A stretch of 64,000 nucleotides of DNA from assembly GCA_947454235.1 (NCBI GenBank), contig CANGIY010000010.1, forward strand, positions 1 through 64,000, in the 5' to 3' direction. The notes under the pieces were generated by a model. The model was not told where the DNA came from. It was given only the letters and a program-made list of their open reading frames with translations, and searched no databases. Position numbers and translations under genes: made by a program. The stretch is from Chitinophagaceae bacterium (GTDB lineage Bacteria; Bacteroidota; Bacteroidia; Chitinophagales; Chitinophagaceae). Shown piece after piece: positions 1-64,000 of the stretch. Position 1 is the stretch's first letter. Every line of letters begins with the position of its first letter.

Positions 1-1811
1 CCTTTAGGCCACGATGCTATATTAAGTTGGGTACTGCGGTGCTGTTGATTGCTCTCACGGTACATGACCCGCCCTGAAACATCAGTAATAACAAGCTGTG
101 CCCAATCGTTACCCGCAACTATTTGTATTTCTGTTTGTGCTGGGTTGGGTTGCAGCCATATCTCATTGCTTTTTTCTACCACAGGTACGCTTGTGTTATA
201 GCGTACAATGGTTTTTACGGGGCTTCCCGTACTATCGTAGCAGCCGCGGGCGTTACTGGTAAGTACTACAGTAATGCTATCAATAGCTCGTGTTTTTACA
301 TATTGTACTGTAGGTGTGGTGGTGTTAGCAAACAGGCTATCGCTGTTGTACCACTTAAGGTTATAGCTGCTGCCCGCACCTGTTATAGTAGCCGAAAGAT
401 GCACTGTATCACCTATTGCAGCACCTGCAACACCAGTTATAGAAATATTGGGTGGGCTAAGTGTATCTACAAAAATGTGCACAGAATTACTTGAAGCGGT
501 AGCATCAGAAAGGCAATTTAGACTACTGACCATGGTACACGTAACCACATCACCGTTTGCGGGGGTGTAGCTAAAGTAAGGAGTATCAGTGCCGGCTGGG
601 ATGCTATTAACAGTCCAGCTAAAATGCGGGTACCTGCCCGCATACCTGCCCACAGCATTCAATGAGATAACCCGCCTGTTACATAAGTGTATTACCGTAT
701 CACCTATATTAACCTGAACTGATGCAAGAGTACCTCTACCTAGGTTAAGCATTCGTACTCGATGATTATAAACATCATCTATATAAAGGTCACCACATGG
801 ATTTAATGCAATTTGGAGGGGACGATTTAGCATTGCTGAGTCAGCCCGTCCCCCATCACCACTAAACCCTGCAATCCCAGTACCGGCAATAGAGCGAATA
901 AACCCATTTGTGTCAATATATCGAATTCTGTGATGCATAATGTCTGAAAAAAATATTCGACCCATACTGTCGGCGGCAACACTGCCAGGCCAAAAATGTG
1001 CATTAGTTGCAGGTATACTATCTTCGTAAAAAGTTGAAGTATCTCTTACACCGGCAATTGTAGAAATAATACCAGTCGCATGATCAATTCTTCTAATTGA
1101 ATTGGTCCAGTCACTTGTTATAATATCCCCATTCTGAGCAAAGCAAAATAAATAGAAGTTTCCGGTTGCAGCAGTTGCAGGACCTCCGTCTCCGGTTGTT
1201 GTAACAGCGGTTCCGGTACCTGCTACAGTAGAAACAATATTAGTTAAGTGGTCAATCTTCTTTATATATCCGGTAGCACCAGAGAATAACAAATTTTTCT
1301 CTTGATCAAATGCAATACAAGCTACACCTGATATTGACGTTGCTGTAGCGGGAAACCCATCAGCAGAAACGACAGCTCTACCATCTCCCGCAATTGTACT
1401 AATAATCCCGGTTCTGGAATCAACTTTTCTGATGACATAGGCTAAACCATCGGCAATGTAAATATTGTTGGAATCATCAATTGCGATATTATTAGGGTCT
1501 TTAAATTTTGCGGCCGTAGCATCTCCCCCGTCACCTGTGTAACCCATCGCACCGGTACCTGCTAATTTGGAAATAATCCCGCCGGTATTGATTTTTCTGA
1601 CTGAGTATCCCCAATTTCTTGTGCAAATATAAAAGTTCCCAAAATTATCAAAGGTTGACGGTACGCCATCATGAAAGCACGCATTTGTGGCAGGTCCACC
1701 ATCTCCGGATGCACCAATTAAACCACAGCCTGCTACAGTGGTAATAGTTACGCTTTGCGAATAAATTTTTGTGTTGAAAAACAAAAATAATATAACTAAC
1801 AGGTACTTCAT
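1..1811 (-). CDS. NHL-repeat secreted protein with T9SS type A sorting domain (3' end cut by window edge)
   Basis: This frame is open from ATG at 1811 to the left edge (about 603 codons), so the gene is incomplete only at its C-terminus. A Sec signal peptide (MKYLLVILFLFFNTKIYSQS) is followed by repeated NHL units over roughly residues 25-330, with the typical GDGGPAT, IAGTG and IRKI/IRRID elements, as in beta-propeller proteins. Residues of about 350-540 look like Ig/PKD-type strands. The last visible 50 residues (WLQPNPAQTEIQIVAGNDW, then VITDVSGRVMYRE) are the start of a T9SS type A sorting domain, so it is probably exported and surface-attached or released. NHL propellers usually bind proteins or ligands; the ligand is unknown. 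A compound palindromic repeat lies about 70 bp upstream. Confidence 0.85.
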   Translation of the reverse strand, partial: MKYLLVILFLFFNTKIYSQSVTITTVAGCGLIGASGDGGPATNACFHDGVPSTFDNFGNFYICTRNWGYSVRKINTGGIISKLAGTGAMGYTGDGGDATAAKFKDPNNIAIDDSNNIYIADGLAYVIRKVDSRTGIISTIAGDGRAVVSADGFPATATSISGVACIAFDQEKNLLFSGATGYIKKIDHLTNIVSTVAGTGTAVTTTGDGGPATAATGNFYLFCFAQNGDIITSDWTNSIRRIDHATGIISTIAGVRDTSTFYEDSIPATNAHFWPGSVAADSMGRIFFSDIMHHRIRYIDTNGFIRSIAGTGIAGFSGDGGRADSAMLNRPLQIALNPCGDLYIDDVYNHRVRMLNLGRGTLASVQVNIGDTVIHLCNRRVISLNAVGRYAGRYPHFSWTVNSIPAGTDTPYFSYTPANGDVVTCTMVSSLNCLSDATASSNSVHIFVDTLSPPNISITGVAGAAIGDTVHLSATITGAGSSYNLKWYNSDSLFANTTTPTVQYVKTRAIDSITVVLTSNARGCYDSTGSPVKTIVRYNTSVPVVEKSNEIWLQPNPAQTEIQIVAGNDWAQLVITDVSGRVMYRESNQQHRSTQLNIASWPK

Positions 1812-1879
1812 AGACAACAAATAACGAAACAAATTTATTCATTTTTTATTGGTGATGGGTGCTTTGGTCAAAAAAAATG

Positions 1880-2099
1880 TTTGTTGTCTGAATCAGAATT
1901 TACAGAATTTCAGAATTTTCAGAATTGTTCATTTAGGAAGCACATGCTTCCTGAATGTTAGGACGAAGGAAATCCTTCGCCCAGATGGTATTTTTAATGT
2001 GAAAATGTAGGGGCGTAAGGCTTACGCCCGGTAGCAACATCAAACACCAGCAGGTCATATACCTGCCAACGCATAACAAGTTCGTTGAGCGTTGACGAA
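1880..2099 (-). repeat. Compound palindromic element, copy A
   Basis: This gene-free stretch holds a run of short perfect or near-perfect palindromes with different arms: AGGAAGC/GCTTCCT at 1935-1952, CGAAGGA/TCCTTCG at 1964-1979, GGGCGTAAG/CTTACGCCC at 2011-2029 (1-nt centre) and GCAGGT/ACCTGC at 2050-2066. They are followed, on the gene-proximal side, by a tract of repeated CAGAATTT words at 1890-1926. The reverse complement matches 43488-43710 over much of its length, including the tail that faces the gene. No convincing ORF lies in it. Confidence 0.8.
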
Positions 2100-2167
2100 A
2101 CGAAAAAACACCAAACACAAAAAAGGCCGCCCCGAAGAGCAGCCTTTGATTGAAAATTGAATATCTA

Positions 2168-5100
2168 TTAACTGAACAAGAAAGCGATATCGTCCTTGGT
2201 GAGGCGTTTCATAATGGCATTGTCATCAGAAACGAGGTCGTTCGCCAATGTGCGTTTTGACTCTTGTAGTTGCAACATCTTTTCTTCCAGCGAATCTTTA
2301 CAAATCAGTCGGTAAGCGAAAATGTTCTTGGTTTGTCCGATACGGTGTGTCCGGTCAATGGCTTGTTGTTCTACAGCCGGGTTCCACCATGGGTCAACAA
2401 TGTACACGTAGTCGGCAGCGGTAAGGTTCAAACCTATACCACCTGCTTTCAGTGAAATCAGGAATACCCTGCAATCGTGATTGCTTTGGAATTCATTAAT
2501 CGCATCTTCCCTTTGTGTCGAAGTGCTGCTACCATCGAAGTACACATGGTGTATTTTCTCTTCTTCAAGTCTTTGCCTGATGAGCCCCAGCATACCGAGG
2601 AACTGCGAGAATATCAATACTTTATGGTCACCCACGTTTTCCATAATCTCACGGCTAAGCTCGTCGAGTTTAATGGAGTGGTTAGGCAGTTTTTCAGATT
2701 CTTTAAGTATCGCAGGTGAGTCACAAATCTGACGCAACTTAGTAAGTCCTTGCAAAATGTGCATTTGCGAACGTTCCATACCGCGCTCTTCAATCATACC
2801 CAAAATCTTAGAACGGTAGGTATTGCGGTAAGCTTCGTAAATTTTACGCTGCTCGTTGCCCATTTCGCAATACAATATGATCTCTGTTTTTTCTGGTAAG
2901 TCTTTAGCCACCTGTTCCTTGGTACGTCTGAGCAAGAAAGGGTAGGTGAGTTGTTTCAACTGCACCTTCGCTTCGCTTTCCCTGAATTTGTCAATTGGTG
3001 TTGCAAACTCGCTCATGAAAAACTCTCTGCTGCCCAGCATACCCGGGTTCAGGAAGTTCATTTGCGCATAAAGGTCGAACGTGTTGTTTTGGAGCGGAGT
3101 ACCACTTAGTGCAAGCCTGTTCTTACTCTGCAACAACAAAGAAGCCTTGGCTACCTGCGATTGCGGGTTTTTAATAGACTGCGATTCATCCAGTACCACA
3201 TAGTCGAACTCAATGTCTTTCAACATTTTAATATCGCTGCGCATGGTTCCGTAAGTAGTAATCACCACATCATATCCTTCAAATATTTGAGGAGATACCG
3301 AGCGTTTTGGCCCGTGGTGAATGTACTTGGTAAGGGTAGGTGTGAATTTATTAATCTCGTTTTCCCAGTTGAACATCAAGGTAGTAGGGCAAATAACCAG
3401 GTACCTTGGTGTTTTGTGGGTATTTTTATAATGTTGGAAGAACGCCAGAGTTTGTATGGTTTTACCGAGACCCATGTCATCGGCAAGAATACCGCCCCAG
3501 CCTGCTTCGTTCAGGAATTTCAGCCAGTGGAAGCCTGCATATTGGTAAGGCCTCAATACTGCTTCAAGGTGGTCAGGTGCCTTGGTGTTGGAATAGTCAT
3601 TGTCAATAATGCTCTCAAGGCGCACTTTCTTGCTTTCCAGCTCTTTCAATATTGAACCTTCATCAAGTTCTGCCATTAGCTCATCAAGTACACTGAAGTG
3701 GTACTTTTTGAGGCGCACTTTATTGCCCTTGGTTTCACCTACTTTGAGCAATAACGAATATTTTTTCAACCAGTCATCAGGCAACATACCCAACGACCCA
3801 TCGCCGAGTTTTACATAGTTCTGTTTGCTGCCCAGTGCTTTCTTAACGTCAGAAATACTTACTTTCTGGTCGCCGAAGCTCAGTTCAATGGTGGCGTCAA
3901 ACCAATCGATACCGCTCGAAACATTGATAATTGTTTCTGCAACATTGGTATTCACACGCAGGTTGCGTAAACGATCAAGACCGCGAAGCTCAATTTCTGA
4001 ATCTTTGAGTGTCTTCGTGAATTTAAAGAACCAGTTGTTTGACAATACCGCTGCCCCTGAAAGTTGGTAGGTGCCTTCACGTTTGTTATAGGTCAGTTCG
4101 TTGTGCAATGCCTTAATCTCGTCAGCAAATTCAGCTTCAATTTCAGGGTTGCGTTGAACAATTTTTACAATACCGTTGTGCGGTTCAATGACGTCGCCAT
4201 GAAAATTCATGCCTATTTCCATGCCTTCGTAGGCTAATTTTGGCTGAATCATGAACGTGTTGTCGCGCTCTTGCAGGTACACTATTTTCTGAGGTTTTGA
4301 AGCGGAAACCCTTTCAATGAATTCTTCAGAAAAATGAACGTGGATTTTGCTGTTCCAGTCCATCACATAGTCTCTCAGGTATGCCGGCCATTCCTTTGTT
4401 GGAATTTCCTTCAATCCATCTGGTTCAAAATGCTCGTTGATGATTACTTCCTTTAAAGAAGAAAGCGCGTAAATTTTATTTTTATACAACACCAATGCGG
4501 CATTGAGCAACTTCACATCTTTAAATGCAACGGCGTTGTTCTCAATAATCCATTCAAGGTTAATAGTTACTTTCCTGCCCGATTTTTTGACTTCAAGCTG
4601 TGGGTGCGCAGGCATCTCTCCGAATTCAATATCCGGTAAATTCAGCAATTGCGAACTCTTGCCTTGTGGACGAATGAACTTGAATGGGTGTACATTGAAC
4701 CTTTGCAGGAGCTTTTGGTATTTTGGTAAAAGGTATTCCCACAATTGCTCACGCACATCGTTTGATGGGCGTGCCCCTACTGATTCAACTTCATCGGGCA
4801 ATAAATCGCCGAACGGCAGGTTTTTCTTGACATATTTAACCAGCTCGTCGTCGTTGAATTTCCTCACCACCGGCAGCAAATCTCGGTCTGATTCCACAAA
4901 TCGTAGTGGGTTCAGGAATTGATGCAGTTCAAGCAATTCTTCTTTCTCTAGTAGTTTTGTGTCGGCTTCATCGGTAGTCGCTGCCACCAGTTTGAAATCG
5001 ACATAAGGGAAGTTTTGTTGAGCTGTATCGACGATAATACCCAGTCTTTTTGTTTCGTGCACAATTACCGGAATGGCAACTGTCTCTTTCTTTGGTGCAG

Positions 5101-5905
5101 GTATACCGCCTTGTGAAATCTTTTTAATGGTTGGATCCAGTACCCTTAAAAATGGTTTCCCGTTTTCGTAAGTGAAGGTGAACTTACCCTTAAGGTCGTC
5201 GCTCAGGCTATAGCCGTACTGCTCAAGTAATTTGTTCTTCTGGAAATCCCAGTTTTGCATGGTTTGGAAAAACTCCGCACCAAGTTTTTTCAGTACTTGT
5301 AAAAAAGTAGCTGTTTTATGAGCGCACAATGGGAAGCGGGCTTCCTTACATTGGCATGAAGTATCAAAATATCTTTCTTCGTTTTGTTTAATGGTAACCT
5401 TGTACTTTGTTTTACCGTCAACAACCTCAGCTTCAATTTTCTCGTTTTTACCCGGAGCAAGCGTAACCATCCCGTCAGAAAGCAGGTCTTCGGCTTTGTC
5501 TAGCGATTCGGGTGCAGTGAAAATTTGAATTACCTGTTTGCTTACCTGCCTCATGCGCACTACCGTATGTTTTTGGTCGTAGCTAACGTCCATATTCTCA
5601 AAGAAACCACTTTGAATAATGTCGTTAAGCTGGAATAGGGCAGCAACCTCGTGACGGCAAATCTCGCCCATGTTGTAAGGGCATTGGCAACGCGCAGCTA
5701 GTTCGGTAGTTGTGAGGTATTTATTAATAGTAACGGTGTAGTAATTTTGGTATTGATCGTTTTTAACACGAAAGCGAACTTGTTCAGCGAGGTGGTCAAC
5801 ATCAAGCATTTGAACGCCTGACGAATAAAAGATTTTCTTTCCTCGTTTAATAACTTCTTCTGTACCGTGATTGTAAACAAATTTTAAAATGGCCGGGAGC
5901 GACAT
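2168..5905 (-). CDS. SWIM zinc-finger SNF2/Rad54-type DEAD/H helicase
   Basis: A 1245-residue Swi2/Snf2-family ATPase, likely a DNA translocase acting on protein-DNA complexes. Near the N-terminus are two SWIM-type metal sites (CQCPYNMGEICRHEVAALF around residue 93 and CQCKEARFPLCAHKTATF around 180). The middle of about 500 residues resembles the bacterial SNF2 accessory region. The C-terminal motor has Walker A ADDMGLGKT at about 805, the DESQ box at about 905, LSGTPLQN, then helicase motifs V and VI (GGIGLNL and QAIDRTHRIGQ at about 1187). Length and order fit the bacterial 'SNF2 helicase-associated' family. The ATG at 5905 is preceded by a -7 box at 5940-5947. It is divergent from the aldolase gene. 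No neighbouring defence genes point to an anti-phage role. Confidence 0.92.
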   Translation of the reverse strand: MSLPAILKFVYNHGTEEVIKRGKKIFYSSGVQMLDVDHLAEQVRFRVKNDQYQNYYTVTINKYLTTTELAARCQCPYNMGEICRHEVAALFQLNDIIQSGFFENMDVSYDQKHTVVRMRQVSKQVIQIFTAPESLDKAEDLLSDGMVTLAPGKNEKIEAEVVDGKTKYKVTIKQNEERYFDTSCQCKEARFPLCAHKTATFLQVLKKLGAEFFQTMQNWDFQKNKLLEQYGYSLSDDLKGKFTFTYENGKPFLRVLDPTIKKISQGGIPAPKKETVAIPVIVHETKRLGIIVDTAQQNFPYVDFKLVAATTDEADTKLLEKEELLELHQFLNPLRFVESDRDLLPVVRKFNDDELVKYVKKNLPFGDLLPDEVESVGARPSNDVREQLWEYLLPKYQKLLQRFNVHPFKFIRPQGKSSQLLNLPDIEFGEMPAHPQLEVKKSGRKVTINLEWIIENNAVAFKDVKLLNAALVLYKNKIYALSSLKEVIINEHFEPDGLKEIPTKEWPAYLRDYVMDWNSKIHVHFSEEFIERVSASKPQKIVYLQERDNTFMIQPKLAYEGMEIGMNFHGDVIEPHNGIVKIVQRNPEIEAEFADEIKALHNELTYNKREGTYQLSGAAVLSNNWFFKFTKTLKDSEIELRGLDRLRNLRVNTNVAETIINVSSGIDWFDATIELSFGDQKVSISDVKKALGSKQNYVKLGDGSLGMLPDDWLKKYSLLLKVGETKGNKVRLKKYHFSVLDELMAELDEGSILKELESKKVRLESIIDNDYSNTKAPDHLEAVLRPYQYAGFHWLKFLNEAGWGGILADDMGLGKTIQTLAFFQHYKNTHKTPRYLVICPTTLMFNWENEINKFTPTLTKYIHHGPKRSVSPQIFEGYDVVITTYGTMRSDIKMLKDIEFDYVVLDESQSIKNPQSQVAKASLLLQSKNRLALSGTPLQNNTFDLYAQMNFLNPGMLGSREFFMSEFATPIDKFRESEAKVQLKQLTYPFLLRRTKEQVAKDLPEKTEIILYCEMGNEQRKIYEAYRNTYRSKILGMIEERGMERSQMHILQGLTKLRQICDSPAILKESEKLPNHSIKLDELSREIMENVGDHKVLIFSQFLGMLGLIRQRLEEEKIHHVYFDGSSTSTQREDAINEFQSNHDCRVFLISLKAGGIGLNLTAADYVYIVDPWWNPAVEQQAIDRTHRIGQTKNIFAYRLICKDSLEEKMLQLQESKRTLANDLVSDDNAIMKRLTKDDIAFLFS

Positions 5906-5939
5906 TCAGCAAAAGTGCCCGTTTAAAAAAGGCAAGCCG

Positions 5940-5947
5940 CAAAAGTA
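5940..5947 (-). promoter_or_regulatory. Bacteroidota -7 box for the SNF2 helicase gene
   Basis: On the minus strand this reads TACTTTTG, an exact match to TAnnTTTG, 34 nt upstream of the ATG. No clear -33 TTTG is seen at the usual spacing. Inference from consensus only. Confidence 0.55.
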
Positions 5948-6080
5948 CCAAAAAAGTTAGTTAATAAGTTCTGAAATGATGGTTGTTACAATACAGTTTT
6001 GAAATAAATTTGAAATTAATGGGTCGATTGCGGCATAAGACGGTGCTTTCATTGCTCATTAAATCAACCATTCTGCCATG

Positions 6081-6124
6081 TAACAGCAACTGTTATCTAC
6101 TTAATACGAAAATGAATACCTTTG
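6081..6124 (+). promoter_or_regulatory. fbaB promoter with palindromic operator candidate
   Basis: TACCTTTG at 6117-6124 matches the Bacteroidota -7 box. A perfect 15-bp inverted repeat, TAACAGcaaCTGTTA, at 6081-6095 lies where the -33 element should be, so a bound regulator could block or help RNA polymerase. The in-frame TTG at 6122 is part of the -7 box and therefore cannot be the translation start. Confidence 0.6.
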
Positions 6125-6148
6125 CAGCCGAAAAAATTAGATTTGAGT

Positions 6149-7207
6149 ATGGCTTCTACAAAAATTCAGGAATTGCTCGCTGACAAAGCGGAGTACTATC
6201 TTGGCCACGAGTGCAAAACAATAGACAAATCAGTTATACATGCACCGTCTGCTGACCACCACGACAATGTTTGGATGCATTCAAACCGTAATCTTCAAAC
6301 TTTGCGTTCTTTACATGCATTGAGCAACACAGGTCGTTTGGCTGGAACAGGTTATGTTTCAATCCTTCCGGTTGACCAAGGTATTGAACATAGCGGTGGT
6401 GCGTCTTTCGCTCCTAACCCAATTTATTTTGATCCGGAAAATATCGTGAAACTTGCTATCGAAGGTGGTTGTAACGCAGTTGCTTCTACTTATGGTGTTC
6501 TAGGTGCTGTTGCCCGCAAGTATGCGCACAAAATTCCGTTCATCGTAAAAATCAACCACAACGAATTCATTTCTTATCCTAATAAGTTCGACCAAATCAT
6601 GTTTGGTACTATTAAGGATGCTTGGAATATGGGTGCTACTGCTGTAGGTGCTACTATTTATTATGGTTCTGACGAGAGTGCTCGCCAAATCGTAGAAGTA
6701 GCTAAAGCATTCGAGTATGCACACGAATTAGGTATGGCTACTGTATTGTGGTGCTACCTCCGTAACTCAGCATTCAAGAAAGACGGCGTAGATTATCACA
6801 CCGCTGCTGACCTTACTGGACAAGCTAACCACCTCGGTGTTACCATCCAGGCTGATATCATCAAACAAAAATTGCCTTCAAACAATGGAGGTTACAATGC
6901 GATGAATTTCGGTAAAACCAGCAAATTGGTTTATGACAAACTAACTACTGATCACCCAATTGATTTGACTCGTTACCAAGTGGCTAACTGCTACATGGGC
7001 AGAGTGGGTCTCATTAACTCAGGTGGTGAGTCAAAAGGTGCTACTGATATGGCTGAAGCAGTTATGACAGCAGTAGTTAACAAGCGTGCAGGTGGTATGG
7101 GTCTCATCAGCGGACGTAAAGCGTTCCAAAAACCTATGAACGACGGTATTGCTTTGTTGAACACAATTCAGGATGTTTATCTTGACGAAACAATCAAACT
7201 TGCTTAA
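6149..7207 (+). CDS. fbaB: Class I fructose-bisphosphate aldolase (FbaB/DhnA type)
   Basis: A 352-residue enzyme of the archaeal/DhnA-type class I aldolase family. It cleaves fructose 1,6-bisphosphate to glyceraldehyde 3-phosphate and dihydroxyacetone phosphate through a Schiff-base lysine. Visible family segments are [13 protein letters not shown] (about residue 80), [22 protein letters not shown] with the likely Schiff-base region, and [15 protein letters not shown]. Length agrees with E. coli FbaB. The start is ATG at 6149, 25 nt after the -7 box; the upstream TTG at 6122 lies inside that box. The gene is monocistronic, with a strong terminator right after it. The codons look well suited to high expression. 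Confidence 0.93.
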
Positions 7208-7228
7208 TCAAAGCTTGTAGATATTTTT

Positions 7229-7261
7229 GAGGCCGGCGGTTTTACTGCCGGCCTCATTTTT
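7229..7261 (+). terminator. Rho-independent terminator of fbaB
   Basis: Perfect 9-bp stem GAGGCCGGC/GCCGGCCTC (7229-7237 with 7247-7255), 9-nt loop, then ATTTTTTG. Confidence 0.92.
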
Positions 7262-7312
7262 TGTTGCAATAGAAAGGTTGAAATTTTTAAATAACTTTTA
7301 ATTTCTCACAGC

Positions 7313-7320
7313 TATTTTTG
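7313..7320 (+). promoter_or_regulatory. -7 box for the His-rich gene and probably the efflux operon
   Basis: TATTTTTG matches TAnnTTTG exactly and lies 14 nt before the TTG start at 7335. No clear -33 element. Confidence 0.5.
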
Positions 7321-7334
7321 TACAAAATTCCATT

Positions 7335-7739
7335 TTGCGGTTTTCTCTGAGACATATTATCACTTGTTTCCTGCTGGCATGTATTGCCTTTGCGGGCATG
7401 GTGGCTAATGTTGAAAAGATTCAAGGCGCTGAAAAAATGGATAGTCTGGCGCAGGTCGACTATTGTATTGAAGCTGATGATGATGAGGAAGATGTAGCTT
7501 CTTTTTTCGAAGATCAGGGTGCTTCAATCAAGGCTTCGCATCAGCACCATCATAAAAAACACATGGTGCGCGGACGCAGGCGAACAGTAATTTGCAGCGT
7601 TGTCAATGATGCCGATGAACTTTCCGTATCGGGTAATTTCATTTTATCGGGCGCCGACAGAAGTCATGCACTCGCACTGGCTTACGACATACCTCAGCCA
7701 TTTTATTACACATTTCTGCATCGCTGCTCGTTGTTTTAA
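7335..7739 (+). CDS. Small His-rich secreted protein upstream of an RND efflux operon
   Basis: A 134-residue protein of no family I recognise. It begins with a TTG codon and has a signal peptide-like N-terminus (RFSLRHIITCFLLACIAFAG). Next come an acidic patch (EADDDEEDV, about residues 46-54) and a metal-ligand-like cluster HQHHHKKH at about residues 69-76, then a basic RGRRR. An internal ATG at 7398 would remove the signal peptide, so TTG is preferred. It is the first gene ahead of an efflux operon, separated from it by a large hairpin. The His cluster suggests binding of a transition metal, as for small periplasmic proteins of metal-efflux loci, but the downstream pump looks like a drug rather than metal type. 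Function is unknown. Confidence 0.6.
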   Translation: MRFSLRHIITCFLLACIAFAGMVANVEKIQGAEKMDSLAQVDYCIEADDDEEDVASFFEDQGASIKASHQHHHKKHMVRGRRRTVICSVVNDADELSVSGNFILSGADRSHALALAYDIPQPFYYTFLHRCSLF

Positions 7740-7801
7740 TTTTTAAAAGTTTCCCGACTGCTGTCATAAAGCAGTCTGCTACCTCAAACTTTTAAAAATT
7801 A
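7737..7801 (+). promoter_or_regulatory. Large two-part hairpin between the His-rich gene and the efflux operon
   Basis: The outer arms of 16 bp are perfect (TAATTTTTAAAAGTTT at 7737-7752 against 7786-7801) and begin on the stop codon of the upstream gene. Inside is a second 7-bp stem, GACTGCT/AGCAGTC (7756-7762 with 7770-7776). The ATG of the next gene is 12 nt after the end. It could be an RNA structure controlling downstream translation, or an operator. It lacks a typical U-tract terminator. Confidence 0.7.
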
Positions 7802-7812
7802 ATCGTCTACCC

Positions 7813-8949
7813 ATGCGTAAAAATATTTTTATGGTGGCTGCAACAATCGTTGTAGCATTACCATCGTGCAAACACAAAGGCGCTGGTGTTTCTTCTGTAA
7901 AGGAAGAAATGCCGGTTACAACAGTCATTAAAAAAACAGTAAAGGCGGGTCACCATTATGTGGCCGATATTCAGGCTTTCCGTAACGTAGAGTTGCGTAG
8001 TAAAATCAGTGGCTTCCTTGAGCAAATTTTAGTGGATGAAGGAAGTACAGTAAGAAAAGGCCAGTTGTTGTTTAAAATCAGCGACGGCGAACATAGGGCT
8101 GAATTGAGTAGGGCAGAAGCTGCGCTCAACAGTGCCAAATCAGACGCCAAAGTGATGGAGTTGGAACTCGAAAGAGTATCGCTGCTGGTAGAAAGAAAAA
8201 TCATTTCTTCAACAGAACTTGACCTCGCAAAGGCAAAGCTTAAAGCTGCAAAGTCGCGTATAGAAGAGGCCAACTCTATGAAACAGAATGCGCAAACTAA
8301 ACTGTCTTACACCCTCGTTACTTCACCGTTTGATGGTGTTATCGACAGAATTCCTTTGAAAACAGGCAGCCTTCTTTCCGAAGGTACTTTAATAACGTCG
8401 GTTTCTGATATCGCCAGCGTCAATGCATATTTCAATATCTCAGAAACAGAATATCTGGCGCTCAGCCGTGAAAGCGGCAGGGATAGTGCTTTAAAAAAAC
8501 ACCCGGTGCGCTTGCTTTTGTCCGATGGTCACGACTTCGGTCACGACGGTAAAATTGAAACCGTAGTGAGTGAGTTCAATGAGAATACCGGGTCTATTTC
8601 CCTAAGAGCAAACTTCCCCAACCCCAACGGCTTATTAAAACACAAAGCAACAGGTAAAATTGTCATTGAAAATACGGTTAACGATGCGTTGCTTTTGCCT
8701 CAAAAGTCGGTGTTTGAAATACAGGACAAATACTATGTATTTACTCTCACAGATAGCAACATTGTGAAGATGCGCAATTTCGTGCCCGACGGTCGCAACG
8801 GGCAATATTACATAGTTAAGTCAGGGCTAAAACAAGGCGACAGGGTAGTGTTTGAAGGCATTCAAGGTATTAAAGATGGAGATGCCCTCGTTCCTAAAAA
8901 TATCAATCCTGATAGTCTTTTCACCATTCTATCGAAGGACGACAATTAA
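7813..8949 (+). CDS. RND efflux periplasmic adaptor lipoprotein (AcrA/MexA family)
   Basis: A 378-residue membrane-fusion protein linking the inner-membrane pump to the outer-membrane channel. The N-terminus ends in a lipobox-like ALPSC at about residue 19, so the mature protein is probably lipid-anchored in the periplasm. After it come the split biotinyl-lipoyl half-motifs (VELRSKISGFLEQILVDEG around 57 and SPFDGVIDRIPLKTGSLL around 170), with an alpha-helical hairpin between them (ELSRAEAALNSAKSDAKVMEL onward). The beta-barrel and membrane-proximal domains complete the usual order. The pump gene follows after 24 nt, so the genes form one operon. Confidence 0.93.
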   Translation: MRKNIFMVAATIVVALPSCKHKGAGVSSVKEEMPVTTVIKKTVKAGHHYVADIQAFRNVELRSKISGFLEQILVDEGSTVRKGQLLFKISDGEHRAELSRAEAALNSAKSDAKVMELELERVSLLVERKIISSTELDLAKAKLKAAKSRIEEANSMKQNAQTKLSYTLVTSPFDGVIDRIPLKTGSLLSEGTLITSVSDIASVNAYFNISETEYLALSRESGRDSALKKHPVRLLLSDGHDFGHDGKIETVVSEFNENTGSISLRANFPNPNGLLKHKATGKIVIENTVNDALLLPQKSVFEIQDKYYVFTLTDSNIVKMRNFVPDGRNGQYYIVKSGLKQGDRVVFEGIQGIKDGDALVPKNINPDSLFTILSKDDN

Positions 8950-8973
8950 TCTGACCCTAAAAAAAGAAAAATC

Positions 8974-11900
8974 ATGTTCGAAATATTTATCAGGAGGCCA
9001 ATCCTCTCACTGGTAATATCGCTGTTGCTGGTATTACTGGGCGTTTTGGCATTGTTTAATATACCCATCACGCAGTTCCCCGATATCGTGCCGCCATCTG
9101 TAACTGTATCAGCGAGCTACAACGGTGCCAATGCCGAAGTGTGCGCCAATGCAGTAGCGATACCTCTGGAGCGAGCCATCAACGGTGTGCCGGGTATGAC
9201 CTATATGACCACGGTAACCGGAAACAATGGTACTACCGCCATTCAGGTATATTTTAAAGTGGGTACCGACCCCGATGTTGCGGCTGTGAATGTTCAAAAT
9301 AGGGTGACGACGGTACTCGACGAATTGCCGGAAGAGGTGATTAAAGCGGGTGTTACCACCGAGAAGGAGGTGAACAGTATGCTCATGTACCTCAATCTCA
9401 CGGGCGGTGACAGCACAATGGACGAAAAGTTTATCTACAATTTTACAGATATCAACGTGCTTAAAGAGCTGAAGCGCATTGAAGGTGTGGGGTATGTGAA
9501 CATCATGGGTACACAGGACTATTCAATGCGTGTTTGGCTGAAGCCCGATAGAATGCACGCCTATAATATTTCTGTTGATGAAGTGATGCAAGCAATTAAG
9601 AGCCAGAATATTGAAGCAGCACCGGGTAAAACAGGAGAGGGTTCAGGAAAAACAGCTCAATCACTTCAATATGTAATCAAGTATACAGGTAAATTCAATC
9701 GCCCGGAACAATACGAGAAACTGGTGCTGAGGGCAGATAATGCTGGTTCATCGTTGCGTTTGGGCGACATCGCCGATATTGAATTTGGTAGTCTTACTTA
9801 TTCAATGACCTCAAGAACCGACGGTAAACCCTCTGCTTCAATTATGATTAAGCAGCGACCTGGGTCAAATGCACGTGAAGTCATTAAAAACATCAAACAG
9901 AGGATGGAAGAACTCAAGGAGTCTTCCTTCCCCGCAGGTGTAACTTACAGTATTAGTTACGACGTTTCCCGCTTCCTCGATGCCTCTATTCACGAAGTGG
10001 TAAAGACATTGATTGAAGCCTTTTTGTTGGTGTTCGTGATTGTGTTTTTGTTTCTGCAAGACTGGCGTTCAACGCTTATTCCCGGTCTGGCAGTGCCTGT
10101 GGCTGTTATCGGAACCATCTTTTTTATGAATGTATTCGGCTTTTCGCTGAACCTCATTACACTCTTTTCGCTGGTGCTTTCTATCGGTATTGTGGTCGAT
10201 AACGCCATTGTAGTGGTTGAGGCTGTCCATGCTAAAATGATGAGTGAGCGGCTTTCGGCAATGGATGCCACTCTAAGTTCAATGAAGGAAATTAGCGGAG
10301 CGGTTATTGCGATTACGTTGGTAATGTCGGCGGTGTTTTTGCCGCTTACATTCATGACGGGTCCGGTAGGTATTTTCTACAAGCAGTTTTCTGTGACCCT
10401 CGCAATTTCAATTGTTATTTCGGGCATCAATGGTTTAACGCTTACGCCAGCTTTGTGTGCACTCATTTTAAAAGCTGAGCACCATACAGGTGAACCTAAA
10501 AATGCACTGGGCCGATTCTTTAAGCGATTCAACAAGGGGTACGACAAGTTGAGTGATGGTTATAAAGGAGTTATTTTAAAAATTACAGGCAGGCGGCTTG
10601 TTGTAATGGGGTTGCTGGCGCTGTTCTTTGCAGGTATTGTTGGTGTCAGTGCCATACTGCCAAGCGGGTTCATTCCGTCAGAAGACCAAGGGATGGTCTA
10701 TGTCAATGTTACAACACCGCCGGGTTCTACGCTTGAGCGCACGCAACAAGTTCTCAATAAACTTGAATCTATCGCTTTGAAGAGTGAAGGTGTAGAATCG
10801 GTTTCTTCACTCGCGGGTTATAACTTGATGAATGATATTGCGGGCAGTTCTTATGGTATGATGATGATTAACCTAAAATCGTGGGAGGAAAGGAAAACGT
10901 TGCAGGAGATTATGGATGACCTTACTAAAAAATCAAAAGTGGTAAGAGATGCCGACATTCAGTATTTCCCTCCCCCTACTGTTCCGGGTTTTGGTAATGC
11001 CGGTGGTTTTGAATTGAGGCTATTGAATAAGCATGGCGATGAAGAACTTTCGGCAACAGCAGTGGAGACTGAAAAATTATTAAAGGCGCTCAACGGGCAA
11101 AAGGAATTGAAAAATGTGGTAACGGGATTTAACCCGAATTTCCCGCAGTATATGATGCACGTCGATCAGGAAGTTGCCGCTAAAAAAGGGGTCAATATCG
11201 ATTTGGCATTGAGTACGCTCAAAACATTGCTGGGGAGTAATTATACCACCAATTTTATCAGGTTTGGTCAGATGTATAAAGTGATGTTGCAGGCGGCACC
11301 CGAATACAGGAAAAATCCTGAAGACATTCTGGCAATGTATGTTAAAAACAGCCAGGGCGAAATGGTGCCTTACTCAACATTTGTGCGTCTTGAAAAAGTG
11401 TATGGTCCTGAACAGTTAACGCGGTATAATATGTACCTCTCAGCAATGATTAATGGCGAAGCGTCGCCGGGGCATAGTAGTGGTGAAGTGATTGATATTG
11501 TAGAGAAAAAAGCGAAAGAGATTTTACCAAAGGGGTACAGTATTGAATGGAGCGGTATCACCCGCGAAGAAATATTAGCCGGTAGCCAGACCATCTACAT
11601 TTTTATAGTTTGTTTGGTGTTTGTGTACCTATTGCTTGCAGCGCAATACGAGAGTTTTTTATTGCCGCTGGCTGTTATCCTGTCGTTGCCTACGGGTATT
11701 TTCGGGTCGGTGTTTTTCTTGAAAGTAACAGGATTAGAAAGTAATATTTATGCCCAGGTTGCTGAATTAATGTTGATAGGTTTGTTGGGTAAAAACGCCA
11801 TTTTGATTGTTGAATTTGCAGTGCAGGCACACAGTAAGGGGCACACAATATTTGATGCAGCCATTGACGGAGCCATTTCCAGATTGCGCCCAATCTTAAT

Positions 11901-12153
11901 GACGTCTATTGCATTCATCGCAGGTTTGTTGCCTTTGTGCCTGGCAAACGGTGCTGGTGCAGCGGGTAATAAATCAATTGGCGTAGCTGCGGCAGGTGGC
12001 ATGCTTTCAGGTACTGTATTCGGACTGTTGGTGATACCGGGGTTGTATTTCTTGTTTGCGACATTGGAGCAAAAGATTAGAGGTAACCGCAGTACCCATA
12101 TTCCGGATACTCATTTTTTATCGCAAACAGAAAACACTAAAAGGCATGAATAA
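8974..12153 (+). CDS. RND-family HAE1 multidrug efflux pump (AcrB-like)
   Basis: A 1059-residue proton-driven transporter of the hydrophobe/amphiphile efflux-1 family. It starts with the typical MFEIFIRRPILSLVIS first helix, and two copies of the large porter loop alternate with 12 expected membrane helices. FPDIVPPSVTVSASYNGANA is a family signature. The proton-relay site is VVDNAIVVVEAV: Asp409 is kept but its neighbour is Asn410, where AcrB has a second Asp. The relay lysine is at residue 940 (GLLGKNAILIVEF), the AcrB position. This points to drugs, detergents or bile-like substrates rather than metals (CusA-type methionines are not evident). The stop overlaps the next gene by 8 nt. Confidence 0.95.
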   Translation: MFEIFIRRPILSLVISLLLVLLGVLALFNIPITQFPDIVPPSVTVSASYNGANAEVCANAVAIPLERAINGVPGMTYMTTVTGNNGTTAIQVYFKVGTDPDVAAVNVQNRVTTVLDELPEEVIKAGVTTEKEVNSMLMYLNLTGGDSTMDEKFIYNFTDINVLKELKRIEGVGYVNIMGTQDYSMRVWLKPDRMHAYNISVDEVMQAIKSQNIEAAPGKTGEGSGKTAQSLQYVIKYTGKFNRPEQYEKLVLRADNAGSSLRLGDIADIEFGSLTYSMTSRTDGKPSASIMIKQRPGSNAREVIKNIKQRMEELKESSFPAGVTYSISYDVSRFLDASIHEVVKTLIEAFLLVFVIVFLFLQDWRSTLIPGLAVPVAVIGTIFFMNVFGFSLNLITLFSLVLSIGIVVDNAIVVVEAVHAKMMSERLSAMDATLSSMKEISGAVIAITLVMSAVFLPLTFMTGPVGIFYKQFSVTLAISIVISGINGLTLTPALCALILKAEHHTGEPKNALGRFFKRFNKGYDKLSDGYKGVILKITGRRLVVMGLLALFFAGIVGVSAILPSGFIPSEDQGMVYVNVTTPPGSTLERTQQVLNKLESIALKSEGVESVSSLAGYNLMNDIAGSSYGMMMINLKSWEERKTLQEIMDDLTKKSKVVRDADIQYFPPPTVPGFGNAGGFELRLLNKHGDEELSATAVETEKLLKALNGQKELKNVVTGFNPNFPQYMMHVDQEVAAKKGVNIDLALSTLKTLLGSNYTTNFIRFGQMYKVMLQAAPEYRKNPEDILAMYVKNSQGEMVPYSTFVRLEKVYGPEQLTRYNMYLSAMINGEASPGHSSGEVIDIVEKKAKEILPKGYSIEWSGITREEILAGSQTIYIFIVCLVFVYLLLAAQYESFLLPLAVILSLPTGIFGSVFFLKVTGLESNIYAQVAELMLIGLLGKNAILIVEFAVQAHSKGHTIFDAAIDGAISRLRPILMTSIAFIAGLLPLCLANGAGAAGNKSIGVAAAGGMLSGTVFGLLVIPGLYFLFATLEQKIRGNRSTHIPDTHFLSQTENTKRHE

Positions 12154-13540
12154 GAACTCAATTTTAGTGGCAATTGCAATGCTGTTGACAGTACGTAGCG
12201 ACGGTCAGCAAGTATTAACAGAACAATCGGTAAAAAGCTCGGTTGAATTTGTTTACAATGACTTGGTGCCCAATCCACGCCCACCATATAAGCTGTTTTT
12301 CAACGATACCAATCTAAATGCTTTAATCTCAATCGGGCTGGTCAATAATGCCGATCTATTGATGGCATACAATCGGGTGGAAATAGCAAGAGCCGAACAA
12401 AAAATAGCAAAATCCGGGTTGTTGCCTGCCATAAATGGATTTGGTTCAGTGGGAGGAAGCAAGGCTGGAAATAATACTGTCGATGGGGTAGGTAACAAGG
12501 GTACCTCCATTCCTTACCCATGGACACCCGATTATAACGTAGGTTTAAGCTTCAACTGGGAGCTGGATATATGGGGTAAGTTGAGCAATCGCAAGAAAAG
12601 TGCAATGGCAAAGACTTTGTACACCGCCGAAGGTAAGAACTATGTGTTGACCGGGTTGATAGCAGAAATAGCTACACGTTATTACTCTTTATTATCGCTT
12701 GATGAACAATTGGCTGTAGTAGAAAGGAACATTGAATTGCAAAAAAAGGCACTAGATGTTGTGCGATTGCAAAAGGAAGGAGGTAGAGCTACAGAACTGG
12801 CAGTGAAGCAATTCGAAGCCCAAACCGCCAGAACCGAGAGTATGAAATACCAGATAGAGCAGGATATTGTGACGCTGGAAAACGAGATTAATTTTCTTTT
12901 AGCACGCACGCCAACAACTATTGCAAGAGACAAAGGCGCAACATCTAAAATGGTAAAGCTCAGGAACGATTCTGTTCCTTCTGATTTATTGCTCGAACGA
13001 CCCGATGTAAGGCAGGCTGGTTATGCATTGCAAGCAAGTGGCTACGATGCAAAAGCGGCTTTTCGCGCCATGATGCCATCACTGACAATAGATGCTAAAG
13101 GTGGTTTTAATGCTTATAACACAACCACATTGTTCGATCCGGTATCATTGGCGTATAGTGTTTTCGGTAGTTTGCTTGCGCCGGTGTTCAACAGGAATGT
13201 CTTAAAGACGCAGTACAAAATTGCCATGATGCAAAATAAAGAAGCTGCTTACCAGTATAGAAAAACCATTATGGGCGCATACTTCGAAGTGTCAACGACC
13301 ATGAAATCTTTACAACTCATGAGCAAGAAAATAGAAAAGAACACGGCTGAAACAGAGGCGCTTGAAGCAGCAGTGGGCATAGCCAATGACCTGTATCTGG
13401 CCGGTTACGCCAATTACCTTGAAGTAATTACGGCTCAAAAAAACGCATTGGAATCAGAGCTCAACCTAATGCAAACAAAGCAGAAATACACAATCACTAC
13501 TGTGTCTCTGTATAAAGCATTAGGTGGAGGTAGCGATTAA
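12146..13540 (+). CDS. Outer-membrane efflux channel (TolC/OprM family)
   Basis: A 464-residue outer-membrane factor completing the tripartite pump. The start is the ATG at 12146, which overlaps the end of the pump gene and gives a Sec signal (MNKNSILVAIAMLLTVRSDG); a longer open frame upstream lies inside the pump gene and lacks a signal. There is no lipobox cysteine, unlike many OprM-type channels. Repeated helical hairpins are visible (NADLLMAYNRVEIARAEQKI and EAAVGIANDLYLAGYANYLE), as is LLERPDVRQAGYALQASGYD, a conserved stretch of this family. Coupled translation with the pump is likely from the overlap. Confidence 0.93.
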   Translation: MNKNSILVAIAMLLTVRSDGQQVLTEQSVKSSVEFVYNDLVPNPRPPYKLFFNDTNLNALISIGLVNNADLLMAYNRVEIARAEQKIAKSGLLPAINGFGSVGGSKAGNNTVDGVGNKGTSIPYPWTPDYNVGLSFNWELDIWGKLSNRKKSAMAKTLYTAEGKNYVLTGLIAEIATRYYSLLSLDEQLAVVERNIELQKKALDVVRLQKEGGRATELAVKQFEAQTARTESMKYQIEQDIVTLENEINFLLARTPTTIARDKGATSKMVKLRNDSVPSDLLLERPDVRQAGYALQASGYDAKAAFRAMMPSLTIDAKGGFNAYNTTTLFDPVSLAYSVFGSLLAPVFNRNVLKTQYKIAMMQNKEAAYQYRKTIMGAYFEVSTTMKSLQLMSKKIEKNTAETEALEAAVGIANDLYLAGYANYLEVITAQKNALESELNLMQTKQKYTITTVSLYKALGGGSD

Positions 13541-13546
13541 TAAAAG

Positions 13547-13603
13547 GTTGCCGTCTACGAAAGAAATATCTTTTCAGATAATTTGAGTGACGGCAACACT
13601 TTT
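13547..13603 (+). terminator. Terminator of the efflux operon
   Basis: GTTGCCGTC at 13547-13555 pairs perfectly with GACGGCAAC at 13589-13597 across a 33-nt loop, followed by a CTTTTTA run. The long loop makes it less certain than the others. Confidence 0.6.
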
Positions 13604-13688
13604 TACTAATTGTAGTTATATGTTTGGGGCGTTTTATCCAAAATCTTTGGGTTTCTTTCCCCAAAATAGTACCGGGTGGCTACCCATT

Positions 13689-13722
13689 TTGACTATATTT
13701 AATAAATTTTGGACTACTTTTG
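13689..13722 (+). promoter_or_regulatory. Promoter of the E1 dehydrogenase gene
   Basis: TACTTTTG at 13715-13722 is an exact -7 box, with a TTG at 13689-13691 as a -33 candidate at somewhat long spacing. The ATG follows 6 nt after the box, so the mRNA is probably leaderless or nearly so. Upstream, TTTGGGG at 13622 and CCCCAAA at 13660 form an inverted pair that may be regulatory. Confidence 0.65.
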
Positions 13723-13728
13723 CCGCCG

Positions 13729-15783
13729 ATGCTCTCAAAGGAATTATTGCTTAAGGCATACAGGCTCATGATGACAGCCAGAGCCATGGCAGACACATAC
13801 GATGCTAATAGGCAGATATGTAAATACGTACACAGCACATCCAGGGGCCACGAGGCCATACAGCTTGCAACAGGTTTTTTATTACAACAACAAGATTGGG
13901 TAAGCCCTTACTACCGCGATGAAAGCATCATGCTAGGTATGGGTTACAGACCATACGAACTGATGTTGCAATTGCTTGCGAAAGCTGATGACCCTTTTAC
14001 CGGTGGTCGCGCTTACTATAATCACCCCAACATTCGCAGGGTAGGTTTCCCCGGAATTATTCACCAGAGTTCTGCTACCGGTATGCAGGTTATCCCAACA
14101 ACCGGAGTTGCTCAGGGTATTCGTTATCGCGAAACGCAGAAACTTTCAACATATGATTCGCCGCCTGTGGTTGTTTGTAGCTTGGGCGATGGTAGTGTTA
14201 CTGAAGGTGAGGTGAGCGAAGCGTTTCAATTTGCGATTCTGCATGAGTTGCCAATCATTTACCTTGTTCAGGATAATGAATGGAGCATTTCGGCCAGTAG
14301 CGATGAAGCGAGGGCAATGAATGCTTACGAATATGCCGACGGTTTCAAAGGATTACACAAACTACAGGTTGACGGTAGCAGTTTTGCCGCATCGTTTGAA
14401 ACAATGACTGAGGCATTTAATTATGTACGCACTGAGCGTAAACCTGTGTTGGTACATGCCCGCGTGCCTTTACTTGGTCACCATACATCAGGTGTAAGGA
14501 AAGAGTGGTACAGAACGCAGGAGGATTTAGATAAGTGCTACGAGAAAGACCCGGGTGTTTTGCTTAAAAATTTTCTCATTCACGATGTTGAGGTAAGTGC
14601 GAAAGAACTTGATAAAATTGAAGAAGAACAAAAAGAATACGTAAAAGCAGAATTTGAAATGGCAGCGGCGGCTCAGGAACCTGCGCCGGAAACAGTTGAG
14701 AATCATGTTTTTGCACCAACACCAATCACTGAAGAGAAAGGCATTCGATTCCCTGAAGGCAAAGAAAAGGTGGTAATGGTAGATGCAGCCTTACATGCTG
14801 TTGAAGAGATATTACAAGATTACCCTGAAGCTTTGTTTTACGGTCAGGATGTAGGTAAACGTCTGGGCGGTGTATTCCGTGAGGCGGCAACGCTGGCAGG
14901 TAAGTTTGGCGATGAGCGCGTTTTTAATACTGCCATTCAGGAAGCATACATTATCGGTAGTACAGTAGGCTTAAGTGCCGTTGGCTTGAAACCAATCGTG
15001 GAAGTTCAGTTTGCCGACTATTTATATACCGGCTTTAATCAGTTGGTTACCGAAATCAGTAAGTCTTGTTATTTGTCGTGCGGCAAATACCCTGTGAATT
15101 GCGTAATTAGGGTGCCTATAGGTGCTTACGTGGGTGGAGGTCCTTACCACAGTGGTAGCCTTGAAAGCACATTGGCAACCGTTAAAGGCATAAAAATTGC
15201 TTACCCAAGTAATGCAGCTGATCTTAAAGGTTTATTGAAGGCAGCGGTTTTAGATCCTAACCCGGTTGTGGTGCTGGAACATAAAGGTTTGTACTGGAGC
15301 AAGGTTCCGGGAACTGAAGATGCGAAAACAATTGAGCCTGACCGTGACTATGTTTTACCTTTTGGTAAAGGTGCGGTTGTTTTAGAAGCAACACAGGATA
15401 GCATTGATGAAGGTAGTTCAATGTGCATCATCACTTACGGGATGGGCGTATATTGGGCTAAAAATGCAGCAAAATCGTACCCTGGGCAGGTAGAAATCAT
15501 TGATTTAAGAACTATTTACCCTGTTGACGACGAGTTGGTTTTCAAAACGGTGAAAAAACACGGCAAATGCCTTGTGCTTACAGAAGAGCAACTACATAGT
15601 TCATTCGCTGAAGCACTGGCGGGAAGGATAGCACAGAATTGTTTCCAGTACCTCGATGGTCCGGTGCAGACAATGGGTGCATTGAACTTGCCTGCTGTGC
15701 CAATGAATATGGGGCTTGAAGCTGCAATGTTGCCCAATGCCGATAAAGTGGCAAAAAAAATAGGGGAAGTATTATCATGGTAA
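13729..15783 (+). CDS. 2-oxoacid dehydrogenase E1 component, alpha and beta fused
   Basis: A 684-residue thiamine-diphosphate enzyme of the 2-oxoisovalerate/branched-chain or pyruvate dehydrogenase E1 type, with both subunits in one chain. The alpha half (residues 1 to about 320) has SRGHEAIQLATG, YYRDESIMLGMG and the ThDP motif GDGSVTEGEVSEAFQFA with VQDNEWSIS. The beta half (about 345-684) has ALFYGQDVGKRLGGVFREA, FNTAIQEAYIIGSTVGLSA and the Tyr/His-rich GGGPYHSGS. A charged linker (EEEQKEYVKAEFEMAAAAQE) joins them. Such fusions are common in Bacteroidota. E2 and E3 are not adjacent. The start is ATG at 13729; the TTG at 13720 is within the -7 box. Substrate choice cannot be read from sequence. 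Confidence 0.9.
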   Translation: MLSKELLLKAYRLMMTARAMADTYDANRQICKYVHSTSRGHEAIQLATGFLLQQQDWVSPYYRDESIMLGMGYRPYELMLQLLAKADDPFTGGRAYYNHPNIRRVGFPGIIHQSSATGMQVIPTTGVAQGIRYRETQKLSTYDSPPVVVCSLGDGSVTEGEVSEAFQFAILHELPIIYLVQDNEWSISASSDEARAMNAYEYADGFKGLHKLQVDGSSFAASFETMTEAFNYVRTERKPVLVHARVPLLGHHTSGVRKEWYRTQEDLDKCYEKDPGVLLKNFLIHDVEVSAKELDKIEEEQKEYVKAEFEMAAAAQEPAPETVENHVFAPTPITEEKGIRFPEGKEKVVMVDAALHAVEEILQDYPEALFYGQDVGKRLGGVFREAATLAGKFGDERVFNTAIQEAYIIGSTVGLSAVGLKPIVEVQFADYLYTGFNQLVTEISKSCYLSCGKYPVNCVIRVPIGAYVGGGPYHSGSLESTLATVKGIKIAYPSNAADLKGLLKAAVLDPNPVVVLEHKGLYWSKVPGTEDAKTIEPDRDYVLPFGKGAVVLEATQDSIDEGSSMCIITYGMGVYWAKNAAKSYPGQVEIIDLRTIYPVDDELVFKTVKKHGKCLVLTEEQLHSSFAEALAGRIAQNCFQYLDGPVQTMGALNLPAVPMNMGLEAAMLPNADKVAKKIGEVLSW

Positions 15784-15901
15784 ACAAAAAAAGTTGAACG
15801 TCATTTCCAATCGTTTGTTTTGGGTTGGAGCGATGGCATTCGCCTTTTTAGATTTCAATTTTTAGCTTACTTTGCGTATCGTATCGGTTTCTGGTTATCA
15901 A

Positions 15902-17197
15902 ATGTTGAGGAAATTTATTCTTCTAATTAGCTTTGTTACATTGGCAACATTTGCCAATGCGCAGCAATATGACGATACTGCATTTATTCGTAATTGGTTG
16001 AAGCAGCAAATCGATTCGATTTCAGATCCAGGCATGTATGGCAGGGGATATGTGAACAAAGGAAGAGACAAGGCTGCCGACTATTTGAGCAGGCAATTCA
16101 AAGCGCTGAATTTAAAATACCCTGGTAAAAAAAGGTCTTATTTTCAACAGTACTCCTTTCCTGTGAATACGTTTCCGGGTAAAATGAACTTCGCTTTTGA
16201 TGGTAAGCCATTGGCTGCAGGTGAAGATTTTTGGATAGATGCCGGTAGTAATGGGATTTTCGATACATCAATGCAGGTAGAGGTGAAAGATCTGGCTTCA
16301 ATTGCCACTACAGAAGAGTGGGATGTTTTTGCAAAATCATTTCAACCGAAAGGGAGAGCGTACATCTTGTTGAACGCAGATTCTTTATGTAAAAAACTGG
16401 GAATTCGTAAACGTTATCTTACTTATATACTTCCGAAAGGTTGTTTCATTTTGGGTCAAAAGGGTAAATTCAACTGGACTGTAGAATGCGATCACGCAGA
16501 AGCAACTGTTTTGTATGTGCGTGATGAATTGTTGAAGAACGTTCCGTCAAAAGCCAGTGCCAACATTGCTTCTAAATGGTTCAGCTCAGCTAAAAGCAAA
16601 AACCTCATTGGCGTTTTGCCTGGTGCTATTGCCGATTCGTACCTCGTTGTTTCGGCGCACTTTGACCACTTGGGGATGATGGGCATAAATACAGTATTTC
16701 CGGGTGCGAGCGATAATGCCAGCGGTACAGCAATGTTGTTGTATCTGGCGAAATATTTCTCTACACACCCGCACAAATATTCCATTATTTTTATTGCTTT
16801 TAGTGGCGAAGAAGCTGGATTACTGGGATCGGAGTATTACATACGCCATCCTAAATTGCCGCTCAACCGTATCAAGTTTTTGACCAACATTGATATTATG
16901 GGCGACGCGACAGAAGGTATTACAGTAGTTAATGCAACTGAATACCCCAAACAATTTGATTTTTTAAAGGAAATCAATAGTAGGAATCATTATTTACCCA
17001 AAATTGTTTCGCGCGGAAAGGCTTCAAACAGCGATCATTATTACTTTTCTGAATTAGGAATTCCATCAATTTTCATTTACACAAACGGAGGAAAAGGGTA
17101 TTATCACGATATTTTTGACAAAAAAGAAGAAGTAACCCTGATGAACATACCTCAAAACGCCCGTTTACTCATAGATTTTTTGAGAGATTACCAATAA
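15902..17197 (+). CDS. Secreted M28-family zinc peptidase
   Basis: A 431-residue exported aminopeptidase or carboxypeptidase-like enzyme. The ATG at 15902 gives a clear signal peptide (MLRKFILLISFVTLATFANA, then QQ). Zinc ligands of the M28 fold are visible in order: His and Asp in SAHFDHLG, the bridging Asp in GASDNASG, the catalytic Glu pair in SGEEAGLLG, Asp in NIDIMGD and the last His in GYYHDIFD. The N-terminal 200 residues contain a PA-like insertion region. No T9SS sorting domain is present, so a periplasmic site is likely. An upstream TTG at 15872 lies in a near-match to the -7 box (TTACTTTG) and was not used. Confidence 0.9.
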   Translation: MLRKFILLISFVTLATFANAQQYDDTAFIRNWLKQQIDSISDPGMYGRGYVNKGRDKAADYLSRQFKALNLKYPGKKRSYFQQYSFPVNTFPGKMNFAFDGKPLAAGEDFWIDAGSNGIFDTSMQVEVKDLASIATTEEWDVFAKSFQPKGRAYILLNADSLCKKLGIRKRYLTYILPKGCFILGQKGKFNWTVECDHAEATVLYVRDELLKNVPSKASANIASKWFSSAKSKNLIGVLPGAIADSYLVVSAHFDHLGMMGINTVFPGASDNASGTAMLLYLAKYFSTHPHKYSIIFIAFSGEEAGLLGSEYYIRHPKLPLNRIKFLTNIDIMGDATEGITVVNATEYPKQFDFLKEINSRNHYLPKIVSRGKASNSDHYYFSELGIPSIFIYTNGGKGYYHDIFDKKEEVTLMNIPQNARLLIDFLRDYQ

Positions 17198-17276
17198 CAT
17201 CTAAATTGCACGCGCAGTGTTGAATTTTAAACGGGATTTATTAATTTTACCTGCTAAACATAATTCTGCATTTTAT

Positions 17277-18068
17277 ATGAGGAAGAGTTCGCTGAAATTT
17301 CTTGGTTTTTTACTGCTCACTGTTGTGATTTTTAATGCTTGTAAAAAGGTTAATCCATTGAACCAAACGCCTAAAAACGTGAGGTTGATGAACTATACCA
17401 GAACGGTGCTCAGCATAAACCCTGGCTCAATTCCTTACATTGAGAATTATAGATTTACATACAATAAAGTCAATCAGGTTGATTCAATTTACTTCACTAC
17501 CAATCAACCGGGAGGGCAGAACTATGTGTCAATTTTCCATTACAACGATAGAGTTGTGACTGATACCATTAAGCAATTAAATGGTACTATTTTGGAAATT
17601 GATACTTTCATCACCGATTACAACAGGAATATTGATACCACCTACATCACCGGTAACAAAGTGGCGTATACTTACTACAACAACCTTATCACTAGAATTG
17701 ACCACCCAAATTATACGTTTTCTACATTCACGTCGTACAATAACAACCTTACCAAGCAAATTTTCTCAACTACTACGCCTGAGATTTCTTACAAGTATTA
17801 CACTGACATGCCGTTCAATACACTTGATTATTTATACATTGTGTCGTTGTCAAGGTATGGTATGAGTATGTACCACACTGCTAATCTGGTTGAATCTATT
17901 TCATCTGTAACTGATACTACTAAGGTGTTTTATACTTTAGATGCAGATAGCAAAGTTGTGAAAATGGTAGTTGCAAAGATTGATACTTTCGTTACGCCAA
18001 CGCTTGGATATACATACCATCCGTTGTCAGATACCGAAACCTACTACTTCCAATACCAACGTTATTAA
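17277..18068 (+). CDS. Predicted lipoprotein, beta-rich, unknown function
   Basis: A 263-residue protein with a lipoprotein signal: a hydrophobic FLGFLLLTVVIF followed by the lipobox FNAC at about residue 21. The mature part is rich in Tyr, Thr and Asn and shows repeated short strand patterns such as YRFTYNKVNQVDSIYF, VSIFHYNDRVV and VAYTYYNNLITRI. This resembles DUF4595-like lipoproteins of Bacteroidota, which carry YD-type beta repeats; that assignment is a guess. The upstream GTG at 17217 would add 20 residues before the signal peptide and is rejected. The gene lies 79 nt downstream of the M28 peptidase on the same strand and may share its transcript. Confidence 0.7.
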   Translation: MRKSSLKFLGFLLLTVVIFNACKKVNPLNQTPKNVRLMNYTRTVLSINPGSIPYIENYRFTYNKVNQVDSIYFTTNQPGGQNYVSIFHYNDRVVTDTIKQLNGTILEIDTFITDYNRNIDTTYITGNKVAYTYYNNLITRIDHPNYTFSTFTSYNNNLTKQIFSTTTPEISYKYYTDMPFNTLDYLYIVSLSRYGMSMYHTANLVESISSVTDTTKVFYTLDADSKVVKMVVAKIDTFVTPTLGYTYHPLSDTETYYFQYQRY

Positions 18069-18079
18069 CAGATACATCG

Positions 18080-18087
18080 TACCTTTG
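18080..18087 (+). promoter_or_regulatory. -7 box for the DUF2480 gene
   Basis: TACCTTTG matches TAnnTTTG, 17 nt upstream of the TTG start at 18105. It lies just after the stop codon of the lipoprotein gene. Confidence 0.55.
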
Positions 18088-18104
18088 TTGAAACATTTTC
18101 AATT

Positions 18105-18620
18105 TTGGAAACGATAGTAAACAAAGTCGCTGAAAGCGGTATTGTAACGCTTGATTTAGCTCCATATATCCCTGATTTAAACAATTTCAAGTCGTTTGAT
18201 TTGAAGCCATTTCTGTTTCGTGAGCTCATTTTAAAAGAGAAAGATTTTCGTGCCTCACTTGTTGAGTACGACTGGTCGCAATTCGAAAATAAATTTGTAG
18301 CTATCACCTGCACTGCCGATGCCATTATTCCCGTTTGGGCATACATGCTGGTCGCTTCTTACTTACAGCCTATCGCTGCTTCGGTTGATTTTGGCTCGAT
18401 TGAAGATACATTCAATGCAAAAGTGCGCGAGGCAATATCCGCTATTGACATAACTGAATTTTCAGGAAAACGTGTTGTTGTTAAAGGCTGCGGCACTATT
18501 GCAATTCCTGATGTTGCATATGTTCTTATGACTGCCAAACTTCGCCCGGTAGTTAAGTCGGTAATGTATGGTGAGCCATGTTCCACAGTTCCTATATACA
18601 AAGCGCCCAAGACTAGTTAA
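18105..18620 (+). CDS. DUF2480 family protein
   Basis: A 171-residue cytoplasmic protein of the DUF2480 family, which is nearly confined to Bacteroidota and has no known function. Family features are VAESGIVTLDLAPYIP near the start, LILKEKDFRASL, and FVAITCTADAIIPVWAYMLV around residues 65-85. The sequence has a loose internal repeat: KFVAITCTADAIIPVWAYMLVAS resembles RVVVKGCGTIAIPDVAYVLMTAK later on. No ATG is available near the 5' end; TTG at 18105 fits the family N-terminus and the promoter position. It has no signal peptide or membrane segment. Confidence 0.75.
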   Translation: METIVNKVAESGIVTLDLAPYIPDLNNFKSFDLKPFLFRELILKEKDFRASLVEYDWSQFENKFVAITCTADAIIPVWAYMLVASYLQPIAASVDFGSIEDTFNAKVREAISAIDITEFSGKRVVVKGCGTIAIPDVAYVLMTAKLRPVVKSVMYGEPCSTVPIYKAPKTS

Positions 18621-18636
18621 TGTTCGCGAACGTTAA
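18617..18636. promoter_or_regulatory. 20-bp palindrome between DUF2480 and the adhesin operon
   Basis: A palindrome with one mismatched pair, centred on GTTCGCGAAC (18622-18631), begins on the DUF2480 stop codon. No T-run follows, so it is unlikely to be a terminator; it may be an operator for the adhesin-sprF operon that starts 129 bp downstream. Confidence 0.45.
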
Positions 18637-18764
18637 GTATCTGAAAATTAGTATACTTGAATTATATTTTAAGTTTTTGCCAACGAAAACGGGTGAAATG
18701 CTGTCTTTGTAAGTTGAAATACTTATATTTACGATTCATTTTATAAACTTATAAACGCAAGACC

Positions 18765-21700
18765 ATGCCCACCCTTATCAGACGAATAACGCTGCTATTA
18801 TTTGCATTGGTTTTTCCACTGCTGGCGAAGGCAGTAACAGCCGATTTCACAGCAGACCATATTTCTGGTTGCTGCCCATTAGTTGTGCACTTTACAAACA
18901 CTTCTTCTGGCGCAAGCACCTATGAGTGGGATTTGGGGAATGGTACAACTTCGACGTATACCGATGTGTCGGGCAGTTATATTACGCCCGGAACCTATAC
19001 TGTAACATTGACAGCCATCAGCGGTTCAACAAGGGTCACACATACTATGACCATCACCGTTTACCCTACACCAACTGTGAGCTTTACTGCGTCTGATACT
19101 ACTTTATGCCCTGGTACTTCAACAACTTTTACAAGTACAACGGTCTTGGGGGTCTCGGGTCCTGCAACGTACTTATGGACCTTCGGAGATGGCTTTACTA
19201 GTACTCTTTCTAATCCAACTCATACTTATGCGACATCCGGCACCTACAACGTTTCGTTAATGGTTACGAATAGTCAGGGGTGTTACTCAACTTTATTCAA
19301 GGGTGGGTATATTTATGTTTATCCGCATTCGGCTATCAGGGTTTCTGCCTCCAACGTCTATTTTTGTAGTCCGCCGGCCCACGTTGTATTTTCAACAACC
19401 ATCACTGGTGCATCCCCTTATTCCTATTACTGGACTTTTGGAGATGGGCACACATCTACGTCTGCTACACCTACGAACGACTATTCATCGACGGGTTCTT
19501 ACAATGTAAGTTTAGCGATTATAGATTCAAATGGTTGCAGGGACACACTCAATCTTCCAAACTACATCACTGTCACAACCATTTCTTCGTCTATTATCGG
19601 CCCAACCTCGGCATGTCAATATAGTTTTGTAAGCTTCACTAATTCGAGTTCTACCCATACTTCAGCAGTTTGGGATTTTGGAGATTCTGGCTTTGGTGCA
19701 GGAGATTCGGTGAGGCATATGTACACGACCGCAGGTACATACAGGGTGAGACTTATTGTTAGGAATGGTCCTTGTTCCGATACTTCATATCAAGATATTA
19801 CAATTTACCCGGCGCCTAACCCAACCATCATTACAAGCCCACGCCACCCATGCCCACCTCCAACGACAGTAACATATTCAACTTCCGGAGTTTCAAGTGG
19901 TACATATTCCTGGCATTTTGGTGATGGTGTAATTTCTTCAGGTGCTACGCCATCTCATACTTACGCCTCGGCTGGGGTTTATTCCGATACGCTCTACATT
20001 ACAGATTCGCACGGCTGTAACGGTACTGTTATTTTTCAGGATACAGTCCGAGACTTGTACGGTATGATTACCGATTCTAATTTTTATGGTTGCATACCGT
20101 TAACAGTTAGTTTTTGGGATTCTGCCAGAACTTCATTTCCTACACCCGGAGCTTATCCCGACTCAATCACTTCCTATTATTGGGATTTTGGCGATGGTGG
20201 AAGTGTATCGGGTTCTCCCCATCCAACCCACACTTATACTGCTGCGGGAACATATACTGTTACTTGTCGCATTACAACGGCAAATGGATGCGTTGTAACC
20301 AACAGTACATTAGTATATGCAGGTACGCCACCTCGTGCTATATTTACAGTAACGCCCGACTCAATTTGTTTTCACGGAGGCTGGGTGACTACGACAATAA
20401 CCGTTCTTTCGGGTCCGGTAACAGATTTTCATTGGTTCTGGGGTGATGGGTCAGGCGATAGAGATACTTCAACAACGCTTGTTCGTGGGCACCACTACAT
20501 ACGACCGGGGTATGATACAATAATTTTGATTCCATACAATAATGGTTGTAGGGGAATTGGGGACACCTTTTTTACGATCACAGTCGATTCGCCAATGGCA
20601 ATCATCCATGATACGTTTACTTGCTCACCCCGCCGAAGGGTTATTTTTGCCGATAGTTCATGGGGCGATACTTGGCACGAGTGGTATTTCAGCGATGGTT
20701 ATACATCATTAGCAACTACAGTTGATCATACTTTCCCTCGCGATACGATATATACAGTTAAATTGGTAACTTATAATTCGAGAAGCGGTTGTAGAGACAC
20801 TACAGAAGAGATAATTAACCTCATTCCTCCGCGGATAGCCATTCATGTATCTGATTCTACTATTTGCCTCCACGATACAGCCAGAGTCTGGATAGATGAA
20901 CTGACCGGTGTTGGTACTTCAGCCATATTTATGTTCGATCCATTTGTGTCAATGGCATGGCTAGATTCAACCAGGCGTTGGGGTGGAGAAATTGATAGTT
21001 TCGGTGCCCCCGGGGTTTATACGGTCACGGTTGTTTACTATGACCAACATGGTTGCCCCGATACTATGGTTAGACCCGATTTAGTAACGGTAGGTCATCC
21101 AATCAATGTAGTTCACCCTAGCATCGATTCAGGTTGTTGGCCACTTTCAGTTGTGTTTACCGACTCGTCTCGAGATACCAGAGGTGTCAGCATCACTTCG
21201 TATATATGGGCATTCGGCGATGGATATACTGCAACTACAACAACCGGGGTGGTGGCACATACATATACTACGGCCGGTACATTCCATATTACACAAATAT
21301 TGACCGATAATATCGGGTGTACTGATACTGCCGTCCTTGATACCATACAGGTATTCAGGCCACATGCCGCTTTTAATATTTCAACGCGAACTCCGTGCCG
21401 AGGGCAAACAGTTACTTTTACAAATACTTCAACCGGTTCGGGTGGGGTATCAGGTTATTATTGGATATTTGGCGATGGTTCAACCTCAACAGTTACTTCC
21501 CCAACCCATATTTATACAGCCAATGGCACTTATACCGTCAAGCTTGGGCTAACCGACGGGCATGGGTGTACAGATACAGCATTGTTCGTCAACTGGGTTT
21601 CCGTCACGAGCCCGGCGGCGAGTTTCAATATGAGTGACAGCTTTACCATTTGTCCTCCATTGAACGTCACATACCTCAACACCAGCACGGGTGCTACTGG

Positions 21701-23339
21701 CTATCGTTGGGATTTGGGAGATGGAACGACTTCCTCGATATTCTCTCCAACTGACTTGTATGTGTCGCCGGCCTTGTACCACATTGTTTTAGTCGCGTAT
21801 AACGCGGCAGGGTGTACCGACACTGCCCGTCATGACGTAATGGTATATGGTTATGCCGGTGCGTTTACATACGACCCAGATACCGGATGCGCTCCGTTAA
21901 CAGTGCATTTTTCAGCACATATCGCCAATGTGCCAAGCATTATTTGGGACTTTGCTGATGGTAATACAACAATTGCTTCGTTGGTAGATACTGCTTCGCA
22001 TACATATTTGCAACCAGGTGCCTACCTTCCGAAATTGGTTTTGAGTGATAACACTGGCTGTCGTAACTCGAGCGTTGGTATTGATACGATTAAAGTAGAT
22101 GCTGTGCTTGTTAAGGCAACGACAAATCCGAGTCCGGTATGCGTCAAGACCAATATCAATTTTGTAGATTCTTCTTATTCTTATTTCTCCCACGTAACCC
22201 AATATTTGTGGACGCTACCTGATGGTACTACATCTACTTCGCCATCACCAGGATTTTATTTTGATACAATAGGTACTTTTGTTGTTGAACTTACAGCTAC
22301 GGATGCCTGGGGTTGTGTTGGCCATGGTAGGGATACAATGAGAATTTACCCTTGGCCGACCATTGTAGCTTCTCCAGACACCATTATTTGTTTCAGAGAT
22401 TCTGCAACCATTTTTGCAAATGGCGGTATCAGCTATACGTGGTTGCCGACAGCCGGATTGGGTTGTCCAACTTGCCAGTCTACTACCGCACGCCCTTCCG
22501 CCGATCAGACGTATACAGTGAAGGGAACCGACATACACGGATGCTCAAATGTCGACTCAGTGACAGTTAGTCTCAGGTATCGTACAGTAAGTACTGCATT
22601 CCATGATACCGATGTATGTAAGAACGTTGCAATTCAGTTGAATGATACGGGTGCTACAATTTTCAATTGGGTGCCCGCTACAGGCTTGAGCGATCCGCAT
22701 GTTGCAAATCCTATTGCAACTCCTCCGGCAACAACCGTATATACGGTTTATGCGAGCTATGGAACTTGTGACCCTGATACTAACTATGTCAATTTTATCG
22801 TTTATCCGCTACCTACAGTTGATGCCGGCGCTGACCAACACTTGGTTGCTGGTACTGAAGTTGATTTGAGCGCTACAGGTACATTGATTGACAGGTATTT
22901 GTGGGAGCCTTACAGGTCGGTTAATTGTGATACGTGCAAAGATATTGTTGCTCACATCATGAGTACTACTACATTTACTGTAACAGTTACATCTATTCAT
23001 GGCTGTAAATCTTCTGATACTGTGAAGGTGTGGTTGTTCTGCGACCAAAGCCAAATATTTGTACCTAATACGTTTACTCCTAACAACGATGGTCAAAACG
23101 ATGTGTTTTATCCTAGGGGCTCGGGTATCTCTACCATTAAAAGCTTTAGAATTTATAATCGTTGGGGTGAGTTGATGTTTGAGAGAAACAACATAAATAT
23201 CAATGATGCTACCAATGCATGGGATGGTTCTTACCTGGGTGGCGAACCGAGATCTGATGTATATGTTTATCTCATTGATGCCACTTGCGATACAGGGACT
23301 CCAATTTTTGTGAAAGGTGATGTTACTATTGTTCGATAA
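18765..23339 (+). CDS. Giant PKD-repeat surface adhesin with T9SS type B (gliding-associated) C-terminal domain
   Basis: A 1524-residue secreted protein. The signal peptide (RRITLLLFALVFPLLAKAV) is followed by about 13-14 PKD domains recognisable by motifs such as YLWTFGDGFTS, YYWDFGDGGSV, YIWAFGDGYTA and YRWDLGDGTTS. One in the middle (residues of about 690-770) is degenerate. Three Ig-like modules with a CxxC pair (GCPTC, NCDTC) or without it come next. The C-terminus (VPNTFTPNNDGQNDVFYP, FRIYNRWGELMFE, NAWDGSY, GDVTIVR) is the CHU_C/type B sorting domain. It is therefore likely exported by T9SS and displayed at the surface, like SprB-type adhesins. A PorP/SprF gene follows after 18 nt, the usual pairing. 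Confidence 0.93.
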   Translation: MPTLIRRITLLLFALVFPLLAKAVTADFTADHISGCCPLVVHFTNTSSGASTYEWDLGNGTTSTYTDVSGSYITPGTYTVTLTAISGSTRVTHTMTITVYPTPTVSFTASDTTLCPGTSTTFTSTTVLGVSGPATYLWTFGDGFTSTLSNPTHTYATSGTYNVSLMVTNSQGCYSTLFKGGYIYVYPHSAIRVSASNVYFCSPPAHVVFSTTITGASPYSYYWTFGDGHTSTSATPTNDYSSTGSYNVSLAIIDSNGCRDTLNLPNYITVTTISSSIIGPTSACQYSFVSFTNSSSTHTSAVWDFGDSGFGAGDSVRHMYTTAGTYRVRLIVRNGPCSDTSYQDITIYPAPNPTIITSPRHPCPPPTTVTYSTSGVSSGTYSWHFGDGVISSGATPSHTYASAGVYSDTLYITDSHGCNGTVIFQDTVRDLYGMITDSNFYGCIPLTVSFWDSARTSFPTPGAYPDSITSYYWDFGDGGSVSGSPHPTHTYTAAGTYTVTCRITTANGCVVTNSTLVYAGTPPRAIFTVTPDSICFHGGWVTTTITVLSGPVTDFHWFWGDGSGDRDTSTTLVRGHHYIRPGYDTIILIPYNNGCRGIGDTFFTITVDSPMAIIHDTFTCSPRRRVIFADSSWGDTWHEWYFSDGYTSLATTVDHTFPRDTIYTVKLVTYNSRSGCRDTTEEIINLIPPRIAIHVSDSTICLHDTARVWIDELTGVGTSAIFMFDPFVSMAWLDSTRRWGGEIDSFGAPGVYTVTVVYYDQHGCPDTMVRPDLVTVGHPINVVHPSIDSGCWPLSVVFTDSSRDTRGVSITSYIWAFGDGYTATTTTGVVAHTYTTAGTFHITQILTDNIGCTDTAVLDTIQVFRPHAAFNISTRTPCRGQTVTFTNTSTGSGGVSGYYWIFGDGSTSTVTSPTHIYTANGTYTVKLGLTDGHGCTDTALFVNWVSVTSPAASFNMSDSFTICPPLNVTYLNTSTGATGYRWDLGDGTTSSIFSPTDLYVSPALYHIVLVAYNAAGCTDTARHDVMVYGYAGAFTYDPDTGCAPLTVHFSAHIANVPSIIWDFADGNTTIASLVDTASHTYLQPGAYLPKLVLSDNTGCRNSSVGIDTIKVDAVLVKATTNPSPVCVKTNINFVDSSYSYFSHVTQYLWTLPDGTTSTSPSPGFYFDTIGTFVVELTATDAWGCVGHGRDTMRIYPWPTIVASPDTIICFRDSATIFANGGISYTWLPTAGLGCPTCQSTTARPSADQTYTVKGTDIHGCSNVDSVTVSLRYRTVSTAFHDTDVCKNVAIQLNDTGATIFNWVPATGLSDPHVANPIATPPATTVYTVYASYGTCDPDTNYVNFIVYPLPTVDAGADQHLVAGTEVDLSATGTLIDRYLWEPYRSVNCDTCKDIVAHIMSTTTFTVTVTSIHGCKSSDTVKVWLFCDQSQIFVPNTFTPNNDGQNDVFYPRGSGISTIKSFRIYNRWGELMFERNNININDATNAWDGSYLGGEPRSDVYVYLIDATCDTGTPIFVKGDVTIVR

Positions 23340-23357
23340 ACCGCTCATTCAACTCAT

Positions 23358-24398
23358 ATGAAAGCATTAAAATTTCCTTTGTTGATTGGTGCCGTTTTAT
23401 TGGCATGTAACACAAACGTTATCGCGCAGGCAGATGTGCATTTTTCACAGTTTTACGAACATGCTACATTGCGCAATCCTGGTTTGATTGGGATTTTTTC
23501 TCAGGATTTTAAAGTAGGGGCATCTTATCGAGAACAGTGGAGTAGCATTAGTAAACCATTTGTAACGGCATTGGGTTATGGAGAGGCGCGCTTCTCGGTA
23601 GGTAAAGTATCTGACGACTTTTTTAGTATTGGTTTGCTGGCTTTTACCGATAAAGCAGGTAGTGTGGATCAGCGGATTACTGCTGTTTACCCTGCCGTTA
23701 ATTACAATAAGAGCCTTAATCCCGAAAAGAACAGTTATTTATCGCTAGGCTTTACCGGAGGGTATAATCAATACGATTTTGACTTAACAAAGGCAACATT
23801 CAACAATCAGTACCAATTCGGTTTTTTTAGTCAGTCCAACCCTACTTTTGAACATATTGATAACACTAAGATGTCGATGTGGGACTTGGGGACAGGGCTT
23901 AACTTTAATACCAATGCCGGTGAATTTAACCAGGTAACTTATATGGTTGGTATTTCAGGCTATCACCTCACCCGGCCTAAGTTTTCGTACTTCGATGTTT
24001 CTTCAGTTACAGAAAATATTAGATGGAACGGAAATGCAGCCGCAGGATTTGACGTAGATGATAACATGGTGGTGTATGTACATGCCAACTACGCTAAACA
24101 AGGCACCTATACCGAGATAATGGCTGGCGGTTTATTCAGTTGGTCAGAAGCCAATGCGGGAAGGCGTCCTGATTATGTTTTGACCGGAGGTTTGTTCTAT
24201 AGATATGGCGATGCGTTGATTCCTGTATTAAAGGTCAAGTATAAAAATGTTTCAGTTGGCGCAAGTTACGATGTGAATGTATCGAAGCTTAAACCTGCCA
24301 GTAACTTAAGAGGTGGTTACGAATTGTCGATGAGTATTTTGAGTGATTTTACCGATAAAAATGCTGCTGCAAAGAAAACAGTATGCCCTAAATTCTAG
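23358..24398 (+). CDS. PorP/SprF family type IX secretion protein
   Basis: A 346-residue outer-membrane beta-barrel protein with a signal peptide (ending NTNVIAQ). The family signature ADVHFSQFYEHATLRNPGLIG lies at about residues 26-46, followed by VGASYREQW and a string of amphipathic strands such as YLSLGFTGGYNQYDF and LKVKYKNVSVGASYDVN. PorP/SprF proteins are needed for surface attachment of type B sorting-domain proteins encoded next to them, so its client is most likely the giant adhesin just upstream, with which it forms an operon. A strong terminator follows. Confidence 0.92.
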   Translation: MKALKFPLLIGAVLLACNTNVIAQADVHFSQFYEHATLRNPGLIGIFSQDFKVGASYREQWSSISKPFVTALGYGEARFSVGKVSDDFFSIGLLAFTDKAGSVDQRITAVYPAVNYNKSLNPEKNSYLSLGFTGGYNQYDFDLTKATFNNQYQFGFFSQSNPTFEHIDNTKMSMWDLGTGLNFNTNAGEFNQVTYMVGISGYHLTRPKFSYFDVSSVTENIRWNGNAAAGFDVDDNMVVYVHANYAKQGTYTEIMAGGLFSWSEANAGRRPDYVLTGGLFYRYGDALIPVLKVKYKNVSVGASYDVNVSKLKPASNLRGGYELSMSILSDFTDKNAAAKKTVCPKF

Positions 24399-24424
24399 AG
24401 AAATAATTGAAATTATTGGAGAGT

Positions 24425-24457
24425 CCGGATTGTAGGAAACTATAATCCGGGCTTTTT
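24425..24457 (+). terminator. Terminator of the adhesin-sprF operon
   Basis: Stem CCGGATT/AATCCGG (24425-24431 with 24444-24450), 12-nt loop, then GCTTTTTTAT. It stops just before the 3' end of the small gene on the opposite strand. Confidence 0.88.
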
Positions 24458-24460
24458 TAT

Positions 24461-24577
24461 TTACAGAAAAATAATTTTGAGAGAAGTTGCTAAAACAACC
24501 ATAAATAGAATTCCAGATAATACGTAAGTGCTAACGTCGGGGTCGCTTAGTTTTTCTGATAGTCCTTTTAATTTCAT
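24461..24577 (-). CDS. 38-residue single-pass membrane protein
   Basis: A very small gene on the minus strand: ATG at 24577, TAA at 24461-24463. The product starts with a hydrophilic MKLKGLSEKLSDPDVSTYV, then a hydrophobic helix of about 18 residues (LSGILFMVVLATSLKIIFL). What makes it credible is the promoter directly upstream, a perfect TTTG-N20-TACTTTTG only 4 nt from the ATG, giving a leaderless mRNA. It is convergent with the adhesin-sprF operon. I do not recognise a family; it might be a small regulator or subunit of a membrane complex. Confidence 0.7.
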   Translation of the reverse strand: MKLKGLSEKLSDPDVSTYVLSGILFMVVLATSLKIIFL

Positions 24578-24581
24578 ACAC

Positions 24582-24613
24582 CAAAAGTATTTCATTGTTT
24601 CAGTATTTCCAAA
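24582..24613 (-). promoter_or_regulatory. Full-consensus Bacteroidota promoter of the 38-residue membrane protein gene
   Basis: On the minus strand, TTTG (24610-24613) is followed after exactly 20 nt by TACTTTTG (24582-24589). Both boxes match consensus and the spacing equals that of the rplM operon promoter at 27567-27598. Confidence 0.8.
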
Positions 24614-24853
24614 AAAATATTGATAATAAGGGTGTTATGTTTTCGAGTTGCTTGAATCTTGGCATGATTAAATTTATAATAAGAAATTTATAAATGTGTG
24701 TATGTGTACTTTATAGGTGTTTCAAAAACACTATATGTAATTGGTTGGCGTGATTTAGGGGGCTATAAAAAGTTAGATAGTTAGGTGGTTCAGTTGAAAT
24801 TTCTGTCATGAAAAATGCTGATTGAGGTCATGATTGAAGGCGGTATACTATGG
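24614..24853. other. Gene-free AT-rich stretch with a short direct repeat
   Basis: No gene is seen. AAATTTATAA occurs twice (24670-24679 and 24684-24693, 14-bp period), and TCATGA occurs twice near 24807-24833. These could be regulator sites for the genes on either side, but nothing decisive is visible. Confidence 0.4.
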
Positions 24854-24861
24854 TAGTTTTG
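24854..24861 (+). promoter_or_regulatory. -7 box for the coiled-coil/Crp operon
   Basis: TAGTTTTG matches TAnnTTTG and lies 10 nt before the ATG at 24872. Confidence 0.55.
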
Positions 24862-24871
24862 TTTAAAATTA

Positions 24872-25261
24872 ATGACTATGATTAAGGAGAAAATTTCAGC
24901 GATGAGCGATGAGCACCAAAACAGTTTGAAGTCTTTGGCGTTTTATAAAGAAGAATTGAAATCAATTAGAACACGCCTTACTGATATGGCGGGGAAAAAC
25001 ACTGCTCGTGAGTTTGGGTCAAACGTTGAGCATTTCGAAAATCAAATTTCAGTTCAACTTGAAAACATTGACACACTCCACCACAACATCAACGATAACT
25101 TATCGAAAATAGCTGATCAGTTGAAACACAACACTGCAGGATATGTAGATGGTGAATTGATTGAAAACCAGAAGAAACAGAATGATACTTTTGCCGGCAT
25201 CGAAAAAGTAGTAAACGAATTAAGGCAAGAATTCAATAAGTTTGCATCAGCACACTTATAA
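24872..25261 (+). CDS. Coiled-coil protein of unknown function, coupled to a Crp-family gene
   Basis: A 129-residue cytoplasmic protein with no signal peptide. The whole chain looks helical and heptad-rich (QNSLKSLAFYKEELKSIRTR, then EHFENQISVQLENIDTLHHN and IEKVVNELRQEFNKF), so a long coiled coil or helical bundle is expected. Its stop overlaps the start of the Crp/Fnr gene by one base (TAATG), which implies coupled translation and a shared process. I do not recognise a named family. It may be a partner or small regulator of the Crp-type protein; that is inference from the arrangement only. Confidence 0.7.
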   Translation: MTMIKEKISAMSDEHQNSLKSLAFYKEELKSIRTRLTDMAGKNTAREFGSNVEHFENQISVQLENIDTLHHNINDNLSKIADQLKHNTAGYVDGELIENQKKQNDTFAGIEKVVNELRQEFNKFASAHL

Positions 25262-25872
25262 TGGAATTAGGTAATTTTATTTTCAGCGACAAGAAGCTAC
25301 TTGAAGAGATACATAGGTATGGGATGATTAAGCCTTTTCCGGGCGATACGGTTGTCCTGAATCCGGGCGACGACATTTTCTTCATGCCAATTGTTTACAA
25401 AGGTGTTTTGCGCATTGTAAGGCAAAACCCTGATGGGAATGAAATTTTCTTATACCATTTATACCCCGGTCAAACATGTGCAATGGCACTGAATTGTTGC
25501 ACCGGGCGCAAAAAGAGTAATGTAAAGGCGATTACAGAAGAAGACACTGAATTGCTTTTAATTCCTGCAAACCAGATTGAAGACTGGCATAAGTTTTCAG
25601 AATGGAGGGAATATGTGTACAATACTTTTTCTACTCGTTTTAATGAGCTTATAGAGGTGATAGATTTAATTGCTTTTTCTAACATGGATAAGCAGGTTAT
25701 GCACTACCTCAACGAAAGAGCCCGCGCCACAGGCACGCGGGCTCTTTATATTACCCATCAGCAAATTGCCGATGAACTTCACACCCATCGCGAGGCCATT
25801 AGCCGGCTCCTGCGAAACATGGAGCAAAAGAACATGTTGAAGCTCGGCAGAAATATCATTGAGCTTACTTAA
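25261..25872 (+). CDS. Crp/Fnr-family transcriptional regulator
   Basis: A 203-residue one-component regulator. Residues of about 20-115 form a cyclic-nucleotide-binding-type beta-roll (FPGDTVVLNPGDDIFFMPIV, then GVLRIVRQNPDGNEIFLYHL), followed by the long dimer helix, and a Crp-type helix-turn-helix at about 165-200 (ITHQQIADELHTHREAISRL). A Cys-Cys pair in NCCTGRKKS (about residue 80) is seen in a Bacteroidota subgroup and might be redox-active or bind a cofactor. The canonical cAMP phosphate-binding RxS signature is not obvious. It is translationally coupled to the upstream coiled-coil gene, and its 3' end overlaps the convergent sdpI gene by 8 nt. Confidence 0.9.
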   Translation: MELGNFIFSDKKLLEEIHRYGMIKPFPGDTVVLNPGDDIFFMPIVYKGVLRIVRQNPDGNEIFLYHLYPGQTCAMALNCCTGRKKSNVKAITEEDTELLLIPANQIEDWHKFSEWREYVYNTFSTRFNELIEVIDLIAFSNMDKQVMHYLNERARATGTRALYITHQQIADELHTHREAISRLLRNMEQKNMLKLGRNIIELT

Positions 25873-26524
25873 CTACATCGGCAGTTACCTGCTTGTAAAC
25901 GATATAGGAATATACTACTGCTACCAACGGTACGCCAATTGAAATGCCCATAAATACTGGCATGAAATTGCCGGGAATCAAGAAGGGTAAAATCATATTT
26001 ATAATGCCGGCAATGAACAAGAGTTTTCCTGAAAGTTGGTGGGTTTTGCGCCAAACCGTTTCGTTTTCAAGTGTCCAGGGTGTTCTGATGCCAATAAAGT
26101 AATTGGGCTTCATGGCAGGCATATAGTTTCCGAGCACAGCAAAGAAAGCACCCGTAATCACAAAAATCATTTTCCCCTCTCCCATCGACGATGTTTTCGC
26201 CGATTGTACGATAAACATACAAAGTATGGAAATGAATAGGGTAGTGAACAGCTTTACCAAAAAGTACTTGTTGCCCATTTCCAGCACTTTTTTCTTTGGG
26301 TCTATGAGTGGTATAAATGTTATGAGCAAGTAGATACCCAATGAAAGTGCCGCCATGATAACAGCAAGTGTCGATTTTGAGCTCCAGTCATCCGGCTCAC
26401 CATTGAAATTGAAGTGGGTAGCTACTGTGGCTGGAAGTTCTGACCAAACAGAGTACAGGAATACAAGCGGTGAAGCCATAATGAGCCACAGCCAAATTTC
26501 TTTTTTGAGATCAAATAGTTTCAT
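25865..26524 (-). CDS. sdpI: SdpI family membrane protein (DUF1648 plus SdpI)
   Basis: A 219-residue membrane protein. The first half has the DUF1648 signature (LPATVATHFNFNGEPDDW, about residues 30-47) and the second the SdpI-like part (GNYMPAMKPNYFIGIRTPWTLENETVW, about 132-160); about six hydrophobic helices are expected. In Bacillus subtilis SdpI gives immunity to the SdpC toxin and also sequesters the repressor SdpR. Here it sits 4 nt downstream of an ArsR-family gene of SdpR type, so the regulatory pair is kept, but no sdpABC toxin genes are in the window. A role in envelope-stress sensing or defence against a foreign toxin is plausible. Confidence 0.85.
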   Translation of the reverse strand: MKLFDLKKEIWLWLIMASPLVFLYSVWSELPATVATHFNFNGEPDDWSSKSTLAVIMAALSLGIYLLITFIPLIDPKKKVLEMGNKYFLVKLFTTLFISILCMFIVQSAKTSSMGEGKMIFVITGAFFAVLGNYMPAMKPNYFIGIRTPWTLENETVWRKTHQLSGKLLFIAGIINMILPFLIPGNFMPVFMGISIGVPLVAVVYSYIVYKQVTADVVK

Positions 26525-26528
26525 GCCT

Positions 26529-26783
26529 TTATTTTTTGAGGTTAATAATGAAGCCTAGAATGTCATCGAGCACAGTAGTGTTGATGGAGTATATGATGAA
26601 CTGCCCCTTTTTTTGTGCGGTAACCAAGTCGGCATTTTTAAGCAGCTCCAGGTGGTGTGATATCGATGGTTTGGAAATATTGAACGATTCAGCGATTTCC
26701 CCGGCTGTAAGGTCTTTTTCCTTGAGTAGGTTGAGTATTTGCCTTCTCGTTGGGTCGTTGAGTGCTTTAAAAACGCTTTCCAT
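26529..26783 (-). CDS. sdpR: ArsR-family repressor, SdpR-like
   Basis: An 84-residue winged helix-turn-helix protein. It has the ArsR pattern FKALNDPTRRQILNLLKEKD, the recognition helix ISKPSISHHLELLKNADLV and the wing GQFIIYSINTTVL. The metal-binding cysteines of ArsR/SmtB are absent, in line with the SdpR subgroup, which is controlled by protein-protein contact with SdpI. It is the first gene of a two-gene operon. A perfect inverted repeat about 15 nt upstream of its ATG is the obvious site for autorepression. Confidence 0.9.
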   Translation of the reverse strand: MESVFKALNDPTRRQILNLLKEKDLTAGEIAESFNISKPSISHHLELLKNADLVTAQKKGQFIIYSINTTVLDDILGFIINLKK

Positions 26784-26797
26784 TCTGCTTTATTTAG

Positions 26798-26821
26798 TTA
26801 TTTAGGCAAATGTCTAAATAA
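26798..26821 (-). promoter_or_regulatory. Candidate SdpR operator
   Basis: Perfect 8-bp arms TTATTTAG (26798-26805) and CTAAATAA (26814-26821) separated by 8 bp, just upstream of sdpR. A third TATTTAG half-site lies at 26791-26797. The size and AT-rich arms suit an ArsR-family dimer. Confidence 0.7.
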
Positions 26822-27067
26822 TATTTTGCACAGCCAAAAATTTTTTTGCGCGATCATGTCGAATGTCTTTTAAAGTGCACCTCGTTGCAACGTTTTTAAT
26901 GCTACTTTTTCTCCGTCGCTGCTTTCTTTTTTGGAATTATAAGACGAAAAACGAATAAGTGGAAAAATTATTGAGAATTGTGTGCATATTATTTGGCGGT
27001 ATCAACCAACATTGTTAACTTTATCTGATGTAAATCATTTAATTAAACGTTTGTAATCATTTCGGCT

Positions 27068-27394
27068 ATGAGCAATATTAAGGACTCAATTGTAACAATG
27101 GTACACAACCTTCTGGAAGAAGGAAAAGGACGCGAGCACATAGAATCTATGCTGCTGGAAGGTGGTCATGATGAAGGCACAGTGCGTGAAGTTGTGGCGA
27201 CTACAATTAAACTACGAAATGAAACAAGACGCAATCAGGCGGTAACATGGATTATTATTGGGGCGTTCTTGTGTTTGGTGAGCTGCTTGGTTACATTGTG
27301 TTCGGCATCAACGACTAGTATGCCGTATGTACTGTATGGGCTTACATCTGTAGGAATCCTGATAATTTTTGCGGGATTTTCAAGAATATTCTAA
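27068..27394 (+). CDS. Small two-helix membrane protein, unknown
   Basis: A 108-residue protein with a hydrophilic helical N-terminus of about 55 residues (MSNIKDSIVTMVHNLLEEGK) and then two membrane helices (WIIIGAFLCLVSCLVTLCSA and YVLYGLTSVGILIIFAGFS) ending in FSRIF. No signal peptide. The N-terminal segment looks like a short helical domain facing the cytoplasm. I do not recognise a family. It stands alone between sdpR and the ribosomal operon and has its own terminator. Confidence 0.65.
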   Translation: MSNIKDSIVTMVHNLLEEGKGREHIESMLLEGGHDEGTVREVVATTIKLRNETRRNQAVTWIIIGAFLCLVSCLVTLCSASTTSMPYVLYGLTSVGILIIFAGFSRIF

Positions 27395-27441
27395 AAATGA
27401 AGTACTTTTATATTAGAATTCACTCTCTCTCCTCCCTAAAG

Positions 27442-27470
27442 GGCGCAAATTTGATTTTGCGCCTTTTTTT
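27442..27470 (+). terminator. Terminator of the 108-residue membrane protein gene
   Basis: Perfect stem GGCGCAAA/TTTGCGCC (27442-27449 with 27456-27463), 6-nt loop, then eight Ts. Confidence 0.92.
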
Positions 27471-27566
27471 TGCCCGTGCAAAGCTGCTCTATTGAAAAAA
27501 TATTGCCAATAAAATGGTTGATAATCAGTAGTTTGTGAAAGGGTCTTAAAAAAAACTAATAAAAAT

Positions 27567-27598
27567 TTTGGTGTGTTCATATGTAGTTTTTACTTTTG
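27567..27598 (+). promoter_or_regulatory. Promoter of the rplM-rpsI-rpsB-tsf operon
   Basis: TTTG at 27567-27570, 20-nt spacer, TACTTTTG at 27591-27598: both boxes and the spacing fit the Bacteroidota consensus. Transcription should begin near 27604. Confidence 0.85.
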
Positions 27599-27602
27599 CA
27601 GT

Positions 27603-27638
27603 CCTCAAAAATGCGTCGTTGAAAAATGGACGGTGAGG
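27603..27638 (+). promoter_or_regulatory. Candidate uL13 mRNA leader hairpin
   Basis: At the predicted 5' end of the mRNA, CCTCA (27603-27607) pairs with TGAGG (27634-27638) and inside it CGTC (27614-27617) pairs with GACG (27629-27632), leaving an internal loop and an 11-nt apical loop. The position and shape suit an autoregulatory site for a ribosomal protein; leaders of this kind have been proposed for L13 operons in Bacteroidia. Not confirmed by covariance here. Confidence 0.5.
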
Positions 27639-27663
27639 CAAAAGAAAAATTTACGTAATAACA

Positions 27664-28104
27664 ATGAGACATTTAAGTTTTAAAACGCAATCTGCCAACG
27701 CGAACATCGTAAAACGCGACTGGTATGTAATTGACGCTACTAATCAGACTGTAGGTCGTATGTCATCTAAAATTGCTGCGATTTTACGCGGTAAAAACAA
27801 GGCATACTTTACTCCTCACTTCGACTGCGGTGACTATGTAATTGTAGTTAACTCAGGTAAAGCTGTATTCACCGGCAACAAATTGCAGGATAAAGAATAT
27901 CAAACATATTCTTTGTACCCAGGTGGTCAAAAAATCGAAAGCGCACGCGATTTGCAAGGTCGTCGTCCTAACGTGGTTATTGAGCGCGCTGTAAAAGGCA
28001 TGCTTCCTAAAAACCGCCTTGGTAGAGCGATGTACAAAAAATTGTTCGTTTACGAAGGCGCTGAGCATCCACATGCTGCTCAAACTCCAAAAGAAATGAA
28101 ATAA
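27664..28104 (+). CDS. rplM: 50S ribosomal protein L13 (uL13)
   Basis: A 146-residue ribosomal protein that binds early to 23S rRNA. Typical segments are RDWYVIDATNQTVGRMSSKI (residues of about 19-38), NKAYFTPHFDCGDYVIVVNS, and VKGMLPKNRLGRAMYKKL (about 110-127). Length is normal. It is the first gene of a four-gene operon, as in most bacteria where rplM and rpsI are adjacent. The 5' leader may fold into a regulatory hairpin. Confidence 0.98.
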   Translation: MRHLSFKTQSANANIVKRDWYVIDATNQTVGRMSSKIAAILRGKNKAYFTPHFDCGDYVIVVNSGKAVFTGNKLQDKEYQTYSLYPGGQKIESARDLQGRRPNVVIERAVKGMLPKNRLGRAMYKKLFVYEGAEHPHAAQTPKEMK

Positions 28105-28163
28105 TTTTCAGGAGCAGATTTAAACAAAGTCAACAATCAATAAAATAAATCATTCTTTATAAA

Positions 28164-28556
28164 ATGGAGAAACAAAAAAACGCAGTAGGACGCCGTAAAG
28201 AAGCCGTAGCCCGTGTATATCTGGCAAAAGGTACCGGTAACATCACTGTAAACGATCGTGAATATAAATCATATTTCCCCATCATTTATCTTCAAAATCA
28301 GGTTGAATTGCCTTTGAAAAATATCGAAGGTGGATTGACATCTTTTGATATTGTCATTAACGTTAAAGGCGGAGGTTTGAAAGGCCAGGCAGAAGCAATT
28401 AAAATGGGTATCTCTCGCGTATTGTGCGAAGTTAACCCTGACTACAAGCCGGCATTGAAAAAACTCAGTCTTCTTACCCGCGACAGTCGTTCTGTTGAAC
28501 GTAAGAAATTCGGTAAACGTAAAGCTCGTCGTAGCTTCCAGTTCTCTAAACGTTAA
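28164..28556 (+). CDS. rpsI: 30S ribosomal protein S9 (uS9)
   Basis: A 130-residue 30S protein whose C-terminal tail reaches the P-site tRNA. Clear features are AVGRRKEAVARVYLAKGTGN near the start, VKGGGLKGQAEAIKMGISRV in the middle, and the basic end KKFGKRKARRSFQFSKR, whose last arginine contacts tRNA in other bacteria. It follows rplM after 59 nt, with no terminator between, so it is in the same operon. Confidence 0.98.
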   Translation: MEKQKNAVGRRKEAVARVYLAKGTGNITVNDREYKSYFPIIYLQNQVELPLKNIEGGLTSFDIVINVKGGGLKGQAEAIKMGISRVLCEVNPDYKPALKKLSLLTRDSRSVERKKFGKRKARRSFQFSKR

Positions 28557-28601
28557 TGCCACATTTATTCTTTTTTTATTAAACAACAAGCAATTAATCA
28601 G

Positions 28602-29528
28602 ATGGAAGATAATAAATCATTGCACCAGCAGCTTCTTGAAGCAGGTGTACACTTCGGTCACCTTAAGAAAAAATGGAACCCAAAAATGTTGCCTTACATT
28701 TTTGCTGAAAAGAATGGTATCCATATCATTGACCTTAATAAAACCATTGACGGTTTGCAGGAAGCTGCAGCTGCAATGAAATCAATTGCAAAAAGCGGTA
28801 AGAAAATCATGTTTGTGGCTACTAAGAAACAATCAAAAGAGATTGTTGCTGAGGCTGCTGCTAAAGTAAACATGCCATTCGTTACTGAAAGGTGGTTGGG
28901 TGGTATGCTCACTAACTTTCAAACGATCCGCAAAAGTGTAAAGAAAATGTTGAGCATCGAAAAAATGCTTACTGACGGTACACTCGACAGCGTTACTAAA
29001 AAAGAGCGTTTGACTTTGACTCGTAGCAAAGACAAAATGGAAAAAGTATTGGGCGGTATCTCTCAAATGGGTCGTACTCCTGCTGCTTTGTTCATTGTTG
29101 ACATCAGCCACGAACACATTGCACTTGCTGAAGCTAAAAGACTTGGTATCACTACTTTCGCTATGGTTGATACTAACTCTGACCCTACTAAAGTTGATTT
29201 CGCGGTTCCATCAAACGATGATGCTACAAAATCAATCGCTATCATCACTAACTACCTCACTGCTGCTATCATGGAAGGTCTTCAAGAGCGCGCTACTATT
29301 AAAGATAGCGACGAAGATGGAGAAGAAGTAGTAGAAAAATCAAGAGGCCTTGATATGGCTGATGAAGATGGCGAAGGTGGTCGTAAAGGTGGCCGTGGTC
29401 GTCGCGCAGGTGGCGGTGCCGCTGGTCGCTCTACTCAAGGCAATCGCCCGGGTGGCGGTACAGGTGCCGGCGCTAACAGAGGCGGTGGTGCTCCAAGGCC
29501 AGGTGGTGGCGGTGGTGGAAGAAGATAA
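28602..29528 (+). CDS. rpsB: 30S ribosomal protein S2 (uS2) with Gly/Arg-rich C-terminal extension
   Basis: A 308-residue protein; the conserved S2 core covers residues 1 to about 232 (LLEAGVHFGHLKKKWNPKM, FVTERWLGGMLTNFQTIRKS, IVDISHEHIALAEAKRLGI, VPSNDDATKSIAII). After it comes an acidic stretch (DEDGEEVVEKS) and then a tail of about 55 residues made mostly of Gly and Arg (GGRKGGRGRRAGGG to RPGGGGGGRR), similar to an RGG box. Usual S2 is about 230-260 residues. The tail is in frame, with no sign of frameshift. The gene is in operon with tsf as in most bacteria, with a strong hairpin between them. Confidence 0.97.
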   Translation: MEDNKSLHQQLLEAGVHFGHLKKKWNPKMLPYIFAEKNGIHIIDLNKTIDGLQEAAAAMKSIAKSGKKIMFVATKKQSKEIVAEAAAKVNMPFVTERWLGGMLTNFQTIRKSVKKMLSIEKMLTDGTLDSVTKKERLTLTRSKDKMEKVLGGISQMGRTPAALFIVDISHEHIALAEAKRLGITTFAMVDTNSDPTKVDFAVPSNDDATKSIAIITNYLTAAIMEGLQERATIKDSDEDGEEVVEKSRGLDMADEDGEGGRKGGRGRRAGGGAAGRSTQGNRPGGGTGAGANRGGGAPRPGGGGGGRR

Positions 29529-29564
29529 TCTTCAACTCACAAACTACAATTTAAATAATAACAT

Positions 29565-29600
29565 ATCATTAAAGCCCCTCGTTGGGGGCTTTAATGATAA
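29565..29600 (+). promoter_or_regulatory. Perfect 15-bp hairpin between rpsB and tsf
   Basis: TATCATTAAAGCCCC (29565-29579) is fully complementary to 29586-29600 across a 6-nt loop. No U-run follows (next bases are AAATACG), so it is not a standard terminator. It may be a partial attenuator or an RNase processing site setting the rpsB:tsf ratio. Confidence 0.75.
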
Positions 29601-29640
29601 AATACGAATTTCGCTTTTTAAAAAAATAAATCAAGAATAA

Positions 29641-30483
29641 ATGAGCACAGTTACTATAACTGCGGCTGACGTTAACAAACTTCGTCAGCAAACCGGTGCC
29701 GGAATGATGGACTGCCGTAAAGCTTTAACTGAAAGCAACGGTGATTTTGAAGCTGCAATCGACTATTTGCGTAAGAAAGGCCAAAAAGTGGCTGCAAACA
29801 GAAGCGATCGCGAAGCAAAAGAAGGTGTGGTTGTGGCTAAAGCTAACGCTGAAGGAACTTACGGCGTTATCGTTAACCTTAGCTCTGAAACTGACTTCGT
29901 TGCTAAAAACGAAGACTTTATCGCTTTCACTAACGCTATTGCTGACCTCGCATTGTCTTCAAAAGTTACTTCTGTTGATGAGTTGAAAGCTCTTTCAATG
30001 GACGGTGCTTCTGTAGGCGAAAAATTGCTTGAAGTTGTTGCTAAAATCGGCGAGAAAATCGACATCATCCGTTTCGAAACGCTTTCTGCTGCCGGTGTTG
30101 TTGCTTATATCCACTCTAACTACCGCATTGGTGTTCTTGTAGGTATGAACCAAGATGCTAACGACGTTATCACTCAGGCTGGTAAAGACGTTGCAATGCA
30201 AATTGCTGCGATGAACCCACTAGGCGTTGATGCTAACTCTGTATCTGAAGAAGTTATTGCTCGTGAAAAAGCAATCGCTATGGAACAAGTTGCTGCTGAA
30301 GGTAAAACAGGCGACATGGCTGAGAAAATCGCTATGGGCAAATTGAACAAATTCTTCAAAGAAAATACTTTGTTGCCACAAGCTTTCGTAAAAGACAACA
30401 GTAAAACTGTTGAAGCTTACCTTACTAGCGTAAGCAAAGGCTTGACTACTACTGCATTCTTCCGCGTTGCTGTAGGTGGTTAA
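29641..30483 (+). CDS. tsf: Translation elongation factor Ts
   Basis: A 280-residue nucleotide exchange factor for EF-Tu. The N-terminal UBA-like domain is clear (VNKLRQQTGAGMMDCRKALT, residues of about 12-31, then AIDYLRKKGQKVA), followed by the conserved TDFVAKNEDF (about residue 84) that inserts into EF-Tu. The core dimerisation domain and C-terminal module complete the usual length. Codon choice is strongly biased, as in rpsB. It ends the rplM-rpsI-rpsB-tsf operon with a strong terminator. Confidence 0.97.
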   Translation: MSTVTITAADVNKLRQQTGAGMMDCRKALTESNGDFEAAIDYLRKKGQKVAANRSDREAKEGVVVAKANAEGTYGVIVNLSSETDFVAKNEDFIAFTNAIADLALSSKVTSVDELKALSMDGASVGEKLLEVVAKIGEKIDIIRFETLSAAGVVAYIHSNYRIGVLVGMNQDANDVITQAGKDVAMQIAAMNPLGVDANSVSEEVIAREKAIAMEQVAAEGKTGDMAEKIAMGKLNKFFKENTLLPQAFVKDNSKTVEAYLTSVSKGLTTTAFFRVAVGG

Positions 30484-30505
30484 TCAAATAATCGCATTTA
30501 AATAG

Positions 30506-30540
30506 TAAAGGTTCGGGCATCCCGAACCTTTATTGTTTTT
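30506..30540 (+). terminator. Terminator of the rplM-rpsI-rpsB-tsf operon
   Basis: Perfect 12-bp stem TAAAGGTTCGGG with its complement (30506-30517 and 30521-30532), 3-nt loop, then TTGTTTTTA. It lies between convergent tsf and the DUF1572 gene. Confidence 0.92.
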
Positions 30541-30556
30541 ATACATCATCAGTATC

Positions 30557-31000
30557 TTAAGCTTCCAGAATTCTACGCAAATAGTTCACTTGCCCAAGGT
30601 GATAACTCAGGTGCCCATAGAACAAAGTCACATAATGCAAAGCCGATTTCTTACCGAAAACCTCAAATGGGAAATCTTCGTTTAGGGCTGCGTCAGTAAC
30701 ACTACTAAAGGTGCTAGCAACAACAGTTTTAGTTGCATGAATTGATTCAATGAGTGTTGCCCTTGTAACATTCTTCGATGCAAATTCTGCATCTCTGTTG
30801 CGTTGATAGCCTGAATTGCCCAGCATAGACCCGATAAAATGGTTGAGGTTGCCAACAAGGTGTAGCGTGAGGTTGCCGGCACTATTGGTAACACCCGGAG
30901 CGGCTTTCCAAATGTTTTCTTCGTGCTTGAACGACTTAAGCTCGGTAACGAGTTTATCAAGGTCTCTAACAATCAGTTCACTCAGAATTTGTTGATTCAT
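30557..31000 (-). CDS. DinB-superfamily protein (DUF1572-like)
   Basis: A 147-residue four-helix-bundle protein of the DinB/YfiT superfamily, predicted to bind a metal through three histidines. They are visible in NLTLHLVGNLNHFIGSMLG (about residues 43-61) and GHLSYHLGQVNYLRR (about 128-142). Members act as thiol-dependent transferases or have no known role; a detoxification function is possible. It is convergent with tsf. The SGNH hydrolase gene upstream is separated by 50 nt on the same strand. Confidence 0.8.
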   Translation of the reverse strand: MNQQILSELIVRDLDKLVTELKSFKHEENIWKAAPGVTNSAGNLTLHLVGNLNHFIGSMLGNSGYQRNRDAEFASKNVTRATLIESIHATKTVVASTFSSVTDAALNEDFPFEVFGKKSALHYVTLFYGHLSYHLGQVNYLRRILEA

Positions 31001-31050
31001 GTTTCATCATTTTTAGTGGTGTCAAAATTACATCCATTGTGGCAGCCACC

Positions 31051-32310
31051 TTATTTTTCAATCACAATCTTGCGGGTGAATTCACCATTATTAACGATAA
31101 ATTTAGCCAGATAGATGCCCCCCGGCATTTGGGAAACATCGATATTGTTCGACTGGCCAGTCAAGTTTTTGCGTATGAGTTCACGACCAGAAAGGTCTGT
31201 GATAGATAACGTGGCTTCGTTTAAGGTACCCAGGTTTATCATCAATTGATCATGAGCCGGTATTGGTTGTAATGTAATGGTACTATTATTTACTTGCTCA
31301 ATGGAATTAGGTATTGATGCACATGTTTCGATAGAACGATAAGTGCAACCACGTGTAGTTGTAACCTCTACCTGATAGCATCCATCGACAATTGTAACGT
31401 GCTCAATGTTTGAAGTGCCGGAATCGAATAAGACACCGTTGCGGTACCACCTGTAAAAAGTATATGCACTGCTTATTGTTGTGGTTAATGTACCCGCTGT
31501 AAATGTGATAGTAGGTGTGTTTACTATAGGGGCATCAGATAGAAAGCTGTCAGATACAGTTTTGAATGCTATTTTACGGTACATCCTTGCAACTGATGAG
31601 TCAAGCCCCCCAGTGAAATTGATATTGGTAGGGTCAATTCGATAGATAGAACAGAAAATGGTTGCAGCAGTTAAATAGGCGCCACCCAATGACTCATGCA
31701 CACTATCAGGCCCCCAAAGGTCAGAAGAGGGGAGTGAATCGGTGCCGCGTACCCATGCTTTACCAATGGGTACAATGGTATGCCCTAATGAGTCTTGTAA
31801 GTACAGGTAGTTTTGATAGATATTGTCTATTAATCCAAACCCGGTTGAGGCATAAGGAGGGTAGCCGCTTTGTGGTCCCCAACCAGCAAACCACAACATT
31901 TGCGCACAGCTACTATAGAAACGCACTGAATCTCTTATTTTCTTGTGCCCTGCTATTACTTTTGAAACTGCGGTATCTGGAAACCTGCCACCGCCATAGA
32001 TAAAGCGACCTTGATTGTCTTGAAGAGAAACATAGTCCCAGTGCGTGCCGCGTATCATATCAAAGACAACGGGGTTATTCATATGTGCGCTTGTGCCTTG
32101 TGCTACATCACCTACTGAAATGCCTCCGGGTGCCCACATCTGAAAGGCAAAAGGAAAACCAGCCGCATCAGCAAGCCCCTTGGTTAGCCCCGGCACATCA
32201 TTCATATACGTAAAGGAATTGCCAATAAACAACACCCGCGTAGTGTCGGTGCTTGCAAAGGAAGTGATTGAAATAAGCGTGGCAAAAACAAAAAGTAATC
32301 TTTTAATCAT
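31051..32310 (-). CDS. Secreted SGNH/GDSL-like hydrolase with T9SS type A sorting domain
   Basis: A 419-residue exported protein. A signal peptide (IKRLLFVFATLISITSFAS) precedes the SGNH block I, VLFIGNSFTYMNDVPGLT (about residues 26-43), whose Ser is the likely nucleophile. GGISVG, LQDNQGR and the catalytic DSVHE (about residue 204) follow. Residues of about 265-340 form an Ig-like module, and the last 75 residues (LQPIPAHDQLMINLG, then SITDLSGRELIRKNL and GGIYLAKFIVNNGEFTRKIVIEK) are a type A sorting domain. Likely an esterase acting on surface or polysaccharide acyl groups; the substrate is not known. Confidence 0.88.
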   Translation of the reverse strand: MIKRLLFVFATLISITSFASTDTTRVLFIGNSFTYMNDVPGLTKGLADAAGFPFAFQMWAPGGISVGDVAQGTSAHMNNPVVFDMIRGTHWDYVSLQDNQGRFIYGGGRFPDTAVSKVIAGHKKIRDSVRFYSSCAQMLWFAGWGPQSGYPPYASTGFGLIDNIYQNYLYLQDSLGHTIVPIGKAWVRGTDSLPSSDLWGPDSVHESLGGAYLTAATIFCSIYRIDPTNINFTGGLDSSVARMYRKIAFKTVSDSFLSDAPIVNTPTITFTAGTLTTTISSAYTFYRWYRNGVLFDSGTSNIEHVTIVDGCYQVEVTTTRGCTYRSIETCASIPNSIEQVNNSTITLQPIPAHDQLMINLGTLNEATLSITDLSGRELIRKNLTGQSNNIDVSQMPGGIYLAKFIVNNGEFTRKIVIEK

Positions 32311-32326
32311 GGTTTCCGGTTTGCAA

Positions 32327-32334
32327 CAAAAGTA
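32327..32334 (-). promoter_or_regulatory. -7 box for the SGNH hydrolase gene
   Basis: Reads TACTTTTG on the minus strand, 16 nt upstream of the ATG at 32310. Confidence 0.55.
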
Positions 32335-32386
32335 ACCAATCGGTTTATTTTAGAAACTGATTTAGGTTAATAAAATGAGGGGGGAG

Positions 32387-32788
32387 TTACGCTGCCACCG
32401 ACTTTTTCGCCTGAGAGATGGGTACTAATGTGCAGAGGGCGCCTATGAAGCAACCGAGGGAATCAGCAACCCAATCCATAAACTCGCATGAACGACCGAG
32501 AGAGGTGAGTGCACCTTGCAAAAGCTCAATGGCGCCGCCTGTTGCAATGCCTGCAAGAACTGTAATAACAAAATTTTGAAGAAGTTTTTTGGGGAATGCC
32601 ATGAGCCACCAGAAGCCAAAGCCGGCAAACATCACAATGTGTACCCACTTATCAATAAGTGGCACATCGACTTTGGGTATTTCTTTGGAAGGAGTGAAGC
32701 ACCCAATAAAAATCAGCAAAGTCCATAGCACTGCCATGAACTTTGCTGATCTAAAAAAGTAGTTGTTAAAGGGAGCGATTCCCTGCAT
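32387..32788 (-). CDS. VanZ-like membrane protein
   Basis: A 133-residue protein with four predicted membrane helices (FMAVLWTLLIFIGCF; WVHIVMFAGFGFWWLMAF; FVITVLAGIATGGAIELLQG; WVADSLGCFIGALCTLV). The pattern DKWVHIVMFAGFGF and IELLQGAL...CEFMDWVADSLG matches the VanZ-like family, first known from teicoplanin resistance but mostly of unknown role. It begins 5 nt after gcvH on the same strand; this gcvH-vanZ order recurs in Bacteroidota and probably reflects co-transcription only. Confidence 0.88.
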   Translation of the reverse strand: MQGIAPFNNYFFRSAKFMAVLWTLLIFIGCFTPSKEIPKVDVPLIDKWVHIVMFAGFGFWWLMAFPKKLLQNFVITVLAGIATGGAIELLQGALTSLGRSCEFMDWVADSLGCFIGALCTLVPISQAKKSVAA

Positions 32789-32793
32789 AAATA

Positions 32794-33174
32794 TTAATGA
32801 CCGATAAGGGCTTTGTAACCTGCTGCGTCAAGCAAACCATTGAATTCATCTGCCGATTCAACAGCTACCTTAATCATCCAACCTTTGCCATAAGGGTCAG
32901 TGTTCACGTCCTGAGGATTTGAATCCAGATTTGGGTTCAATTCCAATACCTCGCCACTAATAGGCATGTAAAGGTCAGAAACAGTTTTTACAGCTTCAAC
33001 AGTTCCAAAGATATCGTGAGCATTAAGCGACTCACCGATTGAAGGTACGTCAACATAAACGATATCACCTAATTCGTGTTGAGCGTAATCTGTAATACCG
33101 ATAGTAGCAGTATTGCCGTCAAGCGAAACCCATTCGTGATCTTTGGTATAGCGAAGATTGCTAGGAAATTCCAT
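32794..33174 (-). CDS. gcvH: Glycine cleavage system H protein
   Basis: A 126-residue lipoyl carrier that shuttles the aminomethyl group between the P, T and L proteins of glycine cleavage. The start at ATG 33174 gives the family N-terminus [17 protein letters not shown]; an in-frame codon 14 residues upstream was rejected because it adds non-family sequence. The lipoylation site is Lys63 in [18 protein letters not shown]. Length and spacing are normal. The other gcv genes are not in the window. It is followed by a VanZ-like gene. Confidence 0.96.
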
Positions 33175-33307
33175 TGTCTTTATAATTTTTGGAGGTAAAA
33201 ATAGCAAAATAGTCAAGAGTAAGAAATGATATTGGTACTATTATTTTTTTGTTCACACCCCATGTTTATTAACAACTCATTTTCACCCCAAATAGGTATT
33301 TAAAGAT

Positions 33308-33315
33308 TACTTTTG
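33308..33315 (+). promoter_or_regulatory. -7 box for the transketolase N-half gene
   Basis: TACTTTTG, exact match to TAnnTTTG, 18 nt before the ATG at 33334. The in-frame TTG at 33313 is part of this box. Confidence 0.6.
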
Positions 33316-33333
33316 TGGCAACTTTTCCGCAAG

Positions 33334-34176
33334 ATGGACATCCAAAATTTGAAGACAATGGCGGCTCAGGTTCGCCGAGATATAGTTAGAATGGTGCATA
33401 AAGTACAAAGTGGACACCCTGGTGGCTCGCTTGGTTGCGCTGACTTTCTGACTGCATTGTATTTTAACGCAATGACCAGAAAGCCTGGTTTTGACATGGA
33501 TGGTAAGGGCGAAGATTTGTTCTTCCTGTCTAACGGTCACATTTCTCCTGTGTTTTACAGTGTATTGGCGCGTGCAGGTTACTTTCCTGTAGCCGAGCTG
33601 GGTACATTTAGGTTTATCAATACGCGTTTACAAGGTCACCCAACTACGCACGAGCACCTGCCGGGTGTACGTATCGCAAGTGGCTCACTGGGTCAGGGAT
33701 TGAGCGTTGCAGCAGGTGCCGCTTACTCTAAAAAGCTTAATGGCGACAATTCAGTAGTTTATTCATTGCACGGCGATGGCGAAATGCAGGAAGGTCAGAA
33801 CTGGGAAGCTATTATGTTTGCCACACACCACAAACTTGATCACCTCATTGCTACAATCGACTTCAATGGTCAGCAAATTGATGGACCTGTGAGCAAGGTA
33901 ATGGACTTAGGTTCGTTGAAAGTGAAAATGGAAGCATTTGGCTGGGCTACTCTCGAAATGAACGGCAACGACATGGAAGATGTGGTGCGCATACTTGCTC
34001 AGGCGAAAGCAGAAACAGGCAAGGGCAAACCAATTGCAATTATCATGACTACTGCAATGGGTAAGGGCATCAGCTTTATGGAAGGAACCCACGAGTGGCA
34101 CGGTATTGCACCTAACGACGCTCAATTACAACAGGCACTCACTGAGATTCCTGTTACTGAATACGGCGATTACTAG
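33334..34176 (+). CDS. Transketolase, N-terminal (ThDP-binding) subunit
   Basis: A 280-residue protein matching only the first half of transketolase, which moves two-carbon units in the pentose phosphate pathway. Visible are SGHPGGSLGCADFLTALYF (residues of about 26-44), LSNGHISPVFYSVLARAGYF, LPGVRIASGSLGQGLSVAAG, the ThDP motif GDGEMQEGQNWE to IDFNGQQIDG, and GKGISFMEGTHEWHG at the end. In split transketolases the C-terminal subunit gene normally follows directly; here the next gene is on the other strand and unrelated, so the partner must be elsewhere. The start is ATG at 33334. Confidence 0.93.
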   Translation: MDIQNLKTMAAQVRRDIVRMVHKVQSGHPGGSLGCADFLTALYFNAMTRKPGFDMDGKGEDLFFLSNGHISPVFYSVLARAGYFPVAELGTFRFINTRLQGHPTTHEHLPGVRIASGSLGQGLSVAAGAAYSKKLNGDNSVVYSLHGDGEMQEGQNWEAIMFATHHKLDHLIATIDFNGQQIDGPVSKVMDLGSLKVKMEAFGWATLEMNGNDMEDVVRILAQAKAETGKGKPIAIIMTTAMGKGISFMEGTHEWHGIAPNDAQLQQALTEIPVTEYGDY

Positions 34177-34196
34177 ACTGAATTTTAAGATACTGG

Positions 34197-34231
34197 ATGC
34201 AGGGGTAAGTAAATCTACTCCTGCATTTTTT
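34197..34231 (+). terminator. Terminator of the transketolase gene
   Basis: ATGCAGG (34197-34203) pairs with CCTGCAT (34220-34226), with a partly paired inner loop, then a run of six Ts. It lies against the 3' end of the convergent pabA gene. Confidence 0.85.
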
Positions 34232-34802
34232 ATTTAGTTTGTTCACACCAGTTTTGAATCATTTTCAATCCATGCACAGTCCCCACCGATTCAGGGTGAA
34301 ACTGCACTCCCGTAATAGGTAAGTATCGATGCTCGAACGCCATCAGAGTACCATCAGTGCTATGTGCAGTTGGAATGAATGATGGCAAAGAATCGTAACT
34401 GGTGAGCGCCAGTGAATGATATCGCATTACCTCGGTTGATTGTGGGATGCCAGCAAAAATGCCCTTTTCGGTGTGGGTAATAATGTCTGTTTTCCCATGC
34501 ACGGGTTGTGATGCATGGCTGAGTTTGGCACCCATGTACATACCCAGCGCCTGATGCCCAAGGCACACACCCAGAATGGGCAGTTGATTAAAAAACGCCT
34601 CAATTACCTGCAAAGTACAGCCCGCCCTATCAGGTGTTTCAGGGCCAGGCGAAAGGATGATTCTTTTGGGGTTGAGTTGTTTAATTCCCTCTACGTCTAT
34701 TTCATCATTTTTGTAAACAACACAATCGCTTCCTGCTTGCAAAAGGTAGTCGTGCAATATGTAGGAAAACGAATCGTAGTTGTCTATCAAAATATCCATC
34801 AC
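34230..34802 (-). CDS. pabA: Glutamine amidotransferase subunit of aminodeoxychorismate/anthranilate synthase
   Basis: A 190-residue class I glutamine amidotransferase that supplies ammonia to PabB or TrpE. The triad is visible: Cys80 in GVCLGHQALG, His169 and Glu171 in VQFHPESVG. DNYDSFSYILHDYL at the start and LSPGPETPDRAGC at about 50 are family motifs. It is not beside trp genes; it overlaps tcdA by one base. That isolation favours the folate (pabA) role, but one protein often serves both pathways. Confidence 0.88.
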   Translation of the reverse strand: MMDILIDNYDSFSYILHDYLLQAGSDCVVYKNDEIDVEGIKQLNPKRIILSPGPETPDRAGCTLQVIEAFFNQLPILGVCLGHQALGMYMGAKLSHASQPVHGKTDIITHTEKGIFAGIPQSTEVMRYHSLALTSYDSLPSFIPTAHSTDGTLMAFEHRYLPITGVQFHPESVGTVHGLKMIQNWCEQTK

Positions 34803-35545
34803 TATTCAGGGTTGTACGGCGCAGGGTTCATTAGGTCTCTGATAGCTACAGATGCCACACCTGCACCAAATGTAGCTGGTAGGTAAGAGATAGTACCGTA
34901 CGCCGACTTTTTAAAGTTAGTGCCATCAGTCAACATAATAGAGTTCCGGTCGGGTAGTTCGGTAGAATAAACAGCTTTAAATCCTTTTCTGATGTCGTGC
35001 CTGCGCAGGTACTTGCGCACCTGATGCGCGAACGGGCAGTTGTAGGTTTTAGAGATATCAGCCACTCTTATTTGTGTAGGGTCAACTTTGCCTCCCGCAC
35101 CCATTGAGCTCACTATTTTCAATCCTTTTTTGTAAGAAGCAGCAAGAAAGGTGATTTTTGGTGTAAAGCTATCTATTGCGTCTATCACATAGTCGGGGTT
35201 GCCTTCAAGCATACTTTCTACTCTTTCGGGCATCACAAATTCTTTGATGACAGTCAGTTTTAATTCTGGATTAATGGCTAAAAGACGTTCTGCCATTATT
35301 TCAACCTTAGGTTCGCCGTGCGTAGTAGAAAGTGCAGGTAACTGTCGGTTTCTGTTAGAAGGGTCAACCACGTCGCCGTCAATAATAGTCATTTGTCCCA
35401 CTCCTGCGCGACAAACAAATTCGGCAGCAAAAGAGCCTACACCGCCCATACCTACTACCAATACATGCGATTTCATGAGGTTTTCTAGTCGGGCATCACC
35501 CACCAACAAACGTGTGCGCGATAACCAGGCTGTATCTGTCATCAT
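34802..35545 (-). CDS. tcdA: tRNA threonylcarbamoyladenosine dehydratase (TcdA/CsdL)
   Basis: A 247-residue E1-like enzyme that cyclises t6A at position 37 of ANN-decoding tRNAs using ATP. It has the ThiF/MoeB Rossmann motif VLVVGMGGVGSFAAEFVCRAG (residues of about 29-49), the acidic IIDGDVVDPSNRNRQ, the DAIDSFTPK segment and MGAGGKVDPTQI, characteristic of TcdA. The C-terminus PATFGAGVASVAIRDLM also fits. It overlaps tatD upstream by 4 nt (ATGA) and pabA downstream by 1 nt, so the three genes form one operon. Confidence 0.92.
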   Translation of the reverse strand: MMTDTAWLSRTRLLVGDARLENLMKSHVLVVGMGGVGSFAAEFVCRAGVGQMTIIDGDVVDPSNRNRQLPALSTTHGEPKVEIMAERLLAINPELKLTVIKEFVMPERVESMLEGNPDYVIDAIDSFTPKITFLAASYKKGLKIVSSMGAGGKVDPTQIRVADISKTYNCPFAHQVRKYLRRHDIRKGFKAVYSTELPDRNSIMLTDGTNFKKSAYGTISYLPATFGAGVASVAIRDLMNPAPYNPE

Positions 35546-36192
35546 ACCTTAAAAATAGTCTTGAATGAATTATGAACCTGCAAAATAACAGTTTCTACAT
35601 CAGTTTCAAGAATTTGAGCTGCGAATTGGTACAATTCACGAATGCCGAATGATGCGTCATCGGTCTCCAGAAACCAATGCTGGTGCTGTATTTCTTGCAA
35701 CAATTGCTGTAATTTTTCGTTTTTGAATAAATGCCTGCCAAATGACAAATAATGCCCCTGCTTTGTGATTTGCAACCCCAGTTCCTTGCTTTTATTAAAA
35801 CCATGAAAAACAACTGGCGGCGTTGTTTGCTTTTCATGCAACATCGCTAACACTTCATCGAATGCTTTTACACAATGAATGATCAGTGGCTTTTGAATGG
35901 TTGTTGCTTGTTCAATCTGCCACCGGAAAGCTGTTTTTTGTACAAGAAAATCTGTGTCACATAGTTTGTCAAGCCCACATTCACCAATTGCAATGCATTT
36001 TTCTTGCAGTACCAATTGCGATAATTGCTCCTGCTGCTCCGCCAAGTTTTTTATAAACCAGGGGTGTATGCCTGCGGTGAAGTAGGGTGCTTGTTCGGGA
36101 ACAGGTAAAGCAGGTTCATTAACATTAAATACTTCCACGGTCCCATTTTGATGGATTTGGTGCGTGTGTATGTTGATGAATGAAGGCGACAT
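35542..36192 (-). CDS. TatD-family metal-dependent hydrolase (short form)
   Basis: A 216-residue TIM-barrel hydrolase of the TatD DNase group. Family motifs in order are INIHTHQ (metal ligands), TAGIHPWF, CIAIGECGLDKL, PLIIHCVKAFDEV, PVVFHGFNKS and FLETDDAS. It is shorter than typical TatD (about 255 residues), a length common in Bacteroidota. Substrates may be DNA ends or D-aminoacyl-tRNA, both reported for the family. It is the first gene of the tatD-tcdA-pabA operon, with a -7 box immediately upstream. Confidence 0.88.
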   Translation of the reverse strand: MSPSFINIHTHQIHQNGTVEVFNVNEPALPVPEQAPYFTAGIHPWFIKNLAEQQEQLSQLVLQEKCIAIGECGLDKLCDTDFLVQKTAFRWQIEQATTIQKPLIIHCVKAFDEVLAMLHEKQTTPPVVFHGFNKSKELGLQITKQGHYLSFGRHLFKNEKLQQLLQEIQHQHWFLETDDASFGIRELYQFAAQILETDVETVILQVHNSFKTIFKV

Positions 36193-36196
36193 TGTA

Positions 36197-36204
36197 CAAA
36201 TATA
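36197..36204 (-). promoter_or_regulatory. -7 box for the tatD-tcdA-pabA operon
   Basis: Reads TATATTTG on the minus strand, 4 nt upstream of the ATG at 36192, so the mRNA is likely leaderless. Confidence 0.55.
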
Positions 36205-36267
36205 AGTGTCACTTTAATTATTCTGCCATACCCCAATAGTTTAACGTCACAGTATTGAAGCGTTCAC

Positions 36268-36275
36268 TAAATTTG
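36268..36275 (+). promoter_or_regulatory. -7 box for the 3-hydroxyisobutyrate dehydrogenase-like gene
   Basis: TAAATTTG matches TAnnTTTG, 14 nt before the ATG at 36290. Confidence 0.55.
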
Positions 36276-36289
36276 GCAAAATTTCTTTT

Positions 36290-37132
36290 ATGATTGCATT
36301 TTTGGGAATGGGGCATTTAGGTGCCAATTTTGTAAAGGCGCTCCTGCGCAACGGACATCAGGTACAAGTTTGGAACAGGACTTATGAAAAGGCATCAGCC
36401 TTGGAAGCTGATGGCGCAAAGCCATTTCAAAACATCGAAGATGCAGTTAAGGGTGCAGACAGGGTGCATATTACTTTGAAAGATGATGCCTCGGTTGATG
36501 AGATGCTTGCAAAAGCGGCAGGTGCTTTAAAACCTGGTTGTTTTATCATTGACCATACAACAACTTCGGTTGAGGGGGCAGTAGAAAGAACGCAAAATTG
36601 GGCGGCAAAGGGTTTTACCTATGTTCATGCACCCGTGTTTATGGGACCACAGAATGCACTTGAAAGCACTGGCACAATGTTGGTTTCAGGCAATCAGGAT
36701 ACTCTTTCAACTGTAACTCCTATGTTAGACCAAATGACAGGCAAAGTGTTGAATTTTGGCGATACTTTGGGCCGTGCAGCAGGCATGAAGCTATTAGGAA
36801 ATATGTTCTTGATTGCTGTTACCGGTGGGCTATCTGATTGTCTGGCATTGGCTAAGTCATTGAATATTCCATTTGATAATGTGCATCAATTATTTGGGTC
36901 ATGGAACCCTGCGGCTATGATTCCTGCAAGGTTGAATAAGATCACATCTGAATCATTTGACCAGCCAACATGGGAACTGCACATGGCAAGGAAAGACGCC
37001 CGCCTGATGGTTGAGGCGGCACAAAAAGGCGATATGTTGTTGCACGTAATTCCTTCGGTAGCTGCGTTAATGGACGAGTGGATTGCAAAGGGTTTTTCAG
37101 GTTCTGACTGGACAATTATTGGTAAAGTGTAA
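36290..37132 (+). CDS. NAD(P)-dependent beta-hydroxyacid dehydrogenase (3-hydroxyisobutyrate dehydrogenase family)
   Basis: A 280-residue cytoplasmic oxidoreductase. The Rossmann motif IAFLGMGHLGANFVKALLRNG (residues 2-22) is followed by VWNRTYEKA, which favours NADP(H) through the Arg. The substrate-binding DHTTTSVEGA (about 88) and the catalytic Lys in AAGMKLLGNMF (about 166) are present. Family members include glyoxylate/succinic semialdehyde reductases, so the substrate is uncertain. A secreted unknown protein gene starts 8 nt downstream and is probably co-transcribed. Confidence 0.88.
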   Translation: MIAFLGMGHLGANFVKALLRNGHQVQVWNRTYEKASALEADGAKPFQNIEDAVKGADRVHITLKDDASVDEMLAKAAGALKPGCFIIDHTTTSVEGAVERTQNWAAKGFTYVHAPVFMGPQNALESTGTMLVSGNQDTLSTVTPMLDQMTGKVLNFGDTLGRAAGMKLLGNMFLIAVTGGLSDCLALAKSLNIPFDNVHQLFGSWNPAAMIPARLNKITSESFDQPTWELHMARKDARLMVEAAQKGDMLLHVIPSVAALMDEWIAKGFSGSDWTIIGKV

Positions 37133-37140
37133 AACACCCA

Positions 37141-37626
37141 ATGGTCTCTAAATTTTATAAATCGGGAATTATTTGTTTGTCATTGCTGTTGTTTGGGAGT
37201 GTATCTTCTATTCATGCACAGGCGAGGGTAGCGGTAGTGCCTGCATTTTTCAACCCCAATATTACTAAGTTGGGCGACACTGATGTGGTGTTTGAATGCT
37301 TTGATAAGGCAAGAAAGAAAATAGCAAATGATTCTGTGGGCGAATTTGGGAGCATTTGGTATGTTTCGAAATTGAAAAACTACATTGACTACACTAAGAA
37401 GTTCAAAGACACCGATGGGATAGAAAAGCCACTTCCGGTATCGGTGATAGTCTACAGATACGACAGGCTCAATAAGATTTCGTGGATGGCAGTTGACTAT
37501 GCAACCAACAAAATGTCAACGCTTACTGAAGAGAGAAGCAATACTACAAAAGTGGAGAAAATGAAAGCGAAAGACGGGAGCGAAATTGAATTCCGGTTTT
37601 TTAACTGCACCACTTCGCAAGATTAA
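37141..37626 (+). CDS. Secreted protein of unknown function
   Basis: A 161-residue protein with a clear Sec signal (ICLSLLLFGSVSSIHAQA). The mature part is mixed alpha/beta with many Lys and no cysteine pairs except one near the C-terminus (FRFFNCTTSQD). I recognise no family and see no sorting domain, so it is likely periplasmic or loosely secreted. It is 8 nt from the dehydrogenase gene and ends at a strong terminator that faces the convergent secreted protein gene. Confidence 0.65.
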   Translation: MVSKFYKSGIICLSLLLFGSVSSIHAQARVAVVPAFFNPNITKLGDTDVVFECFDKARKKIANDSVGEFGSIWYVSKLKNYIDYTKKFKDTDGIEKPLPVSVIVYRYDRLNKISWMAVDYATNKMSTLTEERSNTTKVEKMKAKDGSEIEFRFFNCTTSQD

Positions 37627-37641
37627 ACATACTAAAAAGCC

Positions 37642-37679
37642 AAACGGGCGGCATTCGTTAAGAGTGCCGCCCGTTTTTT
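37642..37679. terminator. Bidirectional terminator between two secreted-protein genes
   Basis: AAACGGGCGGCA (37642-37653) pairs with TGCCGCCCGTTT (37665-37676), 11-nt loop, T-run on the plus side and As on the other, so it can serve both convergent genes. Confidence 0.88.
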
Positions 37680-37697
37680 ATAAAGTCAATTCAAGAA

Positions 37698-38756
37698 TTA
37701 GAATGAACTATAAAGAAGTTTACCCGTTTTATTGTCGAATACTTCCATGAAGTTGTTGTTTTCTCCTGTAACTACGCCTTCAAGAATAATCATATTTTTA
37801 TAAGCTGACAGATACAAAATGTCAGCCGCAGTCGTAGGCTGTTTTACCTGAGCCAACCATACATTTTTGCCACCTTGAATTTTATTGGCAGCAAGGCTGA
37901 TAGTAGGTGTTCCTCTGTAATAACGCGCAAAAACCAACGAAGAATCCTGTAAAAGACCTTCAGCCATAACGTTGATTACATTGTTTTCTCTAATCGCCCA
38001 TTGGTTACCTGCAACTGAGAATTTTAGTGTTTTTGCAGTTTCATCGCGAATAACGTATCCTTTAAAAGCCAATTCATTTTCAGCACGAATAACGCCACAA
38101 ATTGAAAGCTCAATATTGTTGAGTTTACCATCTTTCAAGTCTACAACCACCGATTTATGAACAGTACGAGTGTTCAGCGCACTGAACATCATAAACCTAT
38201 CGGTGTGTGTAAGGTATTGCAGGTAAGGTACCGGGAATTCTTTACCGTCACGTTCGGTAATTAGAGTGTGCGGGAAGTTGGTTTTGTATTTCAATTTTGC
38301 CCACTCATCATATTTCGAGATACGATAACCCGTTTTACCTTCAAAGCGCTGTACGCAAACGATACCATCAGTTACAGCAAATACAAAGTGTGCACCCGGT
38401 ATTTTATCAATCACCTCTTCTTCTGAATTGGTCATAATCTTAATGTCACGACCTTCAGGAGTAACCTTGTACGCAAGGTGGTTATCATCAAGTACTTTGA
38501 AAGGGCGTTCCTGATAGTACGCAATTGGCGGAATAGTACCTTTTGTATTAATTACATTGAACCGATTTGCATAGAATCCTTTATGCTTGAAGTCTTTCTC
38601 TGCAACCGCAGCAGAATCTGTCAATGCAGCAGGTTCAACTTTAGTCAGGTTGTCTAAATCAATATACGAATTATTGATTTTGTAGTAGCTCTGAGCTTGT
38701 GCAGTCATTACACTTGCAGCAATGACTAACTGAAAAGTAGTAAAAATTTTCTTCAT
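37698..38756 (-). CDS. Secreted protein of unknown function (beta-rich)
   Basis: A 352-residue exported protein (signal KKIFTTFQLVIAASVMTAQA). Strands alternate regularly (AHFVFAVTDGIVCVQRFEG; RTVHKSVVVDLKDGKLNNIEL; NMIILEGVVTGENNNFMEVFD), which suggests a beta-propeller or similar repeat fold. There is no sorting domain, lipobox or membrane helix. I recognise no family. It is convergent with another secreted unknown gene. Confidence 0.65.
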   Translation of the reverse strand: MKKIFTTFQLVIAASVMTAQAQSYYKINNSYIDLDNLTKVEPAALTDSAAVAEKDFKHKGFYANRFNVINTKGTIPPIAYYQERPFKVLDDNHLAYKVTPEGRDIKIMTNSEEEVIDKIPGAHFVFAVTDGIVCVQRFEGKTGYRISKYDEWAKLKYKTNFPHTLITERDGKEFPVPYLQYLTHTDRFMMFSALNTRTVHKSVVVDLKDGKLNNIELSICGVIRAENELAFKGYVIRDETAKTLKFSVAGNQWAIRENNVINVMAEGLLQDSSLVFARYYRGTPTISLAANKIQGGKNVWLAQVKQPTTAADILYLSAYKNMIILEGVVTGENNNFMEVFDNKTGKLLYSSF

Positions 38757-38775
38757 AAAAGACCTTTGGTATGGT

Positions 38776-38783
38776 CAAATTTA
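38776..38783 (-). promoter_or_regulatory. -7 box for the 352-residue secreted protein gene
   Basis: Reads TAAATTTG on the minus strand, 19 nt upstream of the ATG at 38756. Confidence 0.55.
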
Positions 38784-38833
38784 TGAAAAAACTATTTAGG
38801 TAGTATTGACCAAGAGTTTATAAAATATTGTTG

Positions 38834-39556
38834 CTACCTCAGTTGCATCGGAATTTCAAATACAACAAAGTCAGATTTTGTTTTTGATGTTATTGTAAGT
38901 TCTTCATTTCCAATTACTCCAATCGCATCTCTACGCCCAAGTTGATGTCCTTCTATTTCCAGATCGCCTTCTAAATTAAAAATGTAAAAACCGTTTGTCG
39001 AAGTGTGCAGTTTAACCGTTGTTTGAAGTCCGGCATCGAAAGTGGCGCGATAAAGCCATGCGTTTTGGTGAATTTTCAATCCATCGTCTTCAGTATCAAT
39101 AGGCGATACCAACATTTGTAGATTGTTGATTCTTTCCGTTGGTTCGAATATTTTTTGGTCGTACCGAGGCGTAACATTTCTTTTTGCGGGGAAAATCCAT
39201 GTTTGCAACAAGTTGATGCGTTTATCGGGCAAATTGTTGTATTCGCTGTGGTAAATACCTGTACCCGCACTCATCACCTGTACTTCATTTGGTAACAAGC
39301 TCTGTACGTGCCCCATACTGTCTTTATGCGCCAGTTCGCCCTCGAGCATAATGGTTATGATCTCCATATTATCGTGCGGGTGTGTACCAAAGCCCATGCC
39401 GCCTGCAATAATATCATCATTCAAAACCCTAAGTGCGCCGAAGTGGATTTTCTTTGGGTCGTAAAAACCTGCGAAACTGAATGAATGCGCTGCTTTAAGC
39501 CAGCCGTGGTCTGCAAATCCGCGCTCATTGGCGGGGTGAAATGTAATCTGTTTCAT
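38834..39556 (-). CDS. Pirin-family protein (quercetinase-like bicupin)
   Basis: A 240-residue bicupin. The iron site is visible in the N-terminal cupin: FGTHPHDNMEIITIMLEGEL gives two His and a Glu region (about residues 56-75), and SAGTGIYHSEYN gives the last His and Glu (about 96-107). FAGFYDPKKIHFGALRVLNDD is a pirin signature. Some bacterial pirins oxidise quercetin, and others respond to oxidative stress. It is divergent from oxyR, with several inverted repeats between, so oxidant control is plausible. Confidence 0.9.
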   Translation of the reverse strand: MKQITFHPANERGFADHGWLKAAHSFSFAGFYDPKKIHFGALRVLNDDIIAGGMGFGTHPHDNMEIITIMLEGELAHKDSMGHVQSLLPNEVQVMSAGTGIYHSEYNNLPDKRINLLQTWIFPAKRNVTPRYDQKIFEPTERINNLQMLVSPIDTEDDGLKIHQNAWLYRATFDAGLQTTVKLHTSTNGFYIFNLEGDLEIEGHQLGRRDAIGVIGNEELTITSKTKSDFVVFEIPMQLR

Positions 39557-39577
39557 AACCTTGATTTAAAATACAAG

Positions 39578-39591
39578 TATGTACATGAATT
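39578..39591 (-). promoter_or_regulatory. TAyGTACATGwATT motif upstream of the pirin gene
   Basis: TATGTACATGAATT differs at only two of 14 positions from a site at 55554-55567 in front of the DOPA-dioxygenase-like gene. It contains the palindrome ATGTACAT. It lies 22 nt from the pirin ATG, a position suited to an operator. Confidence 0.5.
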
Positions 39592-39610
39592 CAATATTCG
39601 TGCCGAGGCA

Positions 39611-39686
39611 ATTTATGACAAATTTGCAGAATGTTGTTCGGTTGGCTTGTCATAAATGGCTACAAGTATTGTCATAGAATTTCTAT
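39611..39686 (+). promoter_or_regulatory. Inverted-repeat cluster in the pirin-oxyR intergenic region
   Basis: ATTTATGACAA (39611-39621) is perfectly inverted at 39647-39657, and the TTGTCATA core recurs at 39669-39676. Overlapping that third copy is the palindrome ATAGAATTTCTAT (39674-39686), which has the ATAG/CTAT words of OxyR sites. A LysR-type regulator usually binds its own divergent promoter, so OxyR is the likely binder. The rest of the 280-bp gap shows no gene. Confidence 0.6.
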
Positions 39687-39836
39687 TTTCCGACATTATT
39701 GCATTTTCAGGAATTATTTCTGTGTTTTCAATACGTTTTAACTTAAAATCTTGGTTTTCGGACTTAATTTTGAACTACAATCGCAACATCCTCGTATATA
39801 CCTGAAAACTGACACAGTTATAACAAAAGATATTTT

Positions 39837-40793
39837 ATGACCATCATTCAACTTGAATATGCAGTTGCGCTAGCCACCTACAAAAGTTTCGTGGCAGCGG
39901 CTGAAAAATCATTCGTAACACAACCAACCCTAAGCCTTCAGATTCAAAAATTGGAGGAAGAATTAGGTGTTAAGATATTTGACAGGAGTCGCCACCCAAT
40001 TGAAATCACAGCAATGGGTAAGGTGATTATTGAACAAATCAAGAAAACACTCGAAGAGTTTGAACGCATACAGGAATTGATACAACAGCAGCAAAATGTT
40101 ATTGCTGGTACTTTCCGTTTAGCGGTTATCCCAACCATTGCCCCTAATATTTTACCTGCGTTGCTGGAATCATATTCTAAAGCAAATCCGGGTGTGAAAC
40201 TCGACGTAAGCGAATTAGAAACGCACCGAATCATTAGCGCTTTACGCAACAACGAAATTGATGCCGGTTTGTTGAGCACTCCGCTAGAACATAAAGACAT
40301 TAAGGAGTATCCATTGTTTTACGAACCGTTTGTGGCTTATTTCAAAGAGGGCGACCCGCTATTGAGCAAGCGTATGATTGACGCAGGAGATGTGGAACTT
40401 GATAAAATTTGGTTGTTGAACGAAGGTCATTGTATGCGCAATCAAATTCTTGACTTGTGCAGCGACCAGGTGCAGCGCTTACAGGCAAAACGTCCTTACC
40501 GTTATGAAAGCAGCAATGTGGAAACACTCAGGCGCATGGTTGACAGAAATGGTGGTGTTACAGTGCTTCCTGAACTTTCTGCATCAGATTTTGATGAAGA
40601 CCGCTTGGAACTCGTTCGTTACTTCAACGATCCTGAACCGGTGCGTGAAATTAGCCTCGTAACCAACGATCACTTTGTACACTTCACCATCCTTCAATCA
40701 ATTATGGATGAAATTTTGAAGCTAGTGCCTGAGAAAATGCGCGTACAAAAGAAAAACCGCAAAGTACTCCGCATCCAAAGTGCGCGCCTATAA
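39837..40793 (+). CDS. oxyR: LysR-family hydrogen peroxide sensor OxyR
   Basis: A 318-residue LysR-type regulator. The N-terminal helix-turn-helix is FVAAAEKSFVTQPTLSLQIQ (residues of about 18-37). The redox pair is visible: NEGHCMRNQILDLC places cysteines at residues 199 and 208, exactly the E. coli OxyR numbers that form the peroxide-sensing disulfide. HPIEITAMGK and VTVLPELSA are also OxyR-like. It therefore probably activates catalase and peroxidase genes elsewhere. The divergent neighbour is a pirin gene. A weak terminator follows. Confidence 0.93.
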   Translation: MTIIQLEYAVALATYKSFVAAAEKSFVTQPTLSLQIQKLEEELGVKIFDRSRHPIEITAMGKVIIEQIKKTLEEFERIQELIQQQQNVIAGTFRLAVIPTIAPNILPALLESYSKANPGVKLDVSELETHRIISALRNNEIDAGLLSTPLEHKDIKEYPLFYEPFVAYFKEGDPLLSKRMIDAGDVELDKIWLLNEGHCMRNQILDLCSDQVQRLQAKRPYRYESSNVETLRRMVDRNGGVTVLPELSASDFDEDRLELVRYFNDPEPVREISLVTNDHFVHFTILQSIMDEILKLVPEKMRVQKKNRKVLRIQSARL

Positions 40794-40816
40794 CAATAGT
40801 TTGATTTTAATAAGCT

Positions 40817-40850
40817 CAATCCCTGCCAGTTGGTGGGGATTGTTGTTTGT
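40817..40850 (+). terminator. Probable terminator of oxyR
   Basis: CAATCCC (40817-40823) pairs with GGGATTG (40836-40842), with an inner CCA/TGG stem, then TTGTTTGT. The tail is T-rich but broken by Gs. Confidence 0.6.
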
Positions 40851-40939
40851 GGGGGGAGATTTGCTTTGAAAGTGCTCCAGCCTTTATACTCAAACGATAA
40901 ATAGGTGTTTGTTTGTAATATTGTTAAAATCTCAAAAAA

Positions 40940-41410
40940 ATGGAGTTCAATAGAAAACTTGCGAAACATATTAAGGAAGTTCATTTTGGTGGAAACTGGA
41001 CGAGTGTGAACTTAAAAGAAGTGCTGGGTGATGTAAGTTGGAAGCAAGCAACTACACAGTTGGGTGATGTTAATACAATTGTTGCGCTTACGTTTCATAT
41101 CGGCTATTTTTTTGAGGTGGTTATAAATGCATTGAAAACACATGAACTGGTTGGTAATGACAGTTTGAGTTTTGTGCATCCTCCAATAAACAATCAAGAG
41201 GATTGGGAAACAATGCGTCGGAAACTATATTCAAACGCTGATGAACTGAGTGACTTGTTACACCAATTGTCGGAAAATATAATGGAGCAAGTTTTTTTCA
41301 ATGAAAAGTATGGTTCTTATTTTCGCAATATAATGGGGCTAATAGAACACACCCACTACCACATGGGGCAAATTGTGATTATTAAAAAGATGCTGAAAGG
41401 CGCGGCATAG
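40940..41410 (+). CDS. DinB-superfamily protein (DUF1572-like), second copy
   Basis: A 156-residue four-helix-bundle protein with the DUF1572-type N-terminus FNRKLAKHIKEVHFGGNWT. Metal-binding histidines are expected in VALTFHIGYFFEVV (about residue 53) and in EHTHYHMGQIVIIKKML (about 136-152). It is the second DinB-like gene in the window, only distantly similar to the one at 30557-31000. Function unknown; some relatives are thiol S-transferases. It stands alone after oxyR. Confidence 0.8.
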   Translation: MEFNRKLAKHIKEVHFGGNWTSVNLKEVLGDVSWKQATTQLGDVNTIVALTFHIGYFFEVVINALKTHELVGNDSLSFVHPPINNQEDWETMRRKLYSNADELSDLLHQLSENIMEQVFFNEKYGSYFRNIMGLIEHTHYHMGQIVIIKKMLKGAA

Positions 41411-41492
41411 AGCGCCCATCAACCTTTTTGAAGAATAGGTTATTTTCTTCTGATTGAAGATTTAAATCCGACAATATCCCCCTAAAACAACA

Positions 41493-41513
41493 CAAGCCCC
41501 TTGTGGGGGCTTG
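41493..41513 (-). terminator. Terminator of lepA
   Basis: Stem CAAGCCCC/GGGGCTTG (41493-41500 with 41506-41513), 5-nt loop; on the minus strand it is followed by TGTTGTTTTA. It lies 22 nt past the lepA stop. Confidence 0.8.
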
Positions 41514-41534
41514 CGAAAAAAGTAGAAGTATTTT

Positions 41535-43331
41535 TTATTCTTCGAGTTTAAGAACTGCAAGGAAGGCTTCCTGTGGTACGTCAACTGAACCGAACTGGCG
41601 CATACGTTTTTTACCTTCTTTTTGTTTCTCGAGGAGTTTACGTTTACGCGAGATGTCACCGCCATAACACTTAGCAGTTACGTCTTTACGCATAGCCGAG
41701 ATGCTTTCACGTGCAATAATCTTAGCACCAATTGCAGCCTGAATAGCTATCTGGAACTGTTGACGCGGCAAAAGGTCTTTTAGTTTAGCACACAATTTAC
41801 GACCGAAGTCCTGCGCCCTGCTTCTGTGAATCAACGCACTCAATGCATCGAGCGCATCACCGTTCAGCAGGATATCCATTTTAATGATGTCACTTTCGCG
41901 ATAATCGAGCGGATTGTAGTCAAATGATGCATAACCCCTTGTACATGACTTCAAACGGTCGTAGAAGTCGAATACAATTTCTGTCAGCGGCATTTCATAA
42001 ATAATCTCAACGCGGGTAGGAGTGAGGTAGTGCTGGTTAATAAGGATACCACGTTTACCCAAACACAAGCTCATGATATTACCAATATACTCTGGTAATG
42101 TGATGATTTGCGCCCTGATGAATGGCTCTTCAATCCTGTCTAGTTTAACAGGCTCCGGCATTTCGGTAGGGTTATTAACTATAATTGCTTTTTCAGGTTC
42201 GCGTGTTGAATATGCTTTGAAGCTTACGTTCGGTACAGTAGTAATTACTGTTTGGTTGAACTCGCGCTCCAGGCGTTCCTGAATGATTTCCATGTGCAAC
42301 ATGCCCAGGAAGCCGCAACGGAAACCAAAGCCAAGTGCTTGTGATGTTTCAGTCTCGAAAGTGAGAGAGGCATCATTCAATTGAAGTTTCTCCATACAAT
42401 CGCGCAGGTCTTCGAAGTCGTCAGTTTCAACAGGGAAGATACCCGCAAATACCATTGGTTTTACTTCCTGGAAACCTTTTACAGCCGCTGTAGTAGGGTT
42501 ATTCACCGTAGTGATGGTATCACCCACTTTTACCTCTTTGGCGTTTTTAATACCTGTAATGATATAACCAACGTTACCAGCCGAAATTTCGGTTTGCGGC
42601 ATCAGGTTGAGTTTCATAATACCAATTTCATCGGCAGTATATTCTGCATCAGTATGTATGAAACGTACTAAATCGTTTTTACGGATTGTGCCATTGAACA
42701 CCCTGAAGTAGGCGATAATGCCCCTGAAAGGGTTGAACACACTATCAAAGATGACAGCCTGCAATGGTACAGTCGGGTCGCCCTTAGGAGCAGGGAGGCG
42801 AAGCACCACAGCCTCTAAAATATCTTCGATACCAATGCCCGATTTACCACTAGCCAAGATAATTTCTTCCGGTCTGCAGCCAATCAGGTCAACAATCTGG
42901 TCGGTTACCTCAGGAATCATAGCACCATCCATATCAATTTTATTGATAACCGGGATGATTTCGAGGTCGTTATCAAGCGCAAGGTAAAGGTTAGAAATTG
43001 TTTGCGCCTGAATACCTTGTGAGGCATCTACGAGCAACAAAGCACCTTCACAAGCAGCGAGTGCGCGCGACACTTCATAAGAAAAGTCAACGTGACCGGG
43101 AGTGTCAATGAGGTTGAAAATATATTGTTCACCCTTATAGTTGTACTCCATCTGTATAGCATGGCTCTTGATGGTAATACCTTTTTCACGTTCCAAATCC
43201 ATGTCGTCAAGCACCTGAGCCTGCATATCACGGTCAGAAATTGTTTTGGTATGTTCCAGTAAGCGGTCGGCCAAGGTGCTTTTACCGTGGTCGATATGGG
43301 CAATGATACAGAAATTGCGAATGTTTTGCAT
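41535..43331 (-). CDS. lepA: Elongation factor 4 (LepA), ribosome-bound GTPase
   Basis: A 598-residue translational GTPase acting on stalled or initiating ribosomes. The G domain has [16 protein letters not shown] (residues of about 11-26), DTPGHVDF (about 77) and NKIDMDGA (about 131). The LepA-specific C-terminal domain ends in [19 protein letters not shown] and [17 protein letters not shown], both family hallmarks. Length is standard. A -7 box lies 17 nt upstream; immediately beyond it begins the first copy of a 24-bp direct repeat that bounds an inserted-looking block. Confidence 0.98.
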
Positions 43332-43347
43332 ATGATTCTAAAGAGCG

Positions 43348-43355
43348 CAAATATA
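43348..43355 (-). promoter_or_regulatory. -7 box of lepA
   Basis: Reads TATATTTG on the minus strand, an exact match to TAnnTTTG, 16 nt upstream of the ATG. The direct repeat at 43357-43380 covers the spacer and -33 zone. Confidence 0.6.
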
Positions 43356-43356
43356 C

Positions 43357-43380
43357 GTTATTTCATTTTTGTAAATGATT
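43357..43380 (+). repeat. 24-bp direct repeat, left copy
   Basis: GTTATTTCATTTTTGTAAAT followed by GATT; identical to 45700-45723. With flanking bases the match extends to 29 positions with two C/T differences. It lies between the lepA promoter and the palindromic element. Confidence 0.85.
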
Positions 43381-43487
43381 CGCCTCACGTAATGTTAGTA
43401 CAAAAACAATTGTAGGCTAAAACGCACGGTGTTTAAGGGGGATTTTTGAAGGGTTTGTTCTGTTTAATATGAACCCACAATTTGGTT

Positions 43488-43710
43488 AAGCGTGGAATCT
43501 TCTACGCTTGGGTGATGCAGGTATTTGACCTGCTGGTGCAATGTTGTTGTTACCGGGCGTAAGCCTTCCGCCCCTACATTTTCGCATTAAAAATTACCTG
43601 TCTAAAAATAAATCCCCGGTAGGGGCGGAAAATTTTCCGCCCTGTATCTCCACCATCTAAAATAGGCGCCATCCTTTCTGAAAATTCTGTAATTCTGATT
43701 CAAACAATCC
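43488..43710 (+). repeat. Compound palindromic element, copy B
   Basis: Palindromes in order: a 10-bp stem starting AAGCGTGGAA (43488-43509), GCAGGT/ACCTGC (43517-43533), GGGCGTAAG with a near-complement (43555-43573), and the perfect 20-bp GGGCGGAAAATTTTCCGCCC (43623-43642). They end in AATTCTGTAATTCTGATTCA-like words (43677-43710). It is an inverted, diverged copy of 1880-2099 with the same tail facing the next gene. The 444-bp gap around it holds no convincing gene. Confidence 0.8.
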
Positions 43711-43775
43711 CTTATTTTTAGTAATTTTATTTCAAAAAGAATTTTTGCGTGTTTAACAAATGAAAATAATCCCTT

Positions 43776-44087
43776 ATGATTACACTCGACACCACCGGCT
43801 ACGCAGCCCGTCATTCCAGAATCAATGAAAACTCGAGCACGATCAAATACTCTGTTTACCCCAACCCAACAAGCGGACTGTTTTACATTGTTCAAAATGT
43901 TGCTTTTAATCAAAGCGTACAAATTGTTGTAAAAGACTTGCTCGGTAAAGAAGTGATAACAAAACGAGACAATTTCTATAACGGACGAATATCAATTGAT
44001 GTAGAACAATTAGTTTCTGGCGTGTACATTGTAGAAATGCTTGATAGTAAGAGTGTAAAATCGCAGTTTAAGTTTGTAAAAGAATAG
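43776..44087 (+). CDS. Orphan T9SS type A sorting domain (no signal peptide), probable gene remnant
   Basis: A 103-residue open frame that is almost entirely a T9SS sorting domain: KYSVYPNPTSGLFYIVQN (about residues 24-41), VVKDLLGKEVITKRD, then VSGVYIVEMLDSKSVKSQFKFVKE at the end. The 23 residues before it (ITLDTTGYAARHSRINENSS) look like the linker of a longer protein. No signal peptide can be found; the frame has a stop at 43767-43769, and the ATG at 43760 leads into another frame that soon stops. It is probably the 3' remnant of a lost secreted protein, or a stand-alone domain. The next gene starts 5 nt downstream. Confidence 0.7.
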   Translation: MITLDTTGYAARHSRINENSSTIKYSVYPNPTSGLFYIVQNVAFNQSVQIVVKDLLGKEVITKRDNFYNGRISIDVEQLVSGVYIVEMLDSKSVKSQFKFVKE

Positions 44088-44092
44088 TATTT

Positions 44093-45337
44093 ATGCGACA
44101 GATTGTAGCACTAATTGTTCTAATTTTTTTACCCATTTGTAGTTGGAGTCAAATTAACTTGGTATTAAATCCATCATTTGAGAATCATACAGCATGCCCT
44201 GACAATGAAGATGAAGTTACTTACAGCATCGGCTGGACTTCGTTAGATAGTGCGTGGCGTGCACCAGACTGGATACATGATAAAAGTGGAGTACCTGAGT
44301 ATTGTCACCTCTGTGCATCTGATCATACAGTTGGCATTCCGTCTGGAGCATATTTTTTCCAATATTGCCGCACAGGGAACGGAATGATGCAGGTACAAAT
44401 GTATCATAGATATAACGAATATGGCACGTACGATAGAGACTATTTGCAGGGCAGGTTTACCCATACTTTAGAGGCTGGTAGAAGCTATAAAGTGTCCTTT
44501 TATGCGGTTGGCGCAGGGATATTTGTAGTAAGCAAAATTGGAGCTTATTTTGACGATGGTACAATTGATACAACGTTGCACCCACAATGGGGGCAGTATC
44601 ATTGCCACCCACAAATTGTTGATACCAATATTATTACTGATACTGCCAATTGGGTGGAGGTATCTGGTGTGTACACTGCGACTGGTAATGAAAAGTTTAT
44701 AACAATCGGGCAGTTTGCGCATAATTATGAAACTAGGTCTTTAACTTACCTAGATACCACTCATTTAACGTGTACTCCTTGTGATTTCTATTCGTGGTAT
44801 CTTGTTGATGATGTCTCGGTAATAGACTGTGCCACCATGCCCTTTGCGGGTAATGATACCTTGATACACCCCGGTGATAGCGTGTTCTTAGGTACTTATG
44901 AGGCACTGATACCGTGGTATTGGTATCAATTGGGCAGCAGTACTGCAATAGACAGCGGAGGTGGCTTGTGGGTACACCCCACAGCTACTACCCGGTACGT
45001 GGTTACACAGGATATTTGTGGTGATGGTATAAAAGCTGATACCATAACCGTGCATGTATGGCCTGATACCCCAACAGTGGTACACACCATCATTGACCCA
45101 ATCAATATCAATGTATACCCTAACCCCACCAGTAGTGAATTTACCATTGATGGCGCACGAGGTTGTACAGTTGAGATAATAAACGCCATAGGGCAGACAG
45201 TGCTTCAAAAAGAGGGTATCACTAAACGCGAGACAATTGATATTTCGATGCTGGAAGATGGCGGTTATATGGTTGTTGCTTACAATCCTGTGAGTGGGGT
45301 AAGGGTTGTGAGAAGGATTGTGAAACGAGGGTGGTAA
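44093..45337 (+). CDS. Secreted protein with jelly-roll-like domain and T9SS type A sorting domain
   Basis: A 414-residue exported protein. The signal peptide (RQIVALIVLIFLPICSWSQ) is followed by INLVLNPSFENHTACPDNED, the 'NPSFE' start typical of beta-jelly-roll carbohydrate-binding-like modules of Bacteroidota, which runs to the closing SWYLVDDVSVIDC (about residue 245). An Ig-like module follows (AGNDTLIHPGDSVFLGTYEA). The last 75 residues (ININVYPNPTSSEFTIDG, EIINAIGQTVLQKEG, VVRRIVKRGW) are a type A sorting domain. It lies inside the block flanked by direct repeats and ends at a terminator. Ligand unknown. Confidence 0.85.
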   Translation: MRQIVALIVLIFLPICSWSQINLVLNPSFENHTACPDNEDEVTYSIGWTSLDSAWRAPDWIHDKSGVPEYCHLCASDHTVGIPSGAYFFQYCRTGNGMMQVQMYHRYNEYGTYDRDYLQGRFTHTLEAGRSYKVSFYAVGAGIFVVSKIGAYFDDGTIDTTLHPQWGQYHCHPQIVDTNIITDTANWVEVSGVYTATGNEKFITIGQFAHNYETRSLTYLDTTHLTCTPCDFYSWYLVDDVSVIDCATMPFAGNDTLIHPGDSVFLGTYEALIPWYWYQLGSSTAIDSGGGLWVHPTATTRYVVTQDICGDGIKADTITVHVWPDTPTVVHTIIDPININVYPNPTSSEFTIDGARGCTVEIINAIGQTVLQKEGITKRETIDISMLEDGGYMVVAYNPVSGVRVVRRIVKRGW

Positions 45338-45360
45338 AATATTTTGAATATATGATGAAC

Positions 45361-45392
45361 AAGAGCCAGTGCCGCAGTGCTGGCTCTTGTTG
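45361..45392 (+). terminator. Terminator of the T9SS protein gene
   Basis: Perfect 9-bp stem AAGAGCCAG/CTGGCTCTT (45361-45369 with 45380-45388), 10-nt loop, then GTTGTTTGTT. Confidence 0.8.
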
Positions 45393-45412
45393 TTTGTTAT
45401 ACTAAAACTGGT

Positions 45413-45529
45413 CGAGGCGTCTCGCCTCGTCCTAATACTGCGCAAGCGTCCCGCTTGCCGGTCATAAATTGAATATTGTTGGAAAGCAAGCGGGACGCTT
45501 GTATGTGTATAGGTCGAAGCGGATGCTTC
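45413..45529. repeat. REPIN-like cluster of short palindromes
   Basis: Four short palindromes with 3-4 nt centres: CGAGGCG/CGCCTCG (45413-45429, centre TCT), GCAAGCG/CGCTTGC (45442-45458, centre TCC), CAAGCG/CGCTTG (45487-45501, centre GGA) and GAAGC/GCTTC (45516-45529, centre GGAT). The second and third are reverse complements of each other about 28 bp apart, the layout of a REPIN (two inverted REP units). No gene is seen here. Confidence 0.75.
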
Positions 45530-45560
45530 AACCAGGGTGCGGATTATATGTATCTCCACA

Positions 45561-45635
45561 GCGTGAGGGATAGCAACGGAAAGCCCACAGCGCAGCGAGG
45601 ATTTGCAGTGTATAGCCCGACCCGCAGGGACACGC
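45561..45635 (+). repeat. Structured intergenic repeat starting GCGTGAGGGATAGC
   Basis: The ends GCGTG (45561-45565) and CACGC (45631-45635) pair. Inside are two similar arms, GGGATAGC...AAAGCCC and GTGTATAGCCCGACCC. From memory this text type (AGGGATAGCnnCGGAAAGCCC, TATAGCCCGACCCGCAGGG) recurs in intergenic regions of many Bacteroidota. It is probably a dispersed repeat or RNA element rather than a gene. Confidence 0.55.
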
Positions 45636-45699
45636 CCAAAGACCTTCTTATGTTATGCGGAAAATGCTTGACCAAGTGAGCGTTTTTCCAACACGACAT

Positions 45700-45723
45700 G
45701 TTATTTCATTTTTGTAAATGATT
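45700..45723 (+). repeat. 24-bp direct repeat, right copy
   Basis: Identical to 43357-43380 and in the same orientation, 2343 bp away. It sits just upstream of the trmH promoter. Confidence 0.85.
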
Positions 45724-45751
45724 TGCTGTAAGTACATCGGTTAAAAACCAT

Positions 45752-45759
45752 TAATTTTG
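45752..45759 (+). promoter_or_regulatory. -7 box of the trmH-rarA operon
   Basis: TAATTTTG matches TAnnTTTG, 5 nt before the TTG start at 45765. Confidence 0.6.
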
Positions 45760-45764
45760 TACAC

Positions 45765-46535
45765 TTGAAATTCAAACATGCACATAGGCCGGCACCGCGT
45801 TTGCCGCTTATTATAGGTCGTAAACCACTTCTCGAAGCCCTTGAACAAGGAAAGGGAGTGGAGAAAATATTTATGCTTCGCACAGCGACGGGGCCTGAAA
45901 TCAATGAAATAAAGGCGGCTGCCAGAAATGCCAATATCCCGTTGAGCATGGTTCCCATTGAAAAACTTGATGGCTTTACCAAAGTGCAACACCAGGGTGT
46001 TGTCGCTATTTCAACGCAGTTGGAGTATGTCGATTTGCAAAACGGCATTTCTCATGTTGTGGAACAAGGGCTAAACCCATTGTTTATTTTGCTCGATGGC
46101 GTTACTGATGTGCGCAATGTGGGAGCTATTGCACGTACAGCACTTTGTTGTGGTGCGCAGGGGCTTATTCTACCCACGTCACATGCGGCATCATTGAATG
46201 AAGATGCCATTAAAACCTCGGCAGGGGCACTCACTAAAATTTTATTATGCAGGGTTCCTTCTACGCCGCAGGCAATAGACATTTTAAAGCTCAACGGTAT
46301 TCAGATTTTGGGTACGCAAATGAAGGGCAGTGTACCTGTGTTTGAAAGCGATATGACAGGGCCTACTTGCATAGTTATGGGTGCCGAAGACACCGGCATC
46401 AGCAAAGATGTTTTAAAGCGCGCCGATCAATTAATCAGAATTCCAATGGCGGCTCAGTTCGATTCGCTGAATGTTTCGGTGGCTACGGGTATGATTCTTT
46501 ATGAAGGCTTGCGCCAGCGTACACTCGGCAAGTAA
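45765..46535 (+). CDS. 23S rRNA/tRNA 2'-O-methyltransferase of the SpoU family (RlmB-like)
   Basis: A 256-residue SPOUT methyltransferase. The N-terminal substrate-binding domain contains IIGRKPLLEALEQGKGVEKI (residues of about 16-35). The catalytic knot has motif 1 LLDGVTDVRNVGAIARTALC (about 108-127), motif 2 IVMGAEDTGIS (about 207-217) and motif 3 IRIPMAAQFDSLNVSVATGM (about 227-246). RlmB modifies G2251 of 23S rRNA; the exact target here is not readable. There is no in-frame ATG near the 5' end, so the TTG at 45765, 5 nt from the -7 box, is the likely start. It is in operon with rarA. Confidence 0.9.
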   Translation: MKFKHAHRPAPRLPLIIGRKPLLEALEQGKGVEKIFMLRTATGPEINEIKAAARNANIPLSMVPIEKLDGFTKVQHQGVVAISTQLEYVDLQNGISHVVEQGLNPLFILLDGVTDVRNVGAIARTALCCGAQGLILPTSHAASLNEDAIKTSAGALTKILLCRVPSTPQAIDILKLNGIQILGTQMKGSVPVFESDMTGPTCIVMGAEDTGISKDVLKRADQLIRIPMAAQFDSLNVSVATGMILYEGLRQRTLGK

Positions 46536-46546
46536 ACTACTGCACC

Positions 46547-47815
46547 ATGCTCGATACTCAAATTCCATTGGCGGAACGCCTGCGCCCTAAATCACTGGCT
46601 GATTTTATTGGTCAGGAACATTTGGTGGGGCAGGGTAAGGTATTGGAGCAAATGATTAAGAGCGGCAAGGCGCATTCGGTTTTATTCTGGGGTCCTCCCG
46701 GTGTCGGTAAAACAACCTTGGCGCAAATTGTAGCACACTCGCTCAGTATGCCGTTTTTCACCCTTTCAGCGATTGATAGCGGCGTAAAGGAAGTAAGGGC
46801 GGTTATTGATTTGGCAAAGAAGGCGGGTCATGCGTTATTATTTATTGACGAGATACACCGATTCAACAAAGCGCAGCAAGACAGCTTGTTGGGAGCGGTA
46901 GAAAAAGGCATTATTACGCTCATAGGTGCCACCACCGAAAACCCATCGTTTGAGGTAATAGGTGCATTGCTGTCCCGTTGTCAGGTGTATGTTTTAGAGG
47001 CACTCACCCCCAATCACTTAACGGCGTTGGTTGCCAATGCCATGGAAAAAGACCCGTGGCTGAAAGAACAAGGCGTTACCATAAAAGAGTATGAAGCGCT
47101 CTTCCAACTTTCAGGTGGCGATGCCCGCAGATTGCTAAACCTATTAGAACTGGTTGTAGCCTCGTTGCCGACAGGGGTAAAGGAAGTGACTAACGCCCAT
47201 GTGCAAGAGATTGTGCAGCGCAAAATGGCGGTTTATGACAAGTCGGGCGAGCAGCATTACGATATTATTTCGGCATTTATAAAAAGCATGCGTGGCAGCG
47301 ACCCTAATGCGGCTGTTTACTACCTGGCACGCATGATTGAAGGTGGCGAAGACCCGAAATTCATAGCCCGTAGAATGGTTATACTGGCGAGTGAAGACAT
47401 AGGCATGGCGAATCCCAACGCACTACTTCTCGCTACTAGTTGTTTTCAGGCAGTGGAGATGATAGGCTACCCTGAGTGCAGAATTATTTTGTCGCAGACT
47501 GCTGTCTATCTGGCAACTTCACCCAAGAGCAATGCCTCTTACATGGCCATTGAAGAGGCTTTGGCATTGGTGCGCCAAACAGGTGATTTGAGTATTCCGT
47601 TGCATTTACGCAATGCACCCACCAAGCTTATGAAACAACTCAATTACGGCAAGGGGTATGAATACGCTCACAGCCACGAAGGTAATTTTGTAGACATAGA
47701 ATTCCTTCCCGAAAATATTGCCGGCACAACATTGTACAATCCTGGTGCTAATGCCGCTGAAAACAAAGTGCGCGAGTCCCTTCGTCAGAAGTGGAAAGAG
47801 AAGTATGGCTACTAA
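46547..47815 (+). CDS. rarA: Replication-associated recombination protein A (RarA/MgsA)
   Basis: A 422-residue AAA+ ATPase that acts at stalled replication forks. It has Walker A FWGPPGVGKTTLAQ (about residues 47-60), Walker B LLFIDEIHRFNKAQQD (about 97-112), sensor I IGATTENPSFE and the clamp-loader-like arginine region. The C-terminal half carries the MgsA-specific DIISAFIKSMRGSDPNAAVYYLARM and ends with SLRQKWKEKYGY. It starts 11 nt after trmH and ends 11 nt from the convergent giant adhesin. Confidence 0.96.
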   Translation: MLDTQIPLAERLRPKSLADFIGQEHLVGQGKVLEQMIKSGKAHSVLFWGPPGVGKTTLAQIVAHSLSMPFFTLSAIDSGVKEVRAVIDLAKKAGHALLFIDEIHRFNKAQQDSLLGAVEKGIITLIGATTENPSFEVIGALLSRCQVYVLEALTPNHLTALVANAMEKDPWLKEQGVTIKEYEALFQLSGGDARRLLNLLELVVASLPTGVKEVTNAHVQEIVQRKMAVYDKSGEQHYDIISAFIKSMRGSDPNAAVYYLARMIEGGEDPKFIARRMVILASEDIGMANPNALLLATSCFQAVEMIGYPECRIILSQTAVYLATSPKSNASYMAIEEALALVRQTGDLSIPLHLRNAPTKLMKQLNYGKGYEYAHSHEGNFVDIEFLPENIAGTTLYNPGANAAENKVRESLRQKWKEKYGY

Positions 47816-47826
47816 CTTAGACTAGT

Positions 47827-50800
47827 TTACCGCACTATTGAAATGTCACCCTGGTAATGGAATAGGTTGCCCAATTCGCACTCAACTTCAATAATGTAAA
47901 TGAAGTTGTCAGGTGGCATCATTGTCCCCTTAAACGTACCATCCCATCCCTGTGAAGGATCGTTGGGTTGAATGTTAGATCGGCTGAATATTTCTTCACC
48001 CCATCTGCTGTACACCGTCATTTTTTTGATGAGACCGAGCCCCGAACCACTCACATAAAACGCATCATTCAGTCCGTCGTTATTCGGAGTGAATGAATTT
48101 GGGATAAATACCTCGCTTTTGTCGCAGAATAAAGTAACAGTTATAGATGTATCGGTTGCGCAACCATGTTTGGTGGTTGACGTGAGCACGTAGGTGGTTG
48201 TCGCAGTTGGTGTCGCTACCGGGTTGGGGCAGTGTTCGCACGTTAGTGTCGATGCGGGCGACCATGTAAACTCATTGACAGGCGTATTGCTCGCGGCATA
48301 AGCATGCAACTGCACCTGAGACCCGGCCATTACGGTAATGTCAGGGGATATGACCACGCTAGGGAATTGCTCTACAACCACTTTCACGTAAGCGGTATCA
48401 AGAAAGCAGATATTTTCTTTGATAATAACTCTGTAGATAGTCGTAGAATCGGGCGATGCAAATGGGCGGGCGATGTACTTATCTGAGAGGCCCTTGCCCG
48501 GAGACCAGAAATATCCACCCAATCCGCCCATTGCCCATAATTGAACCGATTGTCCGGGGCAAATTGCCGTGTCGGTGCCTGCGGATGTAGGGTGTGGTTT
48601 GATTACTGTAACTGGGTAAATTTCTGAATCATGACAACCATAGGCTGTTGTAGCTGTAACAGTGTAGAACAAATTGTCGACCCCGAGTAAGGAAGTATTG
48701 CCGCACGTATCGCATGTTATATAAGCATTAGGTCGCCATGAGTATGACGTACCTCCAACGACACTTACATTCAAATACTGGTCTTTACATATTACCGGAA
48801 GGGTGGGGTTTAATACAATGTTGGGCAATGGGCGAATAGCTAACCCAAAATAGGCTGTATCAACGCAGCCGAAAGTATCAACCGATGTTACTGTGTAATT
48901 GGTGGATACTGTTGGGCATGCCACTACTGCAGGGCAAACATAGCAATTGAGCGAAGGCCCATGCCATGTGTAGGTTGCGCCTATCGCGCCCGAAATTGCA
49001 ATTGTATCACAATCCCCAATACACGCATTTACTCGTCCGGTTAGATGCAAGTGTCGTGGTGGGTCAATTACTACAAATGTTGTCGCACTATCGCGGCAGC
49101 CGTGAATGTCGGTGCCTATAACTACATAAGTAGCAGAGTCGCGGGGGTGTGCATTGGTAGTGGCGCAGGTATCGCAACTGAGGGTCGCTGCCGGGAACCA
49201 GTGGTATGAAATACCCCCCGTGGCTGTGATGTCAGACGAGGGAGAACAACTTAAAGGGGGATGGGTTACTGTAACTACGGCGTGGGGATATACCTTAAAA
49301 CTATCGCGCGTATGAATTGCAACCTGGCATCCACTGCTATCAATTACCACAAACGGACTATAGGTACCCGGGGTATTGTACCTGAATGTAATACCCGGTG
49401 TGTCAGTTCTGAATGCACCATAAGGCGGTAACGACCAGTTATACACTGAATCAAGTGGGTGGCTGCTCGTATTGATAAGGTGGAAATGAATTTCACCGTA
49501 TTGGCACAAGGTATCGGGCGTAAACGAAATAATACCTGTCGGTCCGCCTATATGAACTGACTTTTTAATGGAGTCTTTACAGCCAATAGCGTTACTGTCT
49601 ATGAGCGTTACTGTATAAGCACCAGGATAGTCGTAATATGGTGTAGAATTAGTAAGCCTGTAATTGATGGTTGTAGAATCAAGTCCGTATTTCCACATAT
49701 AGTAGTTGACTCCTGCACCTGTAGAATGGTTGATTGCGGTTATGAAAGCAGGTGGACAGGGAACAAAAGTGTCACTCACCGAAAAATTAGCAATGATGCT
49801 GGTGTCACTAATTGTTACATAGTTGCGACGCACCAATGTATCGATACAACCCGCCGGATATCCGCCTCCGGCTATTGTTGTAATAATTACAGTATCGGTA
49901 TATACTCCATTTCTGGTATAAGTATGCCCAACGTTTTGTCCATAGGCTGGCGGTGAGCCATCGCCAAAAAACCATTTATATGTAACATGTGTATTGGTGT
50001 CATGAAACGGAATTGCATGTCCGGAACATCCTTGAATATAGACTGTTTGAAACCATGCATGAGGCTGCACCGAACTCACTCCAATCACATCGTATGCCTC
50101 ACATCCATTGGTGTCAATGTCGTGCATTGTAATAGTATAGTTTCCTTCCGGGAATGTTACTGAAGTATCGCCTCGCAGTGCCCCGATAATCGGACCTCCG
50201 GATGCAAATTGCCATGTACGGGTGGCTATCGGTACTGTAGTTAAATAAGAATTTGAGTCGGTAAAATGCACGGTAAGTGGGTTGCAGCCGAGAATAGGAG
50301 TTGCCCGAAGTCCACCCCCGGGTTGTTCTACAAGTACTGTACCATGAGTTGTGTCTCTGCAACCCCACCAGTTGGTTGTAATCATCGACACATGGTAGCG
50401 TCCAGGTGTGGTATAAAAATTACTCCAAGCCCATCTGTAGGTTATGTGGTCATTATAAGGTTCGTCGCTCAATACGTTTCCATCACCAAAATCTAAAGTC
50501 ACATTTGAACCACCAGAAAGCACATCAAAGTTTACCCAAGTATTGGGGCAAACAGATGAGTCGCTGACGATCATAGGGTGAACAAAGGGCTGGATATTTA
50601 TAATTGCCCCTCCCCAGTTCACACAACCAGTTCTTGCTGAAGAATCAAACATCGTTATTGTGTATTCCCCGTCATCGGTATAGGTGTGAGTCGGGCTATG
50701 CACGATTGATGAATCCCCATCTCCAAATTTCCATTTTACAAAAGTGGCAGATGTGTCAATGTTGAATAAAATAGTTTTCCTATCGTTGCAATTCGGGACT

Positions 50801-52695
50801 CGGGAAGTAAAAGCAGTGGGCGGTCGCAAAATATAAGTGGATATTCTGCCGGTATCGAGGCACCCATAATTTTCTAACAATACAGGTACTGCCTGAAAAC
50901 CGTTCTGGGCAAACCTAAAATATGCAGAATCTACTGAATGAGGGAGAGTATCGATAGGTGCTTTTAGCCAGAATGGCGGAACAGAGCAATTACTACAAAC
51001 TATGGTATGCAGGTTTGGTGTACGCGGACAGGTAGTATCTGAAGCATGCCACATCGTGTAAATGGGATGTTCGCCTACTTTAATAGTGTCTACAGCAGTT
51101 CCGGTACAACCACCATAAAGGTGATAGTGCATTGTGAATACATAAACACCCGGGAAATTGTATGTATGGCTGCCCGTATCGGGTGCTAGTGAATATCCAA
51201 CGGTAGTATCTCCATATTCAATTGAATCTATTGTCATAAAAGAATCTAACCGACCCCGATATACCCTATAAAAGAATGTCTGCCATTTGAAGTTAAACGG
51301 GTAACAACCATTGTGTTTAGAAGACATTATTTCTGGTTTGTTAGGGTGTCTCGAAAAAGAAGTATCAACCTCTACTAATCCTAATTTTGTTACCGAATCA
51401 CGGCACCCCAAACTGTCAATTACTACCAGACTTGGCGAGTAAAAACCTGTTCTTGTATACGTATGTGTAGGAGTATCTATCCTTGAAATACTGGCGTCTC
51501 CAAATCTCCATAAGTAAGATACAATTGGAACCGGATCGGATGTTGTTGCATGGAACCTGATTGGAATTGGTACGGAACATGCGTAATAATGGTCAACTTC
51601 AATATTAAGGTCATACCCTGTTCTTACAGACACAGTTCTGGAAAGGGTAAATGAACAGCCTGAATCAATTGTGATGTGATCAGTCAATGAGTAATCGCCT
51701 GCTGAATCGCAATTAAAAATAGGTCGGTCTGCTGTACTTGATGTATCAAATCCCGAAATAGAAAAATGCCATTCATGGTGAACATGGGCATCCACTGTAT
51801 CAGAACAAAAAACACGCGTGCCAATACAAGGAGAACTTGGTGTTACAGTTAAATTGATGTAGTTATTGAAAAGCCTGACGTAATTCGGCTTAATTATAGT
51901 GTCTATGCACCCACTTGATGAATGTGAAATGAGTGTATCAGAAAACCGACCCGGTGTATTGTATACATGGCAGGGATTTCTCGTTGTATCCTGTGTTCCA
52001 TCACCAAACTTCCACAGAAACTCTGCTGAACCAGATGTGCAATTTTCAAAACAAACAGTTGCCGGGTAATAGCAAATATCAGTATCGCTGGTGCGAAAAC
52101 AAGGGTCGGCAAGCGGTAATACATTTACGTAACTCGGCTTAGATAAATAAGCAACACAACCACAAGTGTCAGTGATTCTTAGTCCAATATCATACCTGCC
52201 CGGCACTGTAAAATTGTAACTGGCATCTCGTGTATACAACACTGCGGTATCAATATACCATGTGTAAGATTGACCGCAAATCGATGTGTCTGATAGGTTT
52301 CTGAAATTTATGAGAGAAGGAGGGCAGTTTACAAAAGTATCACTTGCAATAAAGTCAATATGTGGGGGCGAAAGTACATTTACAAAACCTGCAGCAATTA
52401 ATGAATCAGAGTGACCTGACCCGTCGTATACATAGAGTTTTACTAGGTAAGTGCCTGTAGCTGTATAAATCCATGTTGGGCTGGTGAGATTTGAAGTGTC
52501 AGCAGGATTAGATTCGTTGAAAACCCAGTGATACCTCAGCGAAGTGCCTGTACTGGTATTTGAAAAATGGGTTATAAGAGGGGCGCACCCGGTTCTGTCA
52601 GTTCCGGTGAATCCTGCTCTTACCTGAGCAAGGCTACACGTGGCTGATAGGAAAACCACAATGAGTCCGCACAATAGGTGGAGGGACAATTTCAT
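47827..52695 (-). CDS. Giant PKD/Ig-repeat surface protein with T9SS type B C-terminal domain
   Basis: A 1622-residue secreted protein and paralogue of the adhesin at 18765-23339. The signal peptide (LHLLCGLIVVFLSATCSLAQ) is followed by about 13 PKD-type domains, several degenerate (for example FLWKFGDGTQD, YLWRFGDASIS, VKWKFGDGDSS, YKWFFGDGSPP). Five Ig-like modules follow, most with a conserved CxxC (SCDTC, NCYVC, TCDTC, TCEHC), and then the type B sorting domain (IPNSFTPNNDGLNDAFY, VYSRWGEEIFS, GWDGTFKG, GDISIVR). Most domains open with a GCxPL-type motif. No PorP/SprF gene adjoins it, so it must use one encoded elsewhere, possibly 23358-24398. Confidence 0.92.
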   Translation of the reverse strand: MKLSLHLLCGLIVVFLSATCSLAQVRAGFTGTDRTGCAPLITHFSNTSTGTSLRYHWVFNESNPADTSNLTSPTWIYTATGTYLVKLYVYDGSGHSDSLIAAGFVNVLSPPHIDFIASDTFVNCPPSLINFRNLSDTSICGQSYTWYIDTAVLYTRDASYNFTVPGRYDIGLRITDTCGCVAYLSKPSYVNVLPLADPCFRTSDTDICYYPATVCFENCTSGSAEFLWKFGDGTQDTTRNPCHVYNTPGRFSDTLISHSSSGCIDTIIKPNYVRLFNNYINLTVTPSSPCIGTRVFCSDTVDAHVHHEWHFSISGFDTSSTADRPIFNCDSAGDYSLTDHITIDSGCSFTLSRTVSVRTGYDLNIEVDHYYACSVPIPIRFHATTSDPVPIVSYLWRFGDASISRIDTPTHTYTRTGFYSPSLVVIDSLGCRDSVTKLGLVEVDTSFSRHPNKPEIMSSKHNGCYPFNFKWQTFFYRVYRGRLDSFMTIDSIEYGDTTVGYSLAPDTGSHTYNFPGVYVFTMHYHLYGGCTGTAVDTIKVGEHPIYTMWHASDTTCPRTPNLHTIVCSNCSVPPFWLKAPIDTLPHSVDSAYFRFAQNGFQAVPVLLENYGCLDTGRISTYILRPPTAFTSRVPNCNDRKTILFNIDTSATFVKWKFGDGDSSIVHSPTHTYTDDGEYTITMFDSSARTGCVNWGGAIINIQPFVHPMIVSDSSVCPNTWVNFDVLSGGSNVTLDFGDGNVLSDEPYNDHITYRWAWSNFYTTPGRYHVSMITTNWWGCRDTTHGTVLVEQPGGGLRATPILGCNPLTVHFTDSNSYLTTVPIATRTWQFASGGPIIGALRGDTSVTFPEGNYTITMHDIDTNGCEAYDVIGVSSVQPHAWFQTVYIQGCSGHAIPFHDTNTHVTYKWFFGDGSPPAYGQNVGHTYTRNGVYTDTVIITTIAGGGYPAGCIDTLVRRNYVTISDTSIIANFSVSDTFVPCPPAFITAINHSTGAGVNYYMWKYGLDSTTINYRLTNSTPYYDYPGAYTVTLIDSNAIGCKDSIKKSVHIGGPTGIISFTPDTLCQYGEIHFHLINTSSHPLDSVYNWSLPPYGAFRTDTPGITFRYNTPGTYSPFVVIDSSGCQVAIHTRDSFKVYPHAVVTVTHPPLSCSPSSDITATGGISYHWFPAATLSCDTCATTNAHPRDSATYVVIGTDIHGCRDSATTFVVIDPPRHLHLTGRVNACIGDCDTIAISGAIGATYTWHGPSLNCYVCPAVVACPTVSTNYTVTSVDTFGCVDTAYFGLAIRPLPNIVLNPTLPVICKDQYLNVSVVGGTSYSWRPNAYITCDTCGNTSLLGVDNLFYTVTATTAYGCHDSEIYPVTVIKPHPTSAGTDTAICPGQSVQLWAMGGLGGYFWSPGKGLSDKYIARPFASPDSTTIYRVIIKENICFLDTAYVKVVVEQFPSVVISPDITVMAGSQVQLHAYAASNTPVNEFTWSPASTLTCEHCPNPVATPTATTTYVLTSTTKHGCATDTSITVTLFCDKSEVFIPNSFTPNNDGLNDAFYVSGSGLGLIKKMTVYSRWGEEIFSRSNIQPNDPSQGWDGTFKGTMMPPDNFIYIIEVECELGNLFHYQGDISIVR

Positions 52696-52854
52696 AAGTA
52701 CCTGCGGTTTAGTTTTATAAAAAATGCCTACCGTGCTATCTGAAATTCTAAAGACAAATTAACCTTTCCAAGACTATAATAATAGTGAAGGTACTGAAAT
52801 TAAACGAAGTTGCAAAAAGAAGAAAATATTAATTCAAAAAATGACTGCTTTGAA

Positions 52855-53901
52855 TTAGAGGGATTTTGTGGGCCAATTTAGTTTTGGGAAGAGTTTTTTC
52901 TTTGAGATGAAATAATCAAAGATGACGCTTTTCTCATAGATGCCTACCTTGTTTCGTGTGGTGATGATGGACTGAGCAGCTTTTCTCGCTTTCAACCATT
53001 TGCCAATTTTTTGGTAGACATGGAAGTGGGCTTTAATGATGATTGTCATTTCTTTGAACTCACCCTTCAATAATAACCTCAAACCAGCAACGCCATCAAG
53101 TATTAATCTCAAAGGGAAAAGCCACATCAGTTTTGAAGACTCTTCGTTTTTAATGAGTAGAATCAGGTTGTTGCGGAAGTTGTAATACAGTTTTTGCGGA
53201 CTACCATAGGAAATCACGCTGCCGCCTACATGAAATACGGTCGATTTGCCTACATAGCCTATTTTGTAACCTGCGTTTTTCAAGCGCCAGCAAAGGTCTA
53301 CTTCTTCCATGTGGGCATATAAATCAGCATCAAGACCGCCTACGTGGTGGTATAAATCAGCTCGCACGAACAGGCAGCCGCCTGACGCCCAAAAAACTTC
53401 AATGCTATCGTTGTACTGCCCGTGGTCTTTTTCTATGTCGAAGAACATGCGCCCCCTGCAAAACAAGTAGCCATATTTATCCATGAAGCCACCACCGGCA
53501 CCTGCATATTCAAATGCCTCTTTATCACGCCAGTACTTTATTTTGGGTTGGCATGCAGCAAGCATAGTGTCGGCCTCCATTGCTGTATGTAACGGTTGAA
53601 ACCAGCCATCCGATACTTCGAAGTCAGCACTGAGCAGTACATAGTACTTTGCCTTAATTTGCTTGAGTGCATCGTAATAACCGCTGGCAAAACCACGATT
53701 AATGGCAATAGACAGTGTTTTTACGGTGGGGAAGTTGGTTTTAACGTACTGAAGCGTATCGTCGGTTGATGCGTTGTCAACTACAATTACATCGTAGTCG
53801 TTTTTTGCATTCGCGATAATTCCGGGAAGGAAAAGTTCATGCCACTTTGTACCATTGTAGCTCAATATTACAACAGCGGTATCAGTTTGGCACGTTATCA
53901 T
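52855..53901 (-). CDS. Family 2 glycosyltransferase
   Basis: A 348-residue GT-A fold enzyme. The start TAVVILSYNGTKWHELFLPG and VIVVDNASTDDTLQYVK (about residues 8-55) bind the nucleotide sugar, INRGFASGYYDAL is typical of rhamnosyltransferase-like GT2 proteins, and SADFEV (about 95) replaces the DxD. HMEEVDLCWRLKNAGYKIGY (about 215-235) is the ED-type catalytic region. It probably adds a sugar to a lipid carrier or surface glycan. It follows a small membrane protein gene after 59 nt, so they may be co-transcribed. Confidence 0.9.
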   Translation of the reverse strand: MITCQTDTAVVILSYNGTKWHELFLPGIIANAKNDYDVIVVDNASTDDTLQYVKTNFPTVKTLSIAINRGFASGYYDALKQIKAKYYVLLSADFEVSDGWFQPLHTAMEADTMLAACQPKIKYWRDKEAFEYAGAGGGFMDKYGYLFCRGRMFFDIEKDHGQYNDSIEVFWASGGCLFVRADLYHHVGGLDADLYAHMEEVDLCWRLKNAGYKIGYVGKSTVFHVGGSVISYGSPQKLYYNFRNNLILLIKNEESSKLMWLFPLRLILDGVAGLRLLLKGEFKEMTIIIKAHFHVYQKIGKWLKARKAAQSIITTRNKVGIYEKSVIFDYFISKKKLFPKLNWPTKSL

Positions 53902-53960
53902 AAATCAGAATAACCTCGGCTTTAAGGTCGTGGTAAAGGGTAGGGGTGGTTTAAACCAGG

Positions 53961-54179
53961 TTATTTGTATGTTGGTTCGTACAACGTACTAGATGGATAG
54001 GTCATCTTGTCGTTTTTCTGATACTCGTGCTCGTACAGGTTGTAGCAACCAGCCCACGAGAAAATGAAAATTCCGAAGAAACCTAAGTAAAACAAAAAGC
54101 GAGCTCTGGTAGGTTTACTGTATTCCATATCCAGTGGATTGTCCAGTTCCTGATGAGTGTTGTTAGTTTCGTTGCTCAT
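53961..54179 (-). CDS. Small single-pass membrane protein, unknown
   Basis: A 72-residue protein: a polar N-terminus (MSNETNNTHQELDNPLDMEY), a basic KPTRAR, one membrane helix (FLFYLGFFGIFIFSWAGCY) and a polar, Tyr-rich tail (NDKMTYPSSTLYEPTYK). Positive charges before the helix predict the N-terminus in the cytoplasm. A -7 box lies 22 nt upstream. I recognise no family. It may be a subunit of a membrane complex or an envelope protein made with the glycosyltransferase. Confidence 0.65.
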   Translation of the reverse strand: MSNETNNTHQELDNPLDMEYSKPTRARFLFYLGFFGIFIFSWAGCYNLYEHEYQKNDKMTYPSSTLYEPTYK

Positions 54180-54201
54180 GAATGATTGAAAATTTCGAAC
54201 G

Positions 54202-54209
54202 CAAATGTA
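54202..54209 (-). promoter_or_regulatory. -7 box for the 72-residue membrane protein gene
   Basis: Reads TACATTTG on the minus strand, an exact match to TAnnTTTG, 22 nt upstream of the ATG at 54179. Confidence 0.55.
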
Positions 54210-54393
54210 AAATGATTTGCTTCAAAATCATAATAATTTTCAAAAGCTGACGTTACTTTTTACCAAAACCACCTATTTTAGTGTGGACACGCGCATGCAT
54301 GGTGCTTAAATTAAATGAATTAACTTTCCGGTTTTTGGTAAAATTGGAAAAAATACGCCGAACTTTCAGCGTGAAGGAGTTTCGGGAGTTAGT

Positions 54394-55530
54394 ATGAGGA
54401 AGTACATCAACAGAAAGACGATTTTATTTTTTACTGCAATTTTTATTGTAGCCACTTCACTGTATTACACAGGCACCCTTGCAGGCAAACTCGCTGAGGA
54501 AGAAAAAAGGAAAGTGCAACAGGTTGCTGATGCCATCAGAACTTCGACAATTTCTAATAATGAGAGGGAAATTGAACACGCCTTCAATACCATCACCGAA
54601 AATACAACCATCCCACTTATACAAACTGATAGCAAAGGTAAAATAATCAGCTACAAAAACATTGATACCACAGGAGAAAGTCCTTCCAATAAGTTTATCT
54701 TAAAGAAACTAAATGAGTTTACCACCGAGCATGCACCTATTGTTATTGATCTCGGGCAAGAGAAGTCATGCATTTATTATGGCGACACCTATCTGCTTAA
54801 GCAGCTAAGATACTACCCATATATTCAGCTTACAATTATCGTGCTCTTCTTGATTGTGCTTATTGTGGCATTGACCTCGTCTTACAAGGCACTCCAGAAT
54901 CAGGTGTGGGTGGGGCTGTCAAAAGAAACAGCCCATCAGTTGGGCACTCCCTTGAGTTCAATAGAGGGTTGGCTGGAATTGCTGCGAGAAACCGATGCAG
55001 GTAATGAGGCTGTCGTTGAAATGCAAAAGGACCTCGACCGGCTAAAGTTGGTTGCTGACAGGTTTAGTAAAGTAGGTAGCGAGCCTAACCTCGTCGAAGA
55101 AGATTTGAATAAACGCTTGAGCGATATGGTGGGGTACATGCAAAAGCGTTCGCCTAACAGGGTGAAAATTACGTTCCACGAACCTCAAAAAGAAGTTCTT
55201 GTAAACATAAGTGGCCCCTTATTCGATTGGGTCATTGAAAACCTGATAAGGAATGCTCTTGATGCGATGGAAGGGGTAGGCACTATTGATTTATTTGTAG
55301 AAAATACACCCCAGCACGTGCATGTTGATGTACAGGATACAGGCAAGGGTATGCCCAAAAGCCTGGTGAACAAGATTTTTACTCCGGGCTTCACTACCAA
55401 AAAACGCGGCTGGGGGTTGGGATTGTCGCTATCAAAACGCATCATTGAAAAATACCATCATGGTTCTTTGTTTGTCAAGCACAGCGAAATAGGAAAAGGC
55501 ACTACATTTCGCATTATTTTAAGGCGATAA
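54394..55530 (+). CDS. Membrane sensor histidine kinase, orphan
   Basis: A 378-residue kinase. Membrane helices at about residues 7-25 and 148-168 enclose a periplasmic sensor region of about 120 residues with no known domain. There is no HAMP or PAS; the second helix leads straight into the H box SKETAHQLGTPLSSIEGWLE, with phosphoacceptor His181. The ATPase has the N box ENLIRNALDAMEG (about 282), G1 DTGKGMP, F box FTPGFTTKKRGWGLGLSL and TTFRIIL at the end. No response regulator gene adjoins it. This HQLGTPLSS variant is common in Bacteroidota. Confidence 0.92.
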   Translation: MRKYINRKTILFFTAIFIVATSLYYTGTLAGKLAEEEKRKVQQVADAIRTSTISNNEREIEHAFNTITENTTIPLIQTDSKGKIISYKNIDTTGESPSNKFILKKLNEFTTEHAPIVIDLGQEKSCIYYGDTYLLKQLRYYPYIQLTIIVLFLIVLIVALTSSYKALQNQVWVGLSKETAHQLGTPLSSIEGWLELLRETDAGNEAVVEMQKDLDRLKLVADRFSKVGSEPNLVEEDLNKRLSDMVGYMQKRSPNRVKITFHEPQKEVLVNISGPLFDWVIENLIRNALDAMEGVGTIDLFVENTPQHVHVDVQDTGKGMPKSLVNKIFTPGFTTKKRGWGLGLSLSKRIIEKYHHGSLFVKHSEIGKGTTFRIILRR

Positions 55531-55549
55531 TAGGGAAAAACTATAATTG

Positions 55550-55574
55550 CATGTACGTACATGTATTATCTTTG
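55550..55574 (+). promoter_or_regulatory. Promoter with palindromic operator candidate for the DOPA-dioxygenase-like gene
   Basis: A perfect 14-bp palindrome CATGTACGTACATG (55550-55563) stands between a TTG at 55547-55549 and the -7 box TATCTTTG (55567-55574). A bound regulator there would cover the spacer. The overlapping TACGTACATGTATT resembles the site upstream of the pirin gene. Confidence 0.65.
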
Positions 55575-55591
55575 TGCAGTAAATCCGCTAT

Positions 55592-56476
55592 ATGGATCGC
55601 AAGAAATTTCTACAAACGTTAGGCTTAGTTCCTTTCATCAAACCTGCAATGGCTATGAATTCGCTCAGTGAATTGGCAAACCTGCCTGCATCAGAAAAAG
55701 AGATGCCGGTATTGTTTTTAGGGCATGGCAACCCCATGAACGCAATTGAAGAAAACCAATTCGTTGCGGGGTTCAGGAATATGGCAAAGACAATTCCCCA
55801 CCCAAAGGCTGTTTTGTGCATCAGTGCACACTGGGAAACCAAGGGAACTTTGGTTACAGCCATGGAGCGTCCTAAAACTATTCACGACTTCGGAGGGTTT
55901 CCAAAGGCACTTTTTGACGTACAGTACCCGGCACCTGGTAGTCCTGCTTTTGCAAAAGAGTTACAGTCGTCCATTCATGGTACTTCTATAGGGCTCAATC
56001 AAGACTGGGGGTTAGACCATGGTTGCTGGACAGTATTGAAACATTTCTTCCCGAAAGCCGATGTGCCGGTGGTTCAAATGAGTCTCGACTATTCACAAGG
56101 TCCAAAATACCATTACGAACTTGCGAAAGAACTGGCTGCGCTGCGTAAAAAGGGTGTATTGATAGTAGGTAGCGGGAATATGGTACACAATCTGGGTATG
56201 GTTGCGTGGGACAAAATGAATGCCGACGATTACGCTTACGACTGGGCGCGGGAAGCGTCCAACAAAATGAAGTCGTTGATACATAGTGGCGACCACGCAG
56301 GGCTCATCAATTACGCATCGCAAGGTAAGGCGTTTCAAATGTCCATTCCGTCTCCCGATCACTTCCTTCCGTTGCTTTATATACTTGCATTGCAAGGCAA
56401 AAATGAACAGCCAGTGATATTCAACGATAAAGCTGTTGCTGGGTCGTTGACTATGACTTCTGTTAAATTTGGATAA
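55592..56476 (+). CDS. 4,5-DOPA dioxygenase extradiol-like protein (YgiD/LigB family)
   Basis: A 294-residue metal-dependent enzyme of the class III extradiol dioxygenase superfamily, which opens catechol rings. Likely metal ligands are His in LFLGHGNPMNA (about residue 50), SAHWETKG (about 86) and NMVHNLGMV (about 208), with the conserved LDHGCWTVLKHFFP in the middle. The first 27 residues (MDRKKFLQTLGLVPFIKPAM) resemble a leader but lack a twin arginine. Its promoter shares a motif with the pirin gene, which suggests a common response to aromatic or oxidative stress. Confidence 0.88.
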   Translation: MDRKKFLQTLGLVPFIKPAMAMNSLSELANLPASEKEMPVLFLGHGNPMNAIEENQFVAGFRNMAKTIPHPKAVLCISAHWETKGTLVTAMERPKTIHDFGGFPKALFDVQYPAPGSPAFAKELQSSIHGTSIGLNQDWGLDHGCWTVLKHFFPKADVPVVQMSLDYSQGPKYHYELAKELAALRKKGVLIVGSGNMVHNLGMVAWDKMNADDYAYDWAREASNKMKSLIHSGDHAGLINYASQGKAFQMSIPSPDHFLPLLYILALQGKNEQPVIFNDKAVAGSLTMTSVKFG

Positions 56477-56498
56477 AGGCTTAAGTTAGTAAACAGTC

Positions 56499-56535
56499 GT
56501 TCGGGTGAAACCTATTTCACTCGAACTTTTTTTTG
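56499..56535 (+). terminator. Terminator of the DOPA-dioxygenase-like gene
   Basis: 12-bp stem with one G-T pair (GTTCGGGTGAAA at 56499-56510 against 56515-56526), 4-nt loop, then eight Ts. Confidence 0.92.
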
Positions 56536-56549
56536 TACCTTTCGCCCTT

Positions 56550-56580
56550 GGTATGAGCGATCATACCTTTTTTATTTTTT
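56550..56580 (+). terminator. Second hairpin with T-run, just upstream of ruvA
   Basis: Stem GGTATGA/TCATACC (56550-56556 with 56561-56567), 4-nt loop, then TTTTTTATTTTTTG. A near -7 box (TACCTTTC) lies between the two terminators at 56536-56543, so this second hairpin might attenuate a transcript leading into ruvA. Confidence 0.7.
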
Positions 56581-56612
56581 GATTACATCAGGGAGACAAT
56601 AATAAGGTAACT

Positions 56613-57191
56613 ATGTTTGCTTATCTGGAAGGAGAAATGGTATACAAATCTCCGTCAGTTATAAACCTTGCGGTGGGGGGAATAGGTTATGAAATAAACA
56701 TAACCTTGCAGACTTACAGCAAGATATCGACACTCGAGAAATGTAAACTCTTTACGCATTTGCAAATAAGAGAAGATGCTTGGGTGCTTTATGGCTTTGC
56801 TACTGAAGAGGAGCGGGCTACTTTCAGGTTATTGTTAAATATTAATGGAGTTGGTGCTGCCACAGCCCGTCTTATCCTTTCTTCACTCACTTCTGCTGAA
56901 CTGGAACATGCTGTTGCACGCGAGGATGTGAAAACGATGGAGAAAATTAAGGGAATTGGGGCAAAAACAGCTCAGCGCATTATTCTTGAGTTAAAAGGTA
57001 AAGTGTTGAAACAGACTGATTCAGCGACTTTTGAATTCGCTCAACACAATACAACACAGGAAGATGCGTTAATAGCCTTGGTAAACCTGGGCATCGCGAA
57101 AGCAATGGCTGAAAACGCTATTAAAAAAGTTAAAGACGCCGCATCACTGACGATTGAGGAGTTGATTAAGCAGGCATTAAAGGCGTTGTAA
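56613..57191 (+). CDS. ruvA: Holliday junction branch migration protein RuvA
   Basis: A 192-residue DNA-binding subunit that holds four-way junctions for RuvB. Domain I (residues 1 to about 62) starts MFAYLEGEMVYKSPSVINLA; domain II has the helix-hairpin-helix pairs LLLNINGVGAATARLILS (about 72) and KIKGIGAKTAQRIILELKGK (about 110); domain III for RuvB binding is QEDALIALVNLGIAKAMAEN (about 147). Length is normal. sprA starts 15 nt downstream, an arrangement seen in many gliding Bacteroidota. Confidence 0.96.
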   Translation: MFAYLEGEMVYKSPSVINLAVGGIGYEINITLQTYSKISTLEKCKLFTHLQIREDAWVLYGFATEEERATFRLLLNINGVGAATARLILSSLTSAELEHAVAREDVKTMEKIKGIGAKTAQRIILELKGKVLKQTDSATFEFAQHNTTQEDALIALVNLGIAKAMAENAIKKVKDAASLTIEELIKQALKAL

Positions 57192-57206
57192 AACTGAAAG
57201 ATTAAA

Positions 57207-60200
57207 TTGAAGCATAAAAAAAGAAAGGCTGGTTATATACTTTGGTTTATAGCAATCACTTTTGTGGTGTTGATGCAGGCATCAGCACACCCTAGAGTGC
57301 CGTTTCTTTCTTTTTTTGATGGTGGCGACACTACAGGCACCGATACCGCAAAGTCTGACACTGCACGCAAACTGCATTTCCCAATTCACGATAAAACAGG
57401 TAACCCTGCTGATGACTACGGTCGTCCAAGGTCGGTGGATTTGAAAGACCCTTCGAATGAGAAAAGCGACCTTTCTTACGACCCCGATTCAAACCGATAT
57501 AATTTTGGTAATAAAGTAGGTAGGCTGTACTCGCGCCCTCCTTCCTACATGAGTCTTTCAGAGTATGAACGATACAGAGGCAGGATGGAAGAAGATGCAT
57601 ATTGGCAGCGCAGGCTCGATGCATTAATGCAGTTTACAAAGACACCTGAGTTGCCGCAGATGTACAAAGAAGGGCTCTTTGACCGCATTTTTGGTGGCGA
57701 TAAAATCACAGTAAAACCACAGGGTAATGTCGATGTAACACTAGGTGGTACATGGCAAAATATCAAAAACCCGACACTCGTTCAAAGAGCGCAGAAGTAC
57801 GGTATTTTTGACTTTGATATGCAGATGAATATCAACTTGTTAGCCACTGTCGGCGATAAGTTGAAATTCAATATCTCTAACAATACCAAGGCAACATTCG
57901 ATCACCAGAACGTGCAGAAAATAGACTATGCTGGTAAGGAAGACGAAATGTTGAAAAAGATTGAAGCAGGTAACATTAGTTTCCCGCTCAAAAGCAGTCT
58001 TATCAGCGGCGTACAATCTTTATTTGGTTTAAAACTTCAGTTGCAGTTTGGTAAACTTTGGGTGACAGGTGTTGTTTCTCAGCAGAAGTCGCAACGCAAG
58101 AGCATGACCATTCAGGGTGGTGCACAAGCGCAGCAATTTTCTGTAAGGGCCGATAATTACGAAGAAAACAAAAACTTCCTCATTGCTCAGTATTTCCGAG
58201 ATCACTATAACGTTGCACTTAAAAACTTTCCTCAATTGGCATCCCTTATCAACATCACGAAGATGGAGGTTTGGATTACCAACCGAAACGGGCAAGTAAA
58301 TGGAGTGCGCGAAGTATTGGCGTTTCAGGACTTAGGTGAAAATCACCCTTACGACTCAACCATGAAGGATCCATTCACGAAAGTTCGTGACGGCATTCCG
58401 GATAATGGCTCGAACAGATTGTACAGTTTGCTCGTTTCTAACCCTTTGGGTAGGAAACAAGGGCAGGCAATGAACGCGCTCATTCCATTGGGATTGAAAG
58501 CGGGCACCGACTTTGAACATACTACAGCAAGGCAACTTTCTGCCACAGAGTTCAACTACAACGCGCAGTTAGGTTACATCATGCTTCATACCCAAATGAA
58601 CCCTGATGATATCCTGAGTGTGGCGTTCAGGTATACTTACAAAGGACAGGTGTATCAGGTGGGTGAGTTTGCGAGCGATATTCCACCCGATTCAACCAAT
58701 CCTAAAGTGTTGTTCCTGAAATTGTTGAAAGGAACAGCCAACAGGCCTGCAATGCCAACGTGGAAATTGATGATGAAGAACGTTTATTCTTTGGGAACCG
58801 TAGGTGTAACCAAAGAAAATTTTACGTTAAACGTTGTATATCAGGATCCGTCAGGTGGCGATAAAAGGTACTTCCCTGAAGGCCCGAAAGAAGGAACTCA
58901 GTTCATTTCGTTGTTAAACCTGGATAGGTTGAACTCACAAAGTGAAGCGCAACCCGATGGGGTTTTTGACTATCAGGAGGGAATAACTATTTATCCGCAA
59001 CAGGGTAAGGTTGTATTTCCTGTACTTGAGCCCTTTGGTGAAGATTTGAGGGAGGCAATAGGTCCGAACCCTGACCCTGTTCTTGTACGCAGGTATATTT
59101 ACAGTGCCCTTTACGATTCTACTAAAACGGTTGCACAGCAGTTCCAGCGCCTCAACAGGTACTACCTGAAAGGAACCTATAAATCCAATACTTCAGCCGA
59201 TATCTTTCTAGGTGGGTTCAATATTCCTCCGGGCTCTGTCTCTGTGACGGCGGGTGGTACAAAATTGGTAGAAAATGTCGATTACCAGATTGAATACGGT
59301 TTGGGTAGGCTTAAAATACTCAATGCGGGCATCATGGCTTCGGGTGTTCCTATCAATGTTTCATACGAAGACAACTCGACCTTTGGCTTCCAGCAACAGA
59401 ACTTTTTGGGGCTACGATTCGACTACTATTATAACAAGTACCTCAACTTTGGTGGTACAGTTATGCGGTTGACTGAGCGTCCGTTCACACAAATTGTAAA
59501 TGTAGGTGAAGACCCTATTAAGAACACTGTACTAGGTTTTGATGCGAATTTCCAGAAAGAAGTACCTGCGGTAACAAGGGTGCTCGATAAATTGCCAATT
59601 TACTCAACTACTGCATCTTCAATACTGAATACACAAGGCGAGGTAGCGGCTATAATCCCGGGTCACCCGCAGCAAATCAATACGCTCGATCCGGAAGGGG
59701 CTGTTTACGTCGATCACTTTGAAGGAGCTTCCAGTAGTTATGATTTAAGATTCCCTTTCAATGCCTGGTCGTTATCATCGACCCCAACTGGAGCAACCAA
59801 TGGATTGGGGCAAACGCTGTTTCCTGAATCAGCATTGGGCGATAACCTGGCTTGCGGAAAGAACAGGGCGCGACTTGCATGGTACACAATCGAGCCAACA
59901 CTTGTTGATCCCGGTACAGGTGGTACTCCATCGTATGTTACCAACGACTCGTCGCAGCACTACGTGAGAATCATTCAAATTCAGGATGTATTCCCGAACA
60001 AGCCACAGTATGGATTCCAGAACATTCAGACTACTTTCGACTTAAGCTACTTCCCTAAAGAAAAGGGGCCTTACAACTATGACGTTGATGACATTGATGC
60101 CAACGGGACTATTGTACACCCTGATAAAAAATGGGGCGGTATTTCAAGATCGGTTGATAACCCCGACTTTGAAGCGTCGAACGTAGAATACATCCAGTTC

Positions 60201-63200
60201 TGGATGATGGATCCGTTCATCAAGAAGCCAAACCTGAAAGGTGAATTCTACATCAATCTGGGTTCGGTATCAGAAGATATCCTGAAAGATTCAAGGATGG
60301 CATTTGAAAATGGTATACCAACTCCTTTTGATGCATCAAAACTTGATACAACAGTTTGGGGTAATGTGCCAAGATTCGCTCAACAGATTACACGGGCTTT
60401 CGACAACGACCCTAATAATAGGGCAATACAGGATGTGGGTTATGACATGATGCCGAGTGCACAACAAGGTACATTCAATGGTCGTACTGAACAGCAGTAT
60501 TTTCATAACTATTTGTCTTCATTAGCTGCTAAGTTCGGTACCAATAGTACCGCTTACAAACAAGCACTTGAAGATCCGTCAAACGATGATTTCCACTACT
60601 ATCGTGGCACCGACTACGATCAGGCCAATGTGGGTGTATTGGGACGTTATAAGAAGTTTAATAGCCCTGAAAATAACTCACCGATCACGTCGGCAAATGC
60701 GTCTTATTCAACTGCAGGTACTACAATTCCTGAATCAGAAGATATCAACCGTGATAATACGCTGAACGAGGCTGAAAACTATTATCAATACCGTATGGAG
60801 TTCAGTCCTACGGCTATGAAAGTGGGCTACAACAACATCATCAACGTTCAAACTTCATCTGTAAAACTTCCTAACGGACAAACAGAAGACGAAACCTGGT
60901 ATCAGTTCAAGATTCCGGTGAGGAACTTTAATGGTGTTGTAGGTGGTATTTCTGACTTCCGTTCTATCAGGTTCATCAGGATGTTCCTTACAGGCTGGCA
61001 AGATTCAGTGACTTTGAGGTTTGCAACACTTGAACTGGGTCGTAGCCAATGGCGTACTTATCGCTATTCACTCAACTCTCCGGGAGAAACTTTACCGCAA
61101 CAAAACTCAACAACGACCGATTTCACAGTTGCAACTGTAAATATTGAAGAAAACGGACAGCGCCAACCGGTGCCTTATGTAATTCCTCCGGGAGTACAAC
61201 GTCAGGTGGTAATGGGAACAGTAGGTAGCACAACACCTATTGCGCAAAACGAACAATCACTTTCATTAAAAGTGTGCGGATTGCAGGACGGTGATGCAAG
61301 AGCAGTATTTAAGGACTTGAACCTTGACCTTAGGTTGTATAAGAACTTAAGGATGTTCCTTCACTGTGAGTCTCAGGTTGATGCGCCGGCAATTAAAGAT
61401 GCCGATGTGGACATGTTCATAAGAATGGGTAGCGACTTTACGTCAAACTATTATGAATACCGCCAACCATTGAAGGTGACACCTCCAAACGTTTCAGTAA
61501 ATAGTGTTGACCAAATTTGGCCAAGCGCAAATAACCTCGACATTGTGTTACAAGATCTTGTTGACGCAAAGAAAGACAGGGATAGACTTGGTATTCCAAT
61601 TACGGTGCCGTACTATTCAAAAGACAGCAAGGGTAATACCATTGTGTTGATAGGTAACCCAAGTTTGAGTGCTTCAAATGTGATGTTGGGTGTACTTAAC
61701 CCTAAACGCACGAACCAAACTCCGGGTGACGATGGTATGTCAAAATGCTTTGAAGTATGGTATGATGAATTGCGCATGGCGGGCATGGATGACTATGGCG
61801 GATATGCGGCGTCAGGTAAGGCTTCACTTCAGGCGGCTGATCTTGGTACTGTTAATCTATCGGGTATCATGCACACGCAGGGGTACGGTAATATTGATCA
61901 AAAACTCAACCAACGTTCTAAAGACGACTACGGACAATATTCTGTATCTACCAACCTTGGTTTGGGTAAACTGATGCCGCGCACATGGGGTGTTCAGTTA
62001 CCTATGTATGTGGCCTATACTCAGAATTCCAGCACGCCGCGTTACAATCCGTTTGATCAGGACGTATTGCTCACCGATGCGATGGCGGCACAAAACAGTG
62101 CGGCTAAAGCAGACTCATTAAAACGTGCTGCTCAAGATTTTACTTCAATTACCAGTATCAACTTTACCAACGTAAAGATCAATGGCAACAGCACGAATGC
62201 AAATAAAGCCCGTGCGCCATGGAGCATTAAAAACTTTGACTTCTCTTATTCGTACAACAATCAGTTCAAACACAACCCATTTATTGAACTTGATAATACA
62301 AATACACAGCGTGTAGGTTTAGGTTATACTTACGGACTTAAATTGAAAGCTGTTGAGCCGTTCAAGAAATATATCAAGTCTAATAATAAGTGGTTTAGCT
62401 TAATTAAGGAATTCAACTTCACACCATTGCCTAATACTATTACTTTTAGAAGTGATGTCAATAGAATGGTGGAGGAAACACGTATCAGGAATTTTGATGA
62501 GGGTGGTAATGGCTTCCATCTGCCTTCAACATTCTACAAATTGTTTACGTGGAACAGGAACTATACACTTCGCTGGGATCCTACAAAATCAATATCGCTT
62601 GATTATTCCGCCACTAATATTTCCAGAATTGATGAACCTTATGGCAGAATCAATACCAATCAGAAACGAGATTCTTTGATTAAAGTGCTGGAGACATTTG
62701 GTAAAAACACATCGTTCCAGCAAACATTTAATGCGTCTTACACTTTGCCATTCGCAAAACTTCCTATAACCGATTGGATAAGCGTAAAAGCAACATACAA
62801 CACGCGTTATAATTGGTTGGCAGCAATGCCTGTAGCTTACGATTTGGGTAATACCATTGGTAACAATGCTACAAAACAGTTGAATGGCGATTTCAACCTT
62901 AAACAGCTTTATACTAAATGGAGATGGTTGCGCGCACTTGACAATCAGAAACCGGGTAAAGCAGAAAATAAAAAAGAAGAGCAGGGTAAGCCCGGCGAAT
63001 TTTTAAATAATACTAAAGGAGGAGGAGGCCCTAAAGTTGGGGAGCTTAAAAAGTTACCCGGTTCAGGACCAAGTTTTGGTGATGTTGACGATGGTGGTGC
63101 CCCTCCGAAAGAGGCAGGTTCGGCTGGTCCGGGCGGCGGTCCTTCAGCTGGCGGACCGGGCGGTAGCCCTGGTGCATTACCTGGCGGTCAGCCTGGCGGT

Positions 63201-64000
63201 AACCAACCTGGTTCAGGTGGTGCACAGGGTGGCGGAGCAAGCAGCGGCGGTGCAACTGCTGGTGGAGGTACAGGCAACGGCGGCACTGGTAATGGTTCGG
63301 GAGCAACACCGGGTGGCAGTACAGCGTCTACGACCGGTGGTGCAGGTGCATCAGCGGGTGCTTCGGGCGCTGGAACTGGATCATCAGGTGCCGGCACAGG
63401 AGCAACGGGCACGGGTGCAACTCCGGGTTCAGGCACAGGCACTGGTGGTGGTAAAAATGGTGGCAGTAAGGGTACAGGAGGGTCATCAACCGGCACTGGA
63501 GGTAGCTCTGGTTCTTCGGGTAAAGGAGGCTCTGGTGGTTCTACAGGTACAGCGGGTTCATCAGGATACACAAACGTTTTTGATGGCATAGACGTGTCAA
63601 GCCTTACAGAGGACCAGATGGACTCGTTATTAGATGTTCAGAAGAAACTCGATAAAGCCCATAGAAAGGCAGAAAGGAAAAAGAAACGTGCTGAACGAAG
63701 GGCTAAACGCAAAGCGCGCAGAGCGAAATTGCCTGAACTCAACGAAGCTGAAATAATAGGTGGTAAGATTTTGACCATGGCAACACGGGCAACAGTAACT
63801 TATTCTGAAACTGAAGGAACGACATTGCCGGGTTACATGGATAGCACCCGATTTATGGGTATCAATAATTACAATGGTGCTCCGGGACTCAACTTTGTGT
63901 ATGGCTATCAGCCTGATATGGCCTGGTTGTATCAGAAAGGCAAGGAGGGCAAACTCACGCACGACTCAATGTTCAATGCGCAGTTCCAACAAACGTACTC
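57207..64000 (+). CDS. sprA: T9SS translocon protein SprA (3' end cut by window edge)
   Basis: An open frame of 2264 codons running off the right edge. TTG at 57207 gives a signal peptide (ILWFIAITFVVLMQASA); an ATG at 57270 would destroy it. SprA is the very large outer-membrane barrel through which T9SS cargo leaves the cell. Family segments include VGDKLKFNISNNTKATFDHQ with GLKLQLQFGKL, VDYQIEYGLGRLKILN, DVDDIDANGTI and EYIQFWMMDPF (about residue 995). Near residues 1935-2125 there is an unusual insert of Gly, Ser, Thr and Ala with Pro, followed at about 2146-2172 by a basic KKLDKAHRKAERKKKRAERR. After that the barrel resumes (LPGYMDSTRFMGIN). Probably about 150-300 residues are missing. 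Confidence 0.94.
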   Translation, partial: MKHKKRKAGYILWFIAITFVVLMQASAHPRVPFLSFFDGGDTTGTDTAKSDTARKLHFPIHDKTGNPADDYGRPRSVDLKDPSNEKSDLSYDPDSNRYNFGNKVGRLYSRPPSYMSLSEYERYRGRMEEDAYWQRRLDALMQFTKTPELPQMYKEGLFDRIFGGDKITVKPQGNVDVTLGGTWQNIKNPTLVQRAQKYGIFDFDMQMNINLLATVGDKLKFNISNNTKATFDHQNVQKIDYAGKEDEMLKKIEAGNISFPLKSSLISGVQSLFGLKLQLQFGKLWVTGVVSQQKSQRKSMTIQGGAQAQQFSVRADNYEENKNFLIAQYFRDHYNVALKNFPQLASLINITKMEVWITNRNGQVNGVREVLAFQDLGENHPYDSTMKDPFTKVRDGIPDNGSNRLYSLLVSNPLGRKQGQAMNALIPLGLKAGTDFEHTTARQLSATEFNYNAQLGYIMLHTQMNPDDILSVAFRYTYKGQVYQVGEFASDIPPDSTNPKVLFLKLLKGTANRPAMPTWKLMMKNVYSLGTVGVTKENFTLNVVYQDPSGGDKRYFPEGPKEGTQFISLLNLDRLNSQSEAQPDGVFDYQEGITIYPQQGKVVFPVLEPFGEDLREAIGPNPDPVLVRRYIYSALYDSTKTVAQQFQRLNRYYLKGTYKSNTSADIFLGGFNIPPGSVSVTAGGTKLVENVDYQIEYGLGRLKILNAGIMASGVPINVSYEDNSTFGFQQQNFLGLRFDYYYNKYLNFGGTVMRLTERPFTQIVNVGEDPIKNTVLGFDANFQKEVPAVTRVLDKLPIYSTTASSILNTQGEVAAIIPGHPQQINTLDPEGAVYVDHFEGASSSYDLRFPFNAWSLSSTPTGATNGLGQTLFPESALGDNLACGKNRARLAWYTIEPTLVDPGTGGTPSYVTNDSSQHYVRIIQIQDVFPNKPQYGFQNIQTTFDLSYFPKEKGPYNYDVDDIDANGTIVHPDKKWGGISRSVDNPDFEASNVEYIQFWMMDPFIKKPNLKGEFYINLGSVSEDILKDSRMAFENGIPTPFDASKLDTTVWGNVPRFAQQITRAFDNDPNNRAIQDVGYDMMPSAQQGTFNGRTEQQYFHNYLSSLAAKFGTNSTAYKQALEDPSNDDFHYYRGTDYDQANVGVLGRYKKFNSPENNSPITSANASYSTAGTTIPESEDINRDNTLNEAENYYQYRMEFSPTAMKVGYNNIINVQTSSVKLPNGQTEDETWYQFKIPVRNFNGVVGGISDFRSIRFIRMFLTGWQDSVTLRFATLELGRSQWRTYRYSLNSPGETLPQQNSTTTDFTVATVNIEENGQRQPVPYVIPPGVQRQVVMGTVGSTTPIAQNEQSLSLKVCGLQDGDARAVFKDLNLDLRLYKNLRMFLHCESQVDAPAIKDADVDMFIRMGSDFTSNYYEYRQPLKVTPPNVSVNSVDQIWPSANNLDIVLQDLVDAKKDRDRLGIPITVPYYSKDSKGNTIVLIGNPSLSASNVMLGVLNPKRTNQTPGDDGMSKCFEVWYDELRMAGMDDYGGYAASGKASLQAADLGTVNLSGIMHTQGYGNIDQKLNQRSKDDYGQYSVSTNLGLGKLMPRTWGVQLPMYVAYTQNSSTPRYNPFDQDVLLTDAMAAQNSAAKADSLKRAAQDFTSITSINFTNVKINGNSTNANKARAPWSIKNFDFSYSYNNQFKHNPFIELDNTNTQRVGLGYTYGLKLKAVEPFKKYIKSNNKWFSLIKEFNFTPLPNTITFRSDVNRMVEETRIRNFDEGGNGFHLPSTFYKLFTWNRNYTLRWDPTKSISLDYSATNISRIDEPYGRINTNQKRDSLIKVLETFGKNTSFQQTFNASYTLPFAKLPITDWISVKATYNTRYNWLAAMPVAYDLGNTIGNNATKQLNGDFNLKQLYTKWRWLRALDNQKPGKAENKKEEQGKPGEFLNNTKGGGGPKVGELKKLPGSGPSFGDVDDGGAPPKEAGSAGPGGGPSAGGPGGSPGALPGGQPGGNQPGSGGAQGGGASSGGATAGGGTGNGGTGNGSGATPGGSTASTTGGAGASAGASGAGTGSSGAGTGATGTGATPGSGTGTGGGKNGGSKGTGGSSTGTGGSSGSSGKGGSGGSTGTAGSSGYTNVFDGIDVSSLTEDQMDSLLDVQKKLDKAHRKAERKKKRAERRAKRKARRAKLPELNEAEIIGGKILTMATRATVTYSETEGTTLPGYMDSTRFMGINNYNGAPGLNFVYGYQPDMAWLYQKGKEGKLTHDSMFNAQFQQTY

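Follow-up and report, generated by a model that had tools for sequence, protein, structure and literature searches.

A 2.3-kb block between lepA and rlmB framed by a 24-bp direct repeat: the possible scar of a single insertion or rearrangement

Between lepA and rlmB in a Bacteroidota chromosome lies a block of about 2.3 kb (43357-45723 of the window, the whole 64-kb stretch of DNA that was analysed) which is framed by the two copies of a 24-bp direct repeat. Because this repeat is significant, is confined in the genome to this one pair and is no common promoter element, its likeliest origin is insertion or recombination. The leading explanation, held tentatively, is that a single insertion or rearrangement in the past left the repeat, 24-27 bp long, as its footprint. 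The initial annotation had taken the block to be an insertion or a cassette; the insertion or recombination part of that reading is retained here, but its trans-mobilised cassette with an attachment core is unsupported.

The genome and its relatives

The genome that contains the window is in 47 contigs and totals 4.17 Mb (its contigs that figure below are C1, C5, C8, C15, C23, C34 and C35; G-numbers are the genomes of relatives). Its nearest relatives by RlmB are Flavipsychrobacter and Chitinophagaceae or Bacteroidetes bins. Full-length RlmB identity within the genus is 76-79%, so no conspecific is among the genomes compared, which include 10 others of the genus that are 70-100% complete. The G+C content of the block is 0.423 versus 0.426 for the window.

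The direct repeat

As initially annotated, 43357-43380 and 45700-45723 are identical over 24 bp on the forward strand. The match is 26 of 27 positions when extended to 43383 and 45726, and the 27 of 29 claimed with flanks holds for 43355-43383 and 45698-45726. No other exact direct repeat in the window reaches 18 bp. In 100 dinucleotide-shuffled versions of the window no such match arose, even at 3 mismatches, and the longest word common to shuffled flanking intergenic pieces was 13 bp in 2000 shuffles. The 24-bp repeat exceeds chance expectation.

A search of the 4.17-Mb genome with up to 3 mismatches allowed finds the 24-mer twice, both times at this block. At 3 mismatches the 27-mer is absent from the 10 other genus genomes (some of them incomplete), and the 24-mer from 175 non-own loci (1.28 Mb) that include the regions upstream of lepA and rlmB. 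With two genomic copies, none in the genus relatives and none in those loci, the 24-mer is not the widespread promoter element that the initial annotation had set against an insertion. A search for other blocks bounded by the same 24-mer, which it had proposed, found none in the own genome or in the 10 genus relatives. The core of the 24-mer contains a short 6-bp dyad, TCATTT/AAATGA, and the 18-bp dyad core, with up to 2 mismatches allowed, matches at 5 places in the genome (2 of them the block copies) versus 1 for a reversed control.

Similarity ends at the edges of the repeat, sequence further out being no more alike than shuffles (p 0.57 on the right and 0.66 on the left). An end so abrupt on both sides is what a short target duplication would give; a longer duplication since decayed is rejected, no homology being found past 24-27 bp. 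Terminal inverted repeats were not detected at the inner ends of the block with 30, 40, 60 or 100 bp compared (p 0.42 to 0.74). Copy 1 is followed, ahead of the dispersed repeats, by 95 bp of unique DNA (43384-43478) that lack another own-genome match at E<=1 among the best 40 of 101 candidates. At the other end 58 bp without a convincing other copy (45642-45699) separate the last repeat cluster from copy 2, the alignment with C15 extending to 45654.

A resident cargo unit with dispersed repeats

What the initial annotation listed inside the block is there: palindromic repeats within 43488-43642, a sorting-domain fragment, a complete cargo gene of the type 9 secretion system (T9SS), a terminator-like hairpin and a repeat cluster at 45408-45641. 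The fragment is a remnant of 103 aa (43776-44087, forward strand) that still holds a T9SS type A sorting domain (PF18962 1e-13, TIGR04183 45.3 bits); it has in-frame stops just upstream and no signal peptide that could be seen by eye. After a gap of 5 bp comes the 414-aa type A cargo gene (44093-45337, forward strand; PF18962 1.5e-9, TIGR04183 36 bits), whose product has, also by eye, a signal-like N-terminal start. The sorting domain (Por_Secre_tail / TIGR04183) is above its curated cut-off in both proteins. Scanning nine ORFs inside the block with Pfam gave these two T9SS proteins and seven ORFs without a family above cut-off; no transposase was among them and, as had been claimed, no recombinase is recognisable in the nine. 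The hairpin (45358-45391, forward strand; inverted repeat I12) is one of 3 terminator-like sites found in the region, versus 2.0 expected.

Paralogs of the cargo protein are encoded on C8 (68% amino acid identity over the full length), and on C15 and C34 (C-terminal part, 82% and 76%), with full-length paralogs at C8, C1 and C23. The order of remnant and 414-aa cargo is repeated at C1:44121-45811, and at C23 a complete 662-aa partner is upstream of a 420-aa cargo. The own genome has at least 150 sorting-domain matches (the best 150 of 241 candidates). The pair in the block is otherwise nothing unusual: it is a decayed two-gene unit with one intact cargo gene.

The 5' part of the block is a dispersed REP-type cluster (43479-43736) with copies elsewhere in the own genome. 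It comprises a palindrome at 43488-43509, an inverted pair at 43566-43577 and 43619-43630 (inverted repeat I10) and a GTAG-tagged palindrome at 43619-43642. GTAG is the tag of one REP super-family in the account excerpted from PMC3733652, where the GTAG repeats are from other phyla and those of Bacteroidetes are CGTC repeats; going by its tag, the palindrome may be a candidate member of the GTAG super-family. Behind the cargo gene is a 128-bp REPIN (45408-45535), also with own-genome copies, whose REP arms (45408-45458 and 45486-45535) are on opposite strands. A gene for a RAYT, or REP-associated tyrosine transposase, at C35:2021-2575 (NF047646 97.6 bits, cut-off 80) has such REPs on its two sides, likewise as an inverted pair. 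Among the matches listed, the REPIN arm is matched in at least 7 of the 10 other genus genomes, and repeats of the types in the block, all kinds together, amount to at least 52 pieces in 38 clusters outside it. Judged by this arrangement, the RAYT is probably what moves the small repeats, though not the block. The spacers of unique sequence (95 and 58 bp) that set the 24-mers apart from the clusters imply that the ends of the block were not set by the REP machinery.

The REPIN is followed by a Flavo-1-like RNA element (45548-45626, forward strand; E 0.0021 with the RF01705 model). Eight of the nine other Flavo-1-like loci scanned also match the model, every one below the gathering score, and nothing in the whole window reaches a gathering score for an RNA family. 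Flavo-1 is described as a Bacteroidetes motif in an excerpt of PMC2864571, and the relevant excerpt of PMC9723704 has its matches in Flavobacterium psychrophilum giving no functional clue. At the end of C5 a terminator-REPIN-Flavo-1 stretch, 97% identical over 293 aligned bases, stands behind a different sorting-domain tail. Own-genome relatives thus exist for the cargo gene, for this stretch and for the 5' cluster, and by these likenesses the block content is ordinary resident, repeat-rich DNA of this chromosome.

Repeats and sorting domains are close together at a number of sites in the own genome. Twelve of the 38 clusters are within 500 bp of a sorting domain (the best 150 of 241 candidates, the block's own clusters excluded) and all 12 are downstream, where uniform placement would put some 2-3%. 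[This count excluded 9 of 63 entries, namely the block itself, overlapping or within-block reverse matches and one cargo-coding match, and a further 2 cargo-only entries were dropped.] In two relatives, G004 with 8 loci and G007 with 12, none of the 20 repeats is within 500 bp downstream of a sorting domain, the nearest being at 569 bp. These loci were selected among the matches listed, 17 having a REP arm and 3 a Flavo-1-like part, and the sorting domains were searched for with an HMM built from 27 own-genome domains. Sorting domains are near the relatives' repeats in 3 of 20 stretches versus 4 of 20 shifted controls. With none in the relatives and the controls equal, the excess in the own genome is taken as a by-product of gene duplication, paralogous genes being co-duplicated with their flanks, and REPs as a T9SS-specific 3' module are rejected. 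REPs are generally at the 3' ends of genes, as excerpted from PMC3733652.

The flanking genes and their order in relatives

To the left is lepA (elongation factor 4; 41535-43331, reverse strand; TIGR01393 970.5 bits, cut-off 533.9) and to the right rlmB (SpoU family; 45765-46535, forward strand; TIGR00186 186.1 bits, cut-off 160.15), both transcribed away from the block. The right-hand gene had been named trmH. It is above the cut-off for the 23S rRNA methyltransferase RlmB and scores 94.7 with the TrmH equivalog versus a cut-off of 227, so the name is corrected.

Housekeeping promoters had been placed directly beside the repeats, and this holds as far as motifs go. The predicted -7-like box of lepA, TATATTTG (43355-43348, reverse strand), is one base away from copy 1. 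For rlmB the predicted box, TAATTTTG (45752-45759, forward strand), starts 29 nt beyond the end of copy 2; the consensus for such a box is TAnnTTTG in the excerpt of PMC9723704. Comparing upstream sequences by eye, a TATCTTTG box is at the matching position in all 7 genus lepA loci, and similar boxes precede several rlmB genes in relatives.

No lepA was found near rlmB at the 29 non-own rlmB loci, taken with as much as 1.5 kb of flank, or in the 31 named genome contigs (L071-L101), for which flanks extended to at most 6 kb (some flanks in both sets being limited by contig ends, and the two sets partly overlapping in genomes). Among the genus genomes, lepA was found in 7 of the 10 others and rlmB was not found in G001 or G002. 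In G009 the two genes are about 4.2 kb apart, convergent and in a different order, and gene order around both is highly variable among relatives. The genes being non-adjacent in the relatives examined, there is no empty site among them to compare, and the sequence comparison suggests that the lepA-rlmB junction is derived.

Origin of the block

The event proposed would have placed a 2.3-kb piece of the species' own chromosomal DNA between lepA and rlmB, at what would have been a 90-bp divergent spacer (52 + 38 bp by arithmetic). The same event would have duplicated 24-27 bp of target sequence, as happens when a staggered break is filled in, whether through a transposase or through break repair. 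The DNA so placed would have consisted of the decayed T9SS unit of two genes, preceded by REP-type repeats and followed by the REPIN and Flavo-1-like element. We infer both the insertion and its direction. The block is probably immobile now and would be plain chromosome, with one intact cargo gene and with lepA and rlmB reading outwards from their own promoters.

The restriction of the 24-mer to one pair, the abrupt edges, the equal G+C, the own-genome relatives, the recurrence at C1 and the non-adjacency of the flanking genes in relatives all count for such a scar. Against it, no empty site was seen, and the variable gene order in relatives means that lepA and rlmB may never have had a 90-bp spacer. 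The ends of the block also have no terminal inverted repeat, and unique sequence (95 and 58 bp) sets the 24-mers off from the dispersed repeats. Ku-dependent end joining is unsupported as the version of break repair at work, since no Ku gene was found in the own genome (the search gave a match in 1 of 14 control genomes).

The dispersed clusters on each side of the cargo gene raise another possibility, a rather unlikely one, namely that REP-driven homologous recombination joined two repeat clusters and that the 24-bp pair came from a separate earlier local duplication. Same-orientation REP-type repeats are present on both sides of five other own-genome cargo genes, and the variable gene order near lepA and rlmB would also suit it. 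However, the 24-mer is not a REP and unique DNA separates it from both clusters, so REP recombination alone is insufficient.

The length of the repeat is what commends a doubtful third explanation, in which an IS1202-like element with a long target duplication (24-27 bp) inserted and was later replaced or eroded, leaving its repeat around unrelated DNA. One subgroup of the family makes target duplications of 16-28 bp, according to an excerpt of PMC10132070. The family has terminal inverted repeats, though, and none is detectable at the ends of the block, nor was a transposase family found in the nine ORFs scanned.

It is improbable that the 24-mer is an operator or promoter piece common to lepA and rlmB that was copied, or maintained by selection. 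While the 24-mer is near both promoters and holds the short dyad, its distances from the two are unequal and its orientation to them is opposite. It is also absent, at 3 mismatches, from the 10 genus genomes (as the 27-mer) and the 175 non-own loci (as the 24-mer), and its 18-bp core has only 5 genomic matches, both copies included, against the 1 of the reversed control.

More improbable again is the mobile cassette that the initial annotation had favoured, with the 24-mer as an attachment core and movement in trans by a site-specific recombinase. The block is exactly framed by two direct copies, and the dyad is in the core of the repeat; but this is the single such block in the genome, there is none in the 10 relatives and a large share of what it contains is resident, repeat-rich DNA. 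No recombinase is recognised inside and the ends have no detected inverted repeat. The exact 24-mer has no match in viral contigs, which leaves a phage attachment site rejected. Nothing in the GC skew points to a terminus or dif site: the cumulative curve climbs throughout the region, single 2-kb values being near zero. The fetched stretches around the paralogs at C8, C1 and C23 have no framing exact repeat of 18 bp or more, and the long direct repeats around other cargo genes (213 kb; up to 12 repeats listed per stretch) are, among those listed, REP-type, tandem-gene or duplicated-flank repeats. Very improbable is a non-autonomous cassette, by which an unknown activity would put T9SS cargo units in intergenic sites, leaving a 24-27-bp duplication and sparing the neighbouring promoters.

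Taken as a lone scar, the block is of little importance. It illustrates the accumulation of decayed secreted-protein genes and REP-type repeats between Bacteroidota housekeeping genes, and offers one clean, checkable site for the within-genome spread of T9SS cargo, where a single copy of the 24-mer is expected when unoccupied.

Comparison with known systems

Among the named elements considered, only the IS1202 subgroup with 16-28-bp duplications is near in duplication length, as far as the excerpt of PMC10132070 goes. The direct repeat is alike in length, whereas the block has no detected terminal inverted repeat (24-26 bp in the Acinetobacter members in the same excerpt) and no recognised transposase. 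The T9SS pair is like tandem and multicopy type A cargo genes in its domains, and differs from them in that the upstream partner is a sorting domain only. With REPINs and REPs that are accompanied by a RAYT (NF047646), the block shares the inverted REP pair, the like flanking of a RAYT gene and the dispersed copies, but a REPIN of about 130 bp accounts for neither a 2.3-kb block nor the 24-mer. The Flavo-1-like element is a full-length match to the Flavo-1 RNA model (RF01705), at 28.9 bits against a gathering score of 42.

Repeats around cargo genes

The block between lepA and rlmB (43357-45723), with its 414-aa T9SS cargo gene, is framed by an exact 24-bp direct repeat, and a T9SS cargo gene elsewhere in the same genome, on contig C3, is also flanked by two direct repeats, these being imperfect, each about 250 bp or more in length, spaced 2337 bp apart and inclusive of a REP (whole arrangement C3:52568-55156; L210:2569-5157). 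REP-type repeats in the same orientation lie on both sides of four further cargo ORFs in this genome: C1:407796-409697, C8:15347-17806, C8:77639-78889 and C7:38985-40907 (for the last, the upstream repeat is within the likely spurious N-terminal extension of the ORF). Pieces of the dispersed REP-type repeats of the block (cluster A, 43479-43736) also occur at 1884-2066 of the window, about 100 bp past the stop codon of the large gene at 2168-5905 (minus strand), which encodes an SNF2 helicase.

Contigs C15, C34, C30 and C33 (L161, L163, L195, L196) all stop within cargo paralogs. Their ends form two pairs, with exactly 149 terminal bases identical within each pair, and therefore a longer identical middle segment, common to two or more cargo genes, probably broke the assembly. 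Such a segment probably reflects recent conversion or duplication.

The noncoding 3′ stretch

Downstream of the block's cargo gene are a terminator-like hairpin (45358-45391), a REPIN (45408-45535) and a Flavo-1-like element (45548-45626). A 97% identical copy of this stretch near the end of contig C5 (L164:2677-3224) adjoins a sorting-domain tail unlike that in the block, and so the noncoding 3′ stretch seems to move independently of the gene preceding it.

Comparison with known elements

On contig C35 (L201:1860-2720) an inverted REP pair brackets a gene for a REP-associated tyrosine transposase (RAYT; C35:2021-2575, 184 aa). The RAYT gene directly follows an NHL-type T9SS cargo gene, itself a truncated tandem copy, which gives the appearance of an insertion into the cargo array. 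CGTC-type REPs are described in PMC3733652 as being without a dedicated transposase. The Flavo-1-like element has matches in 8 of the 9 other loci searched. The copies score 28.8 to 37.6 bits, all below the Rfam gathering score of 42 for Flavo-1 (RF01705); they are a diverged family occurring in this genus, and the Rfam model is perhaps too restrictive to cover it.
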